Assembly (NCBI GenBank): GCA_002839095.1 | Contig: PGXL01000004.1 | Location: 1-64,000, forward strand | Source: Tenericutes bacterium HGW-Tenericutes-2 | Lineage (GTDB): Bacteria; Bacillota_I; Bacilli_A; Acholeplasmatales; Acholeplasmataceae | Length of the DNA stretch: 64,000 nt | Direction: 5' to 3' | Part shown: positions 1 to 64,000 of the stretch, piece by piece | Layout of the letters: every line of letters begins with the position of its first letter | How positions within the stretch are numbered: position 1 is the stretch's first letter | Made by a program: the position numbers and the translations under genes | The notes under the pieces: generated by a model | What the model was told of the DNA's origin: nothing | Database searches by the model: none | The model's input: only the letters and a program-made list of their open reading frames with translations

Positions 1-100
1 TGGCGAAGTGGTCACACCTGTTCCCATACCGAACACAGAAGTTAAGCACTTCAGCGCCGAAGATAGTTCCAAGGAGCGAAAATAGGACGTTGCCAGGCAG
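1..100 (+). rRNA. rrf: 5S ribosomal RNA, 3' portion (5' end outside window)
   Basis: The segment carries the conserved 5S core, including the CCGAACACAGAAGTTAAG stretch around 30-50, and closes with TTGCCAGGCAG near 90-100, which would form the 3' strand of helix I. The 5' strand lies before base 1, so only about 100 of roughly 110 bases are present. It presumably ends an rRNA operon that continues into the tRNA cluster 15 bases downstream. The exact 3' end is estimated. Confidence 0.93.
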
Positions 101-114
101 TATCTCTAAAGAAT

Positions 115-190
115 GGGAGTTTAGCTCAGTTGGGAGAGCATCTGCCTTACAAGCAGAGGGTCAGCGGTTCGAGCCCGTTAACTCCCACCA
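115..190 (+). tRNA. tRNA-Val (anticodon TAC)
   Basis: A 76-base cloverleaf: the GGGAGTT acceptor pairs with the 3' arm, the anticodon loop CTTACAA gives TAC, the T-loop is GTTCGAG, and CCA is encoded. First gene of a ten-tRNA cluster behind the 5S gene. Confidence 0.97.
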
Positions 191-198
191 TTCTTAGT

Positions 199-275
<77 letters not shown>

Positions 276-283
276 TTTTTTGG

Positions 284-359
284 GACCCGTTAGCTCAGTC
301 GGTAGAGCACTTGACTTTTAATCAAGGTGTCGTAAGTTCGATTCTTACACGGGTCACCA
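284..359 (+). tRNA. tRNA-Lys (anticodon TTT)
   Basis: The acceptor GACCCGT pairs with ACGGGTC. The anticodon loop CTTTTAA gives TTT. The T-loop is GTTCGAT and CCA is encoded. Confidence 0.97.
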
Positions 360-373
360 CTTATCTAAAAACC

Positions 374-461
374 GCCTCGATGGTGAAATAGGTAGACACG
401 TGGGACTTAAAATCCCATGGATGATGAATCCGTGCCGGTTCAAGTCCGGCTCGAGGTACCA
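374..461 (+). tRNA. tRNA-Leu (anticodon TAA)
   Basis: An 88-base class II tRNA with a long variable arm. The acceptor GCCTCGA pairs with TCGAGGT through one G-T pair. The anticodon loop CTTAAAA gives TAA and CCA is encoded. Confidence 0.96.
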
Positions 462-470
462 AATTTTTAA

Positions 471-546
471 GGGGCCTTAGCTCAGCTGGGAGAGCGCCTG
501 CTTTGCACGCAGGAGGTCAGGGGTTCGATCCCCCTAGGCTCCACCA
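471..546 (+). tRNA. tRNA-Ala (anticodon TGC)
   Basis: The acceptor GGGGCCT pairs with AGGCTCC. The stem CCTGC/GCAGG flanks the anticodon TGC. CCA is encoded. Confidence 0.97.
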
Positions 547-617
547 ATTTATTATTCCAGTATATTTAATAGATGGTTTCAAACATGTAGTCGCTTTAAT
601 AAAATAAAGTTGCATCT

Positions 618-694
618 GGCGGCGTAGCTCAGTTGGTTAGAGCGTACGGTTCATACCCGTAAGGTCGAGGGTTCGACCCCCCCCGCCGCTACCA
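618..694 (+). tRNA. tRNA-Met, elongator (anticodon CAT)
   Basis: A 77-base tRNA with anticodon CAT and anticodon stem TACGG/CCGTA. It lacks the three consecutive G-C pairs of an initiator and closely resembles the Bacillus elongator tRNA-Met (acceptor GGCGGCG with GCCGCT at the 3' side). The 71 bases before it contain no recognisable gene. The split between the three CAT tRNAs is by resemblance to known sequences. Confidence 0.88.
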
Positions 695-698
695 GTTT

Positions 699-775
699 GG
701 ACCCGTAGCTCAGTTGGTTAGAGCTACCGGCTCATAACCGGTCGGCCGTAGGTTCGAGTCCTACCGGGTCCACCA
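699..775 (+). tRNA. tRNA-Ile2 (anticodon CAT, lysidine type) likely
   Basis: Anticodon CAT in a stem ACCGG/CCGGT, with acceptor GGACCCG. Body and acceptor resemble the Firmicutes tRNA-Ile2, whose C34 is converted to lysidine by TilS so that it reads AUA. It differs clearly from the elongator and initiator CAT tRNAs in this cluster. The amino acid identity is inferred from resemblance; a second elongator Met is the alternative. Confidence 0.8.
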
Positions 776-814
776 ACCAACTATACATTTGTACTCCAAA
801 TGTGCTATAATTAT

Positions 815-905
815 GGAGGAATACCCAAGCCTGGCTGAAGGGATCGGTCTTGAAAACCGACAGGGCGTAAAAGCCGCGGGGGTTCGAATCCCTCTTCCTC
901 CGCCA
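815..905 (+). tRNA. tRNA-Ser (anticodon TGA)
   Basis: A 91-base class II tRNA with a long variable arm and acceptor GGAGGAA/TTCCTCC. The loop CTTGAAA gives TGA. The discriminator is G and CCA is encoded. Confidence 0.96.
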
Positions 906-936
906 TAGTAGTCTAATAACTTAATGTTTTTCATAT

Positions 937-1013
<77 letters not shown>

Positions 1014-1016
1014 AAT

Positions 1017-1092
1017 GGTCCGGTGGTGTAGGGGTTAACATGCCTGCCTGTCACGCAGGAGATCGCGGGTTCAAATCCCGTCCGGACCGCCA
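1017..1092 (+). tRNA. tRNA-Asp (anticodon GTC)
   Basis: The acceptor GGTCCGG pairs with CCGGACC. The loop CTGTCAC gives GTC. The discriminator is G and CCA is encoded. Confidence 0.97.
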
Positions 1093-1098
1093 TTATTA

Positions 1099-1174
1099 GG
1101 CTCTGTAGCTCAGTCGGTAGAGCAAAGGACTGAAAATCCTTGTGTCGGCAGTTCAATTCTGCCCGGAGCCACCA
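1099..1174 (+). tRNA. tRNA-Phe (anticodon GAA)
   Basis: The acceptor GGCTCTG pairs with CGGAGCC. The loop CTGAAAA gives GAA. CCA is encoded. Last tRNA of the cluster. Confidence 0.97.
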
Positions 1175-1187
1175 TCACAAACTTAGT

Positions 1188-1210
1188 AAAGCCAATAAGC
1201 GGCTTTTTTT
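1188..1210 (+). terminator. terminator of the rRNA/tRNA cluster
   Basis: AAAGCC (1188-1193) pairs with GGCTTT (1201-1206) and runs into a T-rich tract. The stem is short, but its position just after the last tRNA fits an intrinsic terminator. Confidence 0.7.
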
Positions 1211-1266
1211 ATTTAAAAAGCAGTAATTATTCATGATAATCTCTATTATAAATTGAGGTGATTATG

Positions 1267-1944
1267 ATGCTAAAAATAAAATCAATGTACTATTTCGATG
1301 GTTTTAATAAATTTAATACTTTTTCTGAGTTTTTAGACAAACTCTCATGGAAAATAGAAAGACAGTTATTAAAAGATAGAGTTGCTATTTACCAATCCTT
1401 GCCAATATATCAAGAATTGAAAAAAGAGTTTAATAGTAAAATGATAACAATTTGGCCGTTAAAAGAAGAAGAAGTTATAACTTGGTTTGATACGTTATTC
1501 TTAATGAGAAGATTGTTTTTTGAATTATTTAAAAGTGGAATAAAATCAGAAAATATACATATAATCATGGAGTATCCTCTTATATTTGGTAATCATATGA
1601 GGACAGATTATTTACTTGTATATGAGAGATGTATTATTGTCTTAGAATTTGGAATGTTCAATCAAGACGAAAGACGAAGTGAAGAAAGATATACCAAGAA
1701 GTTACAAGAATCAATAAGCCATAGACAGATAATTGCAAATATGGTTGATAAAAGTGTCGATGTTACTAATTATGTTATGATATATAGACCAGAGTTTGAC
1801 AGAGTCCATAGCAATTTCAACCAAGAAAATATAGATTACAATAATTCTGAGATTACATTGCTATCAAAGTTTATACAATCAAAAATAAAAAATCAAGAAA
1901 ACCTTTTGGCATTGTATCAACTTGAAAAGCTTAATATTTATTAA
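1267..1944 (+). CDS. unrecognised protein, possible PD-(D/E)XK nuclease-like fold
   Basis: A 225-residue protein of unknown function, Lys- and Glu-rich, with no signal peptide or membrane segment. The start is the ATG at 1267, with GAGGTG at 1255-1260 as ribosome binding site; an ATG at 1264 is also possible. Residues 110-130 read as two beta strands with RTDYLL (Asp114) and IIVLEFG (Glu127), followed by a long charged helix (140-160, ERYTKKLQESISHRQ). This spacing recalls the D...ExK core of restriction-type nucleases, but the usual Lys after Glu is Gly129, so a catalytic Lys would have to come from elsewhere. It stands alone between the tRNA cluster and degV, in a spot where accessory genes often land. 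The function is not established. Confidence 0.55.
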   Translation: MLKIKSMYYFDGFNKFNTFSEFLDKLSWKIERQLLKDRVAIYQSLPIYQELKKEFNSKMITIWPLKEEEVITWFDTLFLMRRLFFELFKSGIKSENIHIIMEYPLIFGNHMRTDYLLVYERCIIVLEFGMFNQDERRSEERYTKKLQESISHRQIIANMVDKSVDVTNYVMIYRPEFDRVHSNFNQENIDYNNSEITLLSKFIQSKIKNQENLLALYQLEKLNIY

Positions 1945-1977
1945 TAAATATACATTTTAGTTGAATTTTATAAACAT

Positions 1978-1993
1978 TATGATATCATATAAT
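1978..1993 (+). promoter_or_regulatory. -10 region with overlapping palindrome upstream of degV
   Basis: A TATAAT box at 1988-1993 overlaps the perfect 12-base palindrome TATGATATCATA (1978-1989). No well-placed -35 is visible (TTGAAT at 1961-1966 is 21 bases away), so the promoter may depend on an activator or be weak. The palindrome could be chance in AT-rich DNA. Confidence 0.45.
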
Positions 1994-2003
1994 TAGTAAT
2001 AAT

Positions 2004-2018
2004 ATTTGAAGTTCAAAT
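2004..2018. promoter_or_regulatory. candidate FabT-type operator
   Basis: ATTTGAAGTTCAAAT is a near-perfect inverted repeat (TTTGA, three bases, TCAAA). The streptococcal FabT operator has the same TTTGA-N3-TCAAA core. It lies just downstream of the -10 box of the degV operon, where a bound repressor would block transcription. The second gene of that operon is a FabT-like MarR protein, so autoregulation is likely (inference). Confidence 0.55.
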
Positions 2019-2041
2019 AATTTGAAGGAGAAAGTAAAAAG

Positions 2042-2893
2042 ATGAGTGAGAAAATTGGATTAGTTGTGTGTGGAAATTCAGGCGTTGATTACATGAAGTT
2101 AGATTATCCTGTGAAAATGATTAGATCTACATTAAACCTTGGAGGGAAAGAATACGAAGATTATGTCGATATTCAAGCTAAAGAATTTTATGATATAATT
2201 AATGCGAATCCCGAAATAGATTTATCAACTTCACAAACCTCTACTGGAAAAATTGCAAGTGTTTATGAAGAGTTGAAAGATGAAGGCTATACTGATATAA
2301 TTGCAGTAGTTATTTCTTCAAAACTAAGTGGAACTTACCAAGGTGCTGTACTCGCTAAAGATATGGTACAAGGGATTAATGTATTTGTCATTGACTCGAG
2401 AAGCGTTTCTTACGGGGAAGCATATCTTGTATTAGAAGCTATTAAGATGATTAAAAATGGTAGTAAGGTTAGAGATATTATAGACAAATTAGAAAAGATT
2501 AGAGATCATATTTATATTTATGTACTAGTTGATACCCTTAAGTTTTTAGTAAAAAATGGTAGATTGTCTGCAGCAAGTGGATTTTTAGGAACACTTTTAA
2601 AAATCAAACCTTTATTACATGTTCAAAGAGATGGAACTTTAGTTCCATTTGAAAAAATTAGAACAACTAGTAAAGCACAAGCTAGACTTGTTGAAGTAAT
2701 TAAGCACGATATTGAAGGAAAAAATGTAGTTATGTTTATTGCTTTTACGAATAATGAGGATAAAGCTAAAGAGATTAAACAACAAATACTTGGATTTAGA
2801 CCTGATATTACAGTTGAGTTAGTACCTCTTACTCCTGTAGTAGGCGCACATGCAGGCCCTGGTACATTAGGTGTTGGATACATAGTATTATAA
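2042..2893 (+). CDS. DegV family fatty-acid-binding protein (FakB-like)
   Basis: A 283-residue cytoplasmic protein of normal DegV length. DegV/FakB proteins bind one fatty acid and present it to the FakA kinase for acyl-phosphate formation and phospholipid synthesis. Supporting motifs: the N-terminal domain with DLSTSQTSTG near residues 60-70, the SSKLSGTYQGA segment near 92-102, the DSRSVSYGEA segment near 118-127, and the C-terminal VVGAHAGPGTLGVGY motif typical of the family. AAGGAG at 2025-2030 precedes the ATG. The next gene is a FabT-like regulator 18 bases on, which makes a fatty-acid-sensing operon likely. No fakA lies in the window. Several DegV paralogues usually coexist, so lipid specificity cannot be told. 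Confidence 0.9.
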   Translation: MSEKIGLVVCGNSGVDYMKLDYPVKMIRSTLNLGGKEYEDYVDIQAKEFYDIINANPEIDLSTSQTSTGKIASVYEELKDEGYTDIIAVVISSKLSGTYQGAVLAKDMVQGINVFVIDSRSVSYGEAYLVLEAIKMIKNGSKVRDIIDKLEKIRDHIYIYVLVDTLKFLVKNGRLSAASGFLGTLLKIKPLLHVQRDGTLVPFEKIRTTSKAQARLVEVIKHDIEGKNVVMFIAFTNNEDKAKEIKQQILGFRPDITVELVPLTPVVGAHAGPGTLGVGYIVL

Positions 2894-2911
2894 AAAAAGG
2901 TGGTATGTAGA

Positions 2912-3349
2912 GTGATTTCTCCTAAAGAAGTAATTAATGAGTTGTTGGTTGATGTGTTTAATCATATCTTAAGTATCGAAGCAGATGTCCTAAAACAAAG
3001 AGGAGTAAAAATCTCGATGACAGAGGTTCATGTGCTGGAAGCAATAAAAAATTCACAAATTCCAACAATGGGCAGCGTAGCGCAAAAGCTAAGAGTGACT
3101 TTAGGAACATTAACAACATCTATTAATGTTTTGGTAAGAAAAAACTATGTTGTTAGATATAGAGATGAGTCAGATCGTAGAAAAGTATATCTAAAACTGT
3201 CCGATTCTGCACTAGATGTTTTGAAGGTACATGATGAATTTCATAACGAGATGGTTTCATCACTTTTCAAAGATTTGGAATTAGAAAAAGACGAAGTACT
3301 TATGAAATCTTTGGAGAATATAAGCCAATATTTTAAAGAACACTATTAA
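2912..3349 (+). CDS. MarR family regulator, FabT-like
   Basis: A 145-residue winged-helix repressor. The GTG at 2912 is preferred because AAGGTGG (2898-2904) sits seven bases upstream; a GTG at 2900 in the same frame overlaps that site. The core follows the FabT pattern: TEVHVLEAI, then the recognition helix VTLGTLTTSINVLVRKNYV, then the wing DESDRRKVYLKL with the conserved Asp-Arg-Arg. FabT represses fatty acid synthesis genes when bound to acyl-ACP. Here it is co-transcribed with a fatty-acid-binding DegV protein, and a FabT-like palindrome lies in the operon promoter at 2004-2018. No fab genes are in the window. Another MarR subgroup remains possible. Confidence 0.85.
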   Translation: MISPKEVINELLVDVFNHILSIEADVLKQRGVKISMTEVHVLEAIKNSQIPTMGSVAQKLRVTLGTLTTSINVLVRKNYVVRYRDESDRRKVYLKLSDSALDVLKVHDEFHNEMVSSLFKDLELEKDEVLMKSLENISQYFKEHY

Positions 3350-3367
3350 AAGTTAAAAAACTAAAGT

Positions 3368-3393
3368 AAAGCATCCTTTAGGATGCTTTTTTC
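3368..3393 (+). terminator. terminator after the degV-marR operon
   Basis: AAGCATCC, TTTA loop, GGATGCTT and a run of T: a clean intrinsic terminator about 20 bases after the marR stop. Confidence 0.92.
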
Positions 3394-3474
3394 TATGAAA
3401 TTTTTAAGAAAAAATGGCTCAAAATTGAAAGTTTTATAGTATAATATTTATAGGTTTTATAAGGAGGTTCTCGT

Positions 3475-4413
3475 ATGGAAAAGTATGTTTATGGCGTTGA
3501 TATTGGCGGGACAAATATTAAATTTGGCCTATTTTCTATTCCTAAAATGGAATTGATTCAAAAACATGAGAACAGTACTCCTTTAACCAATCATGAGACA
3601 AGTGTATTTACCCTTGTTGCTGAAACTATCAACAAAATAAACAAAGAAAATAATATTGAGATATCTCAAGTTGAAGGGGTTGGTATTGCTGTACCTTGTC
3701 CGGTTAAAAACGGATATGTTGAAAAATGTCCCAATTTAAAATGGGAAAAGTTGGATATACATTCATCTCTAAGTAACTATCTTCCTAGCGGTATAAAAAT
3801 TGCTGTATCTAATGATGCAAATATAGCTGCCTATGGAGAAAATCAAAGTTTAGAAATTCCTCACAAAAATGCTATTTTTTACACACTTGGAACTGGTGTC
3901 GGTGGAGGGATTATTATTGATGGAGAAATACTAGAAGGCAGAACCGGAGCTGGTGGAGAGATTGGGCACATGCATGTTTTTGAGGGAACTGAACCATGTA
4001 GTTGTGGTCTATCTGGATGCCTTGAACAAGTTTGTGGCACTTCCGCAATTCTAAAGAAAGCTCGTGAATTGTCTTTAATATATCCAACACAACTTAATCT
4101 AGAAAAACTAACAGTAAAAGATGTTTTTGATTATGCAAAATCAGGAGATACAGTGGCAATGAAAGTTGTTAATCGTATCGGTGAATATATGGCTATAAGT
4201 GCTAGCATACTATCTGTAAGTTTAGATCCGGATATATTTATCATTGGCGGAGGAATTTCGAAAGCTGGTGATATCTTGATAGATACAATAAAAAAACATT
4301 ACATTAATCACGCAAGATTTGGAACAGGGGACATACCATTTGTACTTGCAAAAACTGGAAATGATGCAGGAATAATAGGAGCAGCGTACTACGTGGCTAA
4401 AAAAAACACATAA
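3475..4413 (+). CDS. ROK family sugar kinase (glucokinase-like)
   Basis: A 312-residue cytoplasmic kinase, normal for the ROK family. The N-terminal phosphate-binding motif DIGGTNIKFG lies at residues 9-18. VSNDANIAAYGE contains the catalytic Asp, GTGVGGGIIIDGE follows, and the zinc site is formed by GEIGHMH and CSCGLSGCLE (CxCGxxGCxE), the ROK signature. ROK kinases phosphorylate glucose or related hexoses with ATP, but sugar specificity cannot be read from the sequence. AAGGAGG precedes the ATG, and a TATAAT lies at 3440-3445 without a clear -35. The next gene starts 14 bases after the stop and encodes an enzyme I-like protein, so this may be a sugar-metabolism operon. Confidence 0.92.
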   Translation: MEKYVYGVDIGGTNIKFGLFSIPKMELIQKHENSTPLTNHETSVFTLVAETINKINKENNIEISQVEGVGIAVPCPVKNGYVEKCPNLKWEKLDIHSSLSNYLPSGIKIAVSNDANIAAYGENQSLEIPHKNAIFYTLGTGVGGGIIIDGEILEGRTGAGGEIGHMHVFEGTEPCSCGLSGCLEQVCGTSAILKKARELSLIYPTQLNLEKLTVKDVFDYAKSGDTVAMKVVNRIGEYMAISASILSVSLDPDIFIIGGGISKAGDILIDTIKKHYINHARFGTGDIPFVLAKTGNDAGIIGAAYYVAKKNT

Positions 4414-4427
4414 GGAAAAATTCGAGG

Positions 4428-6101
4428 ATGGCTGAAATAATATACGCGGATAAGGAAAAATGCATATTTTTAACATGGGGCAATGCCCAAGGAAAACAGG
4501 TTGTTTATAAGGAAGCAATTGGAAGAGTAGAATCAGATGAATCAACTTTTATTGAATTCATCGAAAAACTTCAGGTTGCAGTTGATGATGAGATGCATAT
4601 TGCAAAACCAATTATTGCAAGTCAAGATGTGTTAAAAAGCATTGATGGTGTATTAATGGATGCTGTAAACATTATTCATAAAGAAGCTTTTTTAAGTTAT
4701 TATAAAACGCTTGTTTTTATGAAAAAATACGATATCAGAAAAGCATTCCAAGAAGCATTTAATGCAAATAAGCATTTTGTGATGAACGAAAAATATCGTT
4801 GGACTTCTCCTAAAGAAGTTGAAGAAATTTTGGAATATACAAAAAAGAGAGTAACCAGCTTAATTAATAAAGTGCTCATTAAAGATTTAATAAAGGATAT
4901 AAAAGAGGATTTTATTTTTATTACTGAGAATTTTCAGACAGAAATATTTGATAATGTTTCTAAACATTTAAAGGGTGTTATTTGCACAAAAAGACATACA
5001 ATAGGAGAGCCTAGTGCATATTCAATAGATTTTGGTATTCCTCTAATTGTCTGCACTAACGCAATTAATACTAGTAGTTATTTATTGATTGATGGCGATA
5101 AAAGGGAGCTTATAATTGATCCCACAGATGAACGCAAAGCTGCTCATTTAAAATTAATTAATGACCGAGCAGATGTTAAGCAAGGTGATTTAACATTTAA
5201 GAATCCACAATTCAGAATTTTTGCCTCAACAGTTGATACTCTATCAATAGAATCGATAGCTGAATCTAATAATTATTATGGATTGTGTTCCTTTAGAACA
5301 GAATATCTCTATACTGCTAGAGGGATTACACCAAGTTTGGAAGAGCAAACCGAAAAATATGTGAATATTATTCAAAAAATGGGTAACAAAGAAGTATATT
5401 TTGAAATTCCTCGTTTTGATCATATTGTTAAACTTGATATTATGAAGAATGAAGTTACCGATTTAGATGGAATGGATAAGTGTGCAAAGATTTTTGAAGT
5501 ATTTTTAGATGCTGTGGCAGCAGCATCAGCAATTACAGATAAGAAGCTAAGTATCATCGTACCATCAATATTGTTAAAGGATGAAGTGCGAGAGTGGATA
5601 ATGCATGTTGAGTATCACTTTGCAAAAAGGAAAGCTCAAAGACCGTTTATTGGTGGAGTTTTTGAAACAGAAACTCCAGTAGTGTATGCAACTGATTTCA
5701 AGAAATTTGATTTTGTTATTGTTAGCTTAGATGATTTTTACGATGAAGCAGACGATGATTTTAATAAGCTTAGAGGTAATGCGCATATTGAAATGCTTAA
5801 TGCGGTCACCATAGATGATCTAAGAAGAATGCATAGAATTTTATCGCGCTTAAGGAAGGCTCAACGACATATATTGCGTGGAAACGTACTAACTCACCCA
5901 GGAATACTGCATAAATTCATAAAAAGAGGGTTTAAAGAGTTTGCAATTCCAGCTAATAAGATGTATTTGGTTCATGAAGTTTTTAAGAAACACCTAGATA
6001 ATATTGGTAAGTACGTAGGATATAGAGCATTGCAGAAAGCAAAGAAAGAACGTGAACTGTTGGAAGCTAAATCCGACGACGATGACGACAATAGTCTTTA
6101 A
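4428..6101 (+). CDS. degenerate PTS enzyme I homologue lacking catalytic His and Cys
   Basis: A 557-residue protein with the layout of PTS enzyme I (PEP-protein phosphotransferase): N-terminal helical part (1-180), swivelling domain (about 183-235) and TIM barrel (about 255-530). The C-terminal half aligns by eye: LCSFRTEYLYTARGITPS near 287-303 matches the enzyme I GLYRTEFLF segment, and GGVFETETP (409-417) and SLDDF (433-437) match the PEP/Mg-binding strands. In the swivelling domain the phosphorylated His of the GGRTSH motif is replaced by Ala197 (GEPSAY). The active-site Cys of the TGMCGE motif becomes Arg484 (LRGN), and the barrel Arg after the third strand is also lost. It therefore probably cannot pass phosphate from PEP to HPr and may be regulatory. 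Acidic C-terminal tail. Cotranscribed with the ROK kinase. A PEP-utilising relative of unknown activity is the alternative. Confidence 0.72.
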   Translation: MAEIIYADKEKCIFLTWGNAQGKQVVYKEAIGRVESDESTFIEFIEKLQVAVDDEMHIAKPIIASQDVLKSIDGVLMDAVNIIHKEAFLSYYKTLVFMKKYDIRKAFQEAFNANKHFVMNEKYRWTSPKEVEEILEYTKKRVTSLINKVLIKDLIKDIKEDFIFITENFQTEIFDNVSKHLKGVICTKRHTIGEPSAYSIDFGIPLIVCTNAINTSSYLLIDGDKRELIIDPTDERKAAHLKLINDRADVKQGDLTFKNPQFRIFASTVDTLSIESIAESNNYYGLCSFRTEYLYTARGITPSLEEQTEKYVNIIQKMGNKEVYFEIPRFDHIVKLDIMKNEVTDLDGMDKCAKIFEVFLDAVAAASAITDKKLSIIVPSILLKDEVREWIMHVEYHFAKRKAQRPFIGGVFETETPVVYATDFKKFDFVIVSLDDFYDEADDDFNKLRGNAHIEMLNAVTIDDLRRMHRILSRLRKAQRHILRGNVLTHPGILHKFIKRGFKEFAIPANKMYLVHEVFKKHLDNIGKYVGYRALQKAKKERELLEAKSDDDDDNSL

Positions 6102-6166
6102 TAGGGATTATTGTCCAATATAATGAATAAAAAATGTAACTCGGATGAGAAAATGTGACAAAAGTG

Positions 6167-6195
6167 TTGCTTTTCTCATCCTTTTCTTATATAAT
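6167..6195 (+). promoter_or_regulatory. promoter of the S10-spc-alpha operon
   Basis: TTGCTT (6167-6172), a 17-base spacer and a perfect TATAAT (6190-6195). It is the only strong promoter seen in front of the ribosomal protein cluster. Confidence 0.85.
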
Positions 6196-6326
6196 TATAA
6201 CGCTCGTGTGAAAACGAGCAGGCTGTGAAATGGAAGGTTGCTGACACACGGATAGCCGTTGTCTACGTGTTAGGTTTTTCTATGGAGCAAGTCTATACAG
6301 GATTATAGGCGAAAGGAGCTAGTAAA
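6196..6326 (+). promoter_or_regulatory. structured 5' leader of the S10 operon
   Basis: About 120 transcribed bases before rpsJ hold nested hairpins. GCTCGT (6202-6207) pairs with ACGAGC (6214-6219). CTGACACACG (6241-6250) pairs with CGTGTTAG (6266-6273) around an inner CGG-ATAG-CCG hairpin, and this is followed by GTTTTTC, which looks like an attenuator. In gammaproteobacteria the S10 leader is controlled by L4; whether a similar autogenous control works here is only an inference. Confidence 0.5.
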
Positions 6327-6635
6327 ATGGCAAAAGATGTTATTAAAATTCGTTTGAAGGCATATGATCACAGATTAATCGATCAAGCTGCAAAAAAGAT
6401 TGTTGACAGTGCTTTAAGAACAGGAGCAACTGTTCAAGGACCAATTCCTCTTCCAACTGAAAAGGAAATCTTCACAATCTTACGTTCCCCACACGTTAAC
6501 AAAGATTCACGTGAACAGTTTGAACGTAGAACGCACAAGAGATTAATTCAAATTATTGATCCAAACCCAAAAACAATTAGTGCATTAATGGATATTGATC
6601 TACCATCCGGTATTGATATCGTACTTAAGAAATAG
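6327..6635 (+). CDS. rpsJ: 30S ribosomal protein S10 (NusE)
   Basis: 102 residues, full length, starting [20 protein letters not shown]10 binds 16S rRNA in the 30S head and, as NusE, joins antitermination complexes. AAGGAG eight bases before the ATG. First gene of the S10 operon in the standard bacterial order, behind the promoter at 6167-6195. Confidence 0.98.
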
Positions 6636-6659
6636 TAAAAATAAGAAAGAGGTAAAATT

Positions 6660-7301
6660 ATGGCCAAAGGAATCTTAGGTAGAAAGCTTGGTATGACGCA
6701 AATTTTCGATGAAAATGGCGTACTCATTCCAGTGACTGTCGTAGACGTGGCTGACAATGTAGTGCTACAACAAAAAACTGTTGAAACAGATGGTTATGTA
6801 GCTACACAAGTTGGTTTCGAAACAAAACGCGACAAATTAAGTAACAAGCCTGAACAAGGGCACGTGAAAAAAGCTAATACAGCACCTAAGCGCTTCATTA
6901 AAGAAATCCGCTTTAAAGAAGAGCTTAAAAATGAATTAGTGGATTTAGCGGTCGGTGACCTTGTAAAGACAGATTTATTCGCAGTAGGCGAAGAAGTAGA
7001 CGTAACAGGAACTTCAAAGGGTAAAGGTTTCGAAGGAACAATTAAGAGACATAACCAATCAAGAGGACCAATGTCACACGGTTCTAGATACCATCGTGGT
7101 GTAGGTTCTATGGGACCTATCAAGGGTAAGCTTAAGGGCAAAAACCTACCAGGTCAAATGGGAGCAGAACAAGTAACTATTCAAAACTTGAAAGTTGCTG
7201 GTGTGGATGTAGAAAATCAATTACTATTAATTAGCGGAAGCGTACCAGGACCTAACAAGGGACTAGTTATCGTAAGATCTGCAATTAAAAGTGCTAAGTA
7301 A
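6660..7301 (+). CDS. rplC: 50S ribosomal protein L3
   Basis: 213 residues with the L3 start [16 protein letters not shown] and the [18 protein letters not shown] loop that reaches towards the peptidyl transferase centre. Second gene of the S10 operon, with AAGAGGT as ribosome binding site. Confidence 0.98.
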
Positions 7302-7312
7302 GGAGGGTTAAT

Positions 7313-7942
7313 ATGCCAAAAGTAAACTTATTAAATCAAACAGGTAAAAAAGTTGCTGACTTAACCTTATCCGATTATGTATTCGGTATTGAACCACATC
7401 AACAAGCTTTATATGATGTAGTAAATGCTCAAAGAGCAGCAATGAGACAAGGTACTCACGATGTTAAAAACCGTGGTGAAGTATCAGGTGGTGGAAGAAA
7501 GCCATGGCGTCAAAAGGGTACAGGTCGTGCTCGCCAAGGGTCAACTCGTTCTCCACAATGGCGCAAGGGCGGAGTCGTCTTTGGACCAACTCCAAGAAGC
7601 TATGCCATTAAAATGAATCAAAAGGTTCGTCAATTAGCTTTAAGATCAGCATTATCATATCATGCATCTAAGGATCAATTAAAGGTAGTTGAATCCATCA
7701 GTATTGAAGCTCCAAAAACTAAGTTATTCGAACAATTCCTTGCAGGTCTTGGAATCGTAGGAAAAACATTAGTTGTAGCTAAAGAGTTTGGCGAAAATGA
7801 AATGCTAGCAGCTAGAAACATCCCAACAATTGCATTCTCAAATGTAAGCCATGTTAGTGTCTATGATATCTTAAACTGTAAGAATCTTATCATGACTAAA
7901 GATGCTGTTGAAGCACTAGAGGAGGTATTGGGCAATGACTAA
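7313..7942 (+). CDS. rplD: 50S ribosomal protein L4
   Basis: 209 residues. The segment GGGRKPWRQKGTGRARQG marks the L4 loop that lines the exit tunnel. L4 binds 23S rRNA early in assembly and is a known autogenous regulator of the S10 operon in other bacteria. It overlaps rplW by eight bases. Confidence 0.98.
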   Translation: MPKVNLLNQTGKKVADLTLSDYVFGIEPHQQALYDVVNAQRAAMRQGTHDVKNRGEVSGGGRKPWRQKGTGRARQGSTRSPQWRKGGVVFGPTPRSYAIKMNQKVRQLALRSALSYHASKDQLKVVESISIEAPKTKLFEQFLAGLGIVGKTLVVAKEFGENEMLAARNIPTIAFSNVSHVSVYDILNCKNLIMTKDAVEALEEVLGND

Positions 7943-8222
7943 ATATTATGACATTTTAAAAGCACCAATCATCACTGAACAATCAACTAAACTGATTGAA
8001 AGTCAAAACAGATACACATTCAAGGTTGATAGAAAAGCAAATAAAGTTGAAATTAAGAAAGCCGTTGAAGCGATCTTCAAAGTAACTGTCTTAAAAGTAA
8101 ACACTGTAAATGTTTTACCAAAGTTCAAAAGAATGGGTAAACATGAAGGATACAAATCTGCTTATAAAAAAGCAGTAGTTAAGTTAGCTGAAGGTCAAAA
8201 GATTGACGCCTTCACGATTTAA
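7935..8222 (+). CDS. rplW: 50S ribosomal protein L23
   Basis: 95 residues, with KYYDILKAPIITEQST near the N-terminus and the KVNTVNVLPKFKRMG segment. L23 sits at the exit of the peptide tunnel, where trigger factor and SRP dock. GGAGG lies inside the end of rplD, so translation is coupled. Confidence 0.97.
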   Translation: MTKYYDILKAPIITEQSTKLIESQNRYTFKVDRKANKVEIKKAVEAIFKVTVLKVNTVNVLPKFKRMGKHEGYKSAYKKAVVKLAEGQKIDAFTI

Positions 8223-8249
8223 GTGAAAAATTAGAGGAGGTTTAACCAA

Positions 8250-9080
8250 ATGGCGGTTAAAAAATACAACCCGACAACCAACGGTCGTCGTGGAATGAGT
8301 GTTTTAACATTCGAAGAAATTACAACATCTACTCCTGAAAAATCACTACTTGAGCCATTTTCTCGCACAGGTGGACGTAACAACCAAGGTAAAATTACCG
8401 TTCGTCACATCGGTGGCGGTGCAAAAAGAAAATATCGTGTAATTGATTTTAAACGTAACAAGGATGACATTATCGGTAAGGTAGCAACTATTGAGTATGA
8501 TCCAAACCGTACAGCAAATATCGCTTTAATTCACTATGCAGATGGTGAAAAGAGATACATTCTTGCTCCAAAAGGTTTAGAAGTAGGAACTGAGATTTTC
8601 TCAGGTCAGCAAGTAGACATCAAGACTGGTAACGCGTTACCAATAATGAATATTCCTGTAGGTACAATTATTCATAACATTGAATTAAGCCCAGGAAGAG
8701 GCGGACAAATCGCTAGAAGTGCCGGAGCATCAGCTCAGATACTTGGACGCGAAGACAAATATGTTCTAGTTCGTCTTCAATCAGGTGAAGTTCGTAAGAT
8801 TCTTGGTACTTGCCGTGCAACAATCGGTACAGTAGGAAATGAATCATGGGAACTAGTTAATATCGGTAAGGCTGGTAGAACACGTCACATGGGTATTCGC
8901 CCAACTGTTCGTGGATCTGCTATGAACCCTAACGACCATCCACACGGTGGTGGTGAAGGTAGAACACCAATCGGTAGAAAATCACCAATGACCCCTTGGG
9001 GTAAGAAGGCTCGTGGAGTATTAACTCGCGACAGTAAAAAAGCGTCAAACGACTTAATCGTTCGTCGTCGCACGAAGTAG
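8250..9080 (+). CDS. rplB: 50S ribosomal protein L2
   Basis: 276 residues, full length. The C-terminal motif [20 protein letters not shown] includes the conserved His needed for 50S assembly and peptidyl transferase function. GAGGAGG precedes the ATG. Confidence 0.98.
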
Positions 9081-9090
9081 GAGGAAAATT

Positions 9091-9372
9091 ATGGCACGTT
9101 CAGTTAAAAAAGGACCATTTTGTGATGATCATTTACTAGCTAAGGTTCAAAAACAAAATGCAGCAAACGAAAATAAAGTGATCCAAACTTGGTCACGTCG
9201 TTCAACGGTTTTCCCTGATTTCGTTGGACACACGGTTGCTGTTTATAATGGTAAATCACACGTACCTGTGTATGTAACAGAAGATATGGTTGGACACAAA
9301 TTCGGCGAGTTTGCTCCAACACGTACATACCACGGACACGGCAAAGATGACAAGAAAGCTAAAAAGAAGTAA
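9091..9372 (+). CDS. rpsS: 30S ribosomal protein S19
   Basis: 93 residues, starting [16 protein letters not shown] and containing the [16 protein letters not shown] motif. S19 forms a head complex with S13 and contacts the A-site tRNA region. Normal S10 operon position. Confidence 0.98.
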
Positions 9373-9389
9373 TTGGAGGAGAATGAAAA

Positions 9390-9725
9390 ATGGAAACTAA
9401 AGCTATAGCTAAAACCGTTCGCATAACTCCACGTAAGGCAAGATTGGTAATCGATCTTATTCGCGGTAAGGACATCAAAGAAGCGCAAGCGATCTTAATG
9501 TTTACACCACGTGCTGCCTCACCAGTTATTTTGAAGGTGCTAAACAGCGCAGTCGCTAACGCTGAGCACAACAACAATGCAAACGTTGAAAATTTATTTG
9601 TTAAAGAAGTATATGTAAATGAAGGAGTTCGTTTAAAGAGACTTTTACCAAGAGCTAAAGGTCAAGGCGATATCATTCAAAAGAGAACTAGCCACATCAC
9701 AGTTGTTGTGGCAGATAAAGAGTAG
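9390..9725 (+). CDS. rplV: 50S ribosomal protein L22
   Basis: 111 residues. Contains [18 protein letters not shown] and the beta-hairpin region [14 protein letters not shown] that lines the exit tunnel and is the site of macrolide-resistance changes in other species. Strong ribosome binding site. Confidence 0.98.
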
Positions 9726-9737
9726 AGGTGAAGAGAC

Positions 9738-10496
9738 ATGGGTCAGAAAGTTAATCCAATTGGTATGCGTCTTGGTATCATCCGTACTTGGGATTCAAAA
9801 TGGTATGCTGAAAAAACAGCAGTACCTTTCCTAGTAAAAGAAGATGCTTCAATTCGTAAATACCTGAATGATTTTTATAAAAAAGCCGCTGTTTCTCACG
9901 TTGAAATTGAACGCGTAAAAGGTAAGGGCGGAAAAGACCGTGTGAAGGTTACTTTACACACAGCTAAGCCAGGTATTGTTATCGGTAGAGATGCTGAAAC
10001 AAAGAAAAAGGCAGTTGCTACATTAGAAAAACTTACTAAAAAAGAAATCGTATTTAATGTTGTTGAAGTTAAACGTCCTGAAAGAGTAGCCACACTAGTT
10101 GCGCAAAGCATTGCTGAGCAATTAGAAAGCCGTGCATCATTCAGACGTGTTCAAAAAATTGCAATGCAACGCGCACTTAAGTCAGGAGCTAAGGGTGTTA
10201 AAACTCTTGTATCAGGACGTTTAGGTGGAGCTGAAATTGCAAGAAGCGAAGGGTATTCAGAAGGACAAGTTCCACTACATACACTACGTGCAGACATTGA
10301 CTATGCAACTGCAGAAGCAAATACCACTTATGGTATCCTTGGTATTAAGGTTTGGATCTATAATGGGGAAGTTCTTCCAGGACAGACTCGTGAAGACAAT
10401 CTTAAAAAACAAGATGAAAGAGCACCACGTCAGGATAGAGGACAACGTCCTGATAGACCTAGACGTGATAATCGTGACAACAAGGGAGGCAAATAA
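9738..10496 (+). CDS. rpsC: 30S ribosomal protein S3, with charged C-terminal tail
   Basis: 252 residues against about 218 in Bacillus subtilis. The core starts [18 protein letters not shown], followed by a KH domain and the C-terminal S3 domain ([18 protein letters not shown]). About 35 extra residues form a tail of Arg, Asp, Gln and Asn (for example [18 protein letters not shown]). S3 helps form the mRNA entry tunnel and has mRNA-unwinding activity. The tail is probably disordered and of unknown role. Confidence 0.97.
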
Positions 10497-10498
10497 TT

Positions 10499-10915
10499 AT
10501 GTTAATGCCTAAAAGAACGAAATTCCGTCGTCCTCACCGTGTCAGCTATGAAGGCTTTGCAAAGGGAAGAAATGAAATTCTGAACGGAGATTTTGCCTTA
10601 GTTGCTCAAGAAGGTGCTTGGATTACTAACCGTCAAATCGAAGCGGCTCGTATCGCGATGACAAGACATATGAAGAGACTTGGGAAAGTATGGATTAACA
10701 TCTTCCCACACTTAGCTAAGACTAAGAAGCCACTTGAAGTGCGTATGGGATCCGGTAAGGGTGCTCCAGACCACTGGGTAGCGGTTGTTAAAGAAGGTAA
10801 AATCATGTTTGAAATCAATGGCGTGTCTGAAGAAATCGCAAGAGAAGCACTACGCCTAGCTTCACACAAATTACCTATTAAGACAAAAATTGTTAAAAGA
10901 GGTGAGCAAGCGTGA
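10499..10915 (+). CDS. rplP: 50S ribosomal protein L16
   Basis: 138 residues. The ATG at 10499 ([11 protein letters not shown]) is chosen over 10505 because GGGAGG at 10484-10489 is nine bases away and other Firmicutes L16 also begin with Met-Leu-x-Pro. L16 organises the A-site region of 23S rRNA. The [14 protein letters not shown] stretch is typical. Confidence 0.97.
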
Positions 10916-11100
10916 AAGCAGTAGAAATTAGAAAGATTAGCACAACTGATCTAGAAAAAAGAATCGTCGAGCTAAAAGCTGAGTTATTTAACCTGCGCTT
11001 TCAACTTGCAGTAGGACAACTTGAAAATACAGCTCGTATTAGTACAGTTAAAAAAACGATTGCACAAATGAAGACAATCATCAGTGAACGTGCTGAATAA
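10912..11100 (+). CDS. rpmC: 50S ribosomal protein L29
   Basis: 62 residues, all helical, with the L29 segment [21 protein letters not shown]. The GTG start at 10912 overlaps the rplP stop by four bases. Located near the tunnel exit beside L23. Confidence 0.95.
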
Positions 11101-11110
11101 GGAGGATACC

Positions 11111-11371
11111 ATGGATCGTAATAATAGAAAAGTTTATACGGGAATTGTTGTATCTGACAAAATGGATAAAACGATTACTGTAGTTGTTGACACTTATAAG
11201 AAATCGCCTTTGTATGGTAAAAGTATAAAGGTATCAAAGAAGTTTCATGTGCATGATGAAGAAGGCTTAGCAGGTATTGGAGATAAAGTTACCATTATGG
11301 AAACTCGTCCACTATCCAAAACGAAGAGATTCCGTCTCCTCGAAGTTGTTGCTAAGGCCGACTTAGTATAG
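11111..11371 (+). CDS. rpsQ: 30S ribosomal protein S17
   Basis: 86 residues. The ATG at 11111, preceded by AAGGAGG, gives [20 protein letters not shown]. An upstream in-frame start would overlap rpmC and lacks a binding site. S17 is an OB-fold primary binder of 16S rRNA. Confidence 0.97.
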
Positions 11372-11384
11372 GGAGGATAAAAAC

Positions 11385-11753
11385 ATGATCCAACAAGAAA
11401 GCAGAATGGTTGTCGCAGACAACTCTGGCGCAAAAGAAGTACTTGTGATTAAGGTTTTAGGGGGAACCCGTCGTCGTTATGCTAATATCGGTGATATCGT
11501 AGTGGTAACAGTTAAGCGTGCTACACCAGCGGGAATTGTAAAAAAAGGTGAAGTATGTAAAGCAGTTATCGTTCGTACGGTTTCTGGCCTTCGTCGCGCA
11601 GACGGCTCATACATCAAATTTGATGAAAATGCAGCAGTCATTATTAAAGATGATTTAAACCCACGTGGAACCCGTATTTTCGGACCAGTGGCAAGAGAGT
11701 TAAGAGAAAAGAACTTTATGAAGATCGTTTCCCTAGCTCCAGAAGTACTATAA
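11385..11753 (+). CDS. rplN: 50S ribosomal protein L14
   Basis: 122 residues with [19 protein letters not shown] and [15 protein letters not shown], both L14 signatures. It forms the B8 bridge and contacts L19. In the order L14-L24-L5-S14-S8-L6, as in the spc operon. Confidence 0.98.
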
Positions 11754-11766
11754 GGAGGTCTCGTCT

Positions 11767-12108
11767 ATGTATATTAAAGCTGGAGACACAGTTGCAGTTA
11801 TTGCCGGACGCGATCAATTTGTAACTGATAAAAAAGGAAATACTACCCGCAAGACAGGTCGCGTCTTAAAAGTATATCCTAACACTGACCGTGTATTGGT
11901 TGAAGGTGTCAATCTAATGAAGAAGCACCAACGTCCTACACAAGCCAATGATAAAGGCGGCATTATTGAAAAAGAAGCACCAATTCATGTTTCTAACGTT
12001 GCTATCCTTGATCCAAAGACTAACAAACCAACTCGCGTTGGTTACCGTGAAGTTGATGGCAAGAAAGTGCGTTATGCGAAAAAATCAGGCGAAAGCCTTG
12101 ATAAATAA
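11767..12108 (+). CDS. rplX: 50S ribosomal protein L24
   Basis: 113 residues with the KOW-type N-terminus ([13 protein letters not shown]...[10 protein letters not shown]) and [16 protein letters not shown]24 starts 50S assembly. AAGGAGG precedes the ATG. Confidence 0.98.
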
Positions 12109-12120
12109 GGAGTTTAGACA

Positions 12121-12660
12121 ATGACAGAAATTAGAACTAAATATGAAAATGTTGTCAAACCCGAACTGATTAAGGCATTCAACTATACATCTGTAATGCA
12201 GGTGCCAAAAATTGAAAAAATCGTAGTAAACATGGGTATTGGCGATGCTGTATTCAATCCAAAGGTCTTAGATGACGCTGTGGAAGAATTAAGAGCAATC
12301 ACTGGTCAAAAACCATTAGTAACTAAGGCTAAAAATTCCATTTCTAACTTTAAGTTAAGAGAAGGAATGCCAATTGGTGCCAAAGTAACTCTTCGTGGAG
12401 ATAGAATGTACTATTTCCTAGATAAATTGATTTCAATCGCTTTACCACGTGTACGTGACTTTAGAGGTATATCATCAAATTCATTTGATGGTCGCGGAAA
12501 CTACACTGTTGGTATTAGAGAACAAATCATTTTCCCAGAAATTAGTTTGGATAAAGTTAAAAAAGTTCGTGGTATGGACATCGTAATTGTAACAACGGCT
12601 AAAACCGACCAAGAAGGACGCGCATTATTAAGTCAACTTGGCATGCCGTTTAAGAAGTAA
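12121..12660 (+). CDS. rplE: 50S ribosomal protein L5
   Basis: 179 residues. [16 protein letters not shown] and [20 protein letters not shown] are L5 signatures. L5 binds 5S rRNA and contacts P-site tRNA. Confidence 0.98.
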
Positions 12661-12671
12661 GGAGGCGTATT

Positions 12672-12941
12672 ATGGCAAAAAAATCATTGATTATTAAGAA
12701 TGAAGAACGCAAGGTAATTGTTGAACGCTATCGTGAAATTAGATTAGAGTTAAAGGAAAAAGGTGACTATGCAGCTTTATCAAAGCTACCTAGAAATGCT
12801 TCTCCAACTCGTATCAGAAATCGCGATTCAATCGATGGTCGCCCACGCGGCTATATGCGCAAGTTTGGCTTGTCGAGACTAACGTTTCGTGATTTAGCAC
12901 ATAAGGGACAAATTCCTGGTGTTAAAAAAGCAAGCTGGTAA
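12672..12941 (+). CDS. rpsN: 30S ribosomal protein S14, long zinc-free form
   Basis: 89 residues with no cysteine. The C-terminal [21 protein letters not shown] and [18 protein letters not shown] identify S14. Many Firmicutes carry a 61-residue S14 with a CxxC-CxxC zinc ribbon at this operon position. Here the long C-minus form holds the place, so it is probably the main S14 and needs no zinc. Confidence 0.97.
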
Positions 12942-12957
12942 TTAGGAGGAAGAACAC

Positions 12958-13356
12958 ATGGTTATGACTGATCCAATCGCGGATATGCTTACGCGTATTC
13001 GTAACGCAAATAAAATGCGTCATGAGAAAGTAGAAATGCCTAATTCCAGATTAAAGGCTGATATTTTAGCAGTACTTAAAAAGGAAGGTTTCATCGTTGA
13101 CTACTCAGTAGTTAAAGAAGGACCACAAGGCAAAATTGTTGTTACCTTAAAATACACGAAGACTAAAGAACGTGTAATTAAAGGTTTAAAGCGGATATCG
13201 AAACCAGGACTTCGTGTTTATGCTGCAGTAGAAAATTTACCTAAGGTGTTAAACGGACTAGGCATTGCGCTTATCTCCACATCTAAGGGAATTATGACTG
13301 ATCGTGAAGCACGTCTAGCTCAAGTTGGCGGCGAAGTGCTCGCCTACGTATGGTAA
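12958..13356 (+). CDS. rpsH: 30S ribosomal protein S8
   Basis: 132 residues. The ATG at 12958 ([18 protein letters not shown]) fits AGGAGG eight bases upstream and the Firmicutes start. S8 binds the central domain of 16S rRNA and regulates the spc operon in E. coli. The C-terminus ends [24 protein letters not shown], as expected. Confidence 0.98.
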
Positions 13357-13369
13357 TAAGGAGGAAATT

Positions 13370-13909
13370 ATGTCACGTATAGGAAATAAAGTGATTCAAG
13401 TTCCTGCTGGCGTTACTGTAACGTTAAGCCCAGAAAACTACGCAGTAGTTAAAGGCCCAAAAGGTCAACTTGAATTCCAATTCAATCAACTTTTAGACAT
13501 CAAAATGGAAGGCAGTGAAATCAAAATCACTCGTCCAAATGATGCAATATTTACAAGAAAAATCCACGGAACTACACGTGCCTTGTTATCAAACATGGTT
13601 ACTGGAGTTTCAACAGGATTCAAAAAGCAATTAGAAATTCGCGGCGTTGGTTATAGAGCAGCTCTACAAGGCAATGTCGTGAACTTAAGTATGGGGTATT
13701 CACACCCAGTTGACCTAGAGATTCCAGCAGGACTCACCGTCACCATTCCAAAAAACACTGATATCATCATTGAAGGCGCAGACAAGCAAGTTGTTGGCGA
13801 ATTCGCAGCTAAGATCAGAAGTGTTAGAAAGCCTGAACCATATCTTGGAAAAGGCATTCGTTATGTTGATGAGTACGTTCCACGTAAAGCTGGAAAGACT
13901 GCTAAGTAA
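13370..13909 (+). CDS. rplF: 50S ribosomal protein L6
   Basis: 179 residues. The ATG at 13370, with AAGGAGG just ahead, gives [15 protein letters not shown]. The C-terminal motif [19 protein letters not shown] is diagnostic. L6 lies near the factor-binding site. Confidence 0.98.
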
Positions 13910-13923
13910 GGGAGGACATCACG

Positions 13924-14277
13924 ATGATTAAGAAAATATCTAAGAATGTCACAAGACAAAAACGTCATCTACGTATCCGCAAGATTGTAGAAGGTACAAC
14001 TGAACGTCCAAGACTTTCTGTATACCGTTCAAACACTGCGATTTATGTACAAATAATTGACGATTTAAAACAAACAACACTTATCAGTGCTCGTAGTCAA
14101 GAAACAGGCCTTAAGGGTTCAAACGTTGAATCAGCTAAGGCAGTTGGTAAACTAATCGCCGAAAAGGCGCTTGCTAAAGGTGTAACATCAGTAGTTTTTG
14201 ATAGAAGTGGTTATTTATACCATGGACGTATCAAGGCATTAGCTGACGCTGCACGTGAAGCAGGACTACAATTCTAA
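13924..14277 (+). CDS. rplR: 50S ribosomal protein L18
   Basis: 117 residues, with [20 protein letters not shown] and the C-terminal [25 protein letters not shown]18 binds 5S rRNA with L5. Confidence 0.98.
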
Positions 14278-14290
14278 GGAGGAGACAGAC

Positions 14291-14803
14291 ATGGCTAGAG
14301 AAAGATACAATCAAGAAGAGCAACAAGACAATCAATTCGAAGAACGTGTTGTTTCGATCAACCGTGTAACGAAAGTTGTTAAGGGTGGTCGTCGTTTCCG
14401 TTTTGCTGCCTTAGTGGTCATTGGAAACAAGCAAGGACAAATTGGTTTTGGAACAGGTAAAGCAGCTGAAGTTCCAGATGCAATTAAGAAGGCTGTTGAA
14501 GATGCGAAAACAAACATGATCAATATTCCAATCGTAGGAACAACTATTCCTCATGCAATTACAGGAAACTATGGAGCAGGTAAAGTATTCCTTAAGCCAG
14601 CTTCAGAAGGTACTGGTATCATCGCTGGTGGGGCGGTTCGTGCTGTATTCGAACTCGCTGGCGTTAATGATATCCTTTCTAAATGCATAGGTTCAAGAAC
14701 ACCAATCAACATGGTACGCGCTACATTTGCTGGTCTTAAGGAATTAAGAACTGCTGAACAAGTTGCTGCCCTTCGTGGTGTAGATATTTCGGAGTTGGTA
14801 TAA
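14291..14803 (+). CDS. rpsE: 30S ribosomal protein S5
   Basis: 170 residues from the ATG at 14291 (GGAGGAG at 14279-14285). The first 20 residues are Gln- and Glu-rich. The S5 double-stranded RNA-binding domain follows with [20 protein letters not shown]5 affects decoding accuracy. Its TAA stop shares one base with the rpmD start (TAATG). Confidence 0.97.
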
Positions 14804-14982
14804 TGAAACTACAAGTCACACTAAAGAAAAGTTTGATTGGCAGAAAGCCTAATCAAGTTAAAACAGCACATGCACTCGGATTAAAAAAGATTCACCAAGT
14901 TGTTGTGAAAGAGTCTAATGAAGCCATTGATGGCATGATTCTTACCATTTCACACTTGGTTGAAGTAAAAGAAGTAGAGTAG
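14803..14982 (+). CDS. rpmD: 50S ribosomal protein L30
   Basis: A short gene of 59 residues starting [20 protein letters not shown], followed by the L30 pattern [15 protein letters not shown]. It starts on the last base of the rpsE stop, so translation is coupled. The order S5-L30-L15-SecY is standard. Confidence 0.95.
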
Positions 14983-14994
14983 GAGGAAACACCA

Positions 14995-15432
14995 ATGTTA
15001 AACGAACTAAAACCCGTAGAAGGTGCTCGCAAAAACCGTAAACGTTTAGGCAGAGGACCTGGAAGTGGTACCGGTAAAACAGCTGGTAAAGGAACCAAAG
15101 GTCAACTTTCTCGCTCTGGTGGCGGACCTCGCCCAGGATTTGAAGGCGGTCAGCTTCCATTCTTCCAAAGACTTCCAAAAAGAGGCTTTAAGAACGTAAA
15201 CCGTAAGGAATACGCAGTCGTTAATCTTGCAGATTTAAATCTGTTTGCTGACGGCGAAGTTGTAACTCCAGAAGCATTAATCGCTAGAAATGTTTTAAAG
15301 AAACTTAAATCAGGCGTTAAAGTACTAGCTAATGGAACTTTAGAGAAAAAACTAACTGTTAAAGCTAACGTTTTCTCAAAGGCTGCTGAGGCAGCAATCG
15401 TACAAGCCGGTGGAACAGTAGAGGTGATTTAA
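14995..15432 (+). CDS. rplO: 50S ribosomal protein L15
   Basis: 145 residues with the Gly/Lys-rich [20 protein letters not shown] stretch that threads into 23S rRNA. AGGAGG precedes the ATG. The stop is one base before the secY start. Confidence 0.98.
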
Positions 15433-15433
15433 A

Positions 15434-16744
15434 GTGTGGTTGCGTATAAAAAGAATTCTAAGTAACAAAACCGTAATGCTACGTTTAGCATTTACGTTAG
15501 GTATCCTGTTAGTCATTAGAATTGCAAGTCATATAACAGTCCCACTTTTTGATACTCGTGCCATCGTTGCCTTCATGGCATCTAGCGGTAGCTTTGTCGC
15601 AATCTTAAATAACTTCTCAGGACAAGCTCTCGAAAGATTCTCTATTATGGCACTTGGTATTTCGCCTTACATTACTGCATCCATTGCAGTTCAATTACTT
15701 CAAATGGTCGTTCCTTCGTTTAAGGAATTAAGTGAACAAGGTGAATCCGGAAAATCTAAGCTAAACCAAATTACAAGATATCTTGCAATCGCATTAGCAT
15801 TTATTCAAGGGTTTGCATTAATCATCGGTATTTCTACAAACGGTAGTGTTTTGATCCCAAGCCTAGAAGCTTCAGCTGTTGAAAATTATAGATATTTCTT
15901 CTATATTTACATGGCACTTGTTATGACAGGTGGTACAGCATTAGCAATTTGGTTAGGTGACTTAATTACTAAAAAGGGAGTAGGAAATGGTACATCAATG
16001 CTAATTGTTGCAGGGATCGTAACCAGCTTACCAACCATGTGGACAACTTTATGGACAAAATACATCACTAACGGTGGTGGTGGATGGGATATCGTGTTCT
16101 TCATTCTAATCATGACATTATACTTTGGAATTCTCCTTGGTGTAGTCTACATGCAGATTGCAACACGTAAGATTCCTGTTCAATACGCTAACCGTCAAGG
16201 TAAGTCAGATTCAAACATTCCAATGAAGATTAATAGTGCAGGGGTTATTCCAGTCATCTTCGCTCAAACTATCCTAAGTATTCCACTCACTGTAGTCGGT
16301 TTTGCAGGAAGTAGCACGACAGGTATATCAGGTTGGTTAAACGCGATATTTAACTATCAACAGCCAATCGGATTTATCCTCTATGTATTGCTCATCGTTG
16401 TATTCTCATTCTTCTATTCATTCTTAACTATCAACCCAGAGAAGATTGCAGAAAATCTATCAAAATCTAACGCATACATACCAGGTATTAGACCAGGTCA
16501 GGACACTAAGGACTTTGTTGCAAAACTATTGTTCAAGATTACTGTAATTGGTACAGTATATCTAGTTATTTTGGCAGTATTACCAGTATTGACTTCCATC
16601 GTTTTCGGTTTCACTGGAACCGAAGCACAGGCAATCACTCTTGGCGGTACTTCCTTGCTGATTATTGTTGGGGTTGCAATAGAAACTACACAACAGGTTG
16701 AAACAGACGCAAGTCAAACAGAATATAGCGGCATATTTAAATAA
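15434..16744 (+). CDS. secY: Sec translocase channel subunit SecY
   Basis: 436 residues with about ten membrane helices. The plug/TM2 region with PYITASIAVQLLQMVVPSF and the cytoplasmic loop near NPEKIAENLSKSNAYIPGIR are conserved. SecY forms the protein-conducting channel with SecE and is driven by SecA; it exports the lipoproteins and secreted nucleases of this window. GTG start at 15434 with GAGGTG seven bases upstream, which lies inside the end of rplO. Confidence 0.98.
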   Translation: MWLRIKRILSNKTVMLRLAFTLGILLVIRIASHITVPLFDTRAIVAFMASSGSFVAILNNFSGQALERFSIMALGISPYITASIAVQLLQMVVPSFKELSEQGESGKSKLNQITRYLAIALAFIQGFALIIGISTNGSVLIPSLEASAVENYRYFFYIYMALVMTGGTALAIWLGDLITKKGVGNGTSMLIVAGIVTSLPTMWTTLWTKYITNGGGGWDIVFFILIMTLYFGILLGVVYMQIATRKIPVQYANRQGKSDSNIPMKINSAGVIPVIFAQTILSIPLTVVGFAGSSTTGISGWLNAIFNYQQPIGFILYVLLIVVFSFFYSFLTINPEKIAENLSKSNAYIPGIRPGQDTKDFVAKLLFKITVIGTVYLVILAVLPVLTSIVFGFTGTEAQAITLGGTSLLIIVGVAIETTQQVETDASQTEYSGIFK

Positions 16745-16758
16745 TTGGAGGATATAAA

Positions 16759-17409
16759 ATGCGAATCATCCTATTGGGACCTCCTGGTGCAGGTAAGGGA
16801 ACAGAAGCGGAATTGTTAGTGAAGCATTATCATATTCCTCATATTTCAACAGGTAATATCTTTAGAGCATTATATAAGGATAACACCACTGTTGGAAAAA
16901 TTGCTAAAGAGTATATCGACCGGGGACAACTTGTACCCGATGACATTACCAATGAAATTGTTAGAAATCGCTTGAATCACGCTGACGCAAAGAAGGGATT
17001 CCTGTTTGACGGGTATCCAAGAAATGTCGATCAAGCAGCATGGTTTGATGAACTACTCATTCAAAAGGAATGGAAATTAGATGCAGTGATTAATATCTAT
17101 GTACCTGATGAAGTTTTAATTGAAAGAATTAGTGGTCGCAGAGTATGTGAATCATGCGGTGCAGTCTATCACGTCACAAACAAAAAACCAAATGTTGAAG
17201 GCATATGTGATGTAGATGGTGGCAAGCTCATTCAAAGAGCTGATGATATGGAAGAAACAGTTCAAAGAAGACTTCGTGTCTATAATGAACAAACTGAACC
17301 AGTTATTGGCTATTATCAAAATAAAGGTGCTATTGTCATGATTGATGGAACACAATCAATCAAGGAAGTAGATACCGCTATTAAGAAAGTATTAGGTGAG
17401 ATGAATTGA
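16759..17409 (+). CDS. adk: adenylate kinase, zinc-lid type
   Basis: 216 residues. The P-loop GPPGAGKGT is at residues 7-15. The lid carries CESCGAVYH and CDVDGG, a Cys-Cys-Cys-Asp metal site of the kind found in Bacillus subtilis. Interconverts AMP, ADP and ATP. It ends in a true TGA stop, which shows that TGA is not Trp here, and overlaps map by four bases. Confidence 0.98.
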
Positions 17410-18164
17410 TTCAAATCAAATCAAAACGCGAAATTGAGTTGATGCGCGAAGCTGGACACATCCTAGAAATGACAAGAAACATGCTCAAAGAGCATATTAA
17501 ACCAGGCATCAATACGCACCAACTCGATATCCTCGCCGAAAACTATATTTTAAATCTTGGGGCAACACCCTCATTTAAGGGTTATCATGGCTTTCCAGGA
17601 TCCATCTGTACTTCAATCAATGAAGTCGTTGTTCATGGTATTCCTTCCACTAAGCATGTGCTTAAGGAAGGCGACATTATTACATTAGATTTTGGTGTCA
17701 ATTATAAGGGTTATCATGCGGATTCTGCAACAACTTATCCAGTTGGTGAAATCAGTTCAGATATAAAGAAACTTCTAGAGGTCACAGAGCAATCTCTTTA
17801 CATCGGTCTTGAACAAGCTAAACCAGGAAATCATGTATCAGATATATCCTATGCAATCGAATCCTTTATAAAACCATTTGGCTACGGCATCGTCGAAGAG
17901 TTCACCGGTCATGGCATCGGTAGAGAGCTTCATGAAGAGCCTTATGTTCCCAACTTTGGGAAACCTAAGCAGGGTCCTATTTTGAAGCCAGGCATGACAT
18001 TTTGTGTAGAACCGATGGTTAATCTCGGAACGAAGAGAGTCAAAGTCCTATCAGATAATTGGACAACTGTTACAGTTGATCGCAAGCCAAGTGCTCATTT
18101 TGAGCATATGATTGTAATCACGGAAACTGGATATGACATTTTAACAACATTAAAAAAGGAGTGA
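17406..18164 (+). CDS. map: methionine aminopeptidase type I
   Basis: 252 residues, starting [19 protein letters not shown]. The metal ligands lie in [16 protein letters not shown] (two Asp), [12 protein letters not shown] (His) and the C-terminal Glu residues (CVEPMV and the final EHMI region). Removes the N-terminal Met from new proteins. A TTG start at 17406 is used, with AGGTGAG upstream and a four-base overlap with adk, a coupled arrangement. Confidence 0.97.
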
Positions 18165-18168
18165 GTCT

Positions 18169-18390
18169 ATGGCAAGAGAAGATTTAATTGAAGTAGAAGC
18201 AAAGGTAATCGAAGTATTACCAAATACAAAGTTCAAAGTTGAACTGTTACAAAACGGCCATATAGTATTGGCTCATGTTTCTGGTAAAATCCGCATGAAT
18301 AACATACGCATTTTACCTGGTGATAAAGTAACGGTAGAGTTATCACCATACGATCTAACACGTGGCAGAATCACATATCGCCGCAAATAA
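18169..18390 (+). CDS. infA: translation initiation factor IF-1
   Basis: 73 residues, one OB fold, with [24 protein letters not shown] and the [11 protein letters not shown] end. IF-1 binds the 30S A site during initiation. In the usual map-infA-rpmJ-rpsM order. Confidence 0.98.
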
Positions 18391-18403
18391 GGAGGAAACG
18401 CAT

Positions 18404-18520
18404 ATGAAGGTTAAAGCATCAGTAAAAAAGAGAAGTGAAGATGACATCATCGTAAAGCGTAAAGGCAAAATTTACGTCATTAATAAGAAAATCAAAAGAC
18501 ATAACCAAAGACAAGGTTAA
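18404..18520 (+). CDS. rpmJ: 50S ribosomal protein L36, zinc-free form
   Basis: A 38-residue gene between infA and rpsM, starting [14 protein letters not shown] and ending RHNQRQG. The usual C-minus/C-plus marker is clear: the CxxC pair and the third Cys and His of zinc-binding L36 are replaced (RSEDDI and VINKKIKRH), leaving no cysteine. GGAGG precedes the ATG. L36 helps organise 23S rRNA near L16 and L6. Confidence 0.95.
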
Positions 18521-18532
18521 TTAGGAGGAACT

Positions 18533-18898
18533 ATGGCAAGAATAGCAGGCGTTGACATCCCACGCGACAAGCGCGTCGTGGTTTCGTTGACTTATGTATA
18601 CGGAATTGGTTTACCAACTTCCAAACAAATTTTAAAGGATGCAAACGTGAGTGAAGACACACGCGTTAAGGCATTAACAGAAGATGAAATGAACCGTATT
18701 CGTACGGAAATCGCTAAGTATGTCACTGAAGGTGACTTACGTCGTGAAGTCACATTAAACATCAAACGTTTAATGGAAATTGGTTCATATCGTGGAATCC
18801 GTCATCGTAAAGGATTACCTGTTCGCGGGCAAAATACAAGAAACAACGCGCGTACAAGAAAAGGTAAACCAAAGGCGATCACCGGCAAGAAGAAGTAA
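18533..18898 (+). CDS. rpsM: 30S ribosomal protein S13
   Basis: 121 residues, starting [26 protein letters not shown], with the basic C-terminus [19 protein letters not shown] that reaches the P site. First gene of the alpha part of the cluster. Confidence 0.98.
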
Positions 18899-18912
18899 GG
18901 GAGGAATAAATC

Positions 18913-19299
18913 ATGGCTCGTAAAAAGACAACTAAACGTAAGGTTAGAAAAAATATTCCCCTCGGTGTTGCACACATTCATACAACCTTTAACAATACAA
19001 TCGTAACCATCACAGATATGGATGGAAATGCAATCGCTTGGAGCAGTGCTGGTGCACTAGGCTACAAGGGATCTAGAAAATCCACACCATTTGCTGCACA
19101 ATTAACTGCTGAAGCAGTTGCTAAATCAGCAATGGATAATGGAATGATTAAGGTAGAAGTATCCGTTAAAGGACCTGGTCCAGGTAGAGAAGCAGCAATC
19201 CGTTCATTACAGGCTGCAGGCTTAGAAATTACTGCGATTAGAGACGTAACACCAGTACCACACAATGGATGTAGACCACCAAAACGTCCACGTGGATAA
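18913..19299 (+). CDS. rpsK: 30S ribosomal protein S11
   Basis: 128 residues, with [18 protein letters not shown] and the C-terminal [19 protein letters not shown]11 lies on the 30S platform near the mRNA exit. Confidence 0.98.
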
Positions 19300-19318
19300 T
19301 CCTAAGGAGGGCTAACTT

Positions 19319-20308
19319 GTGAAAGATTTAAAGTTTGAAAAACCAACAGCAGTTGAAGAAGTATCTTTAGACGGCAATAAAGGTCGCTTTGTCATCAAAC
19401 CACTTGAACGTGGCTACGGCATTACCTTAGGAAATGCACTCCGCAGAGTTCTACTGTCATCCTTGCCAGGAGCAGCAATCGTTAATATCAAAATTGACGG
19501 TATTGAACATGAATTCTCAACAATGGAAGGCGTTTACGAAGATGTCATGGGAATTGTATTAAACTTGAAAAAGGTTATTTTCCAAGTTGAATCACAAGAT
19601 CCTGATTTCGAACAAAAGCTTGAACTATACGCTGTAGGTTCAGGTAAAGTTACTGCCGCAGATTTCAATCATGTCGATGGAGTTGAAATTATCAACCCTG
19701 ATCAATTGATTGCTAATCTATCCGATACAGGAAGACTTTCTATGGAAGTCACTGTCCGTCGTGGTGTTGGCTATGTCAACGCAGAAAAAAATAAAGTATT
19801 CAGCAAAAATGAAAAGAGCATTATTCCAATCGATTCAATTTATACACCAGTTTCAAGAGTATCCTATCATGTTGAAAAAACAAGAGGAGATGCTGATGAA
19901 CTATTGTTAGACATTGAAACCAACGGAGCAATCGCTGCTAAAGAAGCATTAGCTTTAGCTTCAAAAATGCTAATCGATTATCTTGACGTCATTGTTCAAA
20001 TTTCAGAACAAGCAGCATCAACAGACTTTATTTTTGAACAAGCAGAAGAACCAACCAATAAGAAGCTTGAAATGAAGATTGAACAACTTGATTTATCTGT
20101 ACGTCTATTCAATAGTTTAAAGCGTTCAGGTATTTATACAGTTGCACAAATTATTCGTTTAACAGAAGAAGATGTAATGAGATTCAGAAGCTTAGGTAGA
20201 AAATCCTTCAAGGAATTAAAGGAAAAACTTTCTGAGCATGGTCTAGAATTTGAAAACACTTCAACAAAAGATTCAAAATTTCATTTAGACGATGAAGAGA
20301 AGGAGTAA
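19319..20308 (+). CDS. rpoA: RNA polymerase subunit alpha
   Basis: 329 residues. The N-terminal assembly domain contains ERGYGITLGNALRRVLLSSLPG. A linker and a C-terminal DNA-binding domain follow (LDLSVRLFNSLKRSGIYTV and RFRSLGRKSFKELKEKL). GTG start with AAGGAGG upstream. Confidence 0.98.
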   Translation: MKDLKFEKPTAVEEVSLDGNKGRFVIKPLERGYGITLGNALRRVLLSSLPGAAIVNIKIDGIEHEFSTMEGVYEDVMGIVLNLKKVIFQVESQDPDFEQKLELYAVGSGKVTAADFNHVDGVEIINPDQLIANLSDTGRLSMEVTVRRGVGYVNAEKNKVFSKNEKSIIPIDSIYTPVSRVSYHVEKTRGDADELLLDIETNGAIAAKEALALASKMLIDYLDVIVQISEQAASTDFIFEQAEEPTNKKLEMKIEQLDLSVRLFNSLKRSGIYTVAQIIRLTEEDVMRFRSLGRKSFKELKEKLSEHGLEFENTSTKDSKFHLDDEEKE

Positions 20309-20311
20309 ATC

Positions 20312-20668
20312 ATGGCTTATAGTAGATTGAGACGCAATAGCGATCAAAGAAAAGCTTTACTTCGTGATCTTGTAACTGATATCATCATTAACGAACGTAT
20401 CACTACGACCGAAGCAAAAGCAAAAGAATTAAAAAAATTAGCTGACAAGATGATCACTTTGGCTAAAGATGGTTCTCTAAGTGCAAGAAGACAAGCTGCA
20501 GAAACAGTACGCTTTGAAGATGTTAAGGAAGGGCAAAATGCTCTTCAAAAACTATTTTCTGAACTAGGACCTCGTTACCAAGAAAGAAATGGCGGCTACA
20601 CTAGAATTATCAAGACAGTGCCAAGAAAAGGCGACGCTGCCCCAATGGCAATTATTGAATTCGTTTAA
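20312..20668 (+). CDS. rplQ: 50S ribosomal protein L17
   Basis: 118 residues with [19 protein letters not shown] and [20 protein letters not shown]. Last gene of the ribosomal superoperon, closed by a strong terminator. Confidence 0.98.
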
Positions 20669-20674
20669 TAAATC

Positions 20675-20700
20675 AAACAAGCTTAGGCTTGTTTTTTTTA
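20675..20700 (+). terminator. terminator of the ribosomal superoperon
   Basis: AAACAAGC, loop TTAG, GCTTGTTT and eight T: a strong intrinsic terminator seven bases after the rplQ stop. Confidence 0.95.
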
Positions 20701-20760
20701 TGCATTTTATCCTATCTATATGCATTTTATTACTCAAATGAATTTTCTTTAATCACTAAG

Positions 20761-20769
20761 TGATATAAT
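20761..20769 (+). promoter_or_regulatory. extended -10 promoter of the ABC operon
   Basis: TGA-TATAAT, an extended -10 element 38 bases before the next ATG, with no convincing -35. Confidence 0.6.
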
Positions 20770-20807
20770 AGTGACTGTAAAAATTTATTTATAGAATGAG
20801 GGACAAC

Positions 20808-21812
20808 ATGGAAATCATCAAGGTTGATCAGTTATGTAAAAGCTTTACTATCTATGAGAAGGAATCAGGGTTAAAGGGCGTACTAAAGAGTTTTTTCAAT
20901 GCAAAGAAGATTATTAAAAAAGCAGTGGATGACGTTTCTTTTAGTATTAATCAAGGAGAAATCGTTGGCTATATCGGTCCGAATGGAGCAGGTAAGTCAA
21001 CTACGATAAAGGTATTAACAGGCATTTTAACACCGACAAGTGGAACTGTAGTTGTTGATGGATTGGTGCCTTATCAAAAGAGAACACAAAACGCTAAAAA
21101 AATTGGCGTTGTTTTTGGTCAGCGCACACAGCTTTGGTGGGACCTACCACTCAATGAATCATTTACTGTACTTAAAGAAATTTATCAGGTATCTGATGAA
21201 GACTTTAAGGAACGTATGGATTACTTCAATGACCTTTTTGGATTGAATGAATTTTTGAAGCAGCCAGTTAGACAGCTATCACTCGGTCAAAGAATGAAGG
21301 CAGACATTGTAGCAAGCCTTCTACATAATCCTAAGCTTTTATTTCTCGATGAGCCAACCATAGGACTTGATGTGATCGCTAAGGAAAATATTAGAAAAAC
21401 AATTTTAGATGTGAATAAAAAATATAACACAACTGTTATTTTAACCACTCACGATTTAAGTGATATTGAAGAATTGTGTAATCGTATTCTTTTAATTGAC
21501 CAAGGAAAAATTATTTATGATGGAAACCTTGATTTAATTAAAGAAAAATTTGGATCAAAAAAGATCATAACATTTACGATGAAATCCAAGCAAGAGGCTG
21601 AAGCAATTGACGTTTCCGCATTCAAGAAAATTGACCCAGATCTTACTTCAGTGATTGAAGAAAATAAAATCACCTTTGTATTCAACAAACAAAAATTACT
21701 AATTAAGGATATTACCTATCATGTTTTAGGACAGTCTGATGTATTAGATATCGATATCTCAGATGACCATCTAGAAAATATCATTAAGGCGATTTACAAG
21801 CAGGGATTATAA
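20808..21812 (+). CDS. ABC transporter ATP-binding protein (ABC-2 exporter type)
   Basis: 334 residues. Contains Walker A GPNGAGKST, signature LSLGQRMKAD, Walker B LLFLDEPT and the H-loop TTHD. The insert LVPYQKRTQNAKKIGVVFGQRTQLWW is typical of the ATPase of three-gene ABC-2 systems of the COG4586/4587/3694 group. The ATG at 20808, five bases after GAGGGA, is preferred over the ATG at 20796. Substrate unknown. Two permease genes follow without gaps. Confidence 0.9.
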   Translation: MEIIKVDQLCKSFTIYEKESGLKGVLKSFFNAKKIIKKAVDDVSFSINQGEIVGYIGPNGAGKSTTIKVLTGILTPTSGTVVVDGLVPYQKRTQNAKKIGVVFGQRTQLWWDLPLNESFTVLKEIYQVSDEDFKERMDYFNDLFGLNEFLKQPVRQLSLGQRMKADIVASLLHNPKLLFLDEPTIGLDVIAKENIRKTILDVNKKYNTTVILTTHDLSDIEELCNRILLIDQGKIIYDGNLDLIKEKFGSKKIITFTMKSKQEAEAIDVSAFKKIDPDLTSVIEENKITFVFNKQKLLIKDITYHVLGQSDVLDIDISDDHLENIIKAIYKQGL

Positions 21813-22618
21813 TGAACAGAGTCAAGAAATATCTACCCTTTTTTAGGGCTTCGATGATGAATATGTTTATCTATAGAGGAACCATTTGGCTATGGATGTT
21901 AGTCGATGTTTTTCAGTTTGTAATGATGGTATTCCTATGGAAATCAGTTTATCAGTTTAATGATATAATCAGTGGCTTTACCTTTAATGAGATGCTTGTC
22001 TATTTTTTACTAACCAATGTATTTTATGTGTTTACTGAAGTCGATGCGGTCTTCGCAATGTCAGAGGAAATCAAGGAAGGTCGAATTAGCTTATATTTAG
22101 TTAAGCCTATTTCCTATAAAGCAAGATTATTCACAGAAATTATCGGTAGAGTCATGGGAATTCTATTACTCTTTATCCCTATAGCAATCATGATGGGTAT
22201 CGCATTAACCTTTATTTTTGATATTGTATGGACTGTTACTTTAGTTCAAGTGGGTATTACATTACTATATCTACCGCTTATTTTAATGATGATGTTTGAG
22301 TTCTCATTTTTCTTTGGAACATTAGTTATTCATACATCCAATGAGTTTGGTTTAGTTATATTTATGAGCGTATTTACAAGAGTCGTATCAGGACAACTTA
22401 TTCCTTTATCATTTTATCCACAGTTCTTACTCAATATTATTCAATATATCCCATTTAGATTTATTAGCTATCCACCGCTCATTTTGTTAAATAAGTTATC
22501 TATAAATGATGCACTCACTGGATTAGCGGTGCTTGCAGCATGGGTTGTTGGATTCAAGATTATTAATTATTTTGTATATAAAGCATCCATCAAAAAGATG
22601 GTTGTTTTCGGAGGTTAA
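21812..22618 (+). CDS. ABC-2 type permease, first of pair
   Basis: 268 residues with about six membrane helices, starting MNRVKKYLPFFRASMMNMFIYRG. It resembles the COG4587-type permeases encoded beside this class of ATPase. It starts on the last base of the ATPase stop. Probably forms the channel together with the next gene product. Substrate not known. Confidence 0.85.
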   Translation: MNRVKKYLPFFRASMMNMFIYRGTIWLWMLVDVFQFVMMVFLWKSVYQFNDIISGFTFNEMLVYFLLTNVFYVFTEVDAVFAMSEEIKEGRISLYLVKPISYKARLFTEIIGRVMGILLLFIPIAIMMGIALTFIFDIVWTVTLVQVGITLLYLPLILMMMFEFSFFFGTLVIHTSNEFGLVIFMSVFTRVVSGQLIPLSFYPQFLLNIIQYIPFRFISYPPLILLNKLSINDALTGLAVLAAWVVGFKIINYFVYKASIKKMVVFGG

Positions 22619-22621
22619 CCT

Positions 22622-23407
22622 ATGAGATTTGCTAAAATATATGGAATCTTCCTAAAACAACATCTTAAAAGATTGATGGAATATCGTGTTGATTTTTTAA
22701 TTGGTATGTTCGCATTCATTTTTACACAGGCAGCTGGTTTATTATTCCTATTTATTATCTTCCAAAATATTAACGCACTTGCAGGTTTTTCAATTGATGA
22801 AATTCTTTTGATGTATGCGATATCGTTATTGCCTAGAGGTATTGACCATTTACTTTTTGATAATTTATGGTTACTTCCAAGAACAGTTAGACAAGGATCA
22901 ATGGATCGATATCTGCTTAGACCAATTAATCCTCTTTATCAATTTATAATCGAACGCTTTCAGCCTGACGCGTTTGGAGAAATCTTTTTAGGAATAGCAC
23001 TACTAGTCGTTACATTAGGAAGATTGAACTTTACTCTAACAATTGGTAATCTAGCTGGTTTATTATCGATTGTCATCATTGGTACATTTGTCTATACAGC
23101 ATTAAAACTTTTAACTTCGTCAACTTCATTCTGGCTTAAAAACTCATACCCTTTAATGCAAATTACCTATAATATTTCAGATTTTACAAAATACCCTATA
23201 TTAATATATCCAAAGTTTATTCAAGTCTTAATGACATTTATTATTCCGTTCGCTTTAATCTCTTACTTTCCAGCACTTTACCTATTAGGCGAAATAGACT
23301 ACATCCAAGTGATAGGATATCTAGTCACTGTAACAGGTATTTTAATCTGTCTTGGACTCTATGTTTGGAAGAAGGGTCTTAAGCATTACGAATCTACAGG
23401 AAGCTAA
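22622..23407 (+). CDS. ABC-2 type permease, second of pair
   Basis: 261 residues with about six membrane helices. The SLLPRGIDHLLFDNLWLLPR segment is like COG3694-type permeases. Three bases after the previous stop, GGAGG as ribosome binding site. Completes a three-gene exporter. Substrate not known. Confidence 0.85.
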   Translation: MRFAKIYGIFLKQHLKRLMEYRVDFLIGMFAFIFTQAAGLLFLFIIFQNINALAGFSIDEILLMYAISLLPRGIDHLLFDNLWLLPRTVRQGSMDRYLLRPINPLYQFIIERFQPDAFGEIFLGIALLVVTLGRLNFTLTIGNLAGLLSIVIIGTFVYTALKLLTSSTSFWLKNSYPLMQITYNISDFTKYPILIYPKFIQVLMTFIIPFALISYFPALYLLGEIDYIQVIGYLVTVTGILICLGLYVWKKGLKHYESTGS

Positions 23408-23419
23408 TAGAATCACATA

Positions 23420-23450
23420 AAAAAAGACAGGAAATATTTCCTGTTTTTTT
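23420..23450 (+). terminator. terminator of the three-gene ABC operon
   Basis: ACAGGA (23427-23432), a short AATATT loop and TCCTGT (23439-23444), preceded by an A run and followed by T7. Confidence 0.92.
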
Positions 23451-23564
23451 ATATAAAAAACTAAAAAAACATCAATTATTAAACACAATTGAGAATATAA
23501 CTTGTTATTTATAACAAAGCGTACTAAAATAGATATGCACCTTAAAATTAGAAAGAGGAATTTC

Positions 23565-25325
23565 ATGAAAAAACTACTATTTATTATCAGTATAATGCTC
23601 TTCTCATTTACACTTTTTTCTTGTACTGAAAGCGCAAATTACTCGATTGATCGCGTACTAGATCGCGTCGATGTTATTTATGCAGAGGGAGATAGTGTAT
23701 TCTCTGTTACCAAGCATGTTACATTACCTAGTCAAACAGATTTAAACAAGTCTGCCACTTTAACTTGGACATCAGACACACCAGATATTTTAGATGAGTT
23801 TGGAACGGTCAATAGACCAAATGAAACCACTGAAGTCATTCTTACACTTAAAGTGACATTGAATGGTGAAACCAGAGAAAAAAACATTTATATAATGGTT
23901 ATCGGTAGATACCAATTTTATGATGTCTTATTTGAGGTTGATGGAGCTAGCTATGGATCAATCAAAGTCAAAGAAGGTGATTTAGTTGAACCAATAGAGG
24001 ATCCAGTTCTTGAAGGTTTTAGCTTTAAAGGTTGGTTCACTTTAGAAGATAACGAAACTCCTTTTAATTTTAGTACTCCAATTACAGATAACATTAAACT
24101 AATCGCTAAGCTAGATGTATTAGTATTAGCTGATTACAGTATCGAGTATTATTATCAAAATATTGTTGATGATGCATATACACTCACAGCAACTGAAGAG
24201 TTTAATGGCGAAGTCGGATCACAAGTAAACGCAACCAAAGTTATTGAAGGCTTTTCAATAGATTCTGAGCAAAGCATTTTAGCAGGAGTTATCTTGGCAG
24301 ATGATTCACTCGTGCTTAAGGTTTATTTAGAAAGAAATACATACAGTATTACATTTATTTCTGAGGGAGTAGAACTTTCCTCTAATCCATATAAATATGG
24401 TTTTACATTAAATGAAAACACAGAGCCTCAAAAAGATGGCCATGTTCTAGTTGGTTGGGCAACCACACCAAGCGGAACAACACCTTATATATTCCCGTAC
24501 ATCGTATCAAATGACCTAACATTTTACGCTATTTGGAGACTTGATGATGGATATACATATGAAGGCTATTATGATGGTGCAGATGGATTATCCGGTATTG
24601 ATTTAAGAACATTCCTAAGAATGAGAGTAAACAACGGCAAAACACTCGTTGATTATGGTACTGCTAGATATGTCTTAGATGATACAGACCGTGATCCAAA
24701 TAACGCTAACAATTTAATTCTTGTATATCTAGGAACTTCAGTTTCTGGAGTTTGGGATGGCGGTAGTACTTGGAATAGAGAACACGTTTGGCCACAATCC
24801 CTACTAGGGGTCGCTGCAGTCAATAATGTAGCAAACGCAGCTTCTGACCTTCAAAACCTAAAGCCTGCAAATCCTGCAGAAAACTCAAGTAGAAGTAATA
24901 AGTATTTTGATAATGTAACCAATGCACATACATACAATCCTAGAGATGCTGTCAAGGGAGATGTCGCGAGAATTTTAATGTATATGGATCTTGCATATAG
25001 CAATCTAAATCTTGTGAACACATATCCAGCAACCTATCAAATGGGTAAATTAGATGTATTATTACAATGGCATCTACAAGATCCAGTAGATGATTTCGAA
25101 AGAAACAGAAATGAAATTATTTTTGGATACCAAAATAATAGAAATCCATTTATTGATCATCCTGAGTTCGTAGAAAAAATATGGGGACCAATTACGCTTA
25201 CAGCATCTAATAACGAGACATTCACAATTGAATTGGATTTCCCTAGTATGTTTGAAACAATTGAAATCATAAGTTATGATATACTTTATATAGATTTTAA
25301 AAAGGAATCAAAATATCTAGTATAG
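23565..25325 (+). CDS. lipoprotein with Ig-like and InlB-type repeats and an endonuclease I domain
   Basis: 586 residues. The ATG at 23565 has AGAGGAA upstream and begins a lipoprotein signal peptide, MKKLLFIISIMLFSFTLFSC, whose lipobox Cys is residue 20, so the protein is anchored outside the membrane. An Ig-like domain (about 25-115) and InlB/Listeria-Bacteroides type repeats come next (about 120-320; FKGWFTLEDNETPFNFSTPI and LVGWATTPSGTTPY mark two of them). The C-terminal half (about 335-570) is endonuclease I: WNREHVWPQS with catalytic His407, then SDLQNLKPANPAENSSRSNK and RNRNEIIFGYQNNRNPFIDH. Probable role: degrade external DNA or RNA for nucleotide scavenging. A paralogue lies at 34956-37619. 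An in-frame start at 23502 is unlikely because it buries the signal peptide. Confidence 0.9.
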   Translation: MKKLLFIISIMLFSFTLFSCTESANYSIDRVLDRVDVIYAEGDSVFSVTKHVTLPSQTDLNKSATLTWTSDTPDILDEFGTVNRPNETTEVILTLKVTLNGETREKNIYIMVIGRYQFYDVLFEVDGASYGSIKVKEGDLVEPIEDPVLEGFSFKGWFTLEDNETPFNFSTPITDNIKLIAKLDVLVLADYSIEYYYQNIVDDAYTLTATEEFNGEVGSQVNATKVIEGFSIDSEQSILAGVILADDSLVLKVYLERNTYSITFISEGVELSSNPYKYGFTLNENTEPQKDGHVLVGWATTPSGTTPYIFPYIVSNDLTFYAIWRLDDGYTYEGYYDGADGLSGIDLRTFLRMRVNNGKTLVDYGTARYVLDDTDRDPNNANNLILVYLGTSVSGVWDGGSTWNREHVWPQSLLGVAAVNNVANAASDLQNLKPANPAENSSRSNKYFDNVTNAHTYNPRDAVKGDVARILMYMDLAYSNLNLVNTYPATYQMGKLDVLLQWHLQDPVDDFERNRNEIIFGYQNNRNPFIDHPEFVEKIWGPITLTASNNETFTIELDFPSMFETIEIISYDILYIDFKKESKYLV

Positions 25326-25342
25326 AAAAAGAGGGTGTAGAA

Positions 25343-26326
25343 ATGAAGTATCGCACATTCGGAAGTACAGGAATTAAGGTATCTGAGATTTCACTAGGAA
25401 CTTGGCAATTAGGTTCTAAGTGGGGTGACCCTGTCAACCCTGAAGTCGCTTTTGAAACATTAAAAAAGGCGATAGATTCCGGTATCAATTGTTTTGATAC
25501 AGCAGATGTATATCAAGGCGGTTTAAGTGAAAAGTTAATTGGTGAGCATATTAAGCCCCTTCAGAACAAGCCTTTCGTTATTACGAAGGTTGGTAGAAAG
25601 CTTCCTAAGCAATCCAAAGAATTTTACACAAAAGAAGCTCTACTAAAATACATCAACGACTCAAGAAAAAATTTAGACCAAGAAGCTCTTGATATGGTTT
25701 TACTTCATTGCCCACCAACAGATTTATATTACATGCCAGAAGCCTTCCAATGGATGGATGAATTTAAAGAAAAAGGTTTAATTAAGCATTATGGAGTTAG
25801 TGTTGAACGCATTGAAGAAGGATTAAAGGCATTAGATTATCAGGGCGTTGAAGCAATAGAAATAATATTCAATATGTTTCGCTTAAAGCCACAGGAGCTA
25901 TTCTTTGAAATGGCAAAGAAAAGAAATGTTGGTATCATCGTTAGAGTACCACTCGCAAGTGGACTTTTAACTGGTAAATATCACGCTAGAACCGCCTTTG
26001 GAGAAAACGATCATCGTACCTATAACAGAAACGGTGAAAGGTTCGATAAGGGTGAAACATTCTCTGGTGTTGACTATCATTTAGGCTTAAAGGCAGTCAA
26101 TGAACTTAAAAAAGTATTCAACACAGAAAATATAGCTCAATTCGCATTAAGATGGATTTTGATGTTTGATGCAGTATCGACCATTATTCCTGGAGCATCT
26201 AGACCCGAACAAATTTTGGAGAATGTGAAGGCATCGGAGATGCCACCACTGACTCAAAAACAAATGGAAGCAGTCGAAAAGATTTATAATACATATATTA
26301 AAAATCCAGTGCACTATCTCTGGTAA
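25343..26326 (+). CDS. aldo/keto reductase
   Basis: 327 residues. The catalytic tetrad is visible: Asp52 and Tyr57 in FDTADVYQGG, Lys82 in VITKVG and His122 in MVLLHCPP. The C-terminal PGASRPEQILENVKA binds NADP in this family. Reduces aldehydes or ketones, substrate unknown. It starts 17 bases after the nuclease stop, so read-through expression is possible. Ends at a shared terminator. Confidence 0.93.
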   Translation: MKYRTFGSTGIKVSEISLGTWQLGSKWGDPVNPEVAFETLKKAIDSGINCFDTADVYQGGLSEKLIGEHIKPLQNKPFVITKVGRKLPKQSKEFYTKEALLKYINDSRKNLDQEALDMVLLHCPPTDLYYMPEAFQWMDEFKEKGLIKHYGVSVERIEEGLKALDYQGVEAIEIIFNMFRLKPQELFFEMAKKRNVGIIVRVPLASGLLTGKYHARTAFGENDHRTYNRNGERFDKGETFSGVDYHLGLKAVNELKKVFNTENIAQFALRWILMFDAVSTIIPGASRPEQILENVKASEMPPLTQKQMEAVEKIYNTYIKNPVHYLW

Positions 26327-26331
26327 CAAAA

Positions 26332-26356
26332 AAAGGTCAATCACTTGGCCTTTTTG
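26332..26356. terminator. bidirectional terminator
   Basis: AAAGGTCAA, loop TCAC, TTGGCCTTT, with T-rich flanks on both strands. It separates the aldo/keto reductase gene from the convergent membrane protein gene. Confidence 0.88.
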
Positions 26357-26367
26357 TTTGGTTTGAA

Positions 26368-26964
26368 TTATTCTACGATTTGAGCAACTACAACCTTTTT
26401 ACCACGAATATCTAAATAGAAGTTTGCAACACTCATTTGAATATAAGGAAGTAAGAAGATAAATCCGATACCTGCTGTTAAGACGGAAAGAATAAACCAT
26501 CCGATAAAGCTTAAGTAAAGTGAGAATAATCTCAGCTTATTTCCATTCATCAGTTCTCTGCTCTTAGTAATCGCAGCAATAGCATCAATTTCTGGTTCTT
26601 CAGCAATAATATAAGGAACCATGCTATAAGCGAATGCCTTGATAATACCTGGAATAATAAATAGAAGTGACCATAAGACAATAAAGATTGATGATAGTAG
26701 AGAAGCTAAGAAAGAATTTAAGAAGCTCTTTTTGAAACCCTCGAATAAAAACTCTAAACGATCTCCCTTGGCATTATTTTCAATAATGTCAATTAAATAA
26801 TAGGATTGACCAACTAAAAGTGGTCCAACAATAATAAATCCAACAGCTGCAACAGAAGTAGCACTAGGCACTGCAGCAACAATCCATACAAACAGTATTA
26901 CCCACCATAGGCGTGGTTTTAACTGCTGACGAGCTAAAGCTCTAAGTTCAGAACTAGTTTTCAT
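26368..26964 (-). CDS. DUF975 family membrane protein
   Basis: 198 residues with about five membrane helices. The start MKTSSELRALARQQLK, the central FIIPGIIKAFAYSMVPYIIAE and the following AITKSRELMNGNK form the DUF975 pattern common in Firmicutes and Mollicutes. Function unknown. GGAGGG precedes the start on the minus strand. The 161 bases between it and the next gene hold divergent promoters at most. Confidence 0.85.
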   Translation of the reverse strand: MKTSSELRALARQQLKPRLWWVILFVWIVAAVPSATSVAAVGFIIVGPLLVGQSYYLIDIIENNAKGDRLEFLFEGFKKSFLNSFLASLLSSIFIVLWSLLFIIPGIIKAFAYSMVPYIIAEEPEIDAIAAITKSRELMNGNKLRLFSLYLSFIGWFILSVLTAGIGFIFLLPYIQMSVANFYLDIRGKKVVVAQIVE

Positions 26965-27125
26965 TTTATATACCCTCCATTAGGTTTTATTAATTACTAT
27001 TATAGACGCATTAGTATTTTATGTCTACTATTTGACTAGTGTTCGCTATATTTTTTATGTTTAATCTTCTTACAAGTGGTAAAATATGATTAATAACGCA
27101 CAATTCAATTTAAAGGAGAATCATT

Positions 27126-27839
27126 ATGCTAAAAATTAAAGATGTTTCAAAAAGCTATGATGGAGTTAAAAAGGCCTGTGACTCTGTCACATTAACAATT
27201 GAGAAGGGTGATTTGTATGGCTTCGTTGGACACAACGGTGCCGGAAAAACAACTTTACTGAAGTCAATTGCAGGTATTATTAACTTTGATTCTGGAGAAA
27301 TACTAGTTGATGATTATTCAGTTCAAAAAAATCCACTCGAAGTCAAAAGGATGATTGCCTATATTCCAGATAATCCTGATATATATGAATCATTAACCGG
27401 TATTCAATATCTTGAATTTATCGCAGATGTTTTCAAGATCGATGTTGAGATGAGAAAAAAGGAAATTGATCAATATGCAACACTATTTGAAATCATTGAT
27501 GTCTTAAATAATCCGATTTCTTCATACTCACATGGTATGAAGCAAAAATTAGTCATTATATCAGCTTTAATTCATAAGCCTAAATTGATGCTTTTAGATG
27601 AACCATTTGTCGGGCTAGATCCAAAGGCAAGCTTTCAACTTAAAGAAATATTTAAAAAAATGTGTGAAAATGGAACTGCAATATTCTTTTCAACACACGT
27701 CCTAGAAGTTGTTGAAAAGCTATGTAATAAAGTTGCTATTATTAAACAAGGTAAAATAGTCGCTCAGGGTAAAACACAAGATATTATTTTAAACAAGTCG
27801 CTTGAAAATATATTTATGGAAATCGCAAGTGAAGCATAA
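27126..27839 (+). CDS. ABC transporter ATP-binding protein
   Basis: 237 residues. Walker A GHNGAGKTT at 35-43, signature YSHGMKQKL, Walker B LMLLDEPF and the H-loop STHVLE. Belongs to the bacitracin/natA-like exporter ATPases. Overlaps the permease gene by one base. AAGGAG upstream of the ATG. Confidence 0.92.
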   Translation: MLKIKDVSKSYDGVKKACDSVTLTIEKGDLYGFVGHNGAGKTTLLKSIAGIINFDSGEILVDDYSVQKNPLEVKRMIAYIPDNPDIYESLTGIQYLEFIADVFKIDVEMRKKEIDQYATLFEIIDVLNNPISSYSHGMKQKLVIISALIHKPKLMLLDEPFVGLDPKASFQLKEIFKKMCENGTAIFFSTHVLEVVEKLCNKVAIIKQGKIVAQGKTQDIILNKSLENIFMEIASEA

Positions 27840-29440
27840 TGTATAAAACGTTAGTCAAGCTTTATCTTAAGGAAAGTTTTTCTCTCAAGCGACTATTGGG
27901 ATTTGATTTAAAGAAGTCAAAGGTTAAGGCGATATTGATTGGATTAGTCATTATTTATTCATTGGTAGTATTTATTGGGGCGATTGGTTATATGTTTTTT
28001 GACCTGGGGGATATTTTAAAACAAATGGGTCAAACACATATACTTCTCAGTTTTCTGACAATTTATTCGCTCAGCTTATCTGTTATTATTGTTTTATTTA
28101 GAGCAAGTGGATCCATTTTCTATTATAAGGATTATGATATTACCGCACCTCTTCCTATTCATCCAAGAACTATATTATGGGCAAAGATGACAGTGCTATT
28201 ACTCATCCTATACGCATCAAGCTTTGTGTTTACTCTACCAATCACTTTCTCTTATTTTTATTGGAACGGATTTTCAGTCGTAGGATTTTTATTCTATCTC
28301 ATCGGTTTTATTTTCCTTCCACTTGTTCCGGTACTAGTCATGTCACTAATATCTTTACTTATCGCGATGATTACTGCACGATTTAGAAAATCAAAGATTA
28401 TTAATATTATTTTAATGTTTGTTATCTTTATCGGAATCTTCATGGTCTCATTTTCATTCAATGATGTTGAAACCAATCCACTCACAGGACAAATCAATTT
28501 ATTCTCTGGAATATCTAAGGCATATCCACCTTTTGCTTGGTTTATGGATGCAGTTCACAATCAAAGCATTTTAAGCCTTATATATTTAGTTGCATCTAAT
28601 GGTATTCTTTTCTTCCTATTCATTTATTTTATACAAGGCTTTGTCCAAAGAACAAATCAAAGAGGTATAAGAGCAAATATCAAGAAGAATGGAAAAGCAA
28701 TAACCTATCAAGAACGTTCAATAGTTACAGCACTTGTTCAAAAGGAGTTTAAGAAATTTTTCAGTATCACACTGTATGCGGTCAATGCAGGATTAGGACC
28801 AGTGCTTTTAACGGTGCTTTCGATAGCTAGTTTATTTTATACTCAACAAATTGAAGCGTTCCTAGGTGAAATGGTAGGCACTGGATTAGATGCTGAAATA
28901 TTGATTATGGGATTAGTAGGATTTAGTGTAGCGATGACTTACACACCTGCAATCAGTCTTTCCCTTGAAGGTAAAAACTTTTGGATTATTAAAAGCTTAC
29001 CTGTTAAGGCGGAAACCGTAATGCTTTCTAAAATCATTTTCAATTTACTTCTCATTCTTCCAATAGCAATCATCAGTATTCTACTATTTGGTTTCTCATT
29101 AAGAATTGGAGTTCTTAATCAATTGTTGTTAATATTCCTCGTCATAACATTTGGAATTTTGATATCATTTATCGATTCATCAATAAATTTATGGGTACCA
29201 AAATTTGATTTTATGAATGAAGTAGAAGTGATTAAGCAAAGTGCAGGAGTAATGCTTTCTGTTTTTGGAGCATTTGGACTCATGGCACTCAATGGATTGT
29301 TCTATTACTTAGTTAGCCCACACCTAGAACTTTCGTTCATCATGTTATGGATGGCATTACTCAATGGAGTATTAGCATTACCATTTATCTACATTGTAAA
29401 AACGAAATCAACTCCACTATTTAATAAAATGAAGGCATAA
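27839..29440 (+). CDS. large ABC-2 type permease
   Basis: 533 residues with about twelve membrane helices, consistent with an internally duplicated ABC-2 type permease. A soluble stretch lies near 275-300 (QRGIRANIKKNGKAITYQER). Paired with the preceding ATPase. Substrate unknown; this second export system lies just before the peptide-maturation locus but runs as its own unit with its own terminator. Confidence 0.82.
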   Translation: MYKTLVKLYLKESFSLKRLLGFDLKKSKVKAILIGLVIIYSLVVFIGAIGYMFFDLGDILKQMGQTHILLSFLTIYSLSLSVIIVLFRASGSIFYYKDYDITAPLPIHPRTILWAKMTVLLLILYASSFVFTLPITFSYFYWNGFSVVGFLFYLIGFIFLPLVPVLVMSLISLLIAMITARFRKSKIINIILMFVIFIGIFMVSFSFNDVETNPLTGQINLFSGISKAYPPFAWFMDAVHNQSILSLIYLVASNGILFFLFIYFIQGFVQRTNQRGIRANIKKNGKAITYQERSIVTALVQKEFKKFFSITLYAVNAGLGPVLLTVLSIASLFYTQQIEAFLGEMVGTGLDAEILIMGLVGFSVAMTYTPAISLSLEGKNFWIIKSLPVKAETVMLSKIIFNLLLILPIAIISILLFGFSLRIGVLNQLLLIFLVITFGILISFIDSSINLWVPKFDFMNEVEVIKQSAGVMLSVFGAFGLMALNGLFYYLVSPHLELSFIMLWMALLNGVLALPFIYIVKTKSTPLFNKMKA

Positions 29441-29447
29441 AAAAAAT

Positions 29448-29479
29448 GCACCTTAGCGGTTACCGCTGAGGTGCTTATT
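29448..29479. terminator. bidirectional terminator between convergent genes
   Basis: A long hairpin, GCACCTTAGCGG (29448-29459), loop TTA, CCGCTGAGGTGC (29463-29474), with a T-rich tail on each strand (stronger on the minus strand). Ends both the permease gene and the converging ABC exporter gene. Confidence 0.92.
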
Positions 29480-29481
29480 TA

Positions 29482-31098
29482 TTATAAATCAATGGTTTGA
29501 TCAATTAAATGATCAGGAAGCTTTCGATGACTGATGATAATGCATGTCTTATCGGTAAGAGATTTAATATTCTCAAATATCTTTTTTTCAGTCTCTGGAT
29601 CCAGTGCAGAAGTAATTTCATCAAGCAGCATGATTGGTGCATTCTTCAGTAAAGCGCGAGCTATCGCTAGACGCTGAATTTGCCCCTCTGAGAGCCCTAG
29701 ACCCTTTTCTCCAAGTCTTGTATCCAGTTGATCCGGTAAAGCTTTTATATCCTCATAAAGACAGGATATTTTTAAGGCTTCTATCATTTTTTCATCACTT
29801 GATTTTTGGTATAATTCTAGGTTTTCTCTTATCGTTCCTGAGAGAATAAAGTTGCCTTGCGGCACATAGGAGAATAAATTTCTAGTTGATGCGTCACATA
29901 AAAATTTACTTCTTTTTAATGTGAAGAAAATGAATCCTTCAAGTGGCTGATATAGTCCAAGAAACAGCTTGAATAGTGTTGTTTTACCCTTGCCAGACTC
30001 ACCGTGGATATGAACAAATTCTCCAAAGTTTATTTTAACATTTAATTTATTAATGACATTATTTGAGTCGTATTTAAAGCTCAATTTTTGAATGATTAAC
30101 GTATCAAAATCAGTTTGTCTCTTTGTAATACTAGGGGTCTCTAACTCAAAGGAGTCAATCATCATTAAACGTTCTGCTGAAGCCATCATCGTGTAATATT
30201 TTGGCAGTAAATGTGAGAGTCCTGAGAACGGAGATTGAATGTGAGATACAAGTTGAATTAAAGCAGTGAGCGCTCCAAAGGTTATGACACCTTCTTTGAG
30301 TCTATACGCACCAAAAATAATTGCGAAAGCATAACCAAAACCAAAGAATATATTCATGCCAGTTGAAGCAAATATAGAAAGCTTTTGTTTTCTACGTAAA
30401 GCCTTGAAATGTGCCTCTTGAAAATTAGATAATTTGCCTGACATTAAAGACTCAGATTCAAAGGATTTAATCACTGATATATTTTCTAAGCTCTCTTGCA
30501 TAAAGGAGCGAAGATCTCCTTCAGCATCCTGAAGATGATGATGTCTTTTTTTCATTTCTTTGCTGATTAGTCTACTACCTAATAATAAGAGAATTCCAAA
30601 TCCAGCAAATAAAATAGCAAACATTGAGTCCAGTAAAAAGAGTAATACAAATGCACCTAGAAATCTTACAAGAAAGAAGATTAATTTTGGAATTACATCA
30701 AGCAATCCATCACTCACATTTTCAACATCACTGTTTAGGTAATTCATCATTTGACCAGAGTGTAGCTTCGATGTGTCCTTAAGCTTTGACTTTAGTATCT
30801 TTTGGAAAAGACGATCCTTATAATTGATATTGGTTTGACCTTGATAGTAGGTCTTTAAATAAGAGTTAACTCCCTGAGCGATGATTTGAATTAAGATGAG
30901 TGATGATAAAATAATCGCACTAACTAGAAAGAGTTGATTATTTTGGTTAATTGCACTATCAATCGTTTCCTTTGAGAAGAACGCAAAAAGTATCGCTGTT
31001 AAACTTAAGACTAAGCTTAACGACGATAGAATTAAAATTGGATATTTTAAGTGCTTATTATGTGTGCGTAACCAAGCGATTGTCAAGTTCTTTTTCAT
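29482..31098 (-). CDS. ABC exporter, fused membrane and ATPase domains
   Basis: 538 residues. About six membrane helices (20-290) are followed by an ATPase domain with Walker A GESGKGKTT, signature LSEGQ and Walker B IMLLDEI. This half-exporter type works as a homodimer and commonly exports peptides or lipids. No N-terminal C39 peptidase is present. The ATG at 31098 is chosen because AGGG lies five bases upstream and a candidate -10 (31118-31123) sits inside the longer reading that would begin at 31149. It is divergent from the HprK-like operon, with about 120 bases between starts, which suggests that it exports the product of that locus (inference). Confidence 0.85.
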   Translation of the reverse strand: MKKNLTIAWLRTHNKHLKYPILILSSLSLVLSLTAILFAFFSKETIDSAINQNNQLFLVSAIILSSLILIQIIAQGVNSYLKTYYQGQTNINYKDRLFQKILKSKLKDTSKLHSGQMMNYLNSDVENVSDGLLDVIPKLIFFLVRFLGAFVLLFLLDSMFAILFAGFGILLLLGSRLISKEMKKRHHHLQDAEGDLRSFMQESLENISVIKSFESESLMSGKLSNFQEAHFKALRRKQKLSIFASTGMNIFFGFGYAFAIIFGAYRLKEGVITFGALTALIQLVSHIQSPFSGLSHLLPKYYTMMASAERLMMIDSFELETPSITKRQTDFDTLIIQKLSFKYDSNNVINKLNVKINFGEFVHIHGESGKGKTTLFKLFLGLYQPLEGFIFFTLKRSKFLCDASTRNLFSYVPQGNFILSGTIRENLELYQKSSDEKMIEALKISCLYEDIKALPDQLDTRLGEKGLGLSEGQIQRLAIARALLKNAPIMLLDEITSALDPETEKKIFENIKSLTDKTCIIISHRKLPDHLIDQTIDL

Positions 31099-31117
31099 GT
31101 GATCCCTCATTGATTCT

Positions 31118-31126
31118 ATTTTAACA
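31118..31126 (-). promoter_or_regulatory. candidate extended -10 for the ABC exporter
   Basis: On the minus strand TGT-TAAAAT lies 20 bases before the start at 31098. No clear -35. It also argues against the longer start. Confidence 0.45.
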
Positions 31127-31178
31127 TGTTTTTTTAGATGAAGTTTCATTTATCTCAGGGTTAGAGAGTTTTTACCTA

Positions 31179-31187
31179 TGCTATAAT
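31179..31187 (+). promoter_or_regulatory. extended -10 promoter of the peptide-maturation operon
   Basis: TGC-TATAAT, 29 bases before the ATG of the HprK-like gene. Divergent from the exporter promoter, so the two transcripts could share control. Confidence 0.65.
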
Positions 31188-31216
31188 AGAGTTATCATAA
31201 AAAACATGAGGATACG

Positions 31217-32074
31217 ATGAAAAGAAAATATAATATCGCTGGTATAAAAATTGAACTCAATTATCATTATGATGAATTTCTTAAGGGTAATATCGAATCT
31301 TATTTGATAGATGAACATGAGGTTTGTGACTACGAGATTCAAGTTTTTTTGCGTGATGAAATTAAAAAGCCTGAAGAAGAAACAATTTCTAAAATGAATC
31401 CCTACGTTATCATGAAGGATGACCACCGGGTTATATATGCATTAAACGCTAATGGGGATGTTAAGGAATTGATTACACACACAAATGATTATAAGCATAC
31501 CAAAATTGAAATCAATCCAAGTCTTTTAAAGAATCCTGCTGAAGTAGAATATATTATGCTTGGTGTTACATTCTTAGAAATCGCGCTAAGATGTGGATTT
31601 CTACCCATACACGCTTCAGCTATTTTATATAGAGATGAAGCTATCTTATTTTCCGCTCCCTCTCAAACAGGAAAATCCACACATGCAAAAATATGGATGA
31701 ATACCTTTGGAGATGTTGAGCTTTTGAATGATGATAAACCGTTATTAAAGCTAGAAGATCAAAAAATTATGGTTTACAGCTCTCCATTCTCAGGTAAGAC
31801 ATCAATCAATCAAAACAAACATGCACCCTTAAAATCAATTATCTTTTTAAGACAAGGGTTAACAAATTTAGTGTCAGTAATGACTGATGAAGTGATGATT
31901 GAAAACTTGATGAGAAATATATTAAGACCTGATCGCACGGATCTGTGGGATCAAGTCTTATCTAAAATATCAAAATTAATCAATGAGATACCTATTTATC
32001 AAATAGAAGCAACTATGGACAGTGAAGCAGCAATAGCAGTACATGATATGATATATAAGGAGAATTTGAAATGA
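31217..32074 (+). CDS. HprK-like kinase domain protein of a peptide-maturation locus
   Basis: 285 residues. The C-terminal half resembles the catalytic domain of HPr kinase: LPIHASAILYRDEAIL with His132, Walker A SAPSQTGKST at 146-155, and NDDKP at 171-175. The N-terminal part (1-110) is not the usual HPr kinase domain. Proteins of this build occur beside PqqD-like and nucleotidyltransferase genes in peptide clusters; the one from the paeninodin lasso cluster phosphorylates its precursor peptide (established for that family). Overlaps the next gene by four bases. A housekeeping HprK role is less likely given the context and the unusual N-terminus. Confidence 0.8.
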   Translation: MKRKYNIAGIKIELNYHYDEFLKGNIESYLIDEHEVCDYEIQVFLRDEIKKPEEETISKMNPYVIMKDDHRVIYALNANGDVKELITHTNDYKHTKIEINPSLLKNPAEVEYIMLGVTFLEIALRCGFLPIHASAILYRDEAILFSAPSQTGKSTHAKIWMNTFGDVELLNDDKPLLKLEDQKIMVYSSPFSGKTSINQNKHAPLKSIIFLRQGLTNLVSVMTDEVMIENLMRNILRPDRTDLWDQVLSKISKLINEIPIYQIEATMDSEAAIAVHDMIYKENLK

Positions 32075-32787
32075 AGTATTTAAAAAAGGTTTTATTTGGT
32101 ATTATACTCACCATCATTTTATTAGGGGCACCCATTATTGGTAGATTAGGAGCAAATCTATTTGATTTCAGTAATCTTGATCCAGATGGTTCATTTTTAT
32201 GGATTAGTGTTCACCACATTATTCAAGCAGTTGTTATTCTAATTTTAATTTTCATTAGCATCAAGGTATTTTCACTAGATTTCAATCTTGGCCTTGGTAA
32301 TAAAGAAGTAGGCATCAAGTATTTGAAAAGATTTATGTTCTTTTTTATGATTTATACCGTTGGTGCATTTGGTTCTATGATTTTAATGGGTGGCTTTCAG
32401 CCATTCCAATATCCACTCACTGGATTAAACATCACTGGATATTTAGGCTTTCAGCTATTATTATCCGGACCATCAGAGGAGCTCATCTTTCGTGCATTCG
32501 CAATCACTATCTTCGCATTCTTAATCACAGATAAAAGATTGAATAAGCATATTAGCTATGCAAATCTGTTTGCAGCAATCATTTTCGGTCTCGCACATGT
32601 CTATATTAGATTTAGTCCATTTGAAATAAACTATACTGTATTTCAAGTTGTATACGCAACGGTCTTAGGATATTTTTATGGGGATTGCTACGAAAAATCA
32701 AAGAGTGTGATTTATCCAATGATTATGCACAGCTTTACCAATGTAGTCATGATTGGTTTAACTGTGATCCTATCATTTATCTTATAA
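32071..32787 (+). CDS. CPBP family intramembrane protease
   Basis: 238 residues with about seven membrane helices. The CPBP (Rce1-like) motifs are all visible: EE-x3-R at Glu136, Glu137 and Arg141 (SGPSEELIFRAF), His176 in FGLAHVY and His220 in MIMHSFTN. These proteases cleave in or at the membrane, and in peptide-bacteriocin loci they serve in maturation or self-immunity. Here it is the second gene of the HprK-like operon, so one of those roles is plausible. Confidence 0.88.
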   Translation: MKYLKKVLFGIILTIILLGAPIIGRLGANLFDFSNLDPDGSFLWISVHHIIQAVVILILIFISIKVFSLDFNLGLGNKEVGIKYLKRFMFFFMIYTVGAFGSMILMGGFQPFQYPLTGLNITGYLGFQLLLSGPSEELIFRAFAITIFAFLITDKRLNKHISYANLFAAIIFGLAHVYIRFSPFEINYTVFQVVYATVLGYFYGDCYEKSKSVIYPMIMHSFTNVVMIGLTVILSFIL

Positions 32788-32816
32788 TTAAAAAACTAGA
32801 TTAAGGGAGTAAGACA

Positions 32817-33080
32817 ATGAAAATTAAAGAAGGCTATATTCTAAAGAATGTATCAGGTAAAAATATTGTTGTTCCAGTTGGTGAGGAAGCAGTCAATTTC
32901 AACGGGTTAATTAAATTGAATTCAAGTGGTAAAATGCTTTTTGAAGCAATGCATAGAGATGTTGAAATGATTCAATTAGTTCAACTGATGCTTGTGCATT
33001 ATGATATCGATGAGGAAACCGCTAAAAATGATGTAAATGCATTTGTAAATAAACTAAAGAGTAAAGGAATTATTGAGTGA
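32817..33080 (+). CDS. PqqD family peptide-binding protein
   Basis: 87 residues, the usual PqqD size. It starts MKIKEGYILKNVSGKNIVVPVG and has the pattern LNSSGKMLFEAM typical of the winged-helix fold. PqqD-like domains (RRE, RiPP recognition element) bind the leader of a precursor peptide and bring it to modifying enzymes. A leader-like YVKPEV motif is found in the 42-residue peptide at 34826. AAGGGAG precedes the ATG, and the TGA overlaps the next gene by four bases. Confidence 0.87.
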   Translation: MKIKEGYILKNVSGKNIVVPVGEEAVNFNGLIKLNSSGKMLFEAMHRDVEMIQLVQLMLVHYDIDEETAKNDVNAFVNKLKSKGIIE

Positions 33081-33502
33081 AAAAGGAAGTCATTGCTACA
33101 AATGATTTGATGAGTCTTGTTATAGATTCCATCAATAACAACCAAAAAGCAACCTTTAAGGTAACGGGTAGTAGCATGACCCCATTTTTTACTCATGGAA
33201 AAACATCAGTAACCATAAGAAAAAATGAATTACCATATCAAAAATATGATGTGATTTTATTCAAATATAAAGAATCCTTTAAACTACATAGAATCATTAA
33301 AATAAGTGATAAGATGATTGTTGCTAGAGGAGACGCCTTATTTGCTAAAGAGATGATTTCTGCTTATGATATCATCGGAGTCGTTGAATCCTTTGAGACG
33401 GATGGAGTTATTACATTATCAAATGATAAAAGCTATTTAAAAAGAGTTAGAAGATACCTATTATTTAAACCAATCAGTTTAAGACTTAGGAGGTTCAAAT
33501 GA
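33077..33502 (+). CDS. S24/S26-type peptidase, signal-peptidase-like
   Basis: 141 residues, no membrane helix. TGSSMTPFF holds the probable nucleophile Ser33. FKLHRIIKI with His71 and VARGDALFA at 83-91 follow the SipW/archaeal pattern, in which His replaces Lys. Members of this family often sit with PqqD-like genes and are suspected of removing peptide leaders. The nearby 42-residue peptide carries an Ala-Ser-Ala stretch, a common signal-peptidase type cut site. Starts with GTG overlapping the previous stop. Without a membrane anchor it probably acts in the cytoplasm or with a partner. Confidence 0.8.
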   Translation: MKKEVIATNDLMSLVIDSINNNQKATFKVTGSSMTPFFTHGKTSVTIRKNELPYQKYDVILFKYKESFKLHRIIKISDKMIVARGDALFAKEMISAYDIIGVVESFETDGVITLSNDKSYLKRVRRYLLFKPISLRLRRFK

Positions 33503-34677
33503 AAGAAACCATCCAAGAACTATTTAGTGCAGTGAAATGCGCACTGAAGCAAGATAAGTATATAGAACCTATTCTTAATGAGAAAGCTTTTTATATTATG
33601 TCAATGGAAAATGGACTATCAGGTATCATTTATAGTGCCATAGATAAATATAGAGTATCTGAATTATTCCATAAAAGATTAGAAAGAAACTTCTATGATT
33701 ATGTAGCTAGAGATATCAAACAAATAGAAGCGATTAACTATATTGACGGACTATTAAATGATAAAAAAATAGAGCATATATTTTTAAAGGGTAGTCGCTT
33801 GAAATCCATATATCCAGAGTCCTACATGAGAGCAATGGGAGATATTGACATTTTAGTTCATGAAACAAAAATGAAAGAAGTTCATGAGCTATTTAAGAGT
33901 CAAGATATTATTTGCACATCTAGATCGAAGCAGCATGATGTATTTGAAATGAAAAATAAGCTAGTCATTGAGATACACCCATTCTTATATAAAGACTTTA
34001 ATCCAAAGTATAAAGAATTATTTAGTGATGTATGGAAATATACAAAGCACATGAGTGATTCAAGGTATGAATTCACTCATGAGTTTGAAATCACTTATCT
34101 TTTATATCACCTAGCTAAGCATTTAGATTCAGGTGGAATTGGATTAAGAAGTGTTTTAGATATTGGTATTTATTTATCTAGATTTGAAGCGACGATGGAT
34201 GAAAAGGTGTTGATTAAGTATTTAGAGAGTGCAGATATGAAGAGATTCTATCAAAGCATGGTTGATATCAATAGACAATGCTTTGGTTTAGCATTTCAAA
34301 TGAATCTTAATAATGAATATATCATGGATAGTGATACATTAAATGAAGTGGTTCAATATCTAGCAGTATCAGGTGTTCATGGTATAGGAAGAGATTTCAA
34401 TGTCTTCCAATCAAGACTCGCTAGTGAAGAAATTAAAAATAGAAGTAAGATAGGATTTATTTTAAGATTAATCTTTCCTGATTATGAATCGATGTGTGGA
34501 ATGTATCCATACATTAGAAAAGCTAAAATATTAATTATTTTTGGTTGGATATCCAGATGGTTTAAGCTATTATTTTTAAAAACAAAGTCTAGTTTTAAGA
34601 AGATTAAATCACTAAAAGTGAAAAAGGAAGATTTAGAAAAGAGTAAAGAAATTTTTTCAAAATTAGGATTGAAATGA
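33499..34677 (+). CDS. nucleotidyltransferase family protein (PF14907 type)
   Basis: 392 residues. The nucleotidyltransferase core is clear: IFLKGSRLKSIYPESYMRAM with Gly98-Ser99, then GDIDIL with Asp115 and Asp117 as metal ligands, and IEIHPFL near 155-161. It matches the uncharacterised nucleotidyltransferases found in peptide clusters with HprK-like and PqqD-like proteins. It could attach a nucleotide or sugar to a peptide, or act on a tRNA or antibiotic; the target is unknown. The C-terminus is Lys-rich. ATGA overlap with the previous gene, and the operon terminator follows directly. Confidence 0.8.
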   Translation: MKETIQELFSAVKCALKQDKYIEPILNEKAFYIMSMENGLSGIIYSAIDKYRVSELFHKRLERNFYDYVARDIKQIEAINYIDGLLNDKKIEHIFLKGSRLKSIYPESYMRAMGDIDILVHETKMKEVHELFKSQDIICTSRSKQHDVFEMKNKLVIEIHPFLYKDFNPKYKELFSDVWKYTKHMSDSRYEFTHEFEITYLLYHLAKHLDSGGIGLRSVLDIGIYLSRFEATMDEKVLIKYLESADMKRFYQSMVDINRQCFGLAFQMNLNNEYIMDSDTLNEVVQYLAVSGVHGIGRDFNVFQSRLASEEIKNRSKIGFILRLIFPDYESMCGMYPYIRKAKILIIFGWISRWFKLLFLKTKSSFKKIKSLKVKKEDLEKSKEIFSKLGLK

Positions 34678-34682
34678 TGCTG

Positions 34683-34715
34683 AAGTGCTTCATTTTGGAA
34701 TGAAGCACTTTTTTG
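34683..34715 (+). terminator. terminator of the HprK-like operon
   Basis: A perfect 12-base stem AAGTGCTTCATT/AATGAAGCACTT with loop TTGG and then a T run. It separates the maturation genes from the peptide gene that follows. Confidence 0.95.
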
Positions 34716-34777
34716 TCGTAAAAATTTAGCACATACTTAGTATAAAACAAAAAAAGTAATAAAAAAGTAATAAATGA

Positions 34778-34786
34778 TGATAAAAT
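34778..34786 (+). promoter_or_regulatory. candidate extended -10 for the small peptide gene
   Basis: TGA-TAAAAT, 39 bases before the peptide ATG, in a very AT-rich stretch. No -35 is evident. Needed because a strong terminator lies upstream. Confidence 0.45.
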
Positions 34787-34825
34787 AAAACCAAGTATTT
34801 TTATTATTCAACACGGAGGTTTTTT

Positions 34826-34954
34826 ATGATGGAAAACAAAGCAACCTATGTAAAACCCGAAGTAGATATTATTGAATTTGTTTTTGAGGACAGCATTGCA
34901 GCAAGTGCTGATATGGGTGCTTGGTTTAACGAGACAATCTGGGGGGATGAATAA
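34826..34954 (+). CDS. 42-residue peptide, candidate RiPP-type precursor
   Basis: A short open frame with a strong CGGAGG ribosome binding site seven bases before the ATG. Residues 1-28 look like a leader: YVKPEV (8-13) matches the YxxP-x-(L/V) motif read by PqqD-like proteins, followed by an acidic, hydrophobic stretch ending SIAASAD (23-29). The last 13 residues, MGAWFNETIWGDE, hold two Trp and four acidic residues and no Cys or Ser, with Thr37. Ala-Ser-Ala at 26-28 is a plausible cleavage site. It lies beyond the HprK/CPBP/PqqD/S26/nucleotidyltransferase operon, and its stop is one base before the nuclease start. No lasso ring is possible by the usual rule, since no Asp or Glu sits seven to nine residues after a Gly at a likely start. 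Being a precursor is an inference. Confidence 0.6.
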   Translation: MMENKATYVKPEVDIIEFVFEDSIAASADMGAWFNETIWGDE

Positions 34955-34955
34955 G

Positions 34956-37619
34956 ATGAAAAAACTATTCACTCTACTAATTACAGTCTTTTTATTAGGA
35001 TTTGTGGCTAGCTCATTGGTCAGTGTAGAAGCAAGCACAAGTGTAAATTATACTGTAGATGGTATTTTTGATACTGGTGGTACATGGGATGGACTTTCTG
35101 GTACAGCCACTAGAGGAAACACTATCTCATTTGATATTTCAAGTAAACCAGCAGGCCATGATTTCGCATTTTGGATTATCAATGGTGTAGTTAGAAAAGA
35201 TTTACTTCCTGGTCACGAATATACTTTTACTACTAAGAATACTTTGCAAATAGTATTTACTCCAACTGATAAAGTTGCAGCTGTATTCATTGATAGTAAT
35301 GGGGCATATTTAGGTGTTAAGTATACTACAGGTGGTGCTGTTGTTGATACGGGGCTTGCAAACACACCCGCAAATAGACCTGGTTTTGTAGTTAGTTCAA
35401 CAACGAAATGGACTTCTATTTCTGGTTCAGCATCTATTAATGATGTGCAGGAAAATTCAGTATTTGTGCTAACTTATGAAGCAGATGATACTCCGCTTAG
35501 TGATGTCACACTGAACGTTGTGAACGGAACTGCTTCAGTAGAAAATCCCGTGCCATTTAATTCCTTAGTTACAGTAACTGCAAACACAGCTCCTGATGGA
35601 CAAGTTTTTGCTGGCTGGGAAGAAAATGGGATTCTTGTCAGTAACAACCCAGTTTATGTTTTTTCTGCATTAACAGGTAGATCACTAGAAGCAAAGTATG
35701 CTACTTTATTTCAAGCGGAACCATTGGTAAGTATTTTAGAAGGCGTTGAATATCGTGAAGGTTATATATCACTCATTGGCCAATTTGATATTCCAAGCGG
35801 TTATACACTTTTAGAATACGGGTTTTTTATTATCAAATTATTATGTTGAAAGTCTAGCTTTAAACAACCCATCAGATGTTATTGTTGCTCAATCTAACAA
35901 TTATCAATCCTCAACTAAAGAGTATGTGACTAGTTTTAGCAACACGTTAAATATAATAAGCTCAAGAGCATATATGATTATTGAGAATGATAGTACTTCC
36001 GAACAAATTGTGGTATATAGTGAAAAATCAAATCACGTATCTCAAGGATTGATGATTTATTCAATATATGGTCATGGAGGAAATACTGGTGCAGTATATA
36101 ATAGAGATTATGTAGTACTGTGGAATGGAAGCAATTCACCTATTGATTTAAGTACTTATACTATTCAGTATGCAGGTGCAACTGGTACAAGCTGGGGTAG
36201 ATTTATCTTAAGTGAAACAATTCCATCAAAAGGTTTTATCTTGCTTAAACTTGCGACTGGAACAAGTGGAGGGGTGGATTTACCTTCTTATCCATTAAGT
36301 TTGACAAACGCATCACCAAATATTGCTGGTTCAGCAGGTAAACTTGCATTGATGAGTACAACAAATTTAATTACTTCGGGCATTTCGAATCCTATAGGCC
36401 ATGTAACATTTGGCCAATATGTAGTTGATTTTGTTGGATTTGGTACCGCAAATGCATTTGAAAATCAAGTTGCTCCGTCACTTAACAACGCCTCTATCAG
36501 ACGTGTTAAGTTGCTAGATACTAATAACAATTTTGCCGACTTCCAACAAGCAACAGCATCCGAAGGACTAGATATTCTTTTCCCGTAATTAACCCCACTG
36601 AAGACACCACAGCCCCAGAAATAACACCTCTGCTAGAGGTGTCTTCTTTCTCAGTAGGGGACCCAGAACCATCATTGGGCTGTACAGCGATCGATGACGT
36701 CGATGGACCTATTACATGCCAAACCTTTGGTACTATCGATACATCTACAGCTGGAAGTTATGTCGTTACATATTATGCAATCGATTCATCAGATAATGAA
36801 ACAACAATTGCTATTACTTATACCGTAATTGATCCAGAAAATCCTGATAATGAAGTAGAACTAACTGCATATTATTCATCTGCAACTGGACTCACTGGAA
36901 ATGATCTTCTTTTAAGTTTGCGTTCAATTATTAACACAGGATTAATTAGGGTCTCCTATGGTGATGCGAGATACATCTTAAATATAACCGATCAAGATCC
37001 TTTAAATTCAAATAATGTAATACTAGTTTACTTAGGAACTTCTGTATCTGGCACTTGGGATGTTGGAGTAACTTGGAATAGAGAACACGTATGGCCACAA
37101 TCCTTAATGATGACAACCACACTCACTAATACATCTAAAAACATTGGATCTGACCTACACAATCTTAAACCAGCTAACCCATCCGAAAATTCAAGTAGGG
37201 GTAATAAATACTACGACTATTTTACAACTACAAGTTCTTATGCCCCTAGAGAAGAAGTTAGAGGAGATCTAGCTAGAATACTCTTTTACATGATTGTGAT
37301 GTATGACTATCTTGAACTCATTAATACCACACCAACGTTATATAAGATGGCTATGTTAAATACATTATTGCAGTGGCATATTGATGATCCAGTGGATGAT
37401 TTTGAAAGAAATAGAAACGATGTCATCTATGATTATCAAAAAAATAGAAATCCGTTTATTGATTATCCGGATTTTGTTGAAAAGATTTTTGGACCAGTTC
37501 CACTATCAAATGATCAACAATTTTACATGCTTCAATATGATTCAGATTTTACAGCAATAACGGTTAATTATGAAGTGGATTTTAGTTCAATAAAGAAAAA
37601 AGAGGCATTAACAATATGA
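34956..37619 (+). pseudogene. secreted endonuclease I with lamin-tail and Ig-like domains, two frameshifts
   Basis: One gene of about 887 codons is split into three frames. The start at 34956 (after GGGGGG) gives a Sec signal peptide, MKKLFTLLITVFLLGFVASS with likely cleavage after VEA. InlB-like repeats come first. At the T6 run 35823-35828 one extra base shifts the frame: removing a T restores EYGFLLSNYYVESLALNN. The middle part (to 36588) carries a lamin-tail-like domain (YVVLWNGSNSPIDLSTYTI). At the T run near 36579-36581 one base is missing: adding a T restores DILFPVINPTEDTTAPE. An Ig-like domain and the endonuclease I domain follow (WNREHVWPQS, His codon 37086; SDLHNLKPANPSENSSRGNK). 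All domains are otherwise intact, so sequence error, slippage-based phase variation or early decay are all possible. Confidence 0.8.
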
Positions 37620-38227
37620 GAAAACTGCTAATTATATCCATATTATTACTTACATTATCAGCTTGCAAAACAACCGAACCTTTTGTCTTTTCGGACGCAT
37701 ATTTTAACTATTCTATTCACTCTGACTTTGATTTAGTCATTCAAGATTTACCAGAAAGCATAGAGGTGACTTCACTAAAAGTTAATAATGTCGATTTAGA
37801 TTTATCGAATGTCATTCATGATAAAAATGGACTTAAACTAAAATCATCATATATTAAATCCTTAAGTGTTGGAGAATACCTTTATAATGTCATTACTGCA
37901 CAAGGGAGCTTCGTCTTAAATCTAAATGTTATTGATACCTCAAGACCTTATATGATATCAAAAAGTACAATTGAATCAGATTTTACTTCCAATCATACTT
38001 TCACATTTGAGTTGTTTGGTGGGGAAATAAAATCAGTTTCAGGCAATAACATTAAAACAAGTGATTATTCAATTTCAGGAAACCAGCTGACAATCAAAAA
38101 AGGATTTATTGAAAATGCATATAGCAACAATGAATCTATGGAATCCTTAATATTAGGATATACTCTTGAAGTTGGAACTCACACGGTTATTGGATATATA
38201 TTTATCAGTAAAAAAATCAACACATAA
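37616..38227 (+). CDS. small lipoprotein of unknown function
   Basis: 203 residues. The signal peptide MRKLLIISILLLTLSAC has its lipobox Cys at 17, so the protein should be anchored on the outer side of the membrane. The rest is beta-rich with no recognised domain. Its ATG overlaps the nuclease TGA (ATGA), so it belongs to the same transcript as the peptide and nuclease and may act with the nuclease (inference). Confidence 0.8.
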   Translation: MRKLLIISILLLTLSACKTTEPFVFSDAYFNYSIHSDFDLVIQDLPESIEVTSLKVNNVDLDLSNVIHDKNGLKLKSSYIKSLSVGEYLYNVITAQGSFVLNLNVIDTSRPYMISKSTIESDFTSNHTFTFELFGGEIKSVSGNNIKTSDYSISGNQLTIKKGFIENAYSNNESMESLILGYTLEVGTHTVIGYIFISKKINT

Positions 38228-38249
38228 GAAAAGTTCCGAACAGTAAAAT

Positions 38250-38287
38250 GCTAGTAGATAAGAAAAAAACCTACTAGCTTTTTCTTT
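38250..38287 (+). terminator. terminator after the peptide-nuclease-lipoprotein operon
   Basis: GCTAGTAG (38250-38257) pairs with CTACTAGC (38271-38278), followed by TTTTTC. The loop is 13 bases. Confidence 0.88.
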
Positions 38288-38290
38288 TTG

Positions 38291-38319
38291 TTGTAAGGTG
38301 AGTTAAAAGATAGTATAAT
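38291..38319 (+). promoter_or_regulatory. promoter of the M3 peptidase gene
   Basis: TTGTAA (38291-38296), 17-base spacer, TATAAT (38314-38319). Confidence 0.85.
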
Positions 38320-38347
38320 TATACATAGGAAAAGAGGTAAAACAATC

Positions 38348-40039
38348 ATGAAATTCAATGAATTTAAGTATGAAAGACCTGATGTTGAAAAGGCTAAAAA
38401 GGATTTAGAAAAAGAAATAGCTTTAATCAATGCAGGCCACGATTTACAAACCGAAATCAAAGCGATTGATAATCTTTTTGCAATTTTTGACAATTTAAAC
38501 ACGATGGGAACTTTGGTATCCATCCGTAATTCAGTAGATACTACGGATGAGTTCTACGAAAAGGAACAAGAATTCTTTGATGAAAACAGACCAGTGCTTC
38601 AACAGTTCGAGCAAGAGCTATTTATGAGAGCACTCGCTTCAAAGAATAGAGTTGGATTAGAAGAAAAATATGGCAAGCTAATTTTCCTTCGTGGAGAACT
38701 TGCTCAAAAGACTTTTAAACCAGAAATCATTGGGGATCTTCAAAAGGAAAACAAGCTAACGACTGAATACGGAAAGCTTATCGCATCTGCGAAGATTGAA
38801 TTCCAGGGTGGAACCTATAACCTTTCTCAAATGGCTCCATTTATTCAAAATAAGGATAGAGAAACTAGACACCAAGCACAGCTCGCTGTCTCTAAGTTCT
38901 TCGCATCCAATGAAGAACAGTTTGACCGTATCTATGATGACATGGTTAAAATTAGACATGACATCGCTAAAAAGCTTGGCTATGAAAACTTTGTTCAACT
39001 CGGATATGATCGCTTTGGCAGAACCGATTATAATTCAGCAGATGTAAAAACCTATCGAGATCAAATCTATAAGGATATCGTTCCTCTAGTCTCTGATCTT
39101 ACAAAGCGTAAGGCGAAAAGATTAGGAATTAAAGATCCAAAGTCCTACGATTTACAACTTTCATTCTTATCGGGTAATCCAACACCTAAGGGTGATCGTG
39201 CATGGCAGGTTGAAAGAGCGAAGAAGATGTATGATGAGATGTCTAAGGAAACCTCTGAATTCTTTAACTTTATGCTAGATCGTGAATTACTAGAACTTGA
39301 TTCAAAACCAGGTAAACAAGCAGGTGGATATTGTACATACCTTCCAGATCATAAGGCACCATTTATATTTGCAAACTTCAATGGTACATCACACGATGTC
39401 GACGTATTAACCCATGAAGCAGGACATGCTTTTCAGGTTTACCAATCTAGAGATTTAATTCCTGATTACCGTTGGCCAACCATGGAAGCTGCAGAAATTC
39501 ACTCGATGAGTATGGAATTTCTAGCATGGCCATGGATTGATCAATTCTTCCTAGAAGATACTGCAAAATACAAATTTGATCATTTAGCAGGAGCTGTAAC
39601 ATTCCTTCCATATGGTGTTTTAGTCGATGACTTCCAACACCATATTTATGAAAAACCTGAAATGACTCCAAATGAGAGAAAAGAAACTTGGAGAAAGCTA
39701 GAGAAGAAGTATATGCCATTTAAGGATTATGGTGATGATGCATTCCTTGATAAGGGAACATTCTGGTTTAGACAAGGACATATCTTCCACGCACCATTCT
39801 ATTATATTGACTATACACTTGCTCAAGTTTGTGCATTCCAATATTGGATTAAGCATCAAGAAAATAGAAAAGCTGCATTAGATTCTTATCTTGCTTTATG
39901 TAAGCTTGGTGGATCAAAGAGCTTCCTAGGCTTAGTAGAATCAGCGAAGTTAGAGAACCCATTTATTGACGGTACAGTATCTAAAATTGTGAAGCCAATT
40001 CGTGCTTACCTAGATTCTGTTGACGATTCAAAGCTATAA
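38348..40039 (+). CDS. pepF: M3 family oligoendopeptidase (PepF-like)
   Basis: 563 residues, the usual length for the family. The zinc motif HEAGH is at 356-360 (DVLTHEAGHAFQVYQS), with the third ligand Glu in MEAAEIHSMSMEF downstream. The protein is cytoplasmic and cuts short peptides of about 6-18 residues. Good AGAGG site. The small membrane protein gene starts one base after its stop. Confidence 0.93.
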   Translation: MKFNEFKYERPDVEKAKKDLEKEIALINAGHDLQTEIKAIDNLFAIFDNLNTMGTLVSIRNSVDTTDEFYEKEQEFFDENRPVLQQFEQELFMRALASKNRVGLEEKYGKLIFLRGELAQKTFKPEIIGDLQKENKLTTEYGKLIASAKIEFQGGTYNLSQMAPFIQNKDRETRHQAQLAVSKFFASNEEQFDRIYDDMVKIRHDIAKKLGYENFVQLGYDRFGRTDYNSADVKTYRDQIYKDIVPLVSDLTKRKAKRLGIKDPKSYDLQLSFLSGNPTPKGDRAWQVERAKKMYDEMSKETSEFFNFMLDRELLELDSKPGKQAGGYCTYLPDHKAPFIFANFNGTSHDVDVLTHEAGHAFQVYQSRDLIPDYRWPTMEAAEIHSMSMEFLAWPWIDQFFLEDTAKYKFDHLAGAVTFLPYGVLVDDFQHHIYEKPEMTPNERKETWRKLEKKYMPFKDYGDDAFLDKGTFWFRQGHIFHAPFYYIDYTLAQVCAFQYWIKHQENRKAALDSYLALCKLGGSKSFLGLVESAKLENPFIDGTVSKIVKPIRAYLDSVDDSKL

Positions 40040-40040
40040 G

Positions 40041-40430
40041 ATGAAGATTAGATATTTACAAGTTATTGTCCAATTTTTGATTGTAATCTCGTTTTTCTTC
40101 AACACCTTTAATTATCATGTGGGAACTCTTGTTATTCCAATTACAGGATTTGAAGCGTTAGTAAAGAATGAATATTTCATTGTTGGAAATATCTTCATTT
40201 GGACGATACTGATTGGTTCATTCTATCATGCGGTAGTTCAGGTATTTCTCTTTATCAAGCCAAAGCTGCAGGATAAACTGGATGACTCAGTAACAGCTAT
40301 TGTTACGATTCAACTTTTCTTTGGACTCTTCATTGTTACCTTCCTCGGAAGATATTTAGAGATTCTTGGGATTATTGTAATTGCACTTATCGTATTTGGA
40401 GCTTATTTAAGATATAAATATAAAAACTAG
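40041..40430 (+). CDS. small membrane protein of unknown function
   Basis: 129 residues with four hydrophobic segments (about 5-23, 40-65, 85-103, 106-122). The ATG at 40041 follows the peptidase stop by one base, so translation is probably coupled; a TTG within the previous gene is less likely. No family recognised. Confidence 0.7.
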   Translation: MKIRYLQVIVQFLIVISFFFNTFNYHVGTLVIPITGFEALVKNEYFIVGNIFIWTILIGSFYHAVVQVFLFIKPKLQDKLDDSVTAIVTIQLFFGLFIVTFLGRYLEILGIIVIALIVFGAYLRYKYKN

Positions 40431-40434
40431 ATTA

Positions 40435-40470
40435 AAAAAGGCTCCGTTAAGCGATTAACGGAGCCTTTTA
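40435..40470. terminator. bidirectional terminator
   Basis: AAAAAGGCTCCGTTAA, loop GCGA, TTAACGGAGCCTTTT. A 14-base-plus stem with A and T flanks on the two sides. Serves both the membrane protein gene and the converging reductase gene. Confidence 0.95.
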
Positions 40471-40488
40471 CATATTTATATATTCAAT

Positions 40489-41355
40489 TTATGCTTTTTT
40501 ACTCTTATCGGTTAGAAATTTATAGATCGAATCAGCTACATTCATCCCATCATAAACGGCTTTAGCAATTTGAAGCTTACCACCAATGATATCACCTGCA
40601 GCAAATAATCCTTTAATATTGGTTTCGTAATTACTATCTACAACCAAATTATTTTTTTCAACAATGACACCGAGTTGACTTGCGAATTCTATACTACTCG
40701 GTATACCTAAAGCGATAAAGACACCTTCAACTGGATAGCTTTCATTTTTCGTTTCAATATGAGTAATCTTTTCTGTGCCCACGAATTTCGTAATCTTATC
40801 CTTAACCACAGGATTTTTCACTTCACACTCTAGCTCATGGCCATCTGTGAATACTGTAACATCAGGAGATATTCTATTTAAATATTCTAGCTCATGCTGC
40901 ATGTAAGCTCCACAGCCAACGATTGCTATTTTCTTTCTTCTATAAAAATAACCATCACAGGTTGCACACATTGATATTCCCTTACCTCTATACTTAACAA
41001 AGCCTGGTCTAGTCATTGTTTGTCTAGTCTTACCAGTCGTTAGAAGAACTGATTTTGCTTCATAGCTTTTACTTGCAGTGATCACTATAAAATGATTTTC
41101 TTCCATCTTTAAAGAAATGACAGAATCGGTAACAACCTCAATCCCTAGGTTTTTCGCTTGCTCGATTCCGTTACGAATTAATTCTTTACCAGGAATAGGT
41201 TTAGCCAATCCATAGAAGTTTTCGACTAAATCATCGTAGCCTTCTAATGCTCCTAAGTCCTTACCTATGACGAGCGGCTCAATGCCAGCTCTTTTCAAAT
41301 AGATTGCTGCAGAAATTCCTGCAGGTCCATATCCAATAATAATGACTTTTTTCAT
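40489..41355 (-). CDS. trxB: thioredoxin reductase-like flavoprotein, NADPH motif absent
   Basis: 288 residues. FAD motif GYGPAGISAAIYL (8-20), redox pair Cys130 and Cys133 (CATCDGYF) and the C-terminal GLFAAGDIIGG. The second nucleotide-binding segment reads IVGCGAYMQHELEYL, and the following strand VTVFTDGHELE lacks the HRR-x-x-x-R signature that binds the NADPH 2'-phosphate in classic TrxB. It may therefore use NADH, a flavin or a ferredoxin-type donor. Cotranscribed with thioredoxin (4-base overlap), so reducing it is the likely job. Confidence 0.88.
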   Translation of the reverse strand: MKKVIIIGYGPAGISAAIYLKRAGIEPLVIGKDLGALEGYDDLVENFYGLAKPIPGKELIRNGIEQAKNLGIEVVTDSVISLKMEENHFIVITASKSYEAKSVLLTTGKTRQTMTRPGFVKYRGKGISMCATCDGYFYRRKKIAIVGCGAYMQHELEYLNRISPDVTVFTDGHELECEVKNPVVKDKITKFVGTEKITHIETKNESYPVEGVFIALGIPSSIEFASQLGVIVEKNNLVVDSNYETNIKGLFAAGDIIGGKLQIAKAVYDGMNVADSIYKFLTDKSKKA

Positions 41356-41663
41356 AGCTCTAATAATTTCTTTAATGTTTCCTTTGATTGAACACCAATT
41401 GTGGATTGATGAACCTTGCCATTCTTAAAAACGATTAATGTTGGAATACTCATGATTCCGAATTCATCAGCAATTTCATATTCTTCATCTACATCAAGCT
41501 TGCCAACCTTAGCATGACCTGACACATCTCCATCTAAATCTTCAAGTATTGGAGCGACTCTTTGGCATGGTCCACACCAAGATGCCCAAAACTCGACTAA
41601 GACAGGGACGCTACTTTCTAAAACTTCTTTTTTAAAATTCTCAGTTGTAAAATTGATTACCAT
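41352..41663 (-). CDS. trxA: thioredoxin
   Basis: 103 residues with the active site WASWCGPC (Cys30, Cys33) and the cis-Pro motif MSIPTLIVF. The ATG at 41663 follows GAGGTGG on the minus strand; a GTG nine bases upstream overlaps that site. Reduces protein disulfides in the cytoplasm. First gene of the trxA-trxB operon. Confidence 0.96.
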   Translation of the reverse strand: MVINFTTENFKKEVLESSVPVLVEFWASWCGPCQRVAPILEDLDGDVSGHAKVGKLDVDEEYEIADEFGIMSIPTLIVFKNGKVHQSTIGVQSKETLKKLLEL

Positions 41664-41828
41664 ATTCTCCACCTCAATTAATTATCATACCTATTATAAA
41701 TAAAATGTTAACAAAACGCCATCTTTTTAACTTATTATGTTTTGAATCCCTTAATCATTGATTATTTCTTTCACATTACTAGGGCATTTGATTTATTCCT
41801 TAAATATCATCACCCTTCTTTTATATTG

Positions 41829-41847
41829 ATATCATACATGATATAAT
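41829..41847 (+). promoter_or_regulatory. ecf operon promoter with overlapping palindrome
   Basis: Extended -10 TGA-TATAAT (TATAAT 41842-41847). The perfect inverted repeat ATATCAT-AC-ATGATAT (41829-41844) overlaps it and could be an operator. AT-rich palindromes also occur by chance. Confidence 0.5.
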
Positions 41848-41875
41848 GTTAAGGTACGAATTGTAGGTGAATTTG

Positions 41876-42679
41876 ATGATAAAAGTAAGCAATTTAAGCT
41901 TTTCATATAACGCAAATGATGAAGCATTAAGAAATGTAAGTCTAGAGATACCCAAGGGTTCGTGGGTATCTATTTTAGGTCATAACGGATCAGGTAAATC
42001 AACATTATCAAAGTGTCTCGTGGGTCTTTTATCCCCAACTCAAGGTGAGATCCATATTGATGACATGCTGTTAAATGATACAAACCTTCCTAAAATCAGA
42101 AGAATGATTGGGATCGTTTTTCAAAATCCTGATAATCAGTTTGTCGGAGTCACCGTCAAACATGATATCGCATTTGGTTTAGAGAACCAATGCCTACCTC
42201 ATGACGAAATGGCCAAAAAAATAAAACATTACGCAGAACTCGTCGGAATGACTGAATTCTTAGATAAAGAACCACACCAATTATCTGGTGGACAAAAACA
42301 AAGAGTTGCTATTGCTGGTGCTTTAGCAATGGAACAGGATATCCTTATTCTCGATGAAGCGACCTCCATGCTAGATCCTGAAGGTACTGAAGAAATTATC
42401 GGTCTAATCAAAAGACTGAATAAAGAATATGGAAAAACCATTATTACAATTACTCACGATTTATCGTTCGCTGCACAAAGTGATTACCTAATCGTCTTAA
42501 AGGATGGGCAAATCATTTTAGAGGGAACACCTAAAAAAGTATTTGCAGAAGAAGAACTTCTTAAATCCTCTCATCTAGAGCTTCCATTTGGACTCAGTCT
42601 TTACAATGAACTAAAAAAGGATGAGCAAGTCGATAAGAATGTACTGGAGGCACTATGGGCATTCAATTCAGAAATGTAA
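41876..42679 (+). CDS. ecfA1: ECF transporter ATPase A1
   Basis: 267 residues. Walker A GHNGSGKST, signature LSGGQKQR, Walker B ILILDEAT, H-loop TITHD. The ATG at 41876 (MIKVSNLSFSYN) has TAGGTGA five bases upstream. With EcfA2 it powers the ECF module that serves vitamin and metal-binding S subunits. Overlaps ecfA2 by 25 bases. Confidence 0.95.
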   Translation: MIKVSNLSFSYNANDEALRNVSLEIPKGSWVSILGHNGSGKSTLSKCLVGLLSPTQGEIHIDDMLLNDTNLPKIRRMIGIVFQNPDNQFVGVTVKHDIAFGLENQCLPHDEMAKKIKHYAELVGMTEFLDKEPHQLSGGQKQRVAIAGALAMEQDILILDEATSMLDPEGTEEIIGLIKRLNKEYGKTIITITHDLSFAAQSDYLIVLKDGQIILEGTPKKVFAEEELLKSSHLELPFGLSLYNELKKDEQVDKNVLEALWAFNSEM

Positions 42680-43503
42680 GCTATGCATATAAGGGCCTTA
42701 AGGTTAATTATGATGCAATTAAAAATATTGATTTAACCATTCAACCTAAAGGTGAATTTATAGCGATTGTAGGACAAACCGGTTCTGGTAAATCAACACT
42801 CGTTCAGCATATGAATGCTCTTTTACTACCATCGAGTGGAGAGCTAACAGTCTTCGGACAAAACCTACCACCAAAGAAAAAGGAAAAGATAAACTTTTTA
42901 AGACAAAAAGTCGGTCTTGTTTTTCAGTTTCCAGAATATCAATTATTTGAGGAAACCATTTTAAAGGATATTATGTTTGGTCCTAAGAACTTTAAGTCAA
43001 CAGAAATTGAAGCGACTGAAAAAGCGAAGAGAGCTGCTTCAATCGTTGGTATTGATGAATCCTTATACGAGCAATCCCCATTTAGAATAAGTGGCGGACA
43101 AATGAGAAGAGTAGCAGTTGCTGGAATACTTGCTATGGAGCCTGAAATTCTTGTCTTAGATGAACCAACCAGAGGACTTGATCCAAAGGGTAGAAGAGAC
43201 TTAATGAAAATATTTCAAGGCATTCATGAGGATGAAGATAAAACAATTATTTTAATCTCACATGATATGGACCTTGTTTCTGAATATGCAAAGCGAGTGA
43301 TTGTCTTAGATGAAGGCAAGATTGTCTTCGATGGGACAAAGGAGGAGCTCTTTGAGCACCCAAACTTCTTTGATTTCCATCTAGACCTTCCTACACCATT
43401 AAAGATTTTAAAGCACCTAGAGAAGAACCTAGGAATTCCATATATTCCTAAATATGATTTTAAGAGTTTACTTTCTTATTTAAAGGAGGTAGGCCATGAA
43501 TAA
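42655..43503 (+). CDS. ecfA2: ECF transporter ATPase A2
   Basis: 282 residues. Walker A GQTGSGKST, signature ISGGQMRR, Walker B ILVLDEPT. The MGIQFRNVSYAYKG start and the IVGIDESLYEQSPFRISGG segment are typical of EcfA2 (CbiO). Partner of EcfA1. Confidence 0.95.
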   Translation: MGIQFRNVSYAYKGLKVNYDAIKNIDLTIQPKGEFIAIVGQTGSGKSTLVQHMNALLLPSSGELTVFGQNLPPKKKEKINFLRQKVGLVFQFPEYQLFEETILKDIMFGPKNFKSTEIEATEKAKRAASIVGIDESLYEQSPFRISGGQMRRVAVAGILAMEPEILVLDEPTRGLDPKGRRDLMKIFQGIHEDEDKTIILISHDMDLVSEYAKRVIVLDEGKIVFDGTKEELFEHPNFFDFHLDLPTPLKILKHLEKNLGIPYIPKYDFKSLLSYLKEVGHE

Positions 43504-44473
43504 TATTACGATAGGTCAATATATACCAGGGAACTCTTGGCTACATAAATTAGACCCAAGAATTAAATTGTTATCATTAGTCATTTTATTAGTGGGTATA
43601 TTCATTATTCCGATATCAGCCGATATCATTCCTATGATTACAATGGGTGGTATATTTATCGCGGTGATGATTTTAACATCGACATCTGGTGTACCACTTA
43701 GAAAAGTCATTAATGGACTGCGTCCAATTGTATTTTTACTCACATTTACATTCTTTATCCAATTATTTTATGTCAATACAGGAACATTACTTGCATCCTA
43801 TGAAATGTATATATCGGTAACGAGCGTTCTAGCAATTATCTTGTTTATTTTCTTCTATAATTGGTCGAAAAAATATGTAAAAACTAGAATACTATATTTC
43901 TTCTTCGCAGTTTTCGTTGTTTTTGCTATTCAGCATATGTTACCTTATGTAGGCTTAACAAGCTACACCTTAAATATTTATGATGAAGGCTTAATTCGTG
44001 CAGGATTTATCTTTATTCGTATTACTAACGTGATTATCCTTACCTCATTACTTACCTTTACAACCATGACTACCGATTTAAACTTTGGTATTGAATCTCT
44101 ACTTAAGCCCTTAAAGGTCGTTAAGGTTCCTGTTGATGTCATCGCGATGATGTTATCTTTGACCTTAAGATATATTCCTACACTACTTGGTGAAACAGAA
44201 AAGATCATGAAGGCACAAGCCTCTCGTGGTGTTGACTTTAAGGAATCGAAATTTAAGGATAAGGTGATTCAAATCATTTCCTTACTCATTCCAGTCTTTG
44301 TTATTTCCTTTAAGCGTGCTGAGGATTTAGGAAACGCGATGGAGGTTAGAGGATATGTGATTGGTGCGAAACGCACCAAGATTGATCAATATCGGATTGG
44401 TTTCGCTGATATCTTCTCATTAATTATGGTTGCAGTCTTTTTAGCAGGAATTATCTACATGAGAGGTCTCTAA
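43496..44473 (+). CDS. ecfT: ECF transporter membrane subunit T
   Basis: 325 residues with membrane helices and the EcfT coupling motif MKAQASRGVDF. Joins the two ATPases to exchangeable S components. An extra stretch near 115-150 (FYNWSKKYVKTRILYF and helices) makes it longer than the usual 265. Overlaps ecfA2 by eight bases. Confidence 0.93.
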   Translation: MNNITIGQYIPGNSWLHKLDPRIKLLSLVILLVGIFIIPISADIIPMITMGGIFIAVMILTSTSGVPLRKVINGLRPIVFLLTFTFFIQLFYVNTGTLLASYEMYISVTSVLAIILFIFFYNWSKKYVKTRILYFFFAVFVVFAIQHMLPYVGLTSYTLNIYDEGLIRAGFIFIRITNVIILTSLLTFTTMTTDLNFGIESLLKPLKVVKVPVDVIAMMLSLTLRYIPTLLGETEKIMKAQASRGVDFKESKFKDKVIQIISLLIPVFVISFKRAEDLGNAMEVRGYVIGAKRTKIDQYRIGFADIFSLIMVAVFLAGIIYMRGL

Positions 44474-44474
44474 G

Positions 44475-45197
44475 ATGAGATATAAGGCAGTGGTTAGCTA
44501 TGACGGTACCAATTACCAAGGATTTCAAAGTCAAACCAATGGCTTAGGCATTCAAGAGGTCATTGAAAAAGCATTTCGTCTAATGACACAAACTGAAATC
44601 AAAATCCATAGTGCAGGTAGAACCGATAAGGGAGTACATGCACTTGGTCAAGTCTTTCATTTTGATTCAAAAATTGATATTGAACCAGAAACCTGGGTCA
44701 GAGGAGTGAACGATAGACTCCCTTTAGATATCAGAGTCAAAAAAGTAACACCTGTTAAACCAGACTTTCATGCAAGACATAGTGCAAAATCAAAAATCTA
44801 TAAATATATCATCGCGAAAAAGCCTTCAACGGCATTTTCAAAGAATTATGAAGTTTATATTAAAAATATCGATATTGAAAAAATGGTTTTCGCATTACCT
44901 CAATTGATAGGTACTCATGATTTCAAGGGCTTTTGTCAGCATGTAGAAGGTAAACCAACCATTAAAACGATTTACAAAGCAGAATTCAAGGAAACGAAAA
45001 AGCATTACATATTCCAATTTCATGGAAATAGCTTTTTAAAATATATGGTGCGGTCCATCATGGGAACACTCATTCAAATTGGTATCGGTAAAAAAGAGGT
45101 ATCAGTGATTCAAGAAATACTTGAAACGCAGGATCGTCATCTTGCTGGTAAAACAGCAGAGGCAAGAGGCTTATTTTTAGTCAAAATCTACTATTAA
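44475..45197 (+). CDS. truA: tRNA pseudouridine synthase A
   Basis: 240 residues. The catalytic Asp lies in SAGRTDKGVHALGQV. Modifies U38-40 in the anticodon stem. One base after ecfT, the usual Firmicutes order. Confidence 0.96.
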   Translation: MRYKAVVSYDGTNYQGFQSQTNGLGIQEVIEKAFRLMTQTEIKIHSAGRTDKGVHALGQVFHFDSKIDIEPETWVRGVNDRLPLDIRVKKVTPVKPDFHARHSAKSKIYKYIIAKKPSTAFSKNYEVYIKNIDIEKMVFALPQLIGTHDFKGFCQHVEGKPTIKTIYKAEFKETKKHYIFQFHGNSFLKYMVRSIMGTLIQIGIGKKEVSVIQEILETQDRHLAGKTAEARGLFLVKIYY

Positions 45198-45200
45198 TTA

Positions 45201-45209
45201 TGATATAAT
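45201..45209 (+). promoter_or_regulatory. extended -10 promoter of the tmk operon
   Basis: TGA-TATAAT between truA and tmk. Confidence 0.6.
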
Positions 45210-45230
45210 TTTAACAAAGGAGAGGTTAGT

Positions 45231-45833
45231 ATGTTTATCACATTTGAAGGCGGAGAAGGTACAGGAAAAACCACACTCATTCAAAACGTCGCAGCCATTT
45301 TAAGAAAAAAACATCAAGTTGTTACCTCTAGAGAACCTGGTGGAAGCATGATTGCAGAAGCAATCCGTGATATCATTTTAAACCCTAAGTATAAAGGAGT
45401 CACTCCTTATACTGAGGCTCTTTTGCTAGCTGCAGCTCGCGCTCAGCATCTAGATGAAGTTATTATTCCTGCACTGCATGATAAGAAAATCGTTTTATGT
45501 GATCGTTACATCGATTCATCACTAGCTTATCAAGCCTATGCTAGAAAATTAGGCTATAAGTTCGTCTTATCAATTAATCATTACGCGACCTTAAATATGC
45601 CAGATTTAACATTTTATATTGACCTAGATCCAGTGGTTGGAATATCAAGAATCGCGAATCGTGAGAAATATGATCGTCTCGATCAAGAAACCTTTGATTT
45701 TCACACTAAGGTTAGAGAAGGCTATCTAGAAATAGCTAACATGTATTCTTCAAGAATAGTTGTCATTGATGGAAATCAAACGATAGAAGAAATAACAAAT
45801 CAAATCGTTAAAAAGATTGAAGAAAAATTATGA
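45231..45833 (+). CDS. tmk: thymidylate kinase
   Basis: 200 residues. P-loop FEGGEGTGKTT, DR motif CDRYIDSSLAYQ. Makes dTDP from dTMP. Overlaps the next gene by four bases; tmk-holB-ricT is a conserved Firmicutes order. Confidence 0.96.
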   Translation: MFITFEGGEGTGKTTLIQNVAAILRKKHQVVTSREPGGSMIAEAIRDIILNPKYKGVTPYTEALLLAAARAQHLDEVIIPALHDKKIVLCDRYIDSSLAYQAYARKLGYKFVLSINHYATLNMPDLTFYIDLDPVVGISRIANREKYDRLDQETFDFHTKVREGYLEIANMYSSRIVVIDGNQTIEEITNQIVKKIEEKL

Positions 45834-46774
45834 AAAGAGCATACTATTTTTTTAAACAGACCATTTTAAAAAATAGGCTCGCGCACTTATATTTAATTAG
45901 CGGACCAAAGGGGAGCGGAAAATCTCAGCTAGTCGATGAGGTTTCCTATTTGATATTGAATCAAGGAAAGCCTGAATCACCACATCTAAAGCTTCAAATC
46001 AAGGAACGTAAAGTATCTAACCTAATGGTCATTGAACCTGATGGTCTAACCATCAAGAAGGAACAAATCCTTTTACTACAAACGGAATTTTCTAAGACAG
46101 CACTTGTGAGTGGTCCTAGAATCTATGTCATAAAAAATATTGAGAAGATTGGTATCAATGCAGCAAACTCGCTTTTAAAATTTATGGAAGAACCACTTAA
46201 CCATAATGTTTATGGGTTTCTTTTAACTGAAAATCTAGACGACGTGCTCCGCACGATTCAATCTAGAAGTCAAATCATTCATTTAAAGGGTATCGATGAG
46301 CATGATTTAGAAAACGAATTAATTCAATTGGGTGTTGAAGAGAAGGTTGCTACACTAGCACCCTATTTAACGAAAAACATTGATGAAGCGACATTACTCG
46401 CTGAAAACCCTAATTTTTTAGAGTTAATTCATTTTATTGAAGAAATAGCTACACATTGGACAAATAAGGATATTTCCTTCCCACTTTATTTCGCCAATAA
46501 GTCAGGATTTTTAATCCAGGATAGAGATTTCTTCAAAAGCTTTTTAGAATTACTACTTTTATACTTTTTAGATCTTGTGCACTACAAGGCACATCAAGAA
46601 ATAACCTATAAGTTTTTAAGAGATCAAATTATTTTACAAAGTGATCGGATGCAGGTTAAGGATATCAACGCAGTTATTGAAGCAGTTCAAGACGTACTTG
46701 AAAAACAATCCTACTATATCAACCTAGATCTTGCATTAGACCATTTGATTTACACACTAGAGAAAAAGAGGTAA
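45830..46774 (+). CDS. holB: DNA polymerase III delta prime-like subunit, no zinc site
   Basis: 314 residues of clamp-loader AAA type. P-loop GPKGSGKSQ, sensor-1-like region NSLLKFMEEP, and TIQSRSQII. The four cysteines that form the zinc module of most delta prime subunits are absent: the segment after the P-loop has no Cys. Placed between tmk and ricT as in Bacillus. Loads the sliding clamp together with the DnaX complex. Confidence 0.9.
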   Translation: MKRAYYFFKQTILKNRLAHLYLISGPKGSGKSQLVDEVSYLILNQGKPESPHLKLQIKERKVSNLMVIEPDGLTIKKEQILLLQTEFSKTALVSGPRIYVIKNIEKIGINAANSLLKFMEEPLNHNVYGFLLTENLDDVLRTIQSRSQIIHLKGIDEHDLENELIQLGVEEKVATLAPYLTKNIDEATLLAENPNFLELIHFIEEIATHWTNKDISFPLYFANKSGFLIQDRDFFKSFLELLLLYFLDLVHYKAHQEITYKFLRDQIILQSDRMQVKDINAVIEAVQDVLEKQSYYINLDLALDHLIYTLEKKR

Positions 46775-46778
46775 CCAT

Positions 46779-47579
46779 ATGAACGTTGCTTTAGTTCAAT
46801 TTAAAGAAGCCGGGAAGAAATATTATTTCTCCTATAACGGTTTAACATTAGAAAAAAAGGACCGTGTTGTCGTTGAAACATCACGCGGTATTGAAATAGG
46901 AACTGTCTATCTTTTCAAGGATATCGAGGAAACAGATTTAACTGCAGAGTTAAAGCCAATTATTCGTAAAGCTTCTGAAGGAGATATCAAGGAAGATTTA
47001 TATAATCAAACATTAGAGCCAGGTGTCTTAGAAAATGCGAAGCATCTAGCGATTCAAAATGAACTTGAAATTAAGGTTTTAGGTGCGGAATACACCTTAG
47101 ATCGTAAAAGATTATTAATCTATTTTGAGTCTGAAAGTAGAGTCGATTTTAGAAATCTAGTTAGAGATTTATCAGAAATATATCACACAAGAATCGAATT
47201 AAGACAAATAGGACCAAGAGATGCAGCGAAAATGATTGGTGGAATCGGACCATGTGGTTTGATTTTATGCTGTACAACATTTATTGGTGAGTTTGACACG
47301 GTTTCAATCAAAATGGCGAAAAACCAAAATATCGCACTAAACCCACAAAAGATTTCAGGTGTATGCGGTAAGCTATTATGCTGCATTAAATATGAAGATG
47401 ACGTTTATACAGAATTAAAGAAGATTATGCCTGATATGAATGAATCTGTTCAAACTGAAAAAGGAACAGGTAATGTCGTCGATTTAAACATTATCGCTCA
47501 AAAAATCAGAGTTAGATATCCTGATGGTGGCGGTATGGAATGGGTAGCCCTAAAGGATATTATTACAAAGGAAGCGTAA
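46779..47579 (+). CDS. ricT: PSP1 domain protein RicT (YaaT)
   Basis: 266 residues. The PSP1 core includes ETSRGIEIGTVY and GPRDAAKMIGGIGPCGLILC. Cysteines in GPCGLILCC and SGVCGKLLCC are the kind that bind an iron-sulfur cluster in the RicA-RicF-RicT complex, which in Bacillus affects RNA processing by RNase Y. No ricA or ricF in the window. Confidence 0.93.
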   Translation: MNVALVQFKEAGKKYYFSYNGLTLEKKDRVVVETSRGIEIGTVYLFKDIEETDLTAELKPIIRKASEGDIKEDLYNQTLEPGVLENAKHLAIQNELEIKVLGAEYTLDRKRLLIYFESESRVDFRNLVRDLSEIYHTRIELRQIGPRDAAKMIGGIGPCGLILCCTTFIGEFDTVSIKMAKNQNIALNPQKISGVCGKLLCCIKYEDDVYTELKKIMPDMNESVQTEKGTGNVVDLNIIAQKIRVRYPDGGGMEWVALKDIITKEA

Positions 47580-48305
47580 ATGCTTAGAACATTACTTGGA
47601 TCAAAATTAATGATTGAACAAAAGGGAAGACAGGCATTCAATTTGGATACCATTCTTTTAGCTGATTTTGTTAAAGTTCCCGCTAAAGCGAAGACCTTAA
47701 TGGATTTTGGTACAGGAGCAGGTGCCTTAATACTCTATATGAGTGAAAAAACGAATGCTTCAATCATTGGTGTTGAAATCCAAGAGGATAGATATTATCA
47801 AGCAGCTCATAATATTAAATTAAACCATTTAGAATCTAAAGTTTCAGTTATTAACGAAGATGTTAGAAAATTGGATTTTAAGAATGTAGATTGTATTATT
47901 TCCAATCCTCCATTCTTTAAAATTCATGAATCATCGAATGTGAATGAAAGTGAAGATGATCGTATTGCAAGACACGAAGTGATGCTAACTTTAGATGAAC
48001 TGATTCAATCTGTTGCTAAAGCATTAAAATTTGGTGGTCATTTTTATATGATTCACAGACCAGATCGCTTCGCTGAAATTGTTTCAGTGATGAATAAATA
48101 TCAAATTGAAATTAAACGTGTACGCTTTGTACACCCATACTTGAATTCAAATGCAAATCACGTTTTAATTCAAGGTATTAAAAATGGACAGCCTGGAATG
48201 ACTCTAGAAAGTCCACTCATTCTTTATGTCGAGAAGCATATCTTAACCAAGGAAATGGTTGATATATATGGAGGTAGGAGAAATGTTACTAAGCTTACTG
48301 AATAG
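47580..48305 (+). CDS. class I methyltransferase, YabB/TrmN6-like
   Basis: 241 residues. SAM motif LMDFGTGAGALILYM and the catalytic NPPF (CIISNPPFFK), which indicates N6-adenine methylation. Equivalent position to Bacillus yabB, whose relatives modify tRNA-Val A37. The C-terminal GGRRNVTKL is unusual. It starts directly after ricT. Confidence 0.9.
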   Translation: MLRTLLGSKLMIEQKGRQAFNLDTILLADFVKVPAKAKTLMDFGTGAGALILYMSEKTNASIIGVEIQEDRYYQAAHNIKLNHLESKVSVINEDVRKLDFKNVDCIISNPPFFKIHESSNVNESEDDRIARHEVMLTLDELIQSVAKALKFGGHFYMIHRPDRFAEIVSVMNKYQIEIKRVRFVHPYLNSNANHVLIQGIKNGQPGMTLESPLILYVEKHILTKEMVDIYGGRRNVTKLTE

Positions 48306-48693
48306 AAAAGAAAAGTTGAAATTCTTAGATTTAGCAATGCACATGGTATCAGTGGATGGAGAACCTACAGAAATTGAACAAAGACTACTCAATATGATGT
48401 TAGCTGAGGTCGGTGATGGCATTGTTTCAGAATATCATTTCTCCTTAAGTAAAGACATGCCTGAAACCATTAAATTCTTTGAAGAGTCGAATAAGACTGT
48501 GAAAAACATCGCTTTTTTAAATTTATTAAAGGTAGCGATGTCAGATGATTTTTATAACACAGCAGAGCATTTTTACCTAGAAGACATTCGCGCAAGATTT
48601 CAAATATCTGATACTAAAAAAGCTCAACTCATGCGTCTAGTCTTTAACGAAAGAGATTTAAGAGAACGTGCTAAGCGCGTTGTTACCCACTAA
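48283..48693 (+). CDS. unrecognised small helical protein
   Basis: 136 residues, all helical and acidic/basic, no Cys, signal peptide or membrane segment. The ATG at 48283 follows GGAGG (48270-48274) by eight bases and overlaps the methyltransferase by 23 bases. The pattern LDLAMHMVSVDGEPTEIEQRLL recalls TerB-like helical bundles but this is weak. It takes the place where Bacillus has yazA between yabB and rsmI. Function unknown. Confidence 0.6.
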   Translation: MLLSLLNRKEKLKFLDLAMHMVSVDGEPTEIEQRLLNMMLAEVGDGIVSEYHFSLSKDMPETIKFFEESNKTVKNIAFLNLLKVAMSDDFYNTAEHFYLEDIRARFQISDTKKAQLMRLVFNERDLRERAKRVVTH

Positions 48694-49532
48694 TGCAAAA
48701 AAGCTTTAAGGAAGATAAACCCACCTTATATGTGGTTTCAACTCCAATAGGGAATTTATCAGATATCACCTATCGAGCAGTCGAGATATTAAACTTTGTT
48801 GATTATATATTAGCAGAGGACACAAGAACATCCGGTGTTCTTTTAAACAGGTATCAAATTAAAAAGCCAATGATTAGCTATCATGAGTTCAATAAGGAAT
48901 CTCAGGAAAACAAAATTATCGAATTATTAAGAGAAGGAAAAAACTTTGCTTTAATCTCCGATGCTGGAACTCCTGGTATTAGTGATCCTGGATATGAAAT
49001 CATTCAATCTGTAATCAAGGAAGGCTTCCATGTCGTCTCTATTCCTGGAGCGAGTGCAATCCTATCAGCTCTAGTTGTTTCTGGACTTGTGATTCAACCC
49101 TTTACCTTTATCGGATTTTTACCAAAGAAACAATCCGATATGAAAAGAACTCTAGAATCCTATAAAAACCGCAAGGAAACCTTAGTCATTTATGAATCTC
49201 CAATGCGTATTGAAAAGACTCTAAATTTCATTTACTCATTATATGGAGATCGAAAAATAACCCTATCTAGAGAGCTCACAAAGCAGTTTGAAACCATCAT
49301 TAGAACTACACTCAAGGAATCCATTACAATGGAGCATAACACCAAGGGTGAATATGTCTTAATTATCGAAGGAAATCTTATAGATCCAACTGAATTTAAT
49401 GATTCTATCTTCAATCACGTTCAACGCCTAATTCAATCTGGTCTATCAGAAAAAGACGCGATGAAGGAAGTCGCTATTCTTAGAAAGATTCCTAAAAGTG
49501 AAGTCTATAAGCATGTTAAAATTGATAAATAA
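48693..49532 (+). CDS. rsmI: 16S rRNA C1402 2'-O-methyltransferase RsmI
   Basis: 279 residues. STPIGNLSDITYRAVE, AEDTRTSG and SDAGTPGISDPGYE mark the tetrapyrrole-methylase fold of RsmI. The start shares one base with the previous stop (TAATG). Modifies 16S rRNA at C1402 together with RsmH. Confidence 0.96.
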   Translation: MQKSFKEDKPTLYVVSTPIGNLSDITYRAVEILNFVDYILAEDTRTSGVLLNRYQIKKPMISYHEFNKESQENKIIELLREGKNFALISDAGTPGISDPGYEIIQSVIKEGFHVVSIPGASAILSALVVSGLVIQPFTFIGFLPKKQSDMKRTLESYKNRKETLVIYESPMRIEKTLNFIYSLYGDRKITLSRELTKQFETIIRTTLKESITMEHNTKGEYVLIIEGNLIDPTEFNDSIFNHVQRLIQSGLSEKDAMKEVAILRKIPKSEVYKHVKIDK

Positions 49533-49538
49533 TTATAC

Positions 49539-49566
49539 TTGATTTTTTAAGCAATTATAATATAAT
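49539..49566 (+). promoter_or_regulatory. promoter of the metG T-box transcript
   Basis: TTGATT (49539-49544), 16-base spacer, TATAAT (49561-49566). Confidence 0.8.
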
Positions 49567-49574
49567 AAGATTAT

Positions 49575-49800
49575 CATAGGCAATGAGAAAAAGAGTAGCT
49601 TAGGTGATTGCGTTTTAGAGAGTTCGCGTTTGGTGCAAGCGAACCCATCACTAAGTGAATATGATTTTTGAGCCTTTCGATCGATATGTAGATCGAAACG
49701 TCATTCCGCGTTAAGGTGAAGAGTGCTAGAATTTATTCTAGAACTAAGGTGGTACCGCGACTTATGTCGTCCTTAGAGTTTTTTAAAGGACGACTTTTAT
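49575..49800 (+). promoter_or_regulatory. T-box riboswitch upstream of metG (Met-tRNA sensing)
   Basis: The T-box element AAGGTGGTACCGCG (49745-49758) is present in full. Stem I features include AGAGAG (49617-49622) and GGTGCAAGC (49632-49640). The intrinsic terminator GTCGTCCTT (49766-49774), with AAAGGACGAC (49785-49794) and a T run, competes with the antiterminator made by the T-box. A candidate specifier ATG lies at 49661-49663, consistent with metG control by uncharged tRNA-Met. The specifier is assigned from context, not from a full fold. Confidence 0.93.
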
Positions 49801-49819
49801 ATTTTTGGAGGGTAAAAAC

Positions 49820-51388
49820 ATGGAAAAGAAAACTTATTATTTAACAACAGCAATTGCATACGCATCCGCTATTCCGCACATCGGTAATGTTTACGAAGCG
49901 ATTTTAGCAGACGCGATTGTCAGATTCAAAAGACTTCAAGGCTATGATGTCTTCTTTCAGACTGGAACAGATGAGCACGGACAAAAAATTGAAACGAAGG
50001 CAATTAATAATGAGCTTTCTCCTCAAACCTATGTTGATCATATCGCATCTGAAATTAAAAGAATTTATGATAAGGTGAATGTCTCCTACGACCAGTTTGT
50101 ACGTACAACAGACGATAGACATATCAAATCTGTTCAAGCAATCTTTAAAAAACTATATGACCAAGGCGATATTTACTTAGGTGAATATGAGGGCTGGTAT
50201 TCGATTGCAGAAGAAGCATTTATTCTTGAAAAGGATATCGTTGATGGAAAAGCACCAAATGGTGATATTCCTGTTTGGACAAAGGAAGCAGCCTATTTCT
50301 TAAAGCTATCAAAATATCAGGAAAGATTATTAAAGCATATTGAGGATCATCCTGAATTTATTGAGCCAGAATCTAGAAGAAATGAAATGATTCAAAACTT
50401 CCTCAAGGAACCACTCCCTGATCTTTCAGTTTCTAGAACATCATTCAAATGGGGTATTCCTGTCGAATTCGATAAAGGGCATATCGTTTACGTTTGGATT
50501 GATGCTTTATCGAATTATATTACTGGATTAGATTATCATCCAGATCAACCGGTATCTCAAGAATTCAAGAAATACTGGCCAGCAGATGTTCATCTGATTG
50601 GTAAAGATATTTTAAGATTCCATACCATTTACTGGCCAATTATTTTAATGGCTTTAGGATTAGAGCTACCTAAACAAGTCTTTGGTCATCCATGGGTTTT
50701 AGTCAATAAGAGTAAGATGAGTAAATCAGTAGGTAACACATTATATACTGACGACCTAGTCAGATATTTTGGTGTGGATACCGTGCGTTACTACGTGCTT
50801 CATGAAATTCCATTTGCACAGGATGGAAATATTACCTTTGAGCTTTTAATTGAAAGAAACAATTCTGATTTAGCAAATACGATAGGTAATCTAGTCAACC
50901 GTACGATTGGTATGGCACATAAATACCGCGAAGGTATCGTAAAAAGAGTGATTTTAGATGAACCATTTGAATTAAGTCTATCTGAAAAATCCTTAGAGGC
51001 TCTACCAAGAATGGTAGCCTTTATGGATGAATTGAAGGTATCTGATGCACTAGAAGAGGTTGTTAAGCTTGCTAGACTTGCTAACAAATATATTGATGTC
51101 TCAGAGCCATGGGCTTTATTTAAGAATCCAGAAAAACAAGATATTTTAGATCATGTCCTCTATCATTTATTAGAGACAATTCGCTTCGTTGCAGTTTTAC
51201 TACAACCATATATTCCAGAAACATCTAAACGTATTGCTAATCAAATCGGTATTACTGATTTAAGTTTTGAGTCATTATCTAAATTTGGCCAATATGAGGC
51301 ACAAACTCTTGGTAAGGCAGAAGTTTTATTTGAACGCTATGATCAAGTGAAAAAACTTGAAGAAATATTAAAGGACAGAGATGAATAA
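49820..51388 (+). CDS. metG: methionyl-tRNA synthetase, short form
   Basis: 522 residues. The HIGH-like motif is YASAIPHIGNVY and the KMSKS motif is KSKMSKSVGNT. The zinc knuckle cysteines are not seen (GWYSIAEEAF), and the C-terminal tRNA-binding domain of the longer forms is absent. The ATG at 49820 has GGAGGG upstream; a TTG 15 bases earlier is unlikely. Regulated by the T-box before it. Overlaps the next gene by eight bases. Confidence 0.95.
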   Translation: MEKKTYYLTTAIAYASAIPHIGNVYEAILADAIVRFKRLQGYDVFFQTGTDEHGQKIETKAINNELSPQTYVDHIASEIKRIYDKVNVSYDQFVRTTDDRHIKSVQAIFKKLYDQGDIYLGEYEGWYSIAEEAFILEKDIVDGKAPNGDIPVWTKEAAYFLKLSKYQERLLKHIEDHPEFIEPESRRNEMIQNFLKEPLPDLSVSRTSFKWGIPVEFDKGHIVYVWIDALSNYITGLDYHPDQPVSQEFKKYWPADVHLIGKDILRFHTIYWPIILMALGLELPKQVFGHPWVLVNKSKMSKSVGNTLYTDDLVRYFGVDTVRYYVLHEIPFAQDGNITFELLIERNNSDLANTIGNLVNRTIGMAHKYREGIVKRVILDEPFELSLSEKSLEALPRMVAFMDELKVSDALEEVVKLARLANKYIDVSEPWALFKNPEKQDILDHVLYHLLETIRFVAVLLQPYIPETSKRIANQIGITDLSFESLSKFGQYEAQTLGKAEVLFERYDQVKKLEEILKDRDE

Positions 51389-52340
51389 GTTATCCACATT
51401 TTTTAAATCAGAAAGCTATAAAAGAAAAATAAAACCAGAAATGGAACGACTCCTTGCAGTCGTCGTCTTTACTATAATCTATGGTATTGGGGTCGCTTGG
51501 TTTCTTGAAGCCTCCATGGTTCCACTTTATACAGGTGGTGTACCAGGGTTAGCACAGCTAGTTAGAGATGCTGCATTTGTATGGTTTGGTGTGGATTTAG
51601 GTCCTAATTTCCTTGGGTTATTTGTTATTATCGCGAATATTCCAGTATTACTCGTTGGATGGTTTGGTGTTTCACACAGATTTACAATACATTCCATCAT
51701 ATCTGTTTTACTCCAAGCGTTTATCCTAAGCTGGCTACCGATTGTCAATATGGGACTTGTAGGACCTGAGCATGCATTAGCTGCTGCAGTTCTAGGAGGA
51801 TTACTCATTGGTATTGGTGGAGGTGGAGCATTAAGATATGGCACATCAACAGGTGGCTTAGATATTCTTGCTCAATATTTCTCATTTAAAAAGGGGAAAT
51901 CCGTTGGCTTTATTTCAATGCTTATGAATGTTGGTATAGCTATCATAGGTGGACTTATTGTTGGTGGTAAGATTGGTCCCGGTGGACAAGTTGTTACGGG
52001 TGGTGTAATTGCGTCCTATACAATCATTCGAATTATCATCTCAACCATTATGACCGATAAGATGCATACTGCATATCACTTCCTATCTGTCGATATCATT
52101 ACAATGCACCCACAGGAGCTTGTAGATCAAATTCTTCATAAGGTTTATCGTGGTGTTACTTTAATGAAGGTTGAAGGTGCATATTCGCATCACGAAAAAA
52201 CATTGATTTATGTTGTGATATCATCCTATGAGCTTCATACATTAGTTGGGCTTGTTCGCATGGTCGATCCGCAGGCATTTATAGTAACAAAACCAGTTAA
52301 ACAAGTCTTTGGGAACTTTAAAAGAAAGACGATTGCTTAA
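51381..52340 (+). CDS. YitT family membrane protein (DUF161/DUF2179)
   Basis: 319 residues. Five or so membrane helices with GTSTGGLDILAQY, then the soluble C-terminal DUF2179 domain (DKMHTAYHFLSVDIITMHPQ). Function unknown. Expressed from the metG transcript. Confidence 0.9.
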   Translation: MNKLSTFFKSESYKRKIKPEMERLLAVVVFTIIYGIGVAWFLEASMVPLYTGGVPGLAQLVRDAAFVWFGVDLGPNFLGLFVIIANIPVLLVGWFGVSHRFTIHSIISVLLQAFILSWLPIVNMGLVGPEHALAAAVLGGLLIGIGGGGALRYGTSTGGLDILAQYFSFKKGKSVGFISMLMNVGIAIIGGLIVGGKIGPGGQVVTGGVIASYTIIRIIISTIMTDKMHTAYHFLSVDIITMHPQELVDQILHKVYRGVTLMKVEGAYSHHEKTLIYVVISSYELHTLVGLVRMVDPQAFIVTKPVKQVFGNFKRKTIA

Positions 52341-52361
52341 ATACATTTAAGACTTATTATA

Positions 52362-52415
52362 GATAGGGTGATTTCCCAAATTGCATAATTTGGGTCAATC
52401 CCCTATTTTTTTATG
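52362..52415 (+). terminator. terminator of the metG operon
   Basis: A long hairpin: TAGGG pairs with CCCTA, and CCCAAATT pairs with AATTTGGG around GCAT, followed by seven T. Confidence 0.9.
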
Positions 52416-52461
52416 TCGAAATCGTTTAGAATGAATATGTTAAGTAATTTTTGGAGGGTAT

Positions 52462-53379
52462 ATGATTTATACGTTAACCATCAATCCATCGGTCGATTAT
52501 AAAATTAAAATCGATGAATTCAATCCTGGTCAATTGAATCGATTTGAAGAGCATTTATTTGTTGCCGGTGGAAAGGGCATCAATTGTTCGATTGTTCTAA
52601 AAAATCTTGGTATAGAAAATAAAGCAATCGCTTTTTTAGGTGGATTTACTGGCGCATATATAAAAAAAGAACTTGAGAAGAAGGAAATAGATTTAATTTC
52701 AATACCGATAAAATCTGAAACAAGAATGAATGTTAAGGTGAAGACGAAGACTGAAGAATCAGAAATCAATCATCAGGGACCAAAAATCACTACCAAAGAT
52801 TTTGATCAATTGCTTCATATCATTTCAAGTCTTAAGCATAACGATTTACTAATCATTGGTGGATCTAGTCTAGATTCTATTCCTAATGCATATCAAAAAA
52901 TTGGCGAGCTATCCGTAAAAAATCAATTTATGCTTATTATGGATACTCCAGGAAGATATATCAAGGAATATATAAAATTTAACCCCTTACTTATTAAACC
53001 TAATTTACAAGAGCTTGAAGATTACTTTGAAACAAAAATTAAAAATATAGATGAAATCATCTTCTATGGCAAGAAAATGATTGAGCAAGGAGCCCTTAAT
53101 CTTATCATTTCGTTAGGCAGTGAAGGATCCTTATATTTGAATAAAGATAAGGTTTACCAAGCACTTCCAATCGATGGAGAAATACTTTCAACAACTGGAG
53201 CAGGAGATTCAATGGTCGCAGGATTCACCTATCAATACGGACTTAATCAAAACCTTCTTACAGCCTATAAAATGGCGGTTGCAGCAAGTGCAGCAACCGT
53301 ATTCGAACAAACACTCGCAACCAAGGAAAACACCTTTAAATACCTAGAAAAAGTAATTATTAAGGAGATTATATGCTAA
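52462..53379 (+). CDS. fruK: 1-phosphofructokinase
   Basis: 305 residues of the PfkB family. AGGKGINCSIVLKNLG near 35-50 and the catalytic TTGAGDSMVAGF near 247-258. Converts fructose 1-phosphate, made by the fructose PTS, to the bisphosphate. GGAGGG upstream. Overlaps the IIA gene by seven bases. Confidence 0.95.
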   Translation: MIYTLTINPSVDYKIKIDEFNPGQLNRFEEHLFVAGGKGINCSIVLKNLGIENKAIAFLGGFTGAYIKKELEKKEIDLISIPIKSETRMNVKVKTKTEESEINHQGPKITTKDFDQLLHIISSLKHNDLLIIGGSSLDSIPNAYQKIGELSVKNQFMLIMDTPGRYIKEYIKFNPLLIKPNLQELEDYFETKIKNIDEIIFYGKKMIEQGALNLIISLGSEGSLYLNKDKVYQALPIDGEILSTTGAGDSMVAGFTYQYGLNQNLLTAYKMAVAASAATVFEQTLATKENTFKYLEKVIIKEIIC

Positions 53380-53828
53380 CAATTCATGAACTAACCAATC
53401 TATCCTTGATTCATATGAATCTAAAATCAGTTACTAAGGATGGCGTACTATTCGAGCTTGCAAATTATTTAGCAAATGAAAAAAGAGTATCTGATACTAA
53501 ACTATTTTTAAATGATGTTTATGAAAGAGAAGAAATTGTTTCAACAGGCATTGGTATGAAAATAGCTATACCCCATGCAAAATCGAAGCACGTTCTTATC
53601 CCTTCAGTCATTTTTGGCAAAAGTGAAAATGGAATTGAGTTTGATTCCCTAGATAATAAGCCTGCGCATTTGTTTTTTATGATTGCGATGCCAGAGGATA
53701 GTGCAAATCAGCATTTAAAGGTATTAGCTTTATTATCAAGAAAATTAATGCATGAATCCTTTAGAGAATCACTCATGCAAGCGAAAACAAAAGAAGAAGT
53801 TTTAGCACTTCTATATACAATGGAGTAA
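53373..53828 (+). CDS. PTS fructose-type component IIA
   Basis: 151 residues. The phosphorylated His68 is in GIGMKIAIPHAKS. A stand-alone IIA domain. With IIB and IIC it completes a fructose-family permease. Receives phosphate from HPr; no HPr or genuine enzyme I is in this window. Confidence 0.93.
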   Translation: MLTIHELTNLSLIHMNLKSVTKDGVLFELANYLANEKRVSDTKLFLNDVYEREEIVSTGIGMKIAIPHAKSKHVLIPSVIFGKSENGIEFDSLDNKPAHLFFMIAMPEDSANQHLKVLALLSRKLMHESFRESLMQAKTKEEVLALLYTME

Positions 53829-53831
53829 AAT

Positions 53832-54161
53832 ATGAAAAAAATAGTTGCAGTAACTGCATGTCCAACAGGTATCGCGCATACCTATATGGCTGCAGAGGTT
53901 TTAGAATCAGAGGGTAGAAAACTAGGTGTAGAAGTTATCGTTGAAACCAATGGATCCATTGGTGTTGAAAACAGACTTCAATCTAAGGATATCAAAGAAA
54001 GCATCGCTGTTATTATAGCTACTGATATCAGAGTTGAAAAGGCTAGATTTTCAGGAAAGCCCCTAAAGGAAGTGACGATTACCTATGGTATTCATCACGC
54101 AAAGGAACTTATTGAACAAGCACTTCAGGGAAGCTTTAAAATATATAATCCAGAAGAATAG
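53832..54161 (+). CDS. PTS fructose-type component IIB
   Basis: 109 residues. Phosphorylated Cys10 lies in AVTACPTGIAHTYMAAE. A stand-alone IIB domain. Confidence 0.94.
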   Translation: MKKIVAVTACPTGIAHTYMAAEVLESEGRKLGVEVIVETNGSIGVENRLQSKDIKESIAVIIATDIRVEKARFSGKPLKEVTITYGIHHAKELIEQALQGSFKIYNPEE

Positions 54162-54177
54162 AAAGTAGTTGATTATT

Positions 54178-55176
54178 ATGGATAGAACCAAGCTATATAA
54201 ACATTTAATGAATGGTTTTTCATTTATGATTCCTTTTGTAGTTGCAGGAGGTATATTTTTAGCGTTATCATCGTTATCTCTATTTGAACCCATCATGCTA
54301 TGGATGGAAGAAACAGGAACTGTTACCTTCCAATATATACTACCTATATTAGCAGGCTACATTGCATACTCAATTGCAGATAGACCCGGCATACTTCCAG
54401 GATTCATTGCAGGAGCACTGGCCTTAAATGGTGATTCAGGCTTTGTAGGAGCGATTTTAGGAGGGTTTGCTGCTGGGTATTCAGTTGAACTCATCAAACT
54501 TTTAACTAAGAAAATACCAAGATCAATGATTAGCATGAAAACCATTTTAATCCTTCCTATCTTTGGTTTACTTTTCGCATCACTATCCATGCTCTTAATC
54601 AATTTCTTGTTTTCTCCATTAAGCATTTATCTAGAAACACAAATTGTTGAACTGAATGGAATACCTTTAATTATCGTTGCTATCATCGCTGGCGCACTCA
54701 TGGCATTTGATCTAGGTGGACCAGTCAATAAGATTGTTTATCTAGTTGGTGTGATTGCTATTTTTCATGCACATTCCTCTATCTTAATGGCATCCATTAT
54801 GGCTGCTGGAATGACTCCACCCTTAGGAGTAGCACTTGCAACACTCCTATTTAAGAATCTTTACACAGAAGAAGAAAGAAAAATGGGGAAATCCAATTGG
54901 ATTACCGGCGCATCCTTCATCACTGAAGGTGCAATCCCGTTTGCTAAAAAAGACCCAAAGGTCATGCGTCCCGCATTAATTATTGGAAGTGTCTTAGCAG
55001 CTCTTATAGTAGCAATCATTGGTGTATCCGTTCCTGCTCCACATGGAGGAATATTTGTTGTCTTCTTAATGACCAATTGGTGGGGGTTCTTAATCGCGAT
55101 TACTGCAGGGACTGTAGCTTCTGCTTTATATATCGGAATATTTACTAAGGAAATTGATGAATTTGATCAACCATAA
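54178..55176 (+). CDS. PTS fructose-type component IIC
   Basis: 332 residues with about nine membrane helices. GFIAGALALNGDSGFVGAIL, FDLGGPVNKI and FITEGAIPFA are conserved IIC motifs. The ATG at 54178 is preferred, though its binding site (GAAAG) is weak. Carries the sugar across the membrane. Three separate proteins rather than the IIABC fusion common in Firmicutes. Confidence 0.92.
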   Translation: MDRTKLYKHLMNGFSFMIPFVVAGGIFLALSSLSLFEPIMLWMEETGTVTFQYILPILAGYIAYSIADRPGILPGFIAGALALNGDSGFVGAILGGFAAGYSVELIKLLTKKIPRSMISMKTILILPIFGLLFASLSMLLINFLFSPLSIYLETQIVELNGIPLIIVAIIAGALMAFDLGGPVNKIVYLVGVIAIFHAHSSILMASIMAAGMTPPLGVALATLLFKNLYTEEERKMGKSNWITGASFITEGAIPFAKKDPKVMRPALIIGSVLAALIVAIIGVSVPAPHGGIFVVFLMTNWWGFLIAITAGTVASALYIGIFTKEIDEFDQP

Positions 55177-55199
55177 TTTGAATATCAAAGCACTGAATG

Positions 55200-55229
55200 A
55201 ATGAGGAATACGTTTTCCTCATTTTTTTG
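55200..55229 (+). terminator. terminator of the fructose PTS operon
   Basis: AATGAGGAA, loop TACGTT, TTCCTCATT and seven T. Confidence 0.92.
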
Positions 55230-55240
55230 TTAAAAAGACC

Positions 55241-55270
55241 TTTACATTACAAACTTTTTTTTGTTATAAT
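55241..55270 (+). promoter_or_regulatory. promoter of the purine permease transcript
   Basis: TTTACA (55241-55246), 18-base spacer, TATAAT (55265-55270). Confidence 0.7.
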
Positions 55271-55283
55271 GATGGAGTATTCA

Positions 55284-55420
55284 ATGTATCGTATAATCGA
55301 CCTGATGTGGAGGTCAAGTTTCTACCGCGTTTCCGTAAAATTCGCGACTACGATATGAAAGCAACCTTTTTATTTGTTTTCATATGTAGAAACCGCTATT
55401 AATTTCGTGGTTTTTTTATT
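55284..55420 (+). promoter_or_regulatory. guanine-class purine riboswitch with terminator
   Basis: The P1 stem is GTATCG (55286-55291) with CGATAT (55351-55356). The core elements TATAAT (55292-55297), AAGTTTCTACC (55316-55326) and GACTAC (55346-55351) match the purine aptamer, and the specificity base is C at 55348, as in guanine/hypoxanthine types (U in adenine types). Downstream, ATATGAAA of P1's 3' flank can pair with TTTCATAT (55378-55385), and AGAAACCGC (55388-55396) with GTGGTTTTT (55407-55415) plus T run forms a terminator. It should turn off the permease when purine is plentiful. Confidence 0.93.
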
Positions 55421-55471
55421 TTTTTAAAAAAATACATGTGAATACAAAACAAAAAAAGGAGAAATGAAAAA

Positions 55472-56809
55472 GTGGAAAGAATTAAAAAGTTTTTTCAGAT
55501 TGAAGAGCGTGGAAGCTCAGTTAGAATTGAATTAATAGGTGGTTTAACAACATTCTTAACAATGGCCTATATTCTATTCGTAAACCCTAGCTTAATGGGT
55601 GGATTTGGTGCGATTCCTACACTAAACATGGGTGCAGTATTCTTAGCAACTGCTCTTGCTGCTGGTCTAGGTACAATTGCAATGGGTTTATTTGCGAAGC
55701 TACCAATTGCTTTAGCTCCAGGTATGGGATTGAATGCATTCTTCTCATTCACTGTAGTTCTAACATTAGGTTTCACTTGGCAAGAAGCGTTAGCAGCAGT
55801 TCTTATTTCTGGTATTTTATACCTAATCGTTACTTTAACTGGTTTCAGAGCTAAAGTCGTTGCTGCAATTCCTCAATCCTTAAAGTATGCGATTGGTTCA
55901 GGTATTGGTTTCTTTATCGCTTATATTGGATTAGTTAACGTTGGTATCATCGTGAATAACGGTGGAACAAACACTTCAATTGGTGATCTATCCAATCCAG
56001 TAGCTCTACTTGCATTATTCGGAATTTTCTTAACTATGATTTTATTAGCCTTCAAGGTTAGAGCAGCAGTATTCTTTGGTCTAATCGGAACAGCTGTTGT
56101 TGGTCTAGTTATGGGTTTACTTGGCGTAGCGAATATGCCAGCATTACCTACATTTGGTGGTGCATTACCATCACTTACTCCAACACTTGGTGCAGCATTC
56201 GGTGCTATCGGTGGTATTCTATCTTCTCCAGCTGGTTGGTTTGCAATCTTTGCATTCTTATTCGTTGACTTCTTTGACACAAGCGGAACTTTAATGGCTG
56301 TTACTGGTCAAATGGAAAATGTTTCTGAAGAAGAACTTCAAAAGGCTAATATCGTTGACTCTTCAGCTACAGTCGTTGGTGCTGTACTTGGTACTTCAAC
56401 AGTTACATCTTATATTGAATCATTATCAGGCGTTGGTGCTGGTGCTAGAACTGGTTTAGCTTCTGTAGTTACAGGCGTTCTATTCCTATTATCAATTTTC
56501 TTAGCTCCATTCCTATCCTTAATCACTTCAGGTGTTACTGCAGCAGCTATGGTCATTGTTGGTACAATGATGGCAGCTTCAATCGGTAAGATTGAATGGG
56601 ATAAATGGCCAATTGCGATTTCAAGCTTTATGACTATTCTTGTTATGATTCTTTCCTATTCAATTTCTGATGGTATTGGATTTGGATTCTTAACATATGT
56701 TGTTGTTATGCTTGCAAGCAAGAAGGGTAAGGAAGTTAGTCCACTTCTATACGGAGTAAGCATTCTATTCGTTTTATATCTAGTATTCTTAAACGTATTT
56801 TCTATCTAA
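55472..56809 (+). CDS. pbuG: hypoxanthine/guanine permease, AzgA/PbuG type
   Basis: 445 residues with about twelve helices. GLTTFLTMAYILFVNPSLM and PIALAPGMGLNAFFSF are signatures of the AzgA-like group. GTG start at 55472 with AGGAG ten bases upstream; the ATG at 55464 is out of frame. Regulated by the guanine riboswitch. Takes up purine bases, which suits a cell that scavenges nucleic acids with its secreted nucleases. Confidence 0.94.
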   Translation: MERIKKFFQIEERGSSVRIELIGGLTTFLTMAYILFVNPSLMGGFGAIPTLNMGAVFLATALAAGLGTIAMGLFAKLPIALAPGMGLNAFFSFTVVLTLGFTWQEALAAVLISGILYLIVTLTGFRAKVVAAIPQSLKYAIGSGIGFFIAYIGLVNVGIIVNNGGTNTSIGDLSNPVALLALFGIFLTMILLAFKVRAAVFFGLIGTAVVGLVMGLLGVANMPALPTFGGALPSLTPTLGAAFGAIGGILSSPAGWFAIFAFLFVDFFDTSGTLMAVTGQMENVSEEELQKANIVDSSATVVGAVLGTSTVTSYIESLSGVGAGARTGLASVVTGVLFLLSIFLAPFLSLITSGVTAAAMVIVGTMMAASIGKIEWDKWPIAISSFMTILVMILSYSISDGIGFGFLTYVVVMLASKKGKEVSPLLYGVSILFVLYLVFLNVFSI

Positions 56810-56836
56810 AACATAAACTAGAAATATAATTAATCA

Positions 56837-56870
56837 AAAAGGCATACCGTGGTATGCCTTTTCTTTTTTC
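56837..56870. terminator. bidirectional terminator
   Basis: AAAAGGCATACC, loop GT, GGTATGCCTTTT, with T-rich tails on both strands. Between the purine permease gene and the converging uracil permease gene. Confidence 0.93.
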
Positions 56871-56887
56871 TCTATTCTTAATGAATA

Positions 56888-58159
56888 TTATTCTTCTGTT
56901 GGTCCAACTTTTTCTAACATTGTAATGATTGCATTTAATAAGATACCTGCGATCATTGCTAAGCTCATACCTGATAATGTAGTCGTAGTTGTTACATTGA
57001 GTAATGCACCGCCTAAACCGATAACTAACATAGTCGATACGATGATTAAATTCTTCATCTTACTTAAGTCTGTCTTATCCTTAATTAATACCTTAACACC
57101 GTTCGCTGCGATGAGCCCGTATAATACAATGGTCATACCGCCGATAACTGCCCAAGGAATACTGTTAATGAATGCTTGAATCCATCCGAAGAATCCTAGA
57201 AGGATTGCGAATACTGCTGCTAAGCCTGTAACCCAAACCGATCCAACTTTAGTGATTGCGATAACGCCTGTGTTTTCACCATATGTTGTATTTGCTGGTC
57301 CACCGATAGCTGCTGATACGAATGTTGCAATACCATCACCAAGTAAAGTCTTGTGAAGTCCTGGATCTTTAATGAAATCATTTCCTGTGATTTCTCCAAG
57401 CACTACGTGGTCACCAATATGCTCTGCTATTGTTACAAATGCCAGAGGAGCAAACATTAATACTGCACTAAAGTCTACTGCATATGTCCCAATGAAACTG
57501 AAGTTTGGAAGTTGGAAGAATCTGTATCCTTGGAATACTGTTGTTAAGTCTACGAGTCCAACCAAAACTGCTACGAGATAACCTACGAAGATTGCTACTA
57601 GGAAAGGAACTATTCTTAGGAATCCTTTAGCTTTAATCGAAAGTATAACAACTGTAATAAATGTGATGAAAGCAACCAGTGGTTCTTTATAGGATGTTGC
57701 ACCATTAAATCCTGCACTACCAATTGCTACTGGAGCGAGTGATAGACCGATGATGATGATCATTGGTCCGATAACAACTGGTGGAAGAAGTTTCTTTAAC
57801 CAACCACTACCTACAAATCCAATGATGACAGCAATCAACACGTAGATTAACCCTACAACCATTAATCCAACATAAGCAGTTCCAGGTCCCCCTGCAGATA
57901 AGATTGCTGCTGATATTGTTGTAATGTAGGCGAAGCTACTACCTAAGTAAACTGGAACCTTTGCTTTGGTACAGAAGATGTAAATCAGTGTACCAATACC
58001 ACTTGCTACCAATGCCACCCCTACATCTAGACCAGTTAATAAAGGAACTAATACGGTTGCACCAAACATTGCAAAGACATGCTGCAATGACAGAACAATC
58101 CAACTGCCAATGCTCTTTGGCTTTTCGTTAATGCCAACAATTAAACCATTACCATTCAT
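56888..58159 (-). CDS. pyrP: uracil permease, NCS2 family
   Basis: 423 residues with about twelve helices. LQHVFAMFGATVLVPLLTG near the N-terminus and VYLGSSFAYI are UraA/PyrP marks. AAGGAG precedes the start. Uracil uptake for pyrimidine salvage. Its leader carries a PyrR-binding attenuator, and pyrR lies divergently next door. Confidence 0.94.
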   Translation of the reverse strand: MNGNGLIVGINEKPKSIGSWIVLSLQHVFAMFGATVLVPLLTGLDVGVALVASGIGTLIYIFCTKAKVPVYLGSSFAYITTISAAILSAGGPGTAYVGLMVVGLIYVLIAVIIGFVGSGWLKKLLPPVVIGPMIIIIGLSLAPVAIGSAGFNGATSYKEPLVAFITFITVVILSIKAKGFLRIVPFLVAIFVGYLVAVLVGLVDLTTVFQGYRFFQLPNFSFIGTYAVDFSAVLMFAPLAFVTIAEHIGDHVVLGEITGNDFIKDPGLHKTLLGDGIATFVSAAIGGPANTTYGENTGVIAITKVGSVWVTGLAAVFAILLGFFGWIQAFINSIPWAVIGGMTIVLYGLIAANGVKVLIKDKTDLSKMKNLIIVSTMLVIGLGGALLNVTTTTTLSGMSLAMIAGILLNAIITMLEKVGPTEE

Positions 58160-58196
58160 TTTTGTTTCTCCTTATTTAGTTTTGTAAGGCCTTTAA

Positions 58197-58283
58197 CAAA
58201 AAAGACACCAGTGGTGTCCTTTAAATGTCTAGGTATAATGATGATGATACCTTGCTATGCTCACGGGCACAACTTAAAGGACC
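58197..58283 (-). promoter_or_regulatory. PyrR-controlled attenuator in the pyrP leader
   Basis: On the minus strand the PyrR-type stem-loop reads CCTTTAAGTTGTG, then CCCGTGAG, then CATAGCAAGG (58250-58280), matching the known CCUUUAA ... CCCGUGAGG ... CAAGG pattern. Downstream, AAAGGACACC-ACT-GGTGTC-TTTTTT (58197-58222) is a terminator, and GTCCTTTAA of the first element can pair with TTAAAGGAC as antiterminator. PyrR bound with UMP would favour termination. Confidence 0.85.
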
Positions 58284-58295
58284 TTTACTGCAACT

Positions 58296-58323
58296 AGTAT
58301 ATCATGAATATTTAAAAAATCAA
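58296..58323 (-). promoter_or_regulatory. promoter of pyrP
   Basis: Minus strand TTGATT (58318-58323), 16-base spacer, TATACT (58296-58301) with TG at the extended position. Confidence 0.75.
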
Positions 58324-58368
58324 CCCCAAAATCTGTAAAAAAATGTTATCATATTTATGGTGATAAAA

Positions 58369-58872
58369 ATGAAAGAAATTATGAATGCAGAACAACTCTC
58401 AAGAACATTAAAACGAATGACACATGAAATTATTGAACGCAATCAAACCTTAAGTGACATTGTTTTTGTTGGGATTATGAAAAAGGGTTTTCCAATTGCA
58501 CAAATTTTAAATGAGAATCTAAAAAGATTTGCTGATGTTGAAGCAGAAATTTATCCTATAGACATACACGCGTATAGAGATGATTTAGAAAACAAGGTCA
58601 CTCCAAGAGATCAAAAAATTAATATTCAAGATAAGAACGTTATTTTAGTGGATGATGTTCTTTATACAGGCAGATCAGTTAGAGCTGCTATGGACGCGCT
58701 ATCTGATCATGGAAGACCTAAGCAAATTCAGCTTGCTATCGTCATTGATAGAGGGCATCGTGAGCTTCCAATTCGTGCAGATTATATCGGTAAGAATATA
58801 CCAACAAGTAAAAACGAAAAGGTAGTCGTAGATATGAATGAATCTAAAGTATATATCGAAGACATCAAATAA
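58369..58872 (+). CDS. pyrR: PyrR bifunctional regulator/uracil phosphoribosyltransferase
   Basis: 167 residues. PRPP-binding motif VILVDDVLYTGRSVRAA and VFVGIMKKGFPIA are typical. The ATG at 58369 follows GGTGAT by four bases; in-frame ATG at 58357 is possible. PyrR binds UMP/PRPP and RNA stem-loops to end transcription of pyr genes, and also makes UMP from uracil. A target stem-loop lies about 100 bases away on the opposite strand. No pyr biosynthesis genes are in the window. Confidence 0.95.
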   Translation: MKEIMNAEQLSRTLKRMTHEIIERNQTLSDIVFVGIMKKGFPIAQILNENLKRFADVEAEIYPIDIHAYRDDLENKVTPRDQKINIQDKNVILVDDVLYTGRSVRAAMDALSDHGRPKQIQLAIVIDRGHRELPIRADYIGKNIPTSKNEKVVVDMNESKVYIEDIK

Positions 58873-58902
58873 AAGCGAATCACTTAGATTCGCTTGTTTT
58901 AT
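58873..58902. terminator. shared terminator of pyrR and the converging small gene
   Basis: AAGCGAATC, loop ACTTA, GATTCGCTT, then GTTTT. The stop of the minus-strand gene lies inside it. Confidence 0.85.
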
Positions 58903-59176
58903 AAGGTCTTAATGTTTTATTGATATGCTTTCTAATCAGTAAAGAAATAAATGTTGCAACAAAGGCTAAGAGCATCACCCAGTTTAAAAAGTTTGCTGAG
59001 CTATCCGTGCTTAAAATATTACCATTTCTCATATAAGAATATTCAAACATAAAAAAATGATTTTTGAAGATCATATCAGGTATAAAATTGAGTGTTACTG
59101 CAAATAAAACGTTGTACACCAAGGTAAAAACAAAGATTAAAATCATTGTTAAATATAAAGGTTTTGTGTCTTTCAT
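58880..59176 (-). CDS. small two-helix membrane protein, unknown
   Basis: 98 residues with two hydrophobic segments (about 7-31 and 65-85) and a basic C-terminus. GGGGGAC precedes the start on the minus strand. No family recognised. Confidence 0.7.
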   Translation of the reverse strand: MKDTKPLYLTMILIFVFTLVYNVLFAVTLNFIPDMIFKNHFFMFEYSYMRNGNILSTDSSANFLNWVMLLAFVATFISLLIRKHINKTLRPYKTSESK

Positions 59177-59240
59177 TGAGTCCCCCAGGAATCTTATTTA
59201 TCATAATCATTATACTTAGAATTTCTTACAAAATTCTTTC

Positions 59241-59278
59241 AAAAACACTTCAAAAACGGTATAAAAACACTTCAAAAA
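59241..59278 (+). repeat. short direct repeat
   Basis: The 16-base unit AAAAACACTTCAAAAA occurs at 59241-59256 and again at 59263-59278, 22 bases apart, roughly two helix turns. It lies 70 bases before the rplM promoter and could be a binding site or chance in AT-rich DNA. Confidence 0.4.
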
Positions 59279-59350
59279 ATGGGTTATTAGAACTCGATAT
59301 ATGGTCCTAGCAAATAGCATAATTTCATTTCAATTTCATACACAAAAATG

Positions 59351-59379
59351 TTGACAATTCCAATCTATTATAGTATTAT
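59351..59379 (+). promoter_or_regulatory. promoter of rplM-rpsI
   Basis: Perfect TTGACA (59351-59356), 17-base spacer, TATTAT (59374-59379). The leader of about 70 bases contains a weak CTTATTTT/AAAATAAG hairpin. Confidence 0.92.
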
Positions 59380-59457
59380 TACATAGGTACGTATTATTTT
59401 ATTCCACTTTTTAAGCCCTTATTTTAAAAAATAAGACAAATAAGGAGAAACATCGAA

Positions 59458-59886
59458 ATGAAAACATTTATGGCAAACGCTTCAACCATTACAAGAAAAT
59501 GGTATGTAGTAGACGCAGAAAACAAGACTTTAGGTCGCTTAGCAACTGAAGTCGCAACTGTATTAAAAGGAAAGCATAAACCAACCTACACTCCTCATGT
59601 AGACAATGGAGATTATGTGATCGTAGTCAATGCAGAAAAAATTCATCTAACTGGCAAGAAATGGGACAAGAAAAAATACTATAGCCATTCAGGGTATAGT
59701 GGTGGTCTCAAGGAAACAGTAGCTAAAGACGTTATGGCTAAATTTCCAACACGCATGGTTGAAAAAGCAATTGTAGGTATGTTACCACATACTACTTTAG
59801 GTCGTCAAATGGCAAATAAACTATTTGTTTATGAAGGACCAGAGCATAAGCATATTGCACAACAACCAGAGAAATTGGAGGTATAG
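59458..59886 (+). CDS. rplM: 50S ribosomal protein L13
   Basis: 142 residues. [19 protein letters not shown] and [14 protein letters not shown] are L13 motifs. Early assembly protein of 50S. AAGGAG upstream. Operon with rpsI, three bases apart. Confidence 0.98.
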
Positions 59887-59889
59887 AAC

Positions 59890-60288
59890 ATGGCAAAAGA
59901 AAAAGTACAATATTTAGGGACAGGTCGTCGTAAGAGTTCTGTTGCTAGAGTTATCCTTACCAATGGTAAAGGTGCATTCATCGTGAATGGCCGCGCTTTT
60001 GATGAGTATATTCCTTCAGCAGCAACACGTTTAGACGTTGTTCAACCATTAGCTTTAACAGAAAGCGAAGGGAAATATGATATTTCCGTTAACGTATACG
60101 GTGGTGGATTAACAGGACAAGCAGGAGCAATCCGTTTAGGAATTACTCGCGCTTTAATGGAAATCAACCCAGAACTTAGAGCAATCTTAAAACCAGCTGG
60201 TCTTGTAACAAGAGACCCACGTTCTAAAGAACGTAAAAAGTATGGACTTAAGAAAGCTAGAAAAGCTTCTCAATTCTCAAAACGTTAA
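59890..60288 (+). CDS. rpsI: 30S ribosomal protein S9
   Basis: 132 residues, with [16 protein letters not shown] and the C-terminal [12 protein letters not shown] tail that reaches the P-site tRNA. Confidence 0.98.
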
Positions 60289-60294
60289 TTCATT

Positions 60295-60322
60295 GGGACC
60301 TATATGGTCCCTTTCTTTTTTA
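60295..60322 (+). terminator. terminator of rplM-rpsI
   Basis: GGGACC, loop TATAT, GGTCCC and TTTCTTTTTT. Confidence 0.93.
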
Positions 60323-60366
60323 CTTTTGGTGTTATAATGTAATTAAACCAATATAGGGGTCATCAT

Positions 60367-61980
60367 ATGAAGTTGAATTACAGAAATACATTTTATGTCG
60401 GTTTAATCTTTTTCATCATTTCTATGTTTTGGCAAACATATGATATGCTCATTGCAAGAACTTTAATTGACAAGTATGGATTGAACCAAACCTGGTCAGG
60501 TATTGTCATGGCAATGGACAATGTAATGGCGGTCATTCTTTTACCGCTTTTTGGTGCATTATCTGATAAAAGTAATTCAAAAAAAGGAAGAAGAACTCCC
60601 TATATTATTGTAGGTACTGTTTTATCAGCCTTTGCCTTTATGGCGTTAGCCTATACCGATTACGTTCAAACCTTAAAGATTAAGGAAACAGATTTAATTG
60701 CCTATCATTATGATGTAGCATTTGATTCTGAAATCGATGCGAGCGAGAGAAACCATTGGTATATCGTTATTGACCATATGGAAGAAGAAAGAATATCAGC
60801 TTATCAAAGTGGATTAATTAGTGGTAAAAAGCTAAATGAGTGGCGCGTAACCATAGAAGAACCAATGACAGAGATATTAGATAACAATGGAGTTGTGTTA
60901 ACAACTAGAGATTTATCCATTGTTAAGGATTTATATTATAGATATTTAAGTGAAAGAGCATGGGAAATTACAGCGAGTGATCCAACCAATCTAATTATTT
61001 TCGCATCCATTTTATTCGTCGCTTTAGTATCCATGGCTATTTTTAGATCACCTGCAGTAGCGTTAATGCCAGATACAACCATTAAGCCACTTCGCAGTAA
61101 AGCGAATGCTATCATCACCCTGATGGGTGCTGTTGGAGGAATTTTCGCAGTTTACATTATTATGCTTTCAGGACTCAATAGGCACACCTATGATTACCAC
61201 GGCATGGTCTATATTATTATTGGTATCGTTATGCTAGTTACCTTAGGTATTTTCCTATGGAAGGTTAAGGAACCAAAGCTTGTTGAACAAAAAAGAGAGC
61301 TTGATAAAAAATTAGGTCTTCAACCTGATGAGACGACAGTCAGAAATAAAAAAACATTAGCGAAATTAACAGTGAAAAGAAGAGCTTCACTTTACGTGTT
61401 GCTAGGATCTGTTTTCCTACTCTTTGCAGGATATAATGCGGTGATGTCAAAGCTTGCTGATTATCTTCCTAAGGTATTAAATTTAAACCTTTTTGATTAT
61501 CAATTTATTATTGCACAGGCACTTGTTATTTCGCTAATTCTTCCAATTGGTTTACTATCAATGTCAATTGGTCGTAAAAAAACAATATTAATTGGGATGA
61601 TCATGCTTATTATCGCCCTAGGAAATGTCTATTTCTTAAAGGAAAATCAACCGTGGTTAACTGCAATTATTATCGCAGGTGCAGGTACTGGATGGATCAT
61701 GATTTCAATTAATACCTACGTCATGGTCGTTGAGCTATCTAAGGGCTATGATGTTGGTAGATATACAGGATATTATTATGCGGCATCAATGACTGCACAG
61801 ATATTCACCCCGATTTTTTCAGGTATTTTAATGGACAAATTTGGTCGCTTAATTCTATTTCCATATGCAACCTTCTTTATTATGCTTGCTATGATTACTA
61901 TGTTTTTCGTAAATAGAGGGGAAGCTATTAAAGTAAAAAAACTAGTATTAACCCCAGATGATGAGGAGTTGATTGAATGA
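60367..61980 (+). CDS. MFS sugar transporter with large external insertion
   Basis: 537 residues, about twelve helices, of the glycoside/SLC45-like branch (FGALSDKSNSKKGRRTPYI after helix 2). Between helices 3 and 4 (residues about 97-205) lies a soluble insertion of about 110 residues starting DYVQTLKIKETD and ending AWEITASDPT. By standard topology it faces outside. The family has only a short loop there. Substrate likely a sugar or glycoside, unproven. Overlaps the next gene by four bases. A TATAAT at 60333-60338 may be its promoter. Confidence 0.85.
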   Translation: MKLNYRNTFYVGLIFFIISMFWQTYDMLIARTLIDKYGLNQTWSGIVMAMDNVMAVILLPLFGALSDKSNSKKGRRTPYIIVGTVLSAFAFMALAYTDYVQTLKIKETDLIAYHYDVAFDSEIDASERNHWYIVIDHMEEERISAYQSGLISGKKLNEWRVTIEEPMTEILDNNGVVLTTRDLSIVKDLYYRYLSERAWEITASDPTNLIIFASILFVALVSMAIFRSPAVALMPDTTIKPLRSKANAIITLMGAVGGIFAVYIIMLSGLNRHTYDYHGMVYIIIGIVMLVTLGIFLWKVKEPKLVEQKRELDKKLGLQPDETTVRNKKTLAKLTVKRRASLYVLLGSVFLLFAGYNAVMSKLADYLPKVLNLNLFDYQFIIAQALVISLILPIGLLSMSIGRKKTILIGMIMLIIALGNVYFLKENQPWLTAIIIAGAGTGWIMISINTYVMVVELSKGYDVGRYTGYYYAASMTAQIFTPIFSGILMDKFGRLILFPYATFFIMLAMITMFFVNRGEAIKVKKLVLTPDDEELIE

Positions 61981-62504
61981 AAATATTAGTAATAGGTTAT
62001 TCTAGCTCGGGTAAATCGACATTTTCAAAAAGAATCGGTAATGTATATAACATACCTGTTCTTCATATTGATAAGATATTTTTCGCACCCAATTGGGTCG
62101 AAAGAGAAAAAAACCAAGTCGAAAAAGAAATCAGAACATTTATGAAAAATGAATCATGGATTATTGATGGTTTATATAGAAATCACGCAAAGGAAAGATT
62201 TGAGATTGCAGAGCAAATCTTTATTTTCGATTTTAATCGTTTCAAATGCCTTTATGGAGCAATCGTAAGACGTGTTAAATTCCATAATCAAATTCGTGAT
62301 TCCATCGCGGATGGTTGTAAGGAAAGATTAAACTTTAGCTTTATATGGTGGATACTATTTGGTGGACGTAAAAAAGAGTCTAAAAATCTATTAAAAAGCA
62401 TTAAAACAGCCTATGAAAAAAAGGTGATTGTCTTTAAGACAAGAAAACAAGCAAGCCAATACTTAAAAAAAATAGGATATACTGGTTCACTCAAATATGA
62501 ATAA
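61977..62504 (+). CDS. P-loop kinase-like protein (topology modulation/FlaR type)
   Basis: 175 residues. P-loop GYSSSGKST at 7-15, then LHIDKIFF and WIIDGLYRNHAKERF, the pattern of the small adenylate-kinase-like family often called topology modulation protein. Substrate unknown. ATGA overlap with the transporter gene. Confidence 0.82.
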   Translation: MKILVIGYSSSGKSTFSKRIGNVYNIPVLHIDKIFFAPNWVEREKNQVEKEIRTFMKNESWIIDGLYRNHAKERFEIAEQIFIFDFNRFKCLYGAIVRRVKFHNQIRDSIADGCKERLNFSFIWWILFGGRKKESKNLLKSIKTAYEKKVIVFKTRKQASQYLKKIGYTGSLKYE

Positions 62505-62517
62505 ATTCATATAATCA

Positions 62518-62546
62518 TTGTGAAAAGACTAGTTCTATCGTATAAT
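62518..62546 (+). promoter_or_regulatory. promoter of gltX
   Basis: TTGTGA (62518-62523), 17-base spacer, TATAAT (62541-62546). Confidence 0.85.
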
Positions 62547-62575
62547 ATAAATTGCACGTAAGGATGTGTTTATAC

Positions 62576-63919
62576 ATGAGCAAAGTACGCGTAAGATACG
62601 CACCAAGTCCAACAGGGCAACTACATATAGGAAATGCACGCAGTGCATTATTTAATTATTTATTCGCACGTCACTTCGGTGGCGATTTTATTGTACGCAT
62701 TGAGGATACTGACGTTGCTAGAAATGTTATTGGCGGTGAAGAGTCACAGCTTGCAAATCTATCATGGTTAGGCTTGGATTGGAATGAATCACCAGATAAG
62801 GGTGGTAAGTATGGTCCATATCGTCAATTGGAAAGACTTGACACCTATCAAAAGTATGCAAACGAACTGCTAGAAAAGGGACTTGCATATAAGGAATACA
62901 GAGAAGATGGCAAGAAATTTGCGATCCGCTTTAAGGTTCCTCAGGATGTTGATTATGTATTTAAGGATATTGTTCGCGGAGAACTCAAATTCAATAGTAA
63001 AGATGTTGAAGATTGGATTTTAATGAAGGATAATGGAATTCCTACCTATAACTTCGCAGTTGTTATTGATGATCACTTAATGGAAATCACTCACGTGCTA
63101 CGTGGAGAAGAGCATATTACAAATACTCCAAAGCAAATGATGGTTTATCAGGCATTAGGTTGGGAGATTCCTCAGTTTGGGCATATGACAATTATTGTCA
63201 ATGAACAAAAGAAAAAGCTCTCTAAAAGAGATAAAAACGTAATTCAATTTATTGCAGAATATAAGGATATGGGATATCTTCCTGAAGCGATGTTTAATTT
63301 TATTTCACTACTAGGTTGGTCTCCAACAGACAATCAAGAAATATTGTCTCAAGAAGAAATTATTAAAGCATTCGATCCAGCAAGACTATCTAAGGCGCCA
63401 GCAATGTTTGATAAAGACAAGCTAGCCTATGTCAACTCAAAATATATTAAGGCAATGTCAGTGGATGCACTTTCTGAATTAGCAAAGCCATTTTTACAAA
63501 AAGCGAATATTCAAATACATTCCGAGGAATGGTTGAAGCTACTTGTAGGAATATTCCATGACAGAATGTCATATGTCGGTCAAATCGTTGACCTATATCA
63601 CGCATTCTTCCATGACACATTTGAACTATCAGAGGAAGCATTCCAATTTTTAGTAGAAAACAACAGTTATCAAATTTTAGAAGTGTTCTATAATCACTTA
63701 AAATCAAGCGATTTTACATCAGAGTCGATAGAACCTTTAATTAAGCAAACAGGTATAGACACACAAACCAAAGGTAAACCACTCTTCATGAGTGCAAGAA
63801 TAGCAACAACCGGAGACATGCATGGTCCTAGTCTTCCAATATCTCTCGCACTTCTTGGGAAAGATCTTGTTTTAAAACGACTAGAAAACACAATGACAAA
63901 ATTAAGAGGTGAATCATGA
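62576..63919 (+). CDS. gltX: glutamyl-tRNA synthetase
   Basis: 447 residues. HIGH motif PSPTGQLHIGNARSALF and KMSKS-type motif KKKLSKRDKNV. The ATG at 62576 has AAGGATG ten bases upstream; an in-frame start 24 bases earlier is less fitting. Charges tRNA-Glu, and probably tRNA-Gln in cells with an amidotransferase. Its TGA stop overlaps the next ATG. Confidence 0.96.
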   Translation: MSKVRVRYAPSPTGQLHIGNARSALFNYLFARHFGGDFIVRIEDTDVARNVIGGEESQLANLSWLGLDWNESPDKGGKYGPYRQLERLDTYQKYANELLEKGLAYKEYREDGKKFAIRFKVPQDVDYVFKDIVRGELKFNSKDVEDWILMKDNGIPTYNFAVVIDDHLMEITHVLRGEEHITNTPKQMMVYQALGWEIPQFGHMTIIVNEQKKKLSKRDKNVIQFIAEYKDMGYLPEAMFNFISLLGWSPTDNQEILSQEEIIKAFDPARLSKAPAMFDKDKLAYVNSKYIKAMSVDALSELAKPFLQKANIQIHSEEWLKLLVGIFHDRMSYVGQIVDLYHAFFHDTFELSEEAFQFLVENNSYQILEVFYNHLKSSDFTSESIEPLIKQTGIDTQTKGKPLFMSARIATTGDMHGPSLPISLALLGKDLVLKRLENTMTKLRGES

Positions 63920-64000
63920 AAAAAATGATAGGTATTTTATTTGCAGTACTGACTGTATTCCTACTCTCAAGCTGTAAGGAAGATTTAGGAGTCACTGCAG
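63916..64000 (+). CDS. lipoprotein, N-terminus only (runs off window)
   Basis: 28 residues visible: MKKMIGILFAVLTVFLLSSC with lipobox Cys at 20, then KEDLGVTA. Four-base overlap with gltX. Function cannot be told. Confidence 0.75.
   Translation, partial: MKKMIGILFAVLTVFLLSSCKEDLGVTA

Follow-up and report, generated by a model that had tools for sequence, protein, structure and literature searches.

An enzyme I homologue that has lost its catalytic residues is kept upstream of rpsJ in Acholeplasmataceae

Between a ROK family sugar kinase gene and the S10 ribosomal protein operon, the genome of Tenericutes bacterium HGW-Tenericutes-2 encodes a homologue of enzyme I (EI) of the phosphotransferase system (PTS) in which both the catalytic histidine and the catalytic cysteine are replaced. 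We consider this protein probably to be an EI-derived pseudoenzyme that descends from a once catalytic second EI lineage encoded at this position and that has been repurposed outside the phosphorelay. The gene lies in the window, by which we mean the whole stretch of 64,000 nucleotides analysed here (Table 1). Dead EI is kept even in relatives that seemingly lack a PTS, which suggests that it probably has some other job.

Table 1. Features of the window that bear on the pseudoenzyme gene
Feature	Position	Strand	Evidence
DegV/FakB family protein, syntenic marker	2042..2893	+	DegV E 2.7e-81; synteny
MarR/FabT-like regulator, syntenic marker	2900..3349	+	FabT model E 4.2e-33, below its cut-off; synteny
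Terminator-like hairpin in the interval between the FabT-like and ROK genes	3368..3389	+	
ROK family (glucokinase-like) sugar kinase	3475..4413	+	ROK PF00480 E 7.6e-63; ROK_glcA_fam E 8.7e-67, below that family's cut-off
EI-derived pseudoenzyme gene (putative), 557 aa	4428..6101	+	ORF, profile, phmmer, predicted fold, alignments
Long hairpin followed by a T-rich stretch, directly 3' of the pseudoenzyme gene	6143..6181	+	-20.7 kcal/mol, z -6.1
S10-Clostridia ribosomal protein leader	6217..6312	+	Rfam RF03136, 36.5 bits vs gathering 35.1
rpsJ (S10), constant downstream neighbour of the pseudoenzyme family	6327..6635	+	name recognised from sequence
Fructose PTS operon: PfkB-type kinase, EIIA, EIIB, EIIC	52462..55176	+	PF02378 one match, ORFs

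Enzyme I ancestry and predicted fold

The FRTEYLYTARGITPS, FETETP and SLDDF blocks, from which a sequence-only reading of this DNA had proposed descent from EI, are present in the window protein as described. The EI family model TIGR01417 (PTS_I_fam) matches at 50.7 bits (E 9.5e-14), short of its cut-off of 341.7, and Pfam PEP-utilizers_C matches at 24.9 bits, above its cut-off of 22.8. EI chains are likewise found by phmmer among PDB sequences (E 3.8e-6). A structure predicted from an alignment of 29 sequences (pLDDT 88.2, pTM 0.86) superposes over nearly its whole length on Escherichia coli EI (2hwg; Z 31.2, 472 residues, rmsd 5.5, 17% identity), the comparison that the earlier reading had proposed as a check, and also on the PEP-bound EI barrel (2xz7; Z 26.6, 268 residues, rmsd 2.8). 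On these matches and the predicted fold, we regard the EI ancestry and the whole domain layout as sound. Pyruvate phosphate dikinase and PEP synthase have related swivel and barrel domains, but their structural match to the window protein is weaker than that of EI, and searches with Pfam and NCBIfam models found no match in it to their ATP-binding domain.

Loss of the catalytic residues

Two alignments, with which the phmmer alignment agrees, pair the phosphorylated histidine of EI (His189, E. coli numbering) with Glu194 of the window protein. The sequence-only reading had put Ala197 there and was wrong by three residues; its assignment of Arg484 to the position of the active cysteine (Cys502, E. 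coli numbering) is borne out. Its central claim, that both residues are lost, holds, and the alignments place no other His or Cys at those positions. His190 was considered as a substitute histidine and rejected, as the two closest full relatives of the window protein have Pro and Gln there. The cysteines C12, C186, C209 and C287 are common to the three closest copies, and none of them falls at the Cys502 position.

Loss is also evident among the residues that we take to be the PEP and Mg ligands of EI. The window protein retains R290, E413 and D436, the equivalents of Arg296, Glu431 and Asp455; Arg332, Arg358 and Asn454 have become Glu326, Asp347 and Asp435, and the position of Arg465 holds Lys447 or Asp444, depending on the alignment. 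The complete ligand set is absent from this protein, and the arginines for the PEP phosphate are gone. Arg358 is a poor catalytic marker, since the live rpsJ-locus copies described below and the f3 short EIs are also without Arg there.

The pattern extends to the family as a whole. Among the 34 aligned copies from Acholeplasmataceae (f1), His189 is found in none of the 31 and Cys502 in none of the 32 that have a residue at the respective position. Both residues, along with R296, R332, E431, N454, D455 and R465, are present in 24 of 24 canonical EIs, in 6 of 6 f3 short EIs and in 8 of 8 rpsJ-locus copies outside f1; below, we call the last of these live and the f1 copies dead. Part of the old site persists in the f1 copies: Glu431 is kept in 28 of the 34 and lost in 6, Glu431 together with Asp at 454 or 455 is kept in 26, and E431, D455, R332 and R465 are all kept in 7. 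Dead copies also have common residues of their own, Pro328 (29/30), Trp390 (29/30), His469 (24/30), His481 (22/30), which stands three residues ahead of the former Cys position, and Gly527 (29/30), as well as a new C-terminal motif, RGxYxG; neither these residues nor the stretch Gly527–Gly531 is the prevailing state in live copies or canonical EI.

An intact EI elsewhere in the genome

The source genome (2.30 Mb in 52 contigs, completeness 99.9) encodes a second, complete ptsI, which the sequence-only reading had recommended looking for; it carries GGKTSH and CGEMGGD and adjoins ptsH. The residue loss thus does not affect the only EI of the cell, and the dead EI is an extra protein. HPr has three matches in the genome and PTS_EIIC (PF02378) has one, at 54208–54987 of the window inside the fructose-type operon, the other subunits of which were named from motifs. 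A separate, longer PEP-utilising enzyme, presumably pyruvate phosphate dikinase, is also encoded. In the same part of the window, a methionyl-tRNA synthetase-like gene is preceded by a T-box leader (49574–49777), and a permease-like gene by a purine riboswitch (55269–55370), both genes being named by recognition of their sequence.

Gene order and distribution

As had been noted from the sequence, the pseudoenzyme gene sits behind the ROK gene; it starts 14 nt after the stop codon of that gene, in the same direction, and a gap of 225 nt separates it from rpsJ on the same strand. Because a terminator-like hairpin lies between the FabT-like and ROK genes, the ROK and pseudoenzyme genes appear to be transcribed together, and the long hairpin directly downstream likely forms the transcript end of the pseudoenzyme gene. 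Further upstream, positions 1258–1941 encode a 228-amino-acid protein that no Pfam or NCBIfam model matches at E 1 and that precedes FakB in most f1 loci.

Searched against 101 genomes at E 1e-3, the window protein had matches in 66, canonical EI accounting for some of them. By position, an EI-like gene immediately precedes rpsJ in much of Acholeplasmatales, mostly behind genes for a ROK kinase, FabT and FakB. EI-like gene and rpsJ are on one strand in 75 of the 75 loci that hold both, and ROK is adjacent in 51, in a count that includes twice several genomes occurring in both collections. Within f1, the gene is present at the rpsJ locus in 43 of 61 genomes (32 including that of the window, plus 11), one of the 43 being a 73-amino-acid fragment at a contig end and a few being loci in which the contig stops before rpsJ and only the upstream neighbours are visible. 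Of the 61 genomes 52 were examined, and 9 of these lack the gene at a visible locus; it is therefore dispensable. With the gene at the locus in 43 of 61 genomes, a single-genome oddity or a sequencing error was rejected as an explanation, and a horizontal or mobile origin found no match among plasmids or phages.

Retrieval based on FakB places the locus in Acholeplasmataceae metagenome-assembled genomes, Tenericutes MO-XQ, strain zrk7, Paracholeplasma vituli and Haploplasma modicum. A 471-amino-acid copy without a Pfam or NCBIfam match lies between FabT and rpsJ in a genome of 1,496,992 bases, which we take to be that of Acholeplasma laidlawii PG-8A. In a sample of the class, 22 of 296 genomes match at E 1e-40, all of them inside the order; this threshold misses copies of the A. 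laidlawii type, and the sample therefore bounds well-kept copies only.

Several individual loci depart from the usual arrangement. In strain zrk7 (L104, 9363–11030), an in-frame TAG splits the pseudoenzyme reading frame into 441 and 96 amino acids. The rpsJ locus of L108 holds a 344-amino-acid stub (3080–4114) of which the barrel end alone is recognisable, and that of L153 holds two small reading frames of 193 and 203 amino acids (5176–6395) that do not match the model of the family. The contig L103 is labelled Fusobacteriaceae; it has the gene order of Acholeplasmataceae, its dead EI groups with the f1 copies, and it is probably misbinned.

Live relatives, descent and selection

Live copies at the rpsJ locus belong to Paracholeplasma and other outer lineages; those of P. 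vituli and its relatives (L105, L106, L071–L073, L115, L116 and L118) have about 490–525 amino acids. In a tree of 41 of the 80 aligned rows, which leaves out 39 rows including the most diverged dead copies and L113 and in which no root was inferred, the rpsJ-locus copies (8 live, 17 dead) fall on one side of a branch (support 97/93) and the canonical and f3 short EIs on the other. In the same tree, one further branch sets all live copies apart (96/89) and another does so for all dead copies (100/100). A quick tree of all 80 rows has long branches and did not resolve how live and dead copies join. In that tree L113, in which decay appears separate (a gap at the His position and Cys changed to Gly), groups with the live copies. 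Since live and dead copies share a locus and the live ones have a complete active site, loss of catalysis from a once catalytic second EI lineage is the simpler direction of change, and it is the one we infer.

The f3 short EIs (about 505 amino acids; L065, L066, L068, L069, L070 and L074) have a full active site and are the best EI match in nearly all of the listed genomes, where HPr is also present; a divergent EI may therefore be the sole EI there.

Dead copies diverge fast. The window protein is 61% and 57% identical to its two closest full copies, compared with 83–85% for ROK and 97–98% for FakB, and the mean tree distance over 17 genomes is 3.04 for the pseudoenzyme, 1.09 for ROK and 0.21 for L3. 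Yet the dead copies appear to be under purifying selection, with dN/dS well below 1. In five of seven pairs of dead copies, point values by the NG86 method are 0.140, 0.139, 0.074, 0.189 and 0.140, and in the other two pairs dS is saturated; the comparison values, also by NG86, are 0.015–0.067 for FakB and FabT, about 0.08 for ROK and 0.071 for canonical ptsI. Between the close relatives L191 and L193, dN/dS is 0.14. Most copies have an open frame of 470–620 amino acids.

Candidate functions

The sequence-only reading had suggested that a pseudo-EI could sense PEP or bind HPr without passing phosphate. Its premise stands, in that an EI pseudoenzyme does appear to be retained beside an intact ptsI; its two proposed roles fare less well. 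A regulator linked to the PTS would bind HPr, or form mixed dimers with the intact EI, and so damp or sense the fructose PTS. The source genome has an intact EI, HPr and one PTS_EIIC, the full-length EI fold is predicted to be retained, and most genomes holding the pseudoenzyme gene also have EI and HPr. However, shortened copies of 389, 359 and 393 amino acids, in which the recognisable remainder is the C-terminal barrel part, stand at the rpsJ locus of three genomes (G021, G034, which is H. modicum, and G045; completeness 99, 99 and 93%) in which no HPr was found at E 1e-3 and no EI at E 1e-20. Conversely, G030, G037 and G059 have EI and HPr and no copy at the locus, so presence of the gene is untied to the PTS in either direction. 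The HPr site of EI lies in the helical subdomain, and across the family no other folded part is conserved so little (mean pairwise identity 0.154, versus 0.289 for the barrel); PEP-utilisers_N had no match in the five dead copies scanned. Copies kept where neither HPr nor EI is detectable argue against HPr binding as a shared function, and we consider it unlikely to be the role common to the family. A PTS-linked regulator seems to us improbable as the general explanation; a species-specific PTS role in the genome of the window itself is possible.

The old ligand site suggests a sensor of PEP or another carboxylate, in which the barrel would bind Mg with PEP, pyruvate or a similar compound and signal through a partner. 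Retention of Glu431 with Asp at 454 or 455 in 26 of the 34 members makes a metal or ligand role possible for family members; E431, D455, R332 and R465 are all kept in 7, and PEP sensing itself is possible in better-kept members. In the window protein PEP sensing is doubtful, with Arg332 changed to Glu, Arg358 to Asp, Asn454 to Asp and Arg465 to Lys or Asp; moreover, 6 of the 34 have lost Glu431 and the A. laidlawii-type copy matches no Pfam or NCBIfam model. As an explanation on its own a carboxylate sensor is unlikely in our estimate, but it overlaps the reading that we prefer and could be its input. Catalysis of some other reaction by a remodelled barrel, for example through His469, His481 and the mostly retained carboxylate pair, would account for two histidines that are frequent in dead copies and not the prevailing residue in live copies or canonical EI. 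The most diverged members are without His469 and His481, however, and the genomic context points to no substrate, and we give this possibility little weight. Slow decay of a functionless remnant on its way out might be read from the very fast divergence, from the short copies (359–393 amino acids in some genera, 344 in L108), from the in-frame TAG of strain zrk7 and from the absence of the gene in several genomes; against it stand the long open frames of most copies, the dN/dS values of 0.07–0.19, that for L191 and L193 among them, and the new lineage-specific common residues. Decay is, to our minds, very improbable.

The reading we prefer, a pseudoenzyme repurposed outside the phosphorelay, starts from an ancestor in Acholeplasmatales in which a second, catalytic EI was encoded behind the ROK sugar kinase gene and ahead of the S10 operon. 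The dead protein would pass no phosphate and would act through binding, as a subunit that regulates or scaffolds, with the C-terminal barrel and the new RGxYxG stretch as its conserved business end. It might tune the activity or location of the ROK kinase in response to a ligand, which in members that still have the carboxylates could occupy the old PEP/Mg site. Members without an adjacent ROK gene would need another partner.

Evidence for the kinase as that partner is mixed. Eight loci with live copies, among which L072 and L110 are one and the same contig, have ROK and EI-like reading frames that overlap by 4 nt, an arrangement that suggests translational coupling and a joint function in the ancestor. 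Over 17 genomes, pseudoenzyme distances correlate with those of ROK (r 0.83, partial 0.76) more than with those of the fast-evolving 228-amino-acid neighbour (0.69, partial 0.48), and show no signal with FakB (partial -0.18). ROK tracks this control neighbour even better (r 0.91), however, and the co-evolution signal is therefore weak. Several genomes have the pseudoenzyme without an adjoining ROK gene (for example, L039, L046, L047 and L191), and ROK remains without the pseudoenzyme in L192, L200 and L202; each gene can be missing where its neighbour is kept, and the two are not obligate partners. Of the candidates, the co-encoded ROK kinase is the most likely partner, at rather less than an even chance.

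Discussion

The window protein shares with PtsI (TIGR01417; 2hwg) the full-length fold, the domain order and the equivalents of Arg296, Glu431 and Asp455. It differs in having no phospho-histidine and no active cysteine, in the loss of PEP-phosphate arginines, in scoring 50.7 against a cut-off of 341.7 and in its new C-terminal motif. The live protein of the P. vituli type has the same locus, the same ROK and rpsJ neighbours and the same side of the tree as the window protein; unlike it, the live protein is shorter, retains His, Cys and all the main PEP/Mg ligands and, in most loci, has a gene that overlaps ROK by 4 nt.

Many enzyme families have dead members that serve as regulators. A literature search of open PMC papers found no EI pseudoenzyme; passages of PMC2405797 and PMC5138195 contain nothing on a dead EI, and the terms sought had no match in PMC4221730 and PMC3139596. 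Among EI paralogues with a regulatory role, EINtr (PtsP) is a second EI used outside sugar transport, as we propose for the window protein. PMC2405797 describes EINtr as part of a parallel phosphorylation chain, whereas the dead copies of Acholeplasmataceae are without the residues for that.

If our reading is right, an EI pseudoenzyme family specific to this order has left the PTS altogether: a ROK–EI pair with overlapping genes would have given rise to a regulatory subunit that does not phosphorylate and serves central sugar metabolism (or to a new barrel enzyme). The product would evolve fast yet be under selection, and it would still be present in relatives without a PTS and in a laboratory organism, which we take to be A. 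laidlawii. We hold this wider interpretation at a little short of even confidence. Because live relatives persist at the same locus, it may be possible to trace step by step how catalysis was lost and a new role gained, and because culturable Acholeplasma, Haploplasma and Paracholeplasma have copies, still live in Paracholeplasma, the role of the protein can be tested.

Follow-up and report, generated by a model that had tools for sequence, protein, structure and literature searches.

The window, the whole stretch of 64,000 nucleotides that was analysed, is part of contig C42 of a 2.3 Mb genome that is 99.9% complete and belongs to a relative of Peloplasma within the Acholeplasmatales, an order of mostly wall-less bacteria. 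Inspection of its open reading frames with Pfam and NCBIfam profiles over the window recovered, at the same positions, all of the genes named in a preliminary description of the locus. A gene for an MsbA-like ABC exporter (29482-31149, minus strand; PF00664 and PF00005) is oriented divergently to a plus-strand array encoding an HprK-like putative peptide kinase with the Walker A sequence APSQTGKST and an NDDKP motif (31217-32074), a CPBP/Rce1-like membrane protease (32071-32787; E = 6e-15), a PqqD-like RiPP recognition element (RRE; 32817-33080; PqqD profile, E = 7.5e-13), a putative leader peptidase resembling S24/S26 archaeal-type signal peptidases (33077-33502) and a PF14907 nucleotidyltransferase-like protein with a GDID motif (NTase; 33499-34677; E = 2e-42). 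From the kinase to the NTase gene these reading frames overlap or nearly touch, as had been described before. The small peptide gene that follows them is, as a correction to that description, set apart from the array by a terminator-like hairpin (34682-34711, plus strand), so that the precursor gene probably lies outside of the enzyme operon.

The precursor gene itself (34826-34954, plus strand; MENKATYVKPEVDIIEFVFEDSIAASADMGAWFNETIWGDE) begins with two ATG codons preceded by a Shine-Dalgarno-like GGAGG sequence and encodes 42 amino acids when read from the first and 41 when read from the second of them (34829), which we prefer. Its stop codon (34954) is separated by a gap of only 2 nt from the ATG codon (34957) of the next gene, whose product is a secreted protein, and we therefore group the precursor with this downstream gene, referred to here as its partner, rather than with the upstream operon. 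The coupling of the two genes had escaped the preliminary description. The 5' part of the partner gene (34957-35849, plus strand) encodes a signal peptide and a conserved N-terminal domain (35061-35786); its continuation (35926-36588, plus strand) ends with a TAA codon at 36586-36588, directly followed by a conserved hairpin (CCCCACTGA...TCAGTAGGGG; 36589-36663, plus strand), and the Ig-like and Endonuclease I (PF04231) regions are encoded in the -1 frame (36528-37619, plus strand). The window copy of the partner gene has an extra frame break near 35850-35925 that is absent in its relatives.

The precursor belongs to a conserved family. A search with the single sequence detected relatives in 28 of 150 genomes, and a profile search raised the number of peptide-bearing genomes to 33; the homologues in the 32 other genomes reached E-values down to 1e-22, and we therefore rejected the possibility that the precursor is a chance open reading frame. 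In an alignment of 25 peptides, Y7 and P10 are invariant, while E13, E16, F17, I23, A24, S26 and G30 are nearly so; the family consensus reads YxxPx[V/I]E[I/V]xEFxxE[D/E]SIAxS, the serine residue S26 of its SIAxS segment is conserved in 24 of the 25 homologues, and the C-terminal end is often IWG. Most relatives of the genus, to which genome G005 also belongs, retain the gene order (ABC, kinase, RRE, S26, NTase, peptide), and in family f3 of the order the exporter gene is situated inside the operon. The locus is also present in a cultured species, Peloplasma aerotolerans M4Ah (NZ_JASCXW010000023.1), whose precursor is MDVKSEYVKPNVEIIEFVLEESIAESSGALWYETIWGE; P. aerotolerans is a cell-wall-less mollicute of the Acholeplasmatales (PMC11122141). 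The preliminary description would have been called into question by a wide occurrence of the gene set without a nearby small peptide, and within the order we observed the opposite: the kinase is present in 30 of the 33 peptide-bearing genomes versus 51 of 151 overall (hypergeometric p = 9e-15, a rough figure because related genomes are not independent).

The locus had been considered to lack a known class of RiPP synthetase. This view is superseded by the linear polyphosphorylated peptides (LPPs), a class published in May 2026 by Popov et al. (PMC13381572), whose core comprises an SpI-like peptidase, a discrete RRE, an HprK-like kinase, an NTP transferase and an MsbA-like exporter, without a cyclase (PMC13381572). 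All five enzyme types are present at the locus, in which the kinase, the RRE, the S26-like peptidase, the NTase and the exporter are the counterparts of LppK, LppB, LppS, LppN and LppD, respectively. In the LPP system, a precursor with a YxxP leader is bound by the RRE and receives several phosphates on Ser3 of its core from the kinase, and the SpI-like peptidase removes the leader solely with the help of the RRE; in LppA, the leader is cut before Ala1 and the phosphate resides on Ser3 (PMC13381572). The peptides of the Acholeplasmatales carry the YxxPx[V/L/I] leader motif of the class, and the serine is found at about the right place, with a Tyr-Ser spacing one residue longer than in the LPP consensus. 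The HQ and FET elements of this leader consensus (YxxPxVLxHQxIxFETxxS), which describes the published SSN cluster (PMC13381572), are absent, and because HQxIxFET is missing we file the locus as LPP-type and not as a proven LPP. The reading of the locus as one for peptide modification thus holds in its broad lines, and its class, that of the LPPs, has meanwhile been described; we consider that the locus belongs to, or is closely related to, the LPP-type RiPP clusters and operates by the mechanism set out below, with a probability of roughly 0.8.

The residues conserved in the enzymes fit this assignment. With the RRE profile, matches were obtained to LppB (9x8z; E = 5e-4) as well as to PbaB1, TfuB1 and TbiB1, and in the match to 9x8z the residues N35, D72 and F76 align with N33, D70 and F74 of LppB, which contact the YxxP motif and fix its tyrosine and proline residues (PMC13381572). 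Among 22 sequences D72 and F76 do not vary, and N35 is absent in family f3. The S26-like peptidase has no membrane segment and scores against the archaeal-type signal peptidase I profile TIGR02228 with E = 3e-7, under the cut-off; its residues S33, H71 and D86 are invariant in 24 homologues. LppS depends on a Ser-His-Asp set of catalytic residues (S29, H68 and D93; PMC13381572), and from its GD motif we infer that D86 is the equivalent of the LppS aspartate. The kinase has no Pfam match; in the homologue alignment, the segments G152-K153-S154-T155 and N171-D172-D173-K174 are conserved. Its best NCBIfam matches are ScmC (E = 7e-6) and HprK_rel_A (E = 0.006), both far under cut-off: it attains 26 bits against SynChlorMet ScmC (TIGR04249; cut-off 125) and 15.8 bits against HPr-rel-A (TIGR04352; cut-off 200), which leaves it outside the latter family. 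PDB sequence searches with the kinase and with the precursor peptide returned nothing useful, and no PDB relative of the kinase was found. In the relatives L074, L087 and L088 the RRE is joined to the C-terminus of the kinase; genomes G094, G097, G101, G113 and G117 show no separate RRE gene and possess a kinase that is about 75 residues longer, whose C-terminus is RRE-like in the alignment for G094, G097 and G101. These fusions tie leader binding to phosphorylation.

A kinase, an RRE and an NTase are also typical tailoring genes of paeninodin-type clusters, so that the enzymes could in principle tailor a lasso peptide whose cyclase and B2 protease have been lost or are encoded at another site of the genome. 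YxxP is a lasso leader motif as well, and actinobacterial lasso RREs score above LppB in the RRE profile search. However, a search of the 99.9% complete genome for the B2 protease (Transglut_core3, PF13471) gave no match at E = 0.1, and the whole-genome search for a lasso cyclase (PF00733-type) yielded two short, weak matches only (25 bits over 32 profile positions and 17 bits over 65), in line with the earlier remark that both enzymes are missing. Moreover, B2 is replaced by an SpI-like peptidase, and paeninodin leaders contain WxxP (PMC13381572), while no WxxP leader was found among the 25 precursor peptides, all of which have the tyrosine. We therefore rejected the lasso-peptide reading, which is largely refuted and to which we attach a very small residual probability.

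For the LPP-type reading that we prefer, the following series of events can be envisaged by analogy with the published system, in which binding, phosphorylation and cleavage were demonstrated and export was proposed (PMC13381572). The PqqD-like RRE would grip the YxxP leader (Y7-V-K-P10) of the precursor, and the HprK-like kinase would then phosphorylate a serine residue just past the leader, most likely S26 in the SIAxS segment; phosphorylation of the precursor as such is likely. Assisted by the RRE, the S26-type Ser-His-Asp peptidase would cut the leader near S22-I-A24. Both the acceptor Ser26 and a cut between I23 and A24, which would make the serine the third residue of the core as it is in LppA, are predicted because of the analogy with this peptide; a cut between A24 and A25 would obey the small-residue rule of signal peptidases, and the exact site is speculative. 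The ABC protein would finally export a linear core peptide of about 17-18 residues. Leader binding by the PqqD-like protein, cleavage by the S26-like protease and export by the ABC protein had all been anticipated in the preliminary description, and each of these roles has its model in the LPP system, where the first two were demonstrated and the third was proposed (PMC13381572).

A phosphorylated or nucleotidylated product had been envisaged, and it is the first of these that finds support in the homology to LPPs. The NTase may attach a further group to the peptide, a role that is speculative. G114-D115-x-D117 of the NTase is invariant among its homologues, as are many other residues, so that it appears from this conservation to be an active enzyme, and the LPP paper left the role of the NTase open (PMC13381572). 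Hence, one could suppose that the machinery chiefly yields a peptide bearing a nucleotidyl or other NTase-derived group and that its phosphorylated form is a mere intermediate. Deletion of lppN was nevertheless without detectable effect in the heterologous LPP system (PMC13381572), and no NTase gene was seen adjoining the RRE and S26 genes in the peptide-bearing relatives G059, G029, G062 and G064; nor was one seen near the peptide in several genomes of genus g11. We therefore regard an NTase-modified main product as rather unlikely. The CPBP protease, which had been taken for a member of the gene set, is an accessory: only genomes G000 and G019 carry its gene, and it was rejected as a core gene on these grounds.

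In a scan of named genomes, the best 80 loci were mostly from Clostridia; among them, the kinase, RRE, S26, ABC and NTase genes occur in many arrangements, with small YxxP peptides near some. Groups of kinase, S26 and RRE genes were furthermore present in metagenome-assembled genomes labelled Bacteroidaceae, Prevotella and Prevotellaceae (L180, L204, L208, L209 and L213), and these would extend the published range of LPPs if the bins are clean.

We now turn to the secreted partner. Following the signal peptide, an N-terminal domain of about 240 residues is common to 27 peptide-linked proteins (E = 1e-36 to 1e-88), which differ beyond it and contain InlB-type repeats, lamin-tail, Ig-like or F5/8 type C modules. 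A profile of this domain gave 34 strong matches in the order; the peptide gene lies directly upstream in 28 of these and downstream in one, a further one sits at the edge of a contig, and the other four lack the peptide. An AlphaFold2 model of the domain is all-beta and fairly confident (pLDDT 87). The structure search returned weak B-repeat and Ig-like likenesses only, from which no function can be derived; among solved structures, the InlB B-repeat comes closest (VIA-align Z 6.3; rmsd of 2.7 A for 66 residues), a weak match that points no further than to surface-type beta modules, and the Pfam profile Flg_new_2 matches 11 of 25 members. Genomes G115 and G029 possess four or five genes each for proteins with this domain. 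Since most of them are distant from the enzyme genes, the enzymes would have to act in trans if they serve all pairs.

Because the precursor is paired with a secreted surface protein, the core peptide probably acts with, or on, this B-repeat-like partner outside of the cell, a partnership that is as yet speculative. The same pairing could be read differently: the enzymes might act on the surface protein, or the peptide might be a translational coupler or chaperone of the partner and no RiPP product. With few exceptions the peptide and partner genes all but overlap, and such pairs are also present at sites far from the enzyme genes, as would suit these readings. Yet the peptide has a YxxP leader and is conserved at the level of single residues, which a coupler does not need; the four peptide-free partner genes and the exporter in the cluster speak against it as well, and we judge a helper function improbable.

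The junction within the partner gene is of interest in its own right. At the window locus and at 16 further loci, the partner reading frame stops at a TAA or TAG codon and the Ig-like and Endonuclease I part goes on in another frame, which is the -1 frame in 17 of 17 cases; the -1 frame has neither a start codon at the junction nor a signal peptide. A stem of about 10 pairs (CCCCTAC.../...GTAGGGG) begins 0-4 nt after the stop codon and encloses a loop of about 45-60 nt that often contains a second hairpin. Its outer part covaries, with T-A, A-T and C-G at pair 5, A-T, C-G and G-U at pair 6, and four types at pair 7. Coding sequence extends into the stem, whose glycine codon is GGG in all 17 loci, compared with 6% GGG among the surrounding glycine codons. 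At 13 of the 17 loci, a slippery codon of the type Z_ZZN occurs within the last three codons (background 0.24; p = 8e-6, a value that, like other p-values for the junction, overstates independence because some loci are close relatives); C_CCG is the commonest, and TTC-CCG precedes the hairpin in the window.

The shared -1 frame and the adjoining stem make the partner gene a candidate for programmed -1 frameshifting. The main doubt about it stems from two facts, namely that slippage at C_CCG is weak in Escherichia coli (PMC4066793) and that L072, L088, L100 and L101 have no perfect slippery codon. Sequencing error as the origin of the -1 nuclease frame was rejected in view of the identical frame in all 17 loci and the paired changes in the hairpin, and reinitiation in view of the missing conserved start codon near the stop. 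The hairpin is also unlikely to be a dispersed recombination site: in 14 of the genomes with the junction, its pattern is found once per genome, always at the partner locus, the sole exception being an unrelated match in G000.

The run-on of the partner gene into Endonuclease I at these loci raises the question of whether the peptide serves the nuclease domain, the two forming a toxin-immunity or delivery pair. In family f3, peptides moreover adjoin Endonuclease I genes that are in frame. Many partners are free of a nuclease, however (G115, most of those of G029, and G103:C16), and many Endonuclease I genes of the same genomes have no peptide; we consider such a pair very improbable. The nuclease was also rejected as the general partner, since the N-terminal domain is the shared element.

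Collectively, what is new here are the pairing of precursor and partner, the RRE-kinase fusions, the conserved core and the candidate frameshift. Tentatively, and with more doubt than confidence, we propose that the LPP-like RiPPs of the Acholeplasmatales are two-component products in which each precursor has a B-repeat-like partner of its own, one enzyme set acts in trans and the frameshift sets the amount of surface nuclease. The biological role of LPPs was stated as unknown (PMC13381572), and the pairing gives a first clue to their purpose: this lineage keeps the precursor beside one kind of secreted protein, outside of a capsule context, so that a surface role becomes directly testable, and with P. 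aerotolerans M4Ah a cultured species is at hand. If confirmed, the junction would represent a programmed frameshift that is conserved in the gene of a secreted bacterial nuclease, no example of which was found in the literature searched.

Among the known systems close to the locus are the LPP clusters; that of Paenibacillus alginolyticus DSM5050 (lpp) shares with the locus the kinase, the discrete RRE, an archaeal-type SpI with Ser-His-Asp residues, the NTP transferase, the MsbA-like exporter, a YxxP precursor and the lack of a cyclase (PMC13381572). In contrast to it, the locus has a leader without HQxIxFET and an extra CPBP gene, and in some Acholeplasmatales relatives the RRE is fused to the kinase. 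The lpp precursor is found in a capsule locus, and LPP precursors span 35-200 amino acids with variable ends (PMC13381572), whereas the precursor described here is coupled to a secreted surface protein and its end is conserved. Paeninodin-type lasso clusters have the HprK-like kinase, RRE, NTase and exporter in common with the locus, which differs from them in having neither lasso cyclase nor B2, YxxP in place of WxxP, and an SpI-like leader peptidase. To HPr-rel-A (TIGR04352) and SynChlorMet ScmC (TIGR04249) there is a remote similarity of the kinase. The partner N-domain, finally, appears from its model to contain modules like those of InlB B-repeat surface proteins, at a modest score that signifies a likeness in fold only; what sets it apart from these proteins is a conserved arrangement of about 240 residues that sits beside LPP-like peptides.

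In the gene directly 3' of the LPP-like peptide gene, which encodes a secreted surface protein, a stop codon and an adjoining conserved hairpin separate the surface portion from the Endonuclease I portion, and the latter lies in the -1 open frame. This arrangement was present in 17 of 17 loci: at positions 36586-36663 of the window and in L064, L065, L072, L074, L082, L083, L087, L088, L095, L099, L100, L101, L247, L248, L250 and L251. We regard the junction as a candidate programmed -1 frameshift. The window copy of the partner gene carries an additional frame break (35850-35925) that is absent from the relatives; it may reflect either an assembly error or a decayed gene copy.

Within the Acholeplasmatales, a related YxxP peptide adjoins in-frame Endonuclease I genes in family f3 (L254, L256, L257, L265), and the peptide-nuclease neighbourhood may hence be older than its frameshifted form. 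A further Endonuclease I gene of the window (23493-25322) has a lipoprotein-like start and a single frame, and is accompanied by neither peptide nor hairpin; relatives with a match possess 1 to 6 such genes. The partner gene is followed by genes for a lipoprotein and an oligopeptidase-F-like protein (window 37616-40039), as it also is in several members of the same genus.

At three loci (L074:5739-6830, L087:5150-6244, L088:6293-7381), an HprK-like kinase with a PqqD-like RRE fused to its C-terminus stands in for the separate RRE gene. At L263:2827-6139, L244:4817-8166 and L245:4685-5548, three genomes (G029, G059, G105) encode a different YxxP peptide lacking the SIAxS motif, followed by a second kinase paralogue, with a secreted protein encoded between the two in L263 and L244; this is perhaps a sister system.

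Kinase, S26 peptidase and RRE genes are also grouped in metagenome-assembled genomes labelled Bacteroidaceae and Prevotella (L180, L204, L208, L209, L213), whereas LPPs have been described as restricted to Bacillota (PMC13381572).

Follow-up and report, generated by a model that had tools for sequence, protein, structure and literature searches.

What is the open reading frame of 42 codons at positions 34826-34954 of the 64,000-nucleotide stretch of DNA analysed here (the window), and what would become of its product? A first-pass annotation had described it as a peptide with a YxxP leader and a tryptophan-rich tail, cut from its leader by a protease of the locus. The following features of the peptide gene are relevant; LPP stands for the linear polyphosphorylated peptides (PMC13381572) discussed below.

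34682-34711, + strand: terminator-like hairpin of 13 bp with a T tract between NTP_transf_5 and the peptide gene (sequence)
34815-34819, + strand: Shine-Dalgarno sequence GGAGG of the peptide gene (sequence)
34826-34954, + strand: precursor peptide of 42 aa, MMENKATYVKPEVDIIEFVFEDSIAASADMGAWFNETIWGDE (homologue conservation, pN/pS)
34829, + strand: alternative ATG start, in frame with ATG 34826 and giving 41 aa
34847-34864, + strand: YVKPEV, residues 8-13, predicted RRE-binding motif YxxPx[V/I/L] (alignment; LPP/lasso consensus in PMC13381572)
34892-34900, + strand: Ser23-Ile24-Ala25, proposed cleavage site with a cut after Ala25 (conservation)
34904-34906, + strand: Ser27, candidate kinase target (55/56 conserved; by analogy with Ser3 of LppA, PMC13381572)

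The strong ribosome binding site, YVKPEV at residues 8-13, Ala-Ser-Ala at 26-28 and the tail (residues 30-42, MGAWFNETIWGDE) were all present as claimed. No family of Pfam or NCBIfam matched the precursor peptide, and no Rfam match was obtained near the locus. The first-pass annotation had also placed the start region of the gene beyond a strong terminator and considered it to be expressed separately from the maturation genes. The hairpin with its T tract is there, a separate promoter is plausible, with no sigma-70 consensus promoter in the gap between NTP_transf_5 and the peptide gene, and the claim of separate expression overlooks the coupling of the peptide gene to the secreted-protein gene that follows it.

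The open reading frame is a real, conserved gene. When a profile built from nine homologues was used to search 160 genomes of the order (E<=0.01), precursor homologues were recovered in 31 of them, which bears out the proposal that the peptide would be conserved in relatives next to PqqD genes. When 395 genomes sampled from the class were searched with a wider profile, 66 contained the precursor, and a peptide search at the level of the phylum made no additions beyond the class. In 60 fetched loci 55 precursor copies were found, and the residue alignment, comprising 56 sequences, revealed strong conservation of Tyr8 (54/54), Pro11 (55/56), Ile24 (52/56), Ala25 (50/56) and Ser27 (55/56; numbering of the 42-aa form). 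Among seven congeners the overall pN/pS ratio was about 0.26, indicating purifying selection, with values of 0.22 up to Ser-Ile-Ala and of 0.33 thereafter, which are rough since synonymous sites are near saturation. A conserved leader followed by a variable tail had been expected; the leader is indeed conserved, but the tail is conserved inside families, differs only among them and is less variable than the core of a classical RiPP. In precursors of family f24 (L117-L125) a cysteine-bearing tail TxCGEExF, for example TMCGEEIF, replaces the Trp-Gly motif.

Because the last peptide codons, TGG GGG GAT GAA, also contain the Shine-Dalgarno sequence of the next gene (ATG 34956), conservation of WG(D/E) may be partly at the nucleotide level, i.e. 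dual-coded. As the sole cause of tail conservation such an artefact was rejected in part: Trp-Gly is kept in two loci lacking an immediate next gene (L043, L044) and in a third (L083) with 200 nt between the peptide and the next start detected, and residues ahead of Trp-Gly are also conserved inside families.

Upstream of the peptide gene lies a set of genes that might encode its maturation machinery:

29482-31149, - strand: ABC exporter (ABC_membrane + ABC_tran), LppD-like, divergent
31217-32074, + strand: HPrK-related kinase (P-loop, H132, NDDKP), LppK-like
32071-32787, + strand: CPBP/Rce1-like intramembrane protease, within the cassette only here and in L026
32817-33080, + strand: PqqD-like RRE (N35, Y62, D72, F76), LppB-like
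33077-33502, + strand: S26/SipW-like peptidase with no evident membrane anchor (S33, H71, D86, E92), LppS-like
33499-34677, + strand: NTP_transf_5 nucleotidyltransferase (GDID motif), LppN-like

The same cassette gene order was encountered across families, and in L120 and L122 NTP_transf_5 ends just 16-18 nt ahead of the peptide. NTP_transf_5 occurs in 30 of the 31 peptide-positive genomes and in 18 of the 129 others (30/1/18/111; Fisher p 7e-19), and the S26 peptidase co-occurs with the peptide similarly (p 9e-13), both p values being optimistic as related genomes are counted as independent. In genus g11, NTP_transf_5 is located elsewhere in the genome, which counts against the explanation favoured below. 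A contig search with the single NTP_transf_5 protein returned two relatives only, both of them MAGs of Acholeplasmataceae. In about 30 homologues the active-site motifs are kept, namely the P-loop, His132 and NDDKP of the HPrK-related kinase and GDxD of NTP_transf_5, and in about 30 homologues of the S26 peptidase, which carries an SxMxP motif and the catalytic His, Ser33, His71, Asp86 and Glu92 are invariant. The structural model of this peptidase (pLDDT 90) matched LexA and signal-peptidase chains best, if weakly (E 1e-3 and above). Natural fusions of HPrK with the RRE (HPrK-PqqD; L033 5739-6830, L037 6150-7244, L039 9293-10381) and of HPrK with S26 (L138 5027-6139 and L144 7018-8166, in genomes G029 and G061) point to a single substrate shared by kinase, RRE and peptidase. 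The HPrK-S26 fusions adjoin divergent further peptides ending in SWFAD or ASWWN.

The first-pass annotation had drawn an analogy to lasso peptides, whose YxxP-type leaders are read by PqqD-like proteins. The part of this claim that concerns leader recognition is supported. The model of the RRE (pLDDT 92) matched the leader-bound lasso RREs TbiB1 and TfuB1, and its profile aligned to LppB (9x8z) with D72/F76 on LppB D70/F74, the Asp and Phe that hold Tyr and Pro of the leader (PMC13381572); D72, F76, N35 and Y62, counterparts of the Tyr-binding D70, F74, N33 and Y60 of LppB, are conserved and in register, so that binding of the leader by the RRE seems probable. A lasso peptide precursor would have just such a leader, and the nearest relatives of the RRE in sequence and fold are lasso B1 proteins. 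However, the S26 peptidase takes the place expected for B2, the B2 leader peptidase (PF13471) was found in none of the 12 genomes searched, and the search for a macrolactam synthetase in the genome of the window gave nothing beyond an Asn_synthase match that is marginal (E 1.4e-5), partial and located on another contig. The lasso analogy was therefore abandoned, and we consider a lasso product highly improbable. The phosphorylated lasso peptides paeninodin and pseudomycoidin resemble the present system in their discrete RRE and in tailoring by an HPrK kinase and a nucleotidyltransferase, a combination for which PsmK/PsmN is a precedent (PMC9266682), but here there is neither cyclase nor B2 protease and the candidate Ser is near the leader junction instead of C-terminal. 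Among other known systems, ScmC of the SynChlorMet cassette (TIGR04249) is similar to the HPrK-related protein (E 7e-6), although the score is far below the family cut-off (25.5 vs 125 bits). SipW/archaeal-type signal peptidases I have the Ser-His catalytic motif and the S24/S26-type fold in common with the S26 peptidase, which in contrast comprises 141 aa, has no evident N-terminal membrane anchor and is encoded together with an RRE.

A closer counterpart is provided by the LPP RiPPs, described in Nat Commun 2026 (PMC13381572), whose clusters encode the same five enzymes and a YxxPxV leader and in which cleavage by the SipW-like LppS is RRE-dependent and Ser3 of the LppA core is (poly)phosphorylated; the experiments reported covered kinase, peptidase and RRE (PMC13381572). 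With the LPP system of Bacilli (Paenibacillus alginolyticus lppALC-K-B-S-D-N; PMC13381572) the locus shares RRE, HPrK-like kinase, SipW-like peptidase, NTP transferase, an MsbA-like exporter, the absence of a macrolactam cyclase, the YxxPx[V] leader and a conserved Ser just past the leader. An LPP cluster combines an SpI-like peptidase, a discrete RRE, an HprK kinase, an NTP transferase and an MsbA-like exporter, all of which occur together here, and the leader motif [Y]xxPx[V/L/I] is present too (Tyr 54/54, Pro 55/56). The full consensus YxxPxVLxHQxIxFETxxS was not matched in the 56-sequence alignment, agreement being confined to YxxPx[V/I] and the downstream Ser, with the spacing off by one residue. 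Lacking the HQ and FET parts, the precursor is probably best called an LPP-like RiPP variant and not a strict LPP member. Unlike LPPs of Bacilli, the system is found in Acholeplasmataceae and their relatives, its leader reads ExxEFxx-E[DE]-[SA]IAxS, its precursor copies are dispersed, with tails conserved within families, and they are paired with a secreted exoprotein, LPPs being paired with capsule loci. HPrK-RRE and HPrK-S26 fusions also set it apart, as does the S26 peptidase, in which the second acidic position is occupied by the invariant Glu92, which may correspond to the D93 that LppS needs. This Glu and the incomplete match to the consensus count against the LPP-type explanation. In the literature searched, no paper combined Acholeplasma and PqqD, and the term 'linear polyphosphorylated peptide' occurred in one paper only. 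Altogether, LPP-like maturation of the precursor is well supported by sequence and appears very probable.

The leader/core organisation and removal of the leader by the S26-like protease, both put forward in the first-pass annotation, find support in these comparisons, but the proposed cut after Ala28 is disfavoured by the 56-sequence alignment: it would discard the near-invariant Ser27, and position -3 would be Glu, Gln, Asp or Leu in many homologues. The leader is most likely cut after Ser23-Ile24-Ala25, since this site fits the -3/-1 rule of signal peptidases far better, with Ala, Thr or Ser at -1 in 53/56 and Ser, Ala, Thr, Val or Ile at -3 in 54/56 sequences. In an alternative register, Ala25-x-Ser27 would be placed on Ala1-x-Ser3 of LppA, leading to a cut after Ile24. 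By analogy with LppA, Ser27 is the likely phosphosite and target of the kinase. The same enzymes might also install a modification other than that of LPPs, with nucleotidylation, for instance, as the main one; GDxD and other residues of NTP_transf_5 are fully conserved and the final LPP structure is not established, but the kinase likewise retains its P-loop and the precursor its near-invariant Ser, and we regard such a departure from LPP chemistry as rather improbable. In the system used to express LPPs (PMC13381572), no activity of NTP_transf_5 could be detected, a point that was counted against the LPP-type explanation.

Downstream, the peptide gene is followed by:

34956-35828, + strand: partner exoprotein, signal peptide and N-terminal module, with an apparent frame break after ~35828
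35829-36588, + strand: remainder of the partner exoprotein with its LTD domain, continued in a different frame
36639-37619, + strand: Endonuclease I-family protein, following in the same order in relatives

The frame change in the partner exoprotein (35820-35930) lies near a T run at ~35828 and is either real or an assembly error; in relatives the partner is one longer intact ORF of ~830-1090 aa. The partner ATG at 34956 is one base past the peptide stop. In the 60 loci, 48 of 55 precursors overlap, or are within 25 nt of, a gene whose product begins with a signal peptide; 40 lie upstream of the partner and eight directly downstream. Of the remaining seven, most are next to an interrupted gene or at the end of a contig. 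Signal peptides were called by a simple hydrophobicity rule, a similar form of which 42% of large ORFs in the loci pass, and against this background of the loci the pairing has a p value of 2.5e-12. Partners of the upstream type have a common N-terminal module of ~330 aa, with 27-44% identity to that of the window, which is covered by no Pfam or NCBIfam family, some members giving only partial InlB-repeat matches. Their C-terminal parts vary (InlB repeats, LTD, LRR, Big_2), and most partner exoproteins have neither a C-terminal membrane segment nor a lipobox. In the order-wide search the module (A5) was found in 24 genomes, 23 of them peptide-positive, and 28 of 33 modules had a peptide within ~20 nt, a count that leaves out one same-ORF repeat match and two partial hits. 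Three intact modules had no detected adjoining peptide (two in G054, one in G029), which counts against the explanation preferred below, and G157 contains four modules and four peptides. As precursors abut exoprotein genes and 28/33 modules come with a peptide, one cassette would serve dispersed peptide-exoprotein pairs.

In L043, L044, L095, L127 and L133 the order is reversed, the peptide being situated 2-22 nt after the secreted-protein gene, and in family f3, where the peptide follows the exoprotein, the order-wide search detected no A5 module; both points likewise count against the preferred explanation. Since the Shine-Dalgarno sequence of the next gene is inside the last peptide codons, the ORF might be a regulatory leader that is translated only to drive the exoprotein gene by coupling, its amino acids being irrelevant. 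This reading is hardly credible given the pN/pS value, the conserved motifs far from the Shine-Dalgarno sequence, the co-occurrence of peptide and cassette and the fact that in some families, f3 among them, the peptide comes after its exoprotein.

Another possibility is that the LPP-type RiPP is a freely diffusing signal or antimicrobial and that exoprotein adjacency merely reflects shared regulation in a surface/nutrient-scavenging regulon. The four precursors of G157 have nearly identical core tails (SFFGTLGSEEIWGE), but the three partners compared are only 30-44% identical in their N-terminal parts, and the core is therefore not partner-specific there; secreted nucleases nearby would also fit a diffusing peptide. 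However, shared regulation requires neither start codons that overlap the peptide stop nor the tracking of one N-terminal module in 28/33 copies, and we consider a freely diffusing product unlikely. In many loci an Endonuclease I gene comes after the exoprotein gene, in G064, G066 and G029 such genes are among the cassette genes (L085 and L087 among the loci), and the window contains a second secreted protein of this family at 23502-25325. A link of the system to DNA scavenging is possible from these neighbours.

Our preferred explanation, which we hold to be probable as a whole, is an LPP-kind linear RiPP that is matured by the cassette and is coupled to, and works with, the exoprotein. It builds on what can be read from the sequences, namely a conserved precursor, a cassette of five genes whose motifs are intact, the co-occurrence of the two and the exoprotein pairing, and every chemical step is modelled on LPP and lasso precedent. 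The PqqD-like RRE would bind the Tyr-x-x-Pro leader and pass the precursor to the HPrK-type kinase, which would phosphorylate the near-invariant Ser where leader and core meet. The S26/SipW-like peptidase lacking an evident membrane anchor would cut off the leader, with the cut most likely just past Ser-Ile-Ala; NTP_transf_5 might extend the phosphate by another group, and the ABC exporter would secrete the matured peptide. Coupled to the precursor gene is that of a modular exoprotein, secreted by Sec and bearing a conserved N-terminal module. Mature peptide and exoprotein would most likely work together once outside the cell, the peptide serving for example as a ligand or an attachment group. 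Joint action of mature peptide and partner exoprotein, taken by itself, is proposed tentatively, at somewhat less than even chances. Slightly more tentative still is the idea that the peptide serves exoproteins bearing an undescribed N-terminal module as their dedicated partner or attachment group, in a pair system that might attach or activate secreted surface proteins in mostly wall-less bacteria, one cassette serving several dispersed pairs.

Compared with the published description of LPPs (PMC13381572), the pairing of precursors with secreted-protein genes (48/55) is new. The same machinery is common among the Acholeplasmataceae and in related families within the class, and the precursor-exoprotein pairing is a first lead on what peptides of the LPP kind might be for: it suggests a role outside the cell, together with a definite protein partner, and makes this role testable. 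In wall-less bacteria, anchoring of secreted proteins to the cell wall by sortase is impossible, and a peptide-based device would therefore be of general interest.
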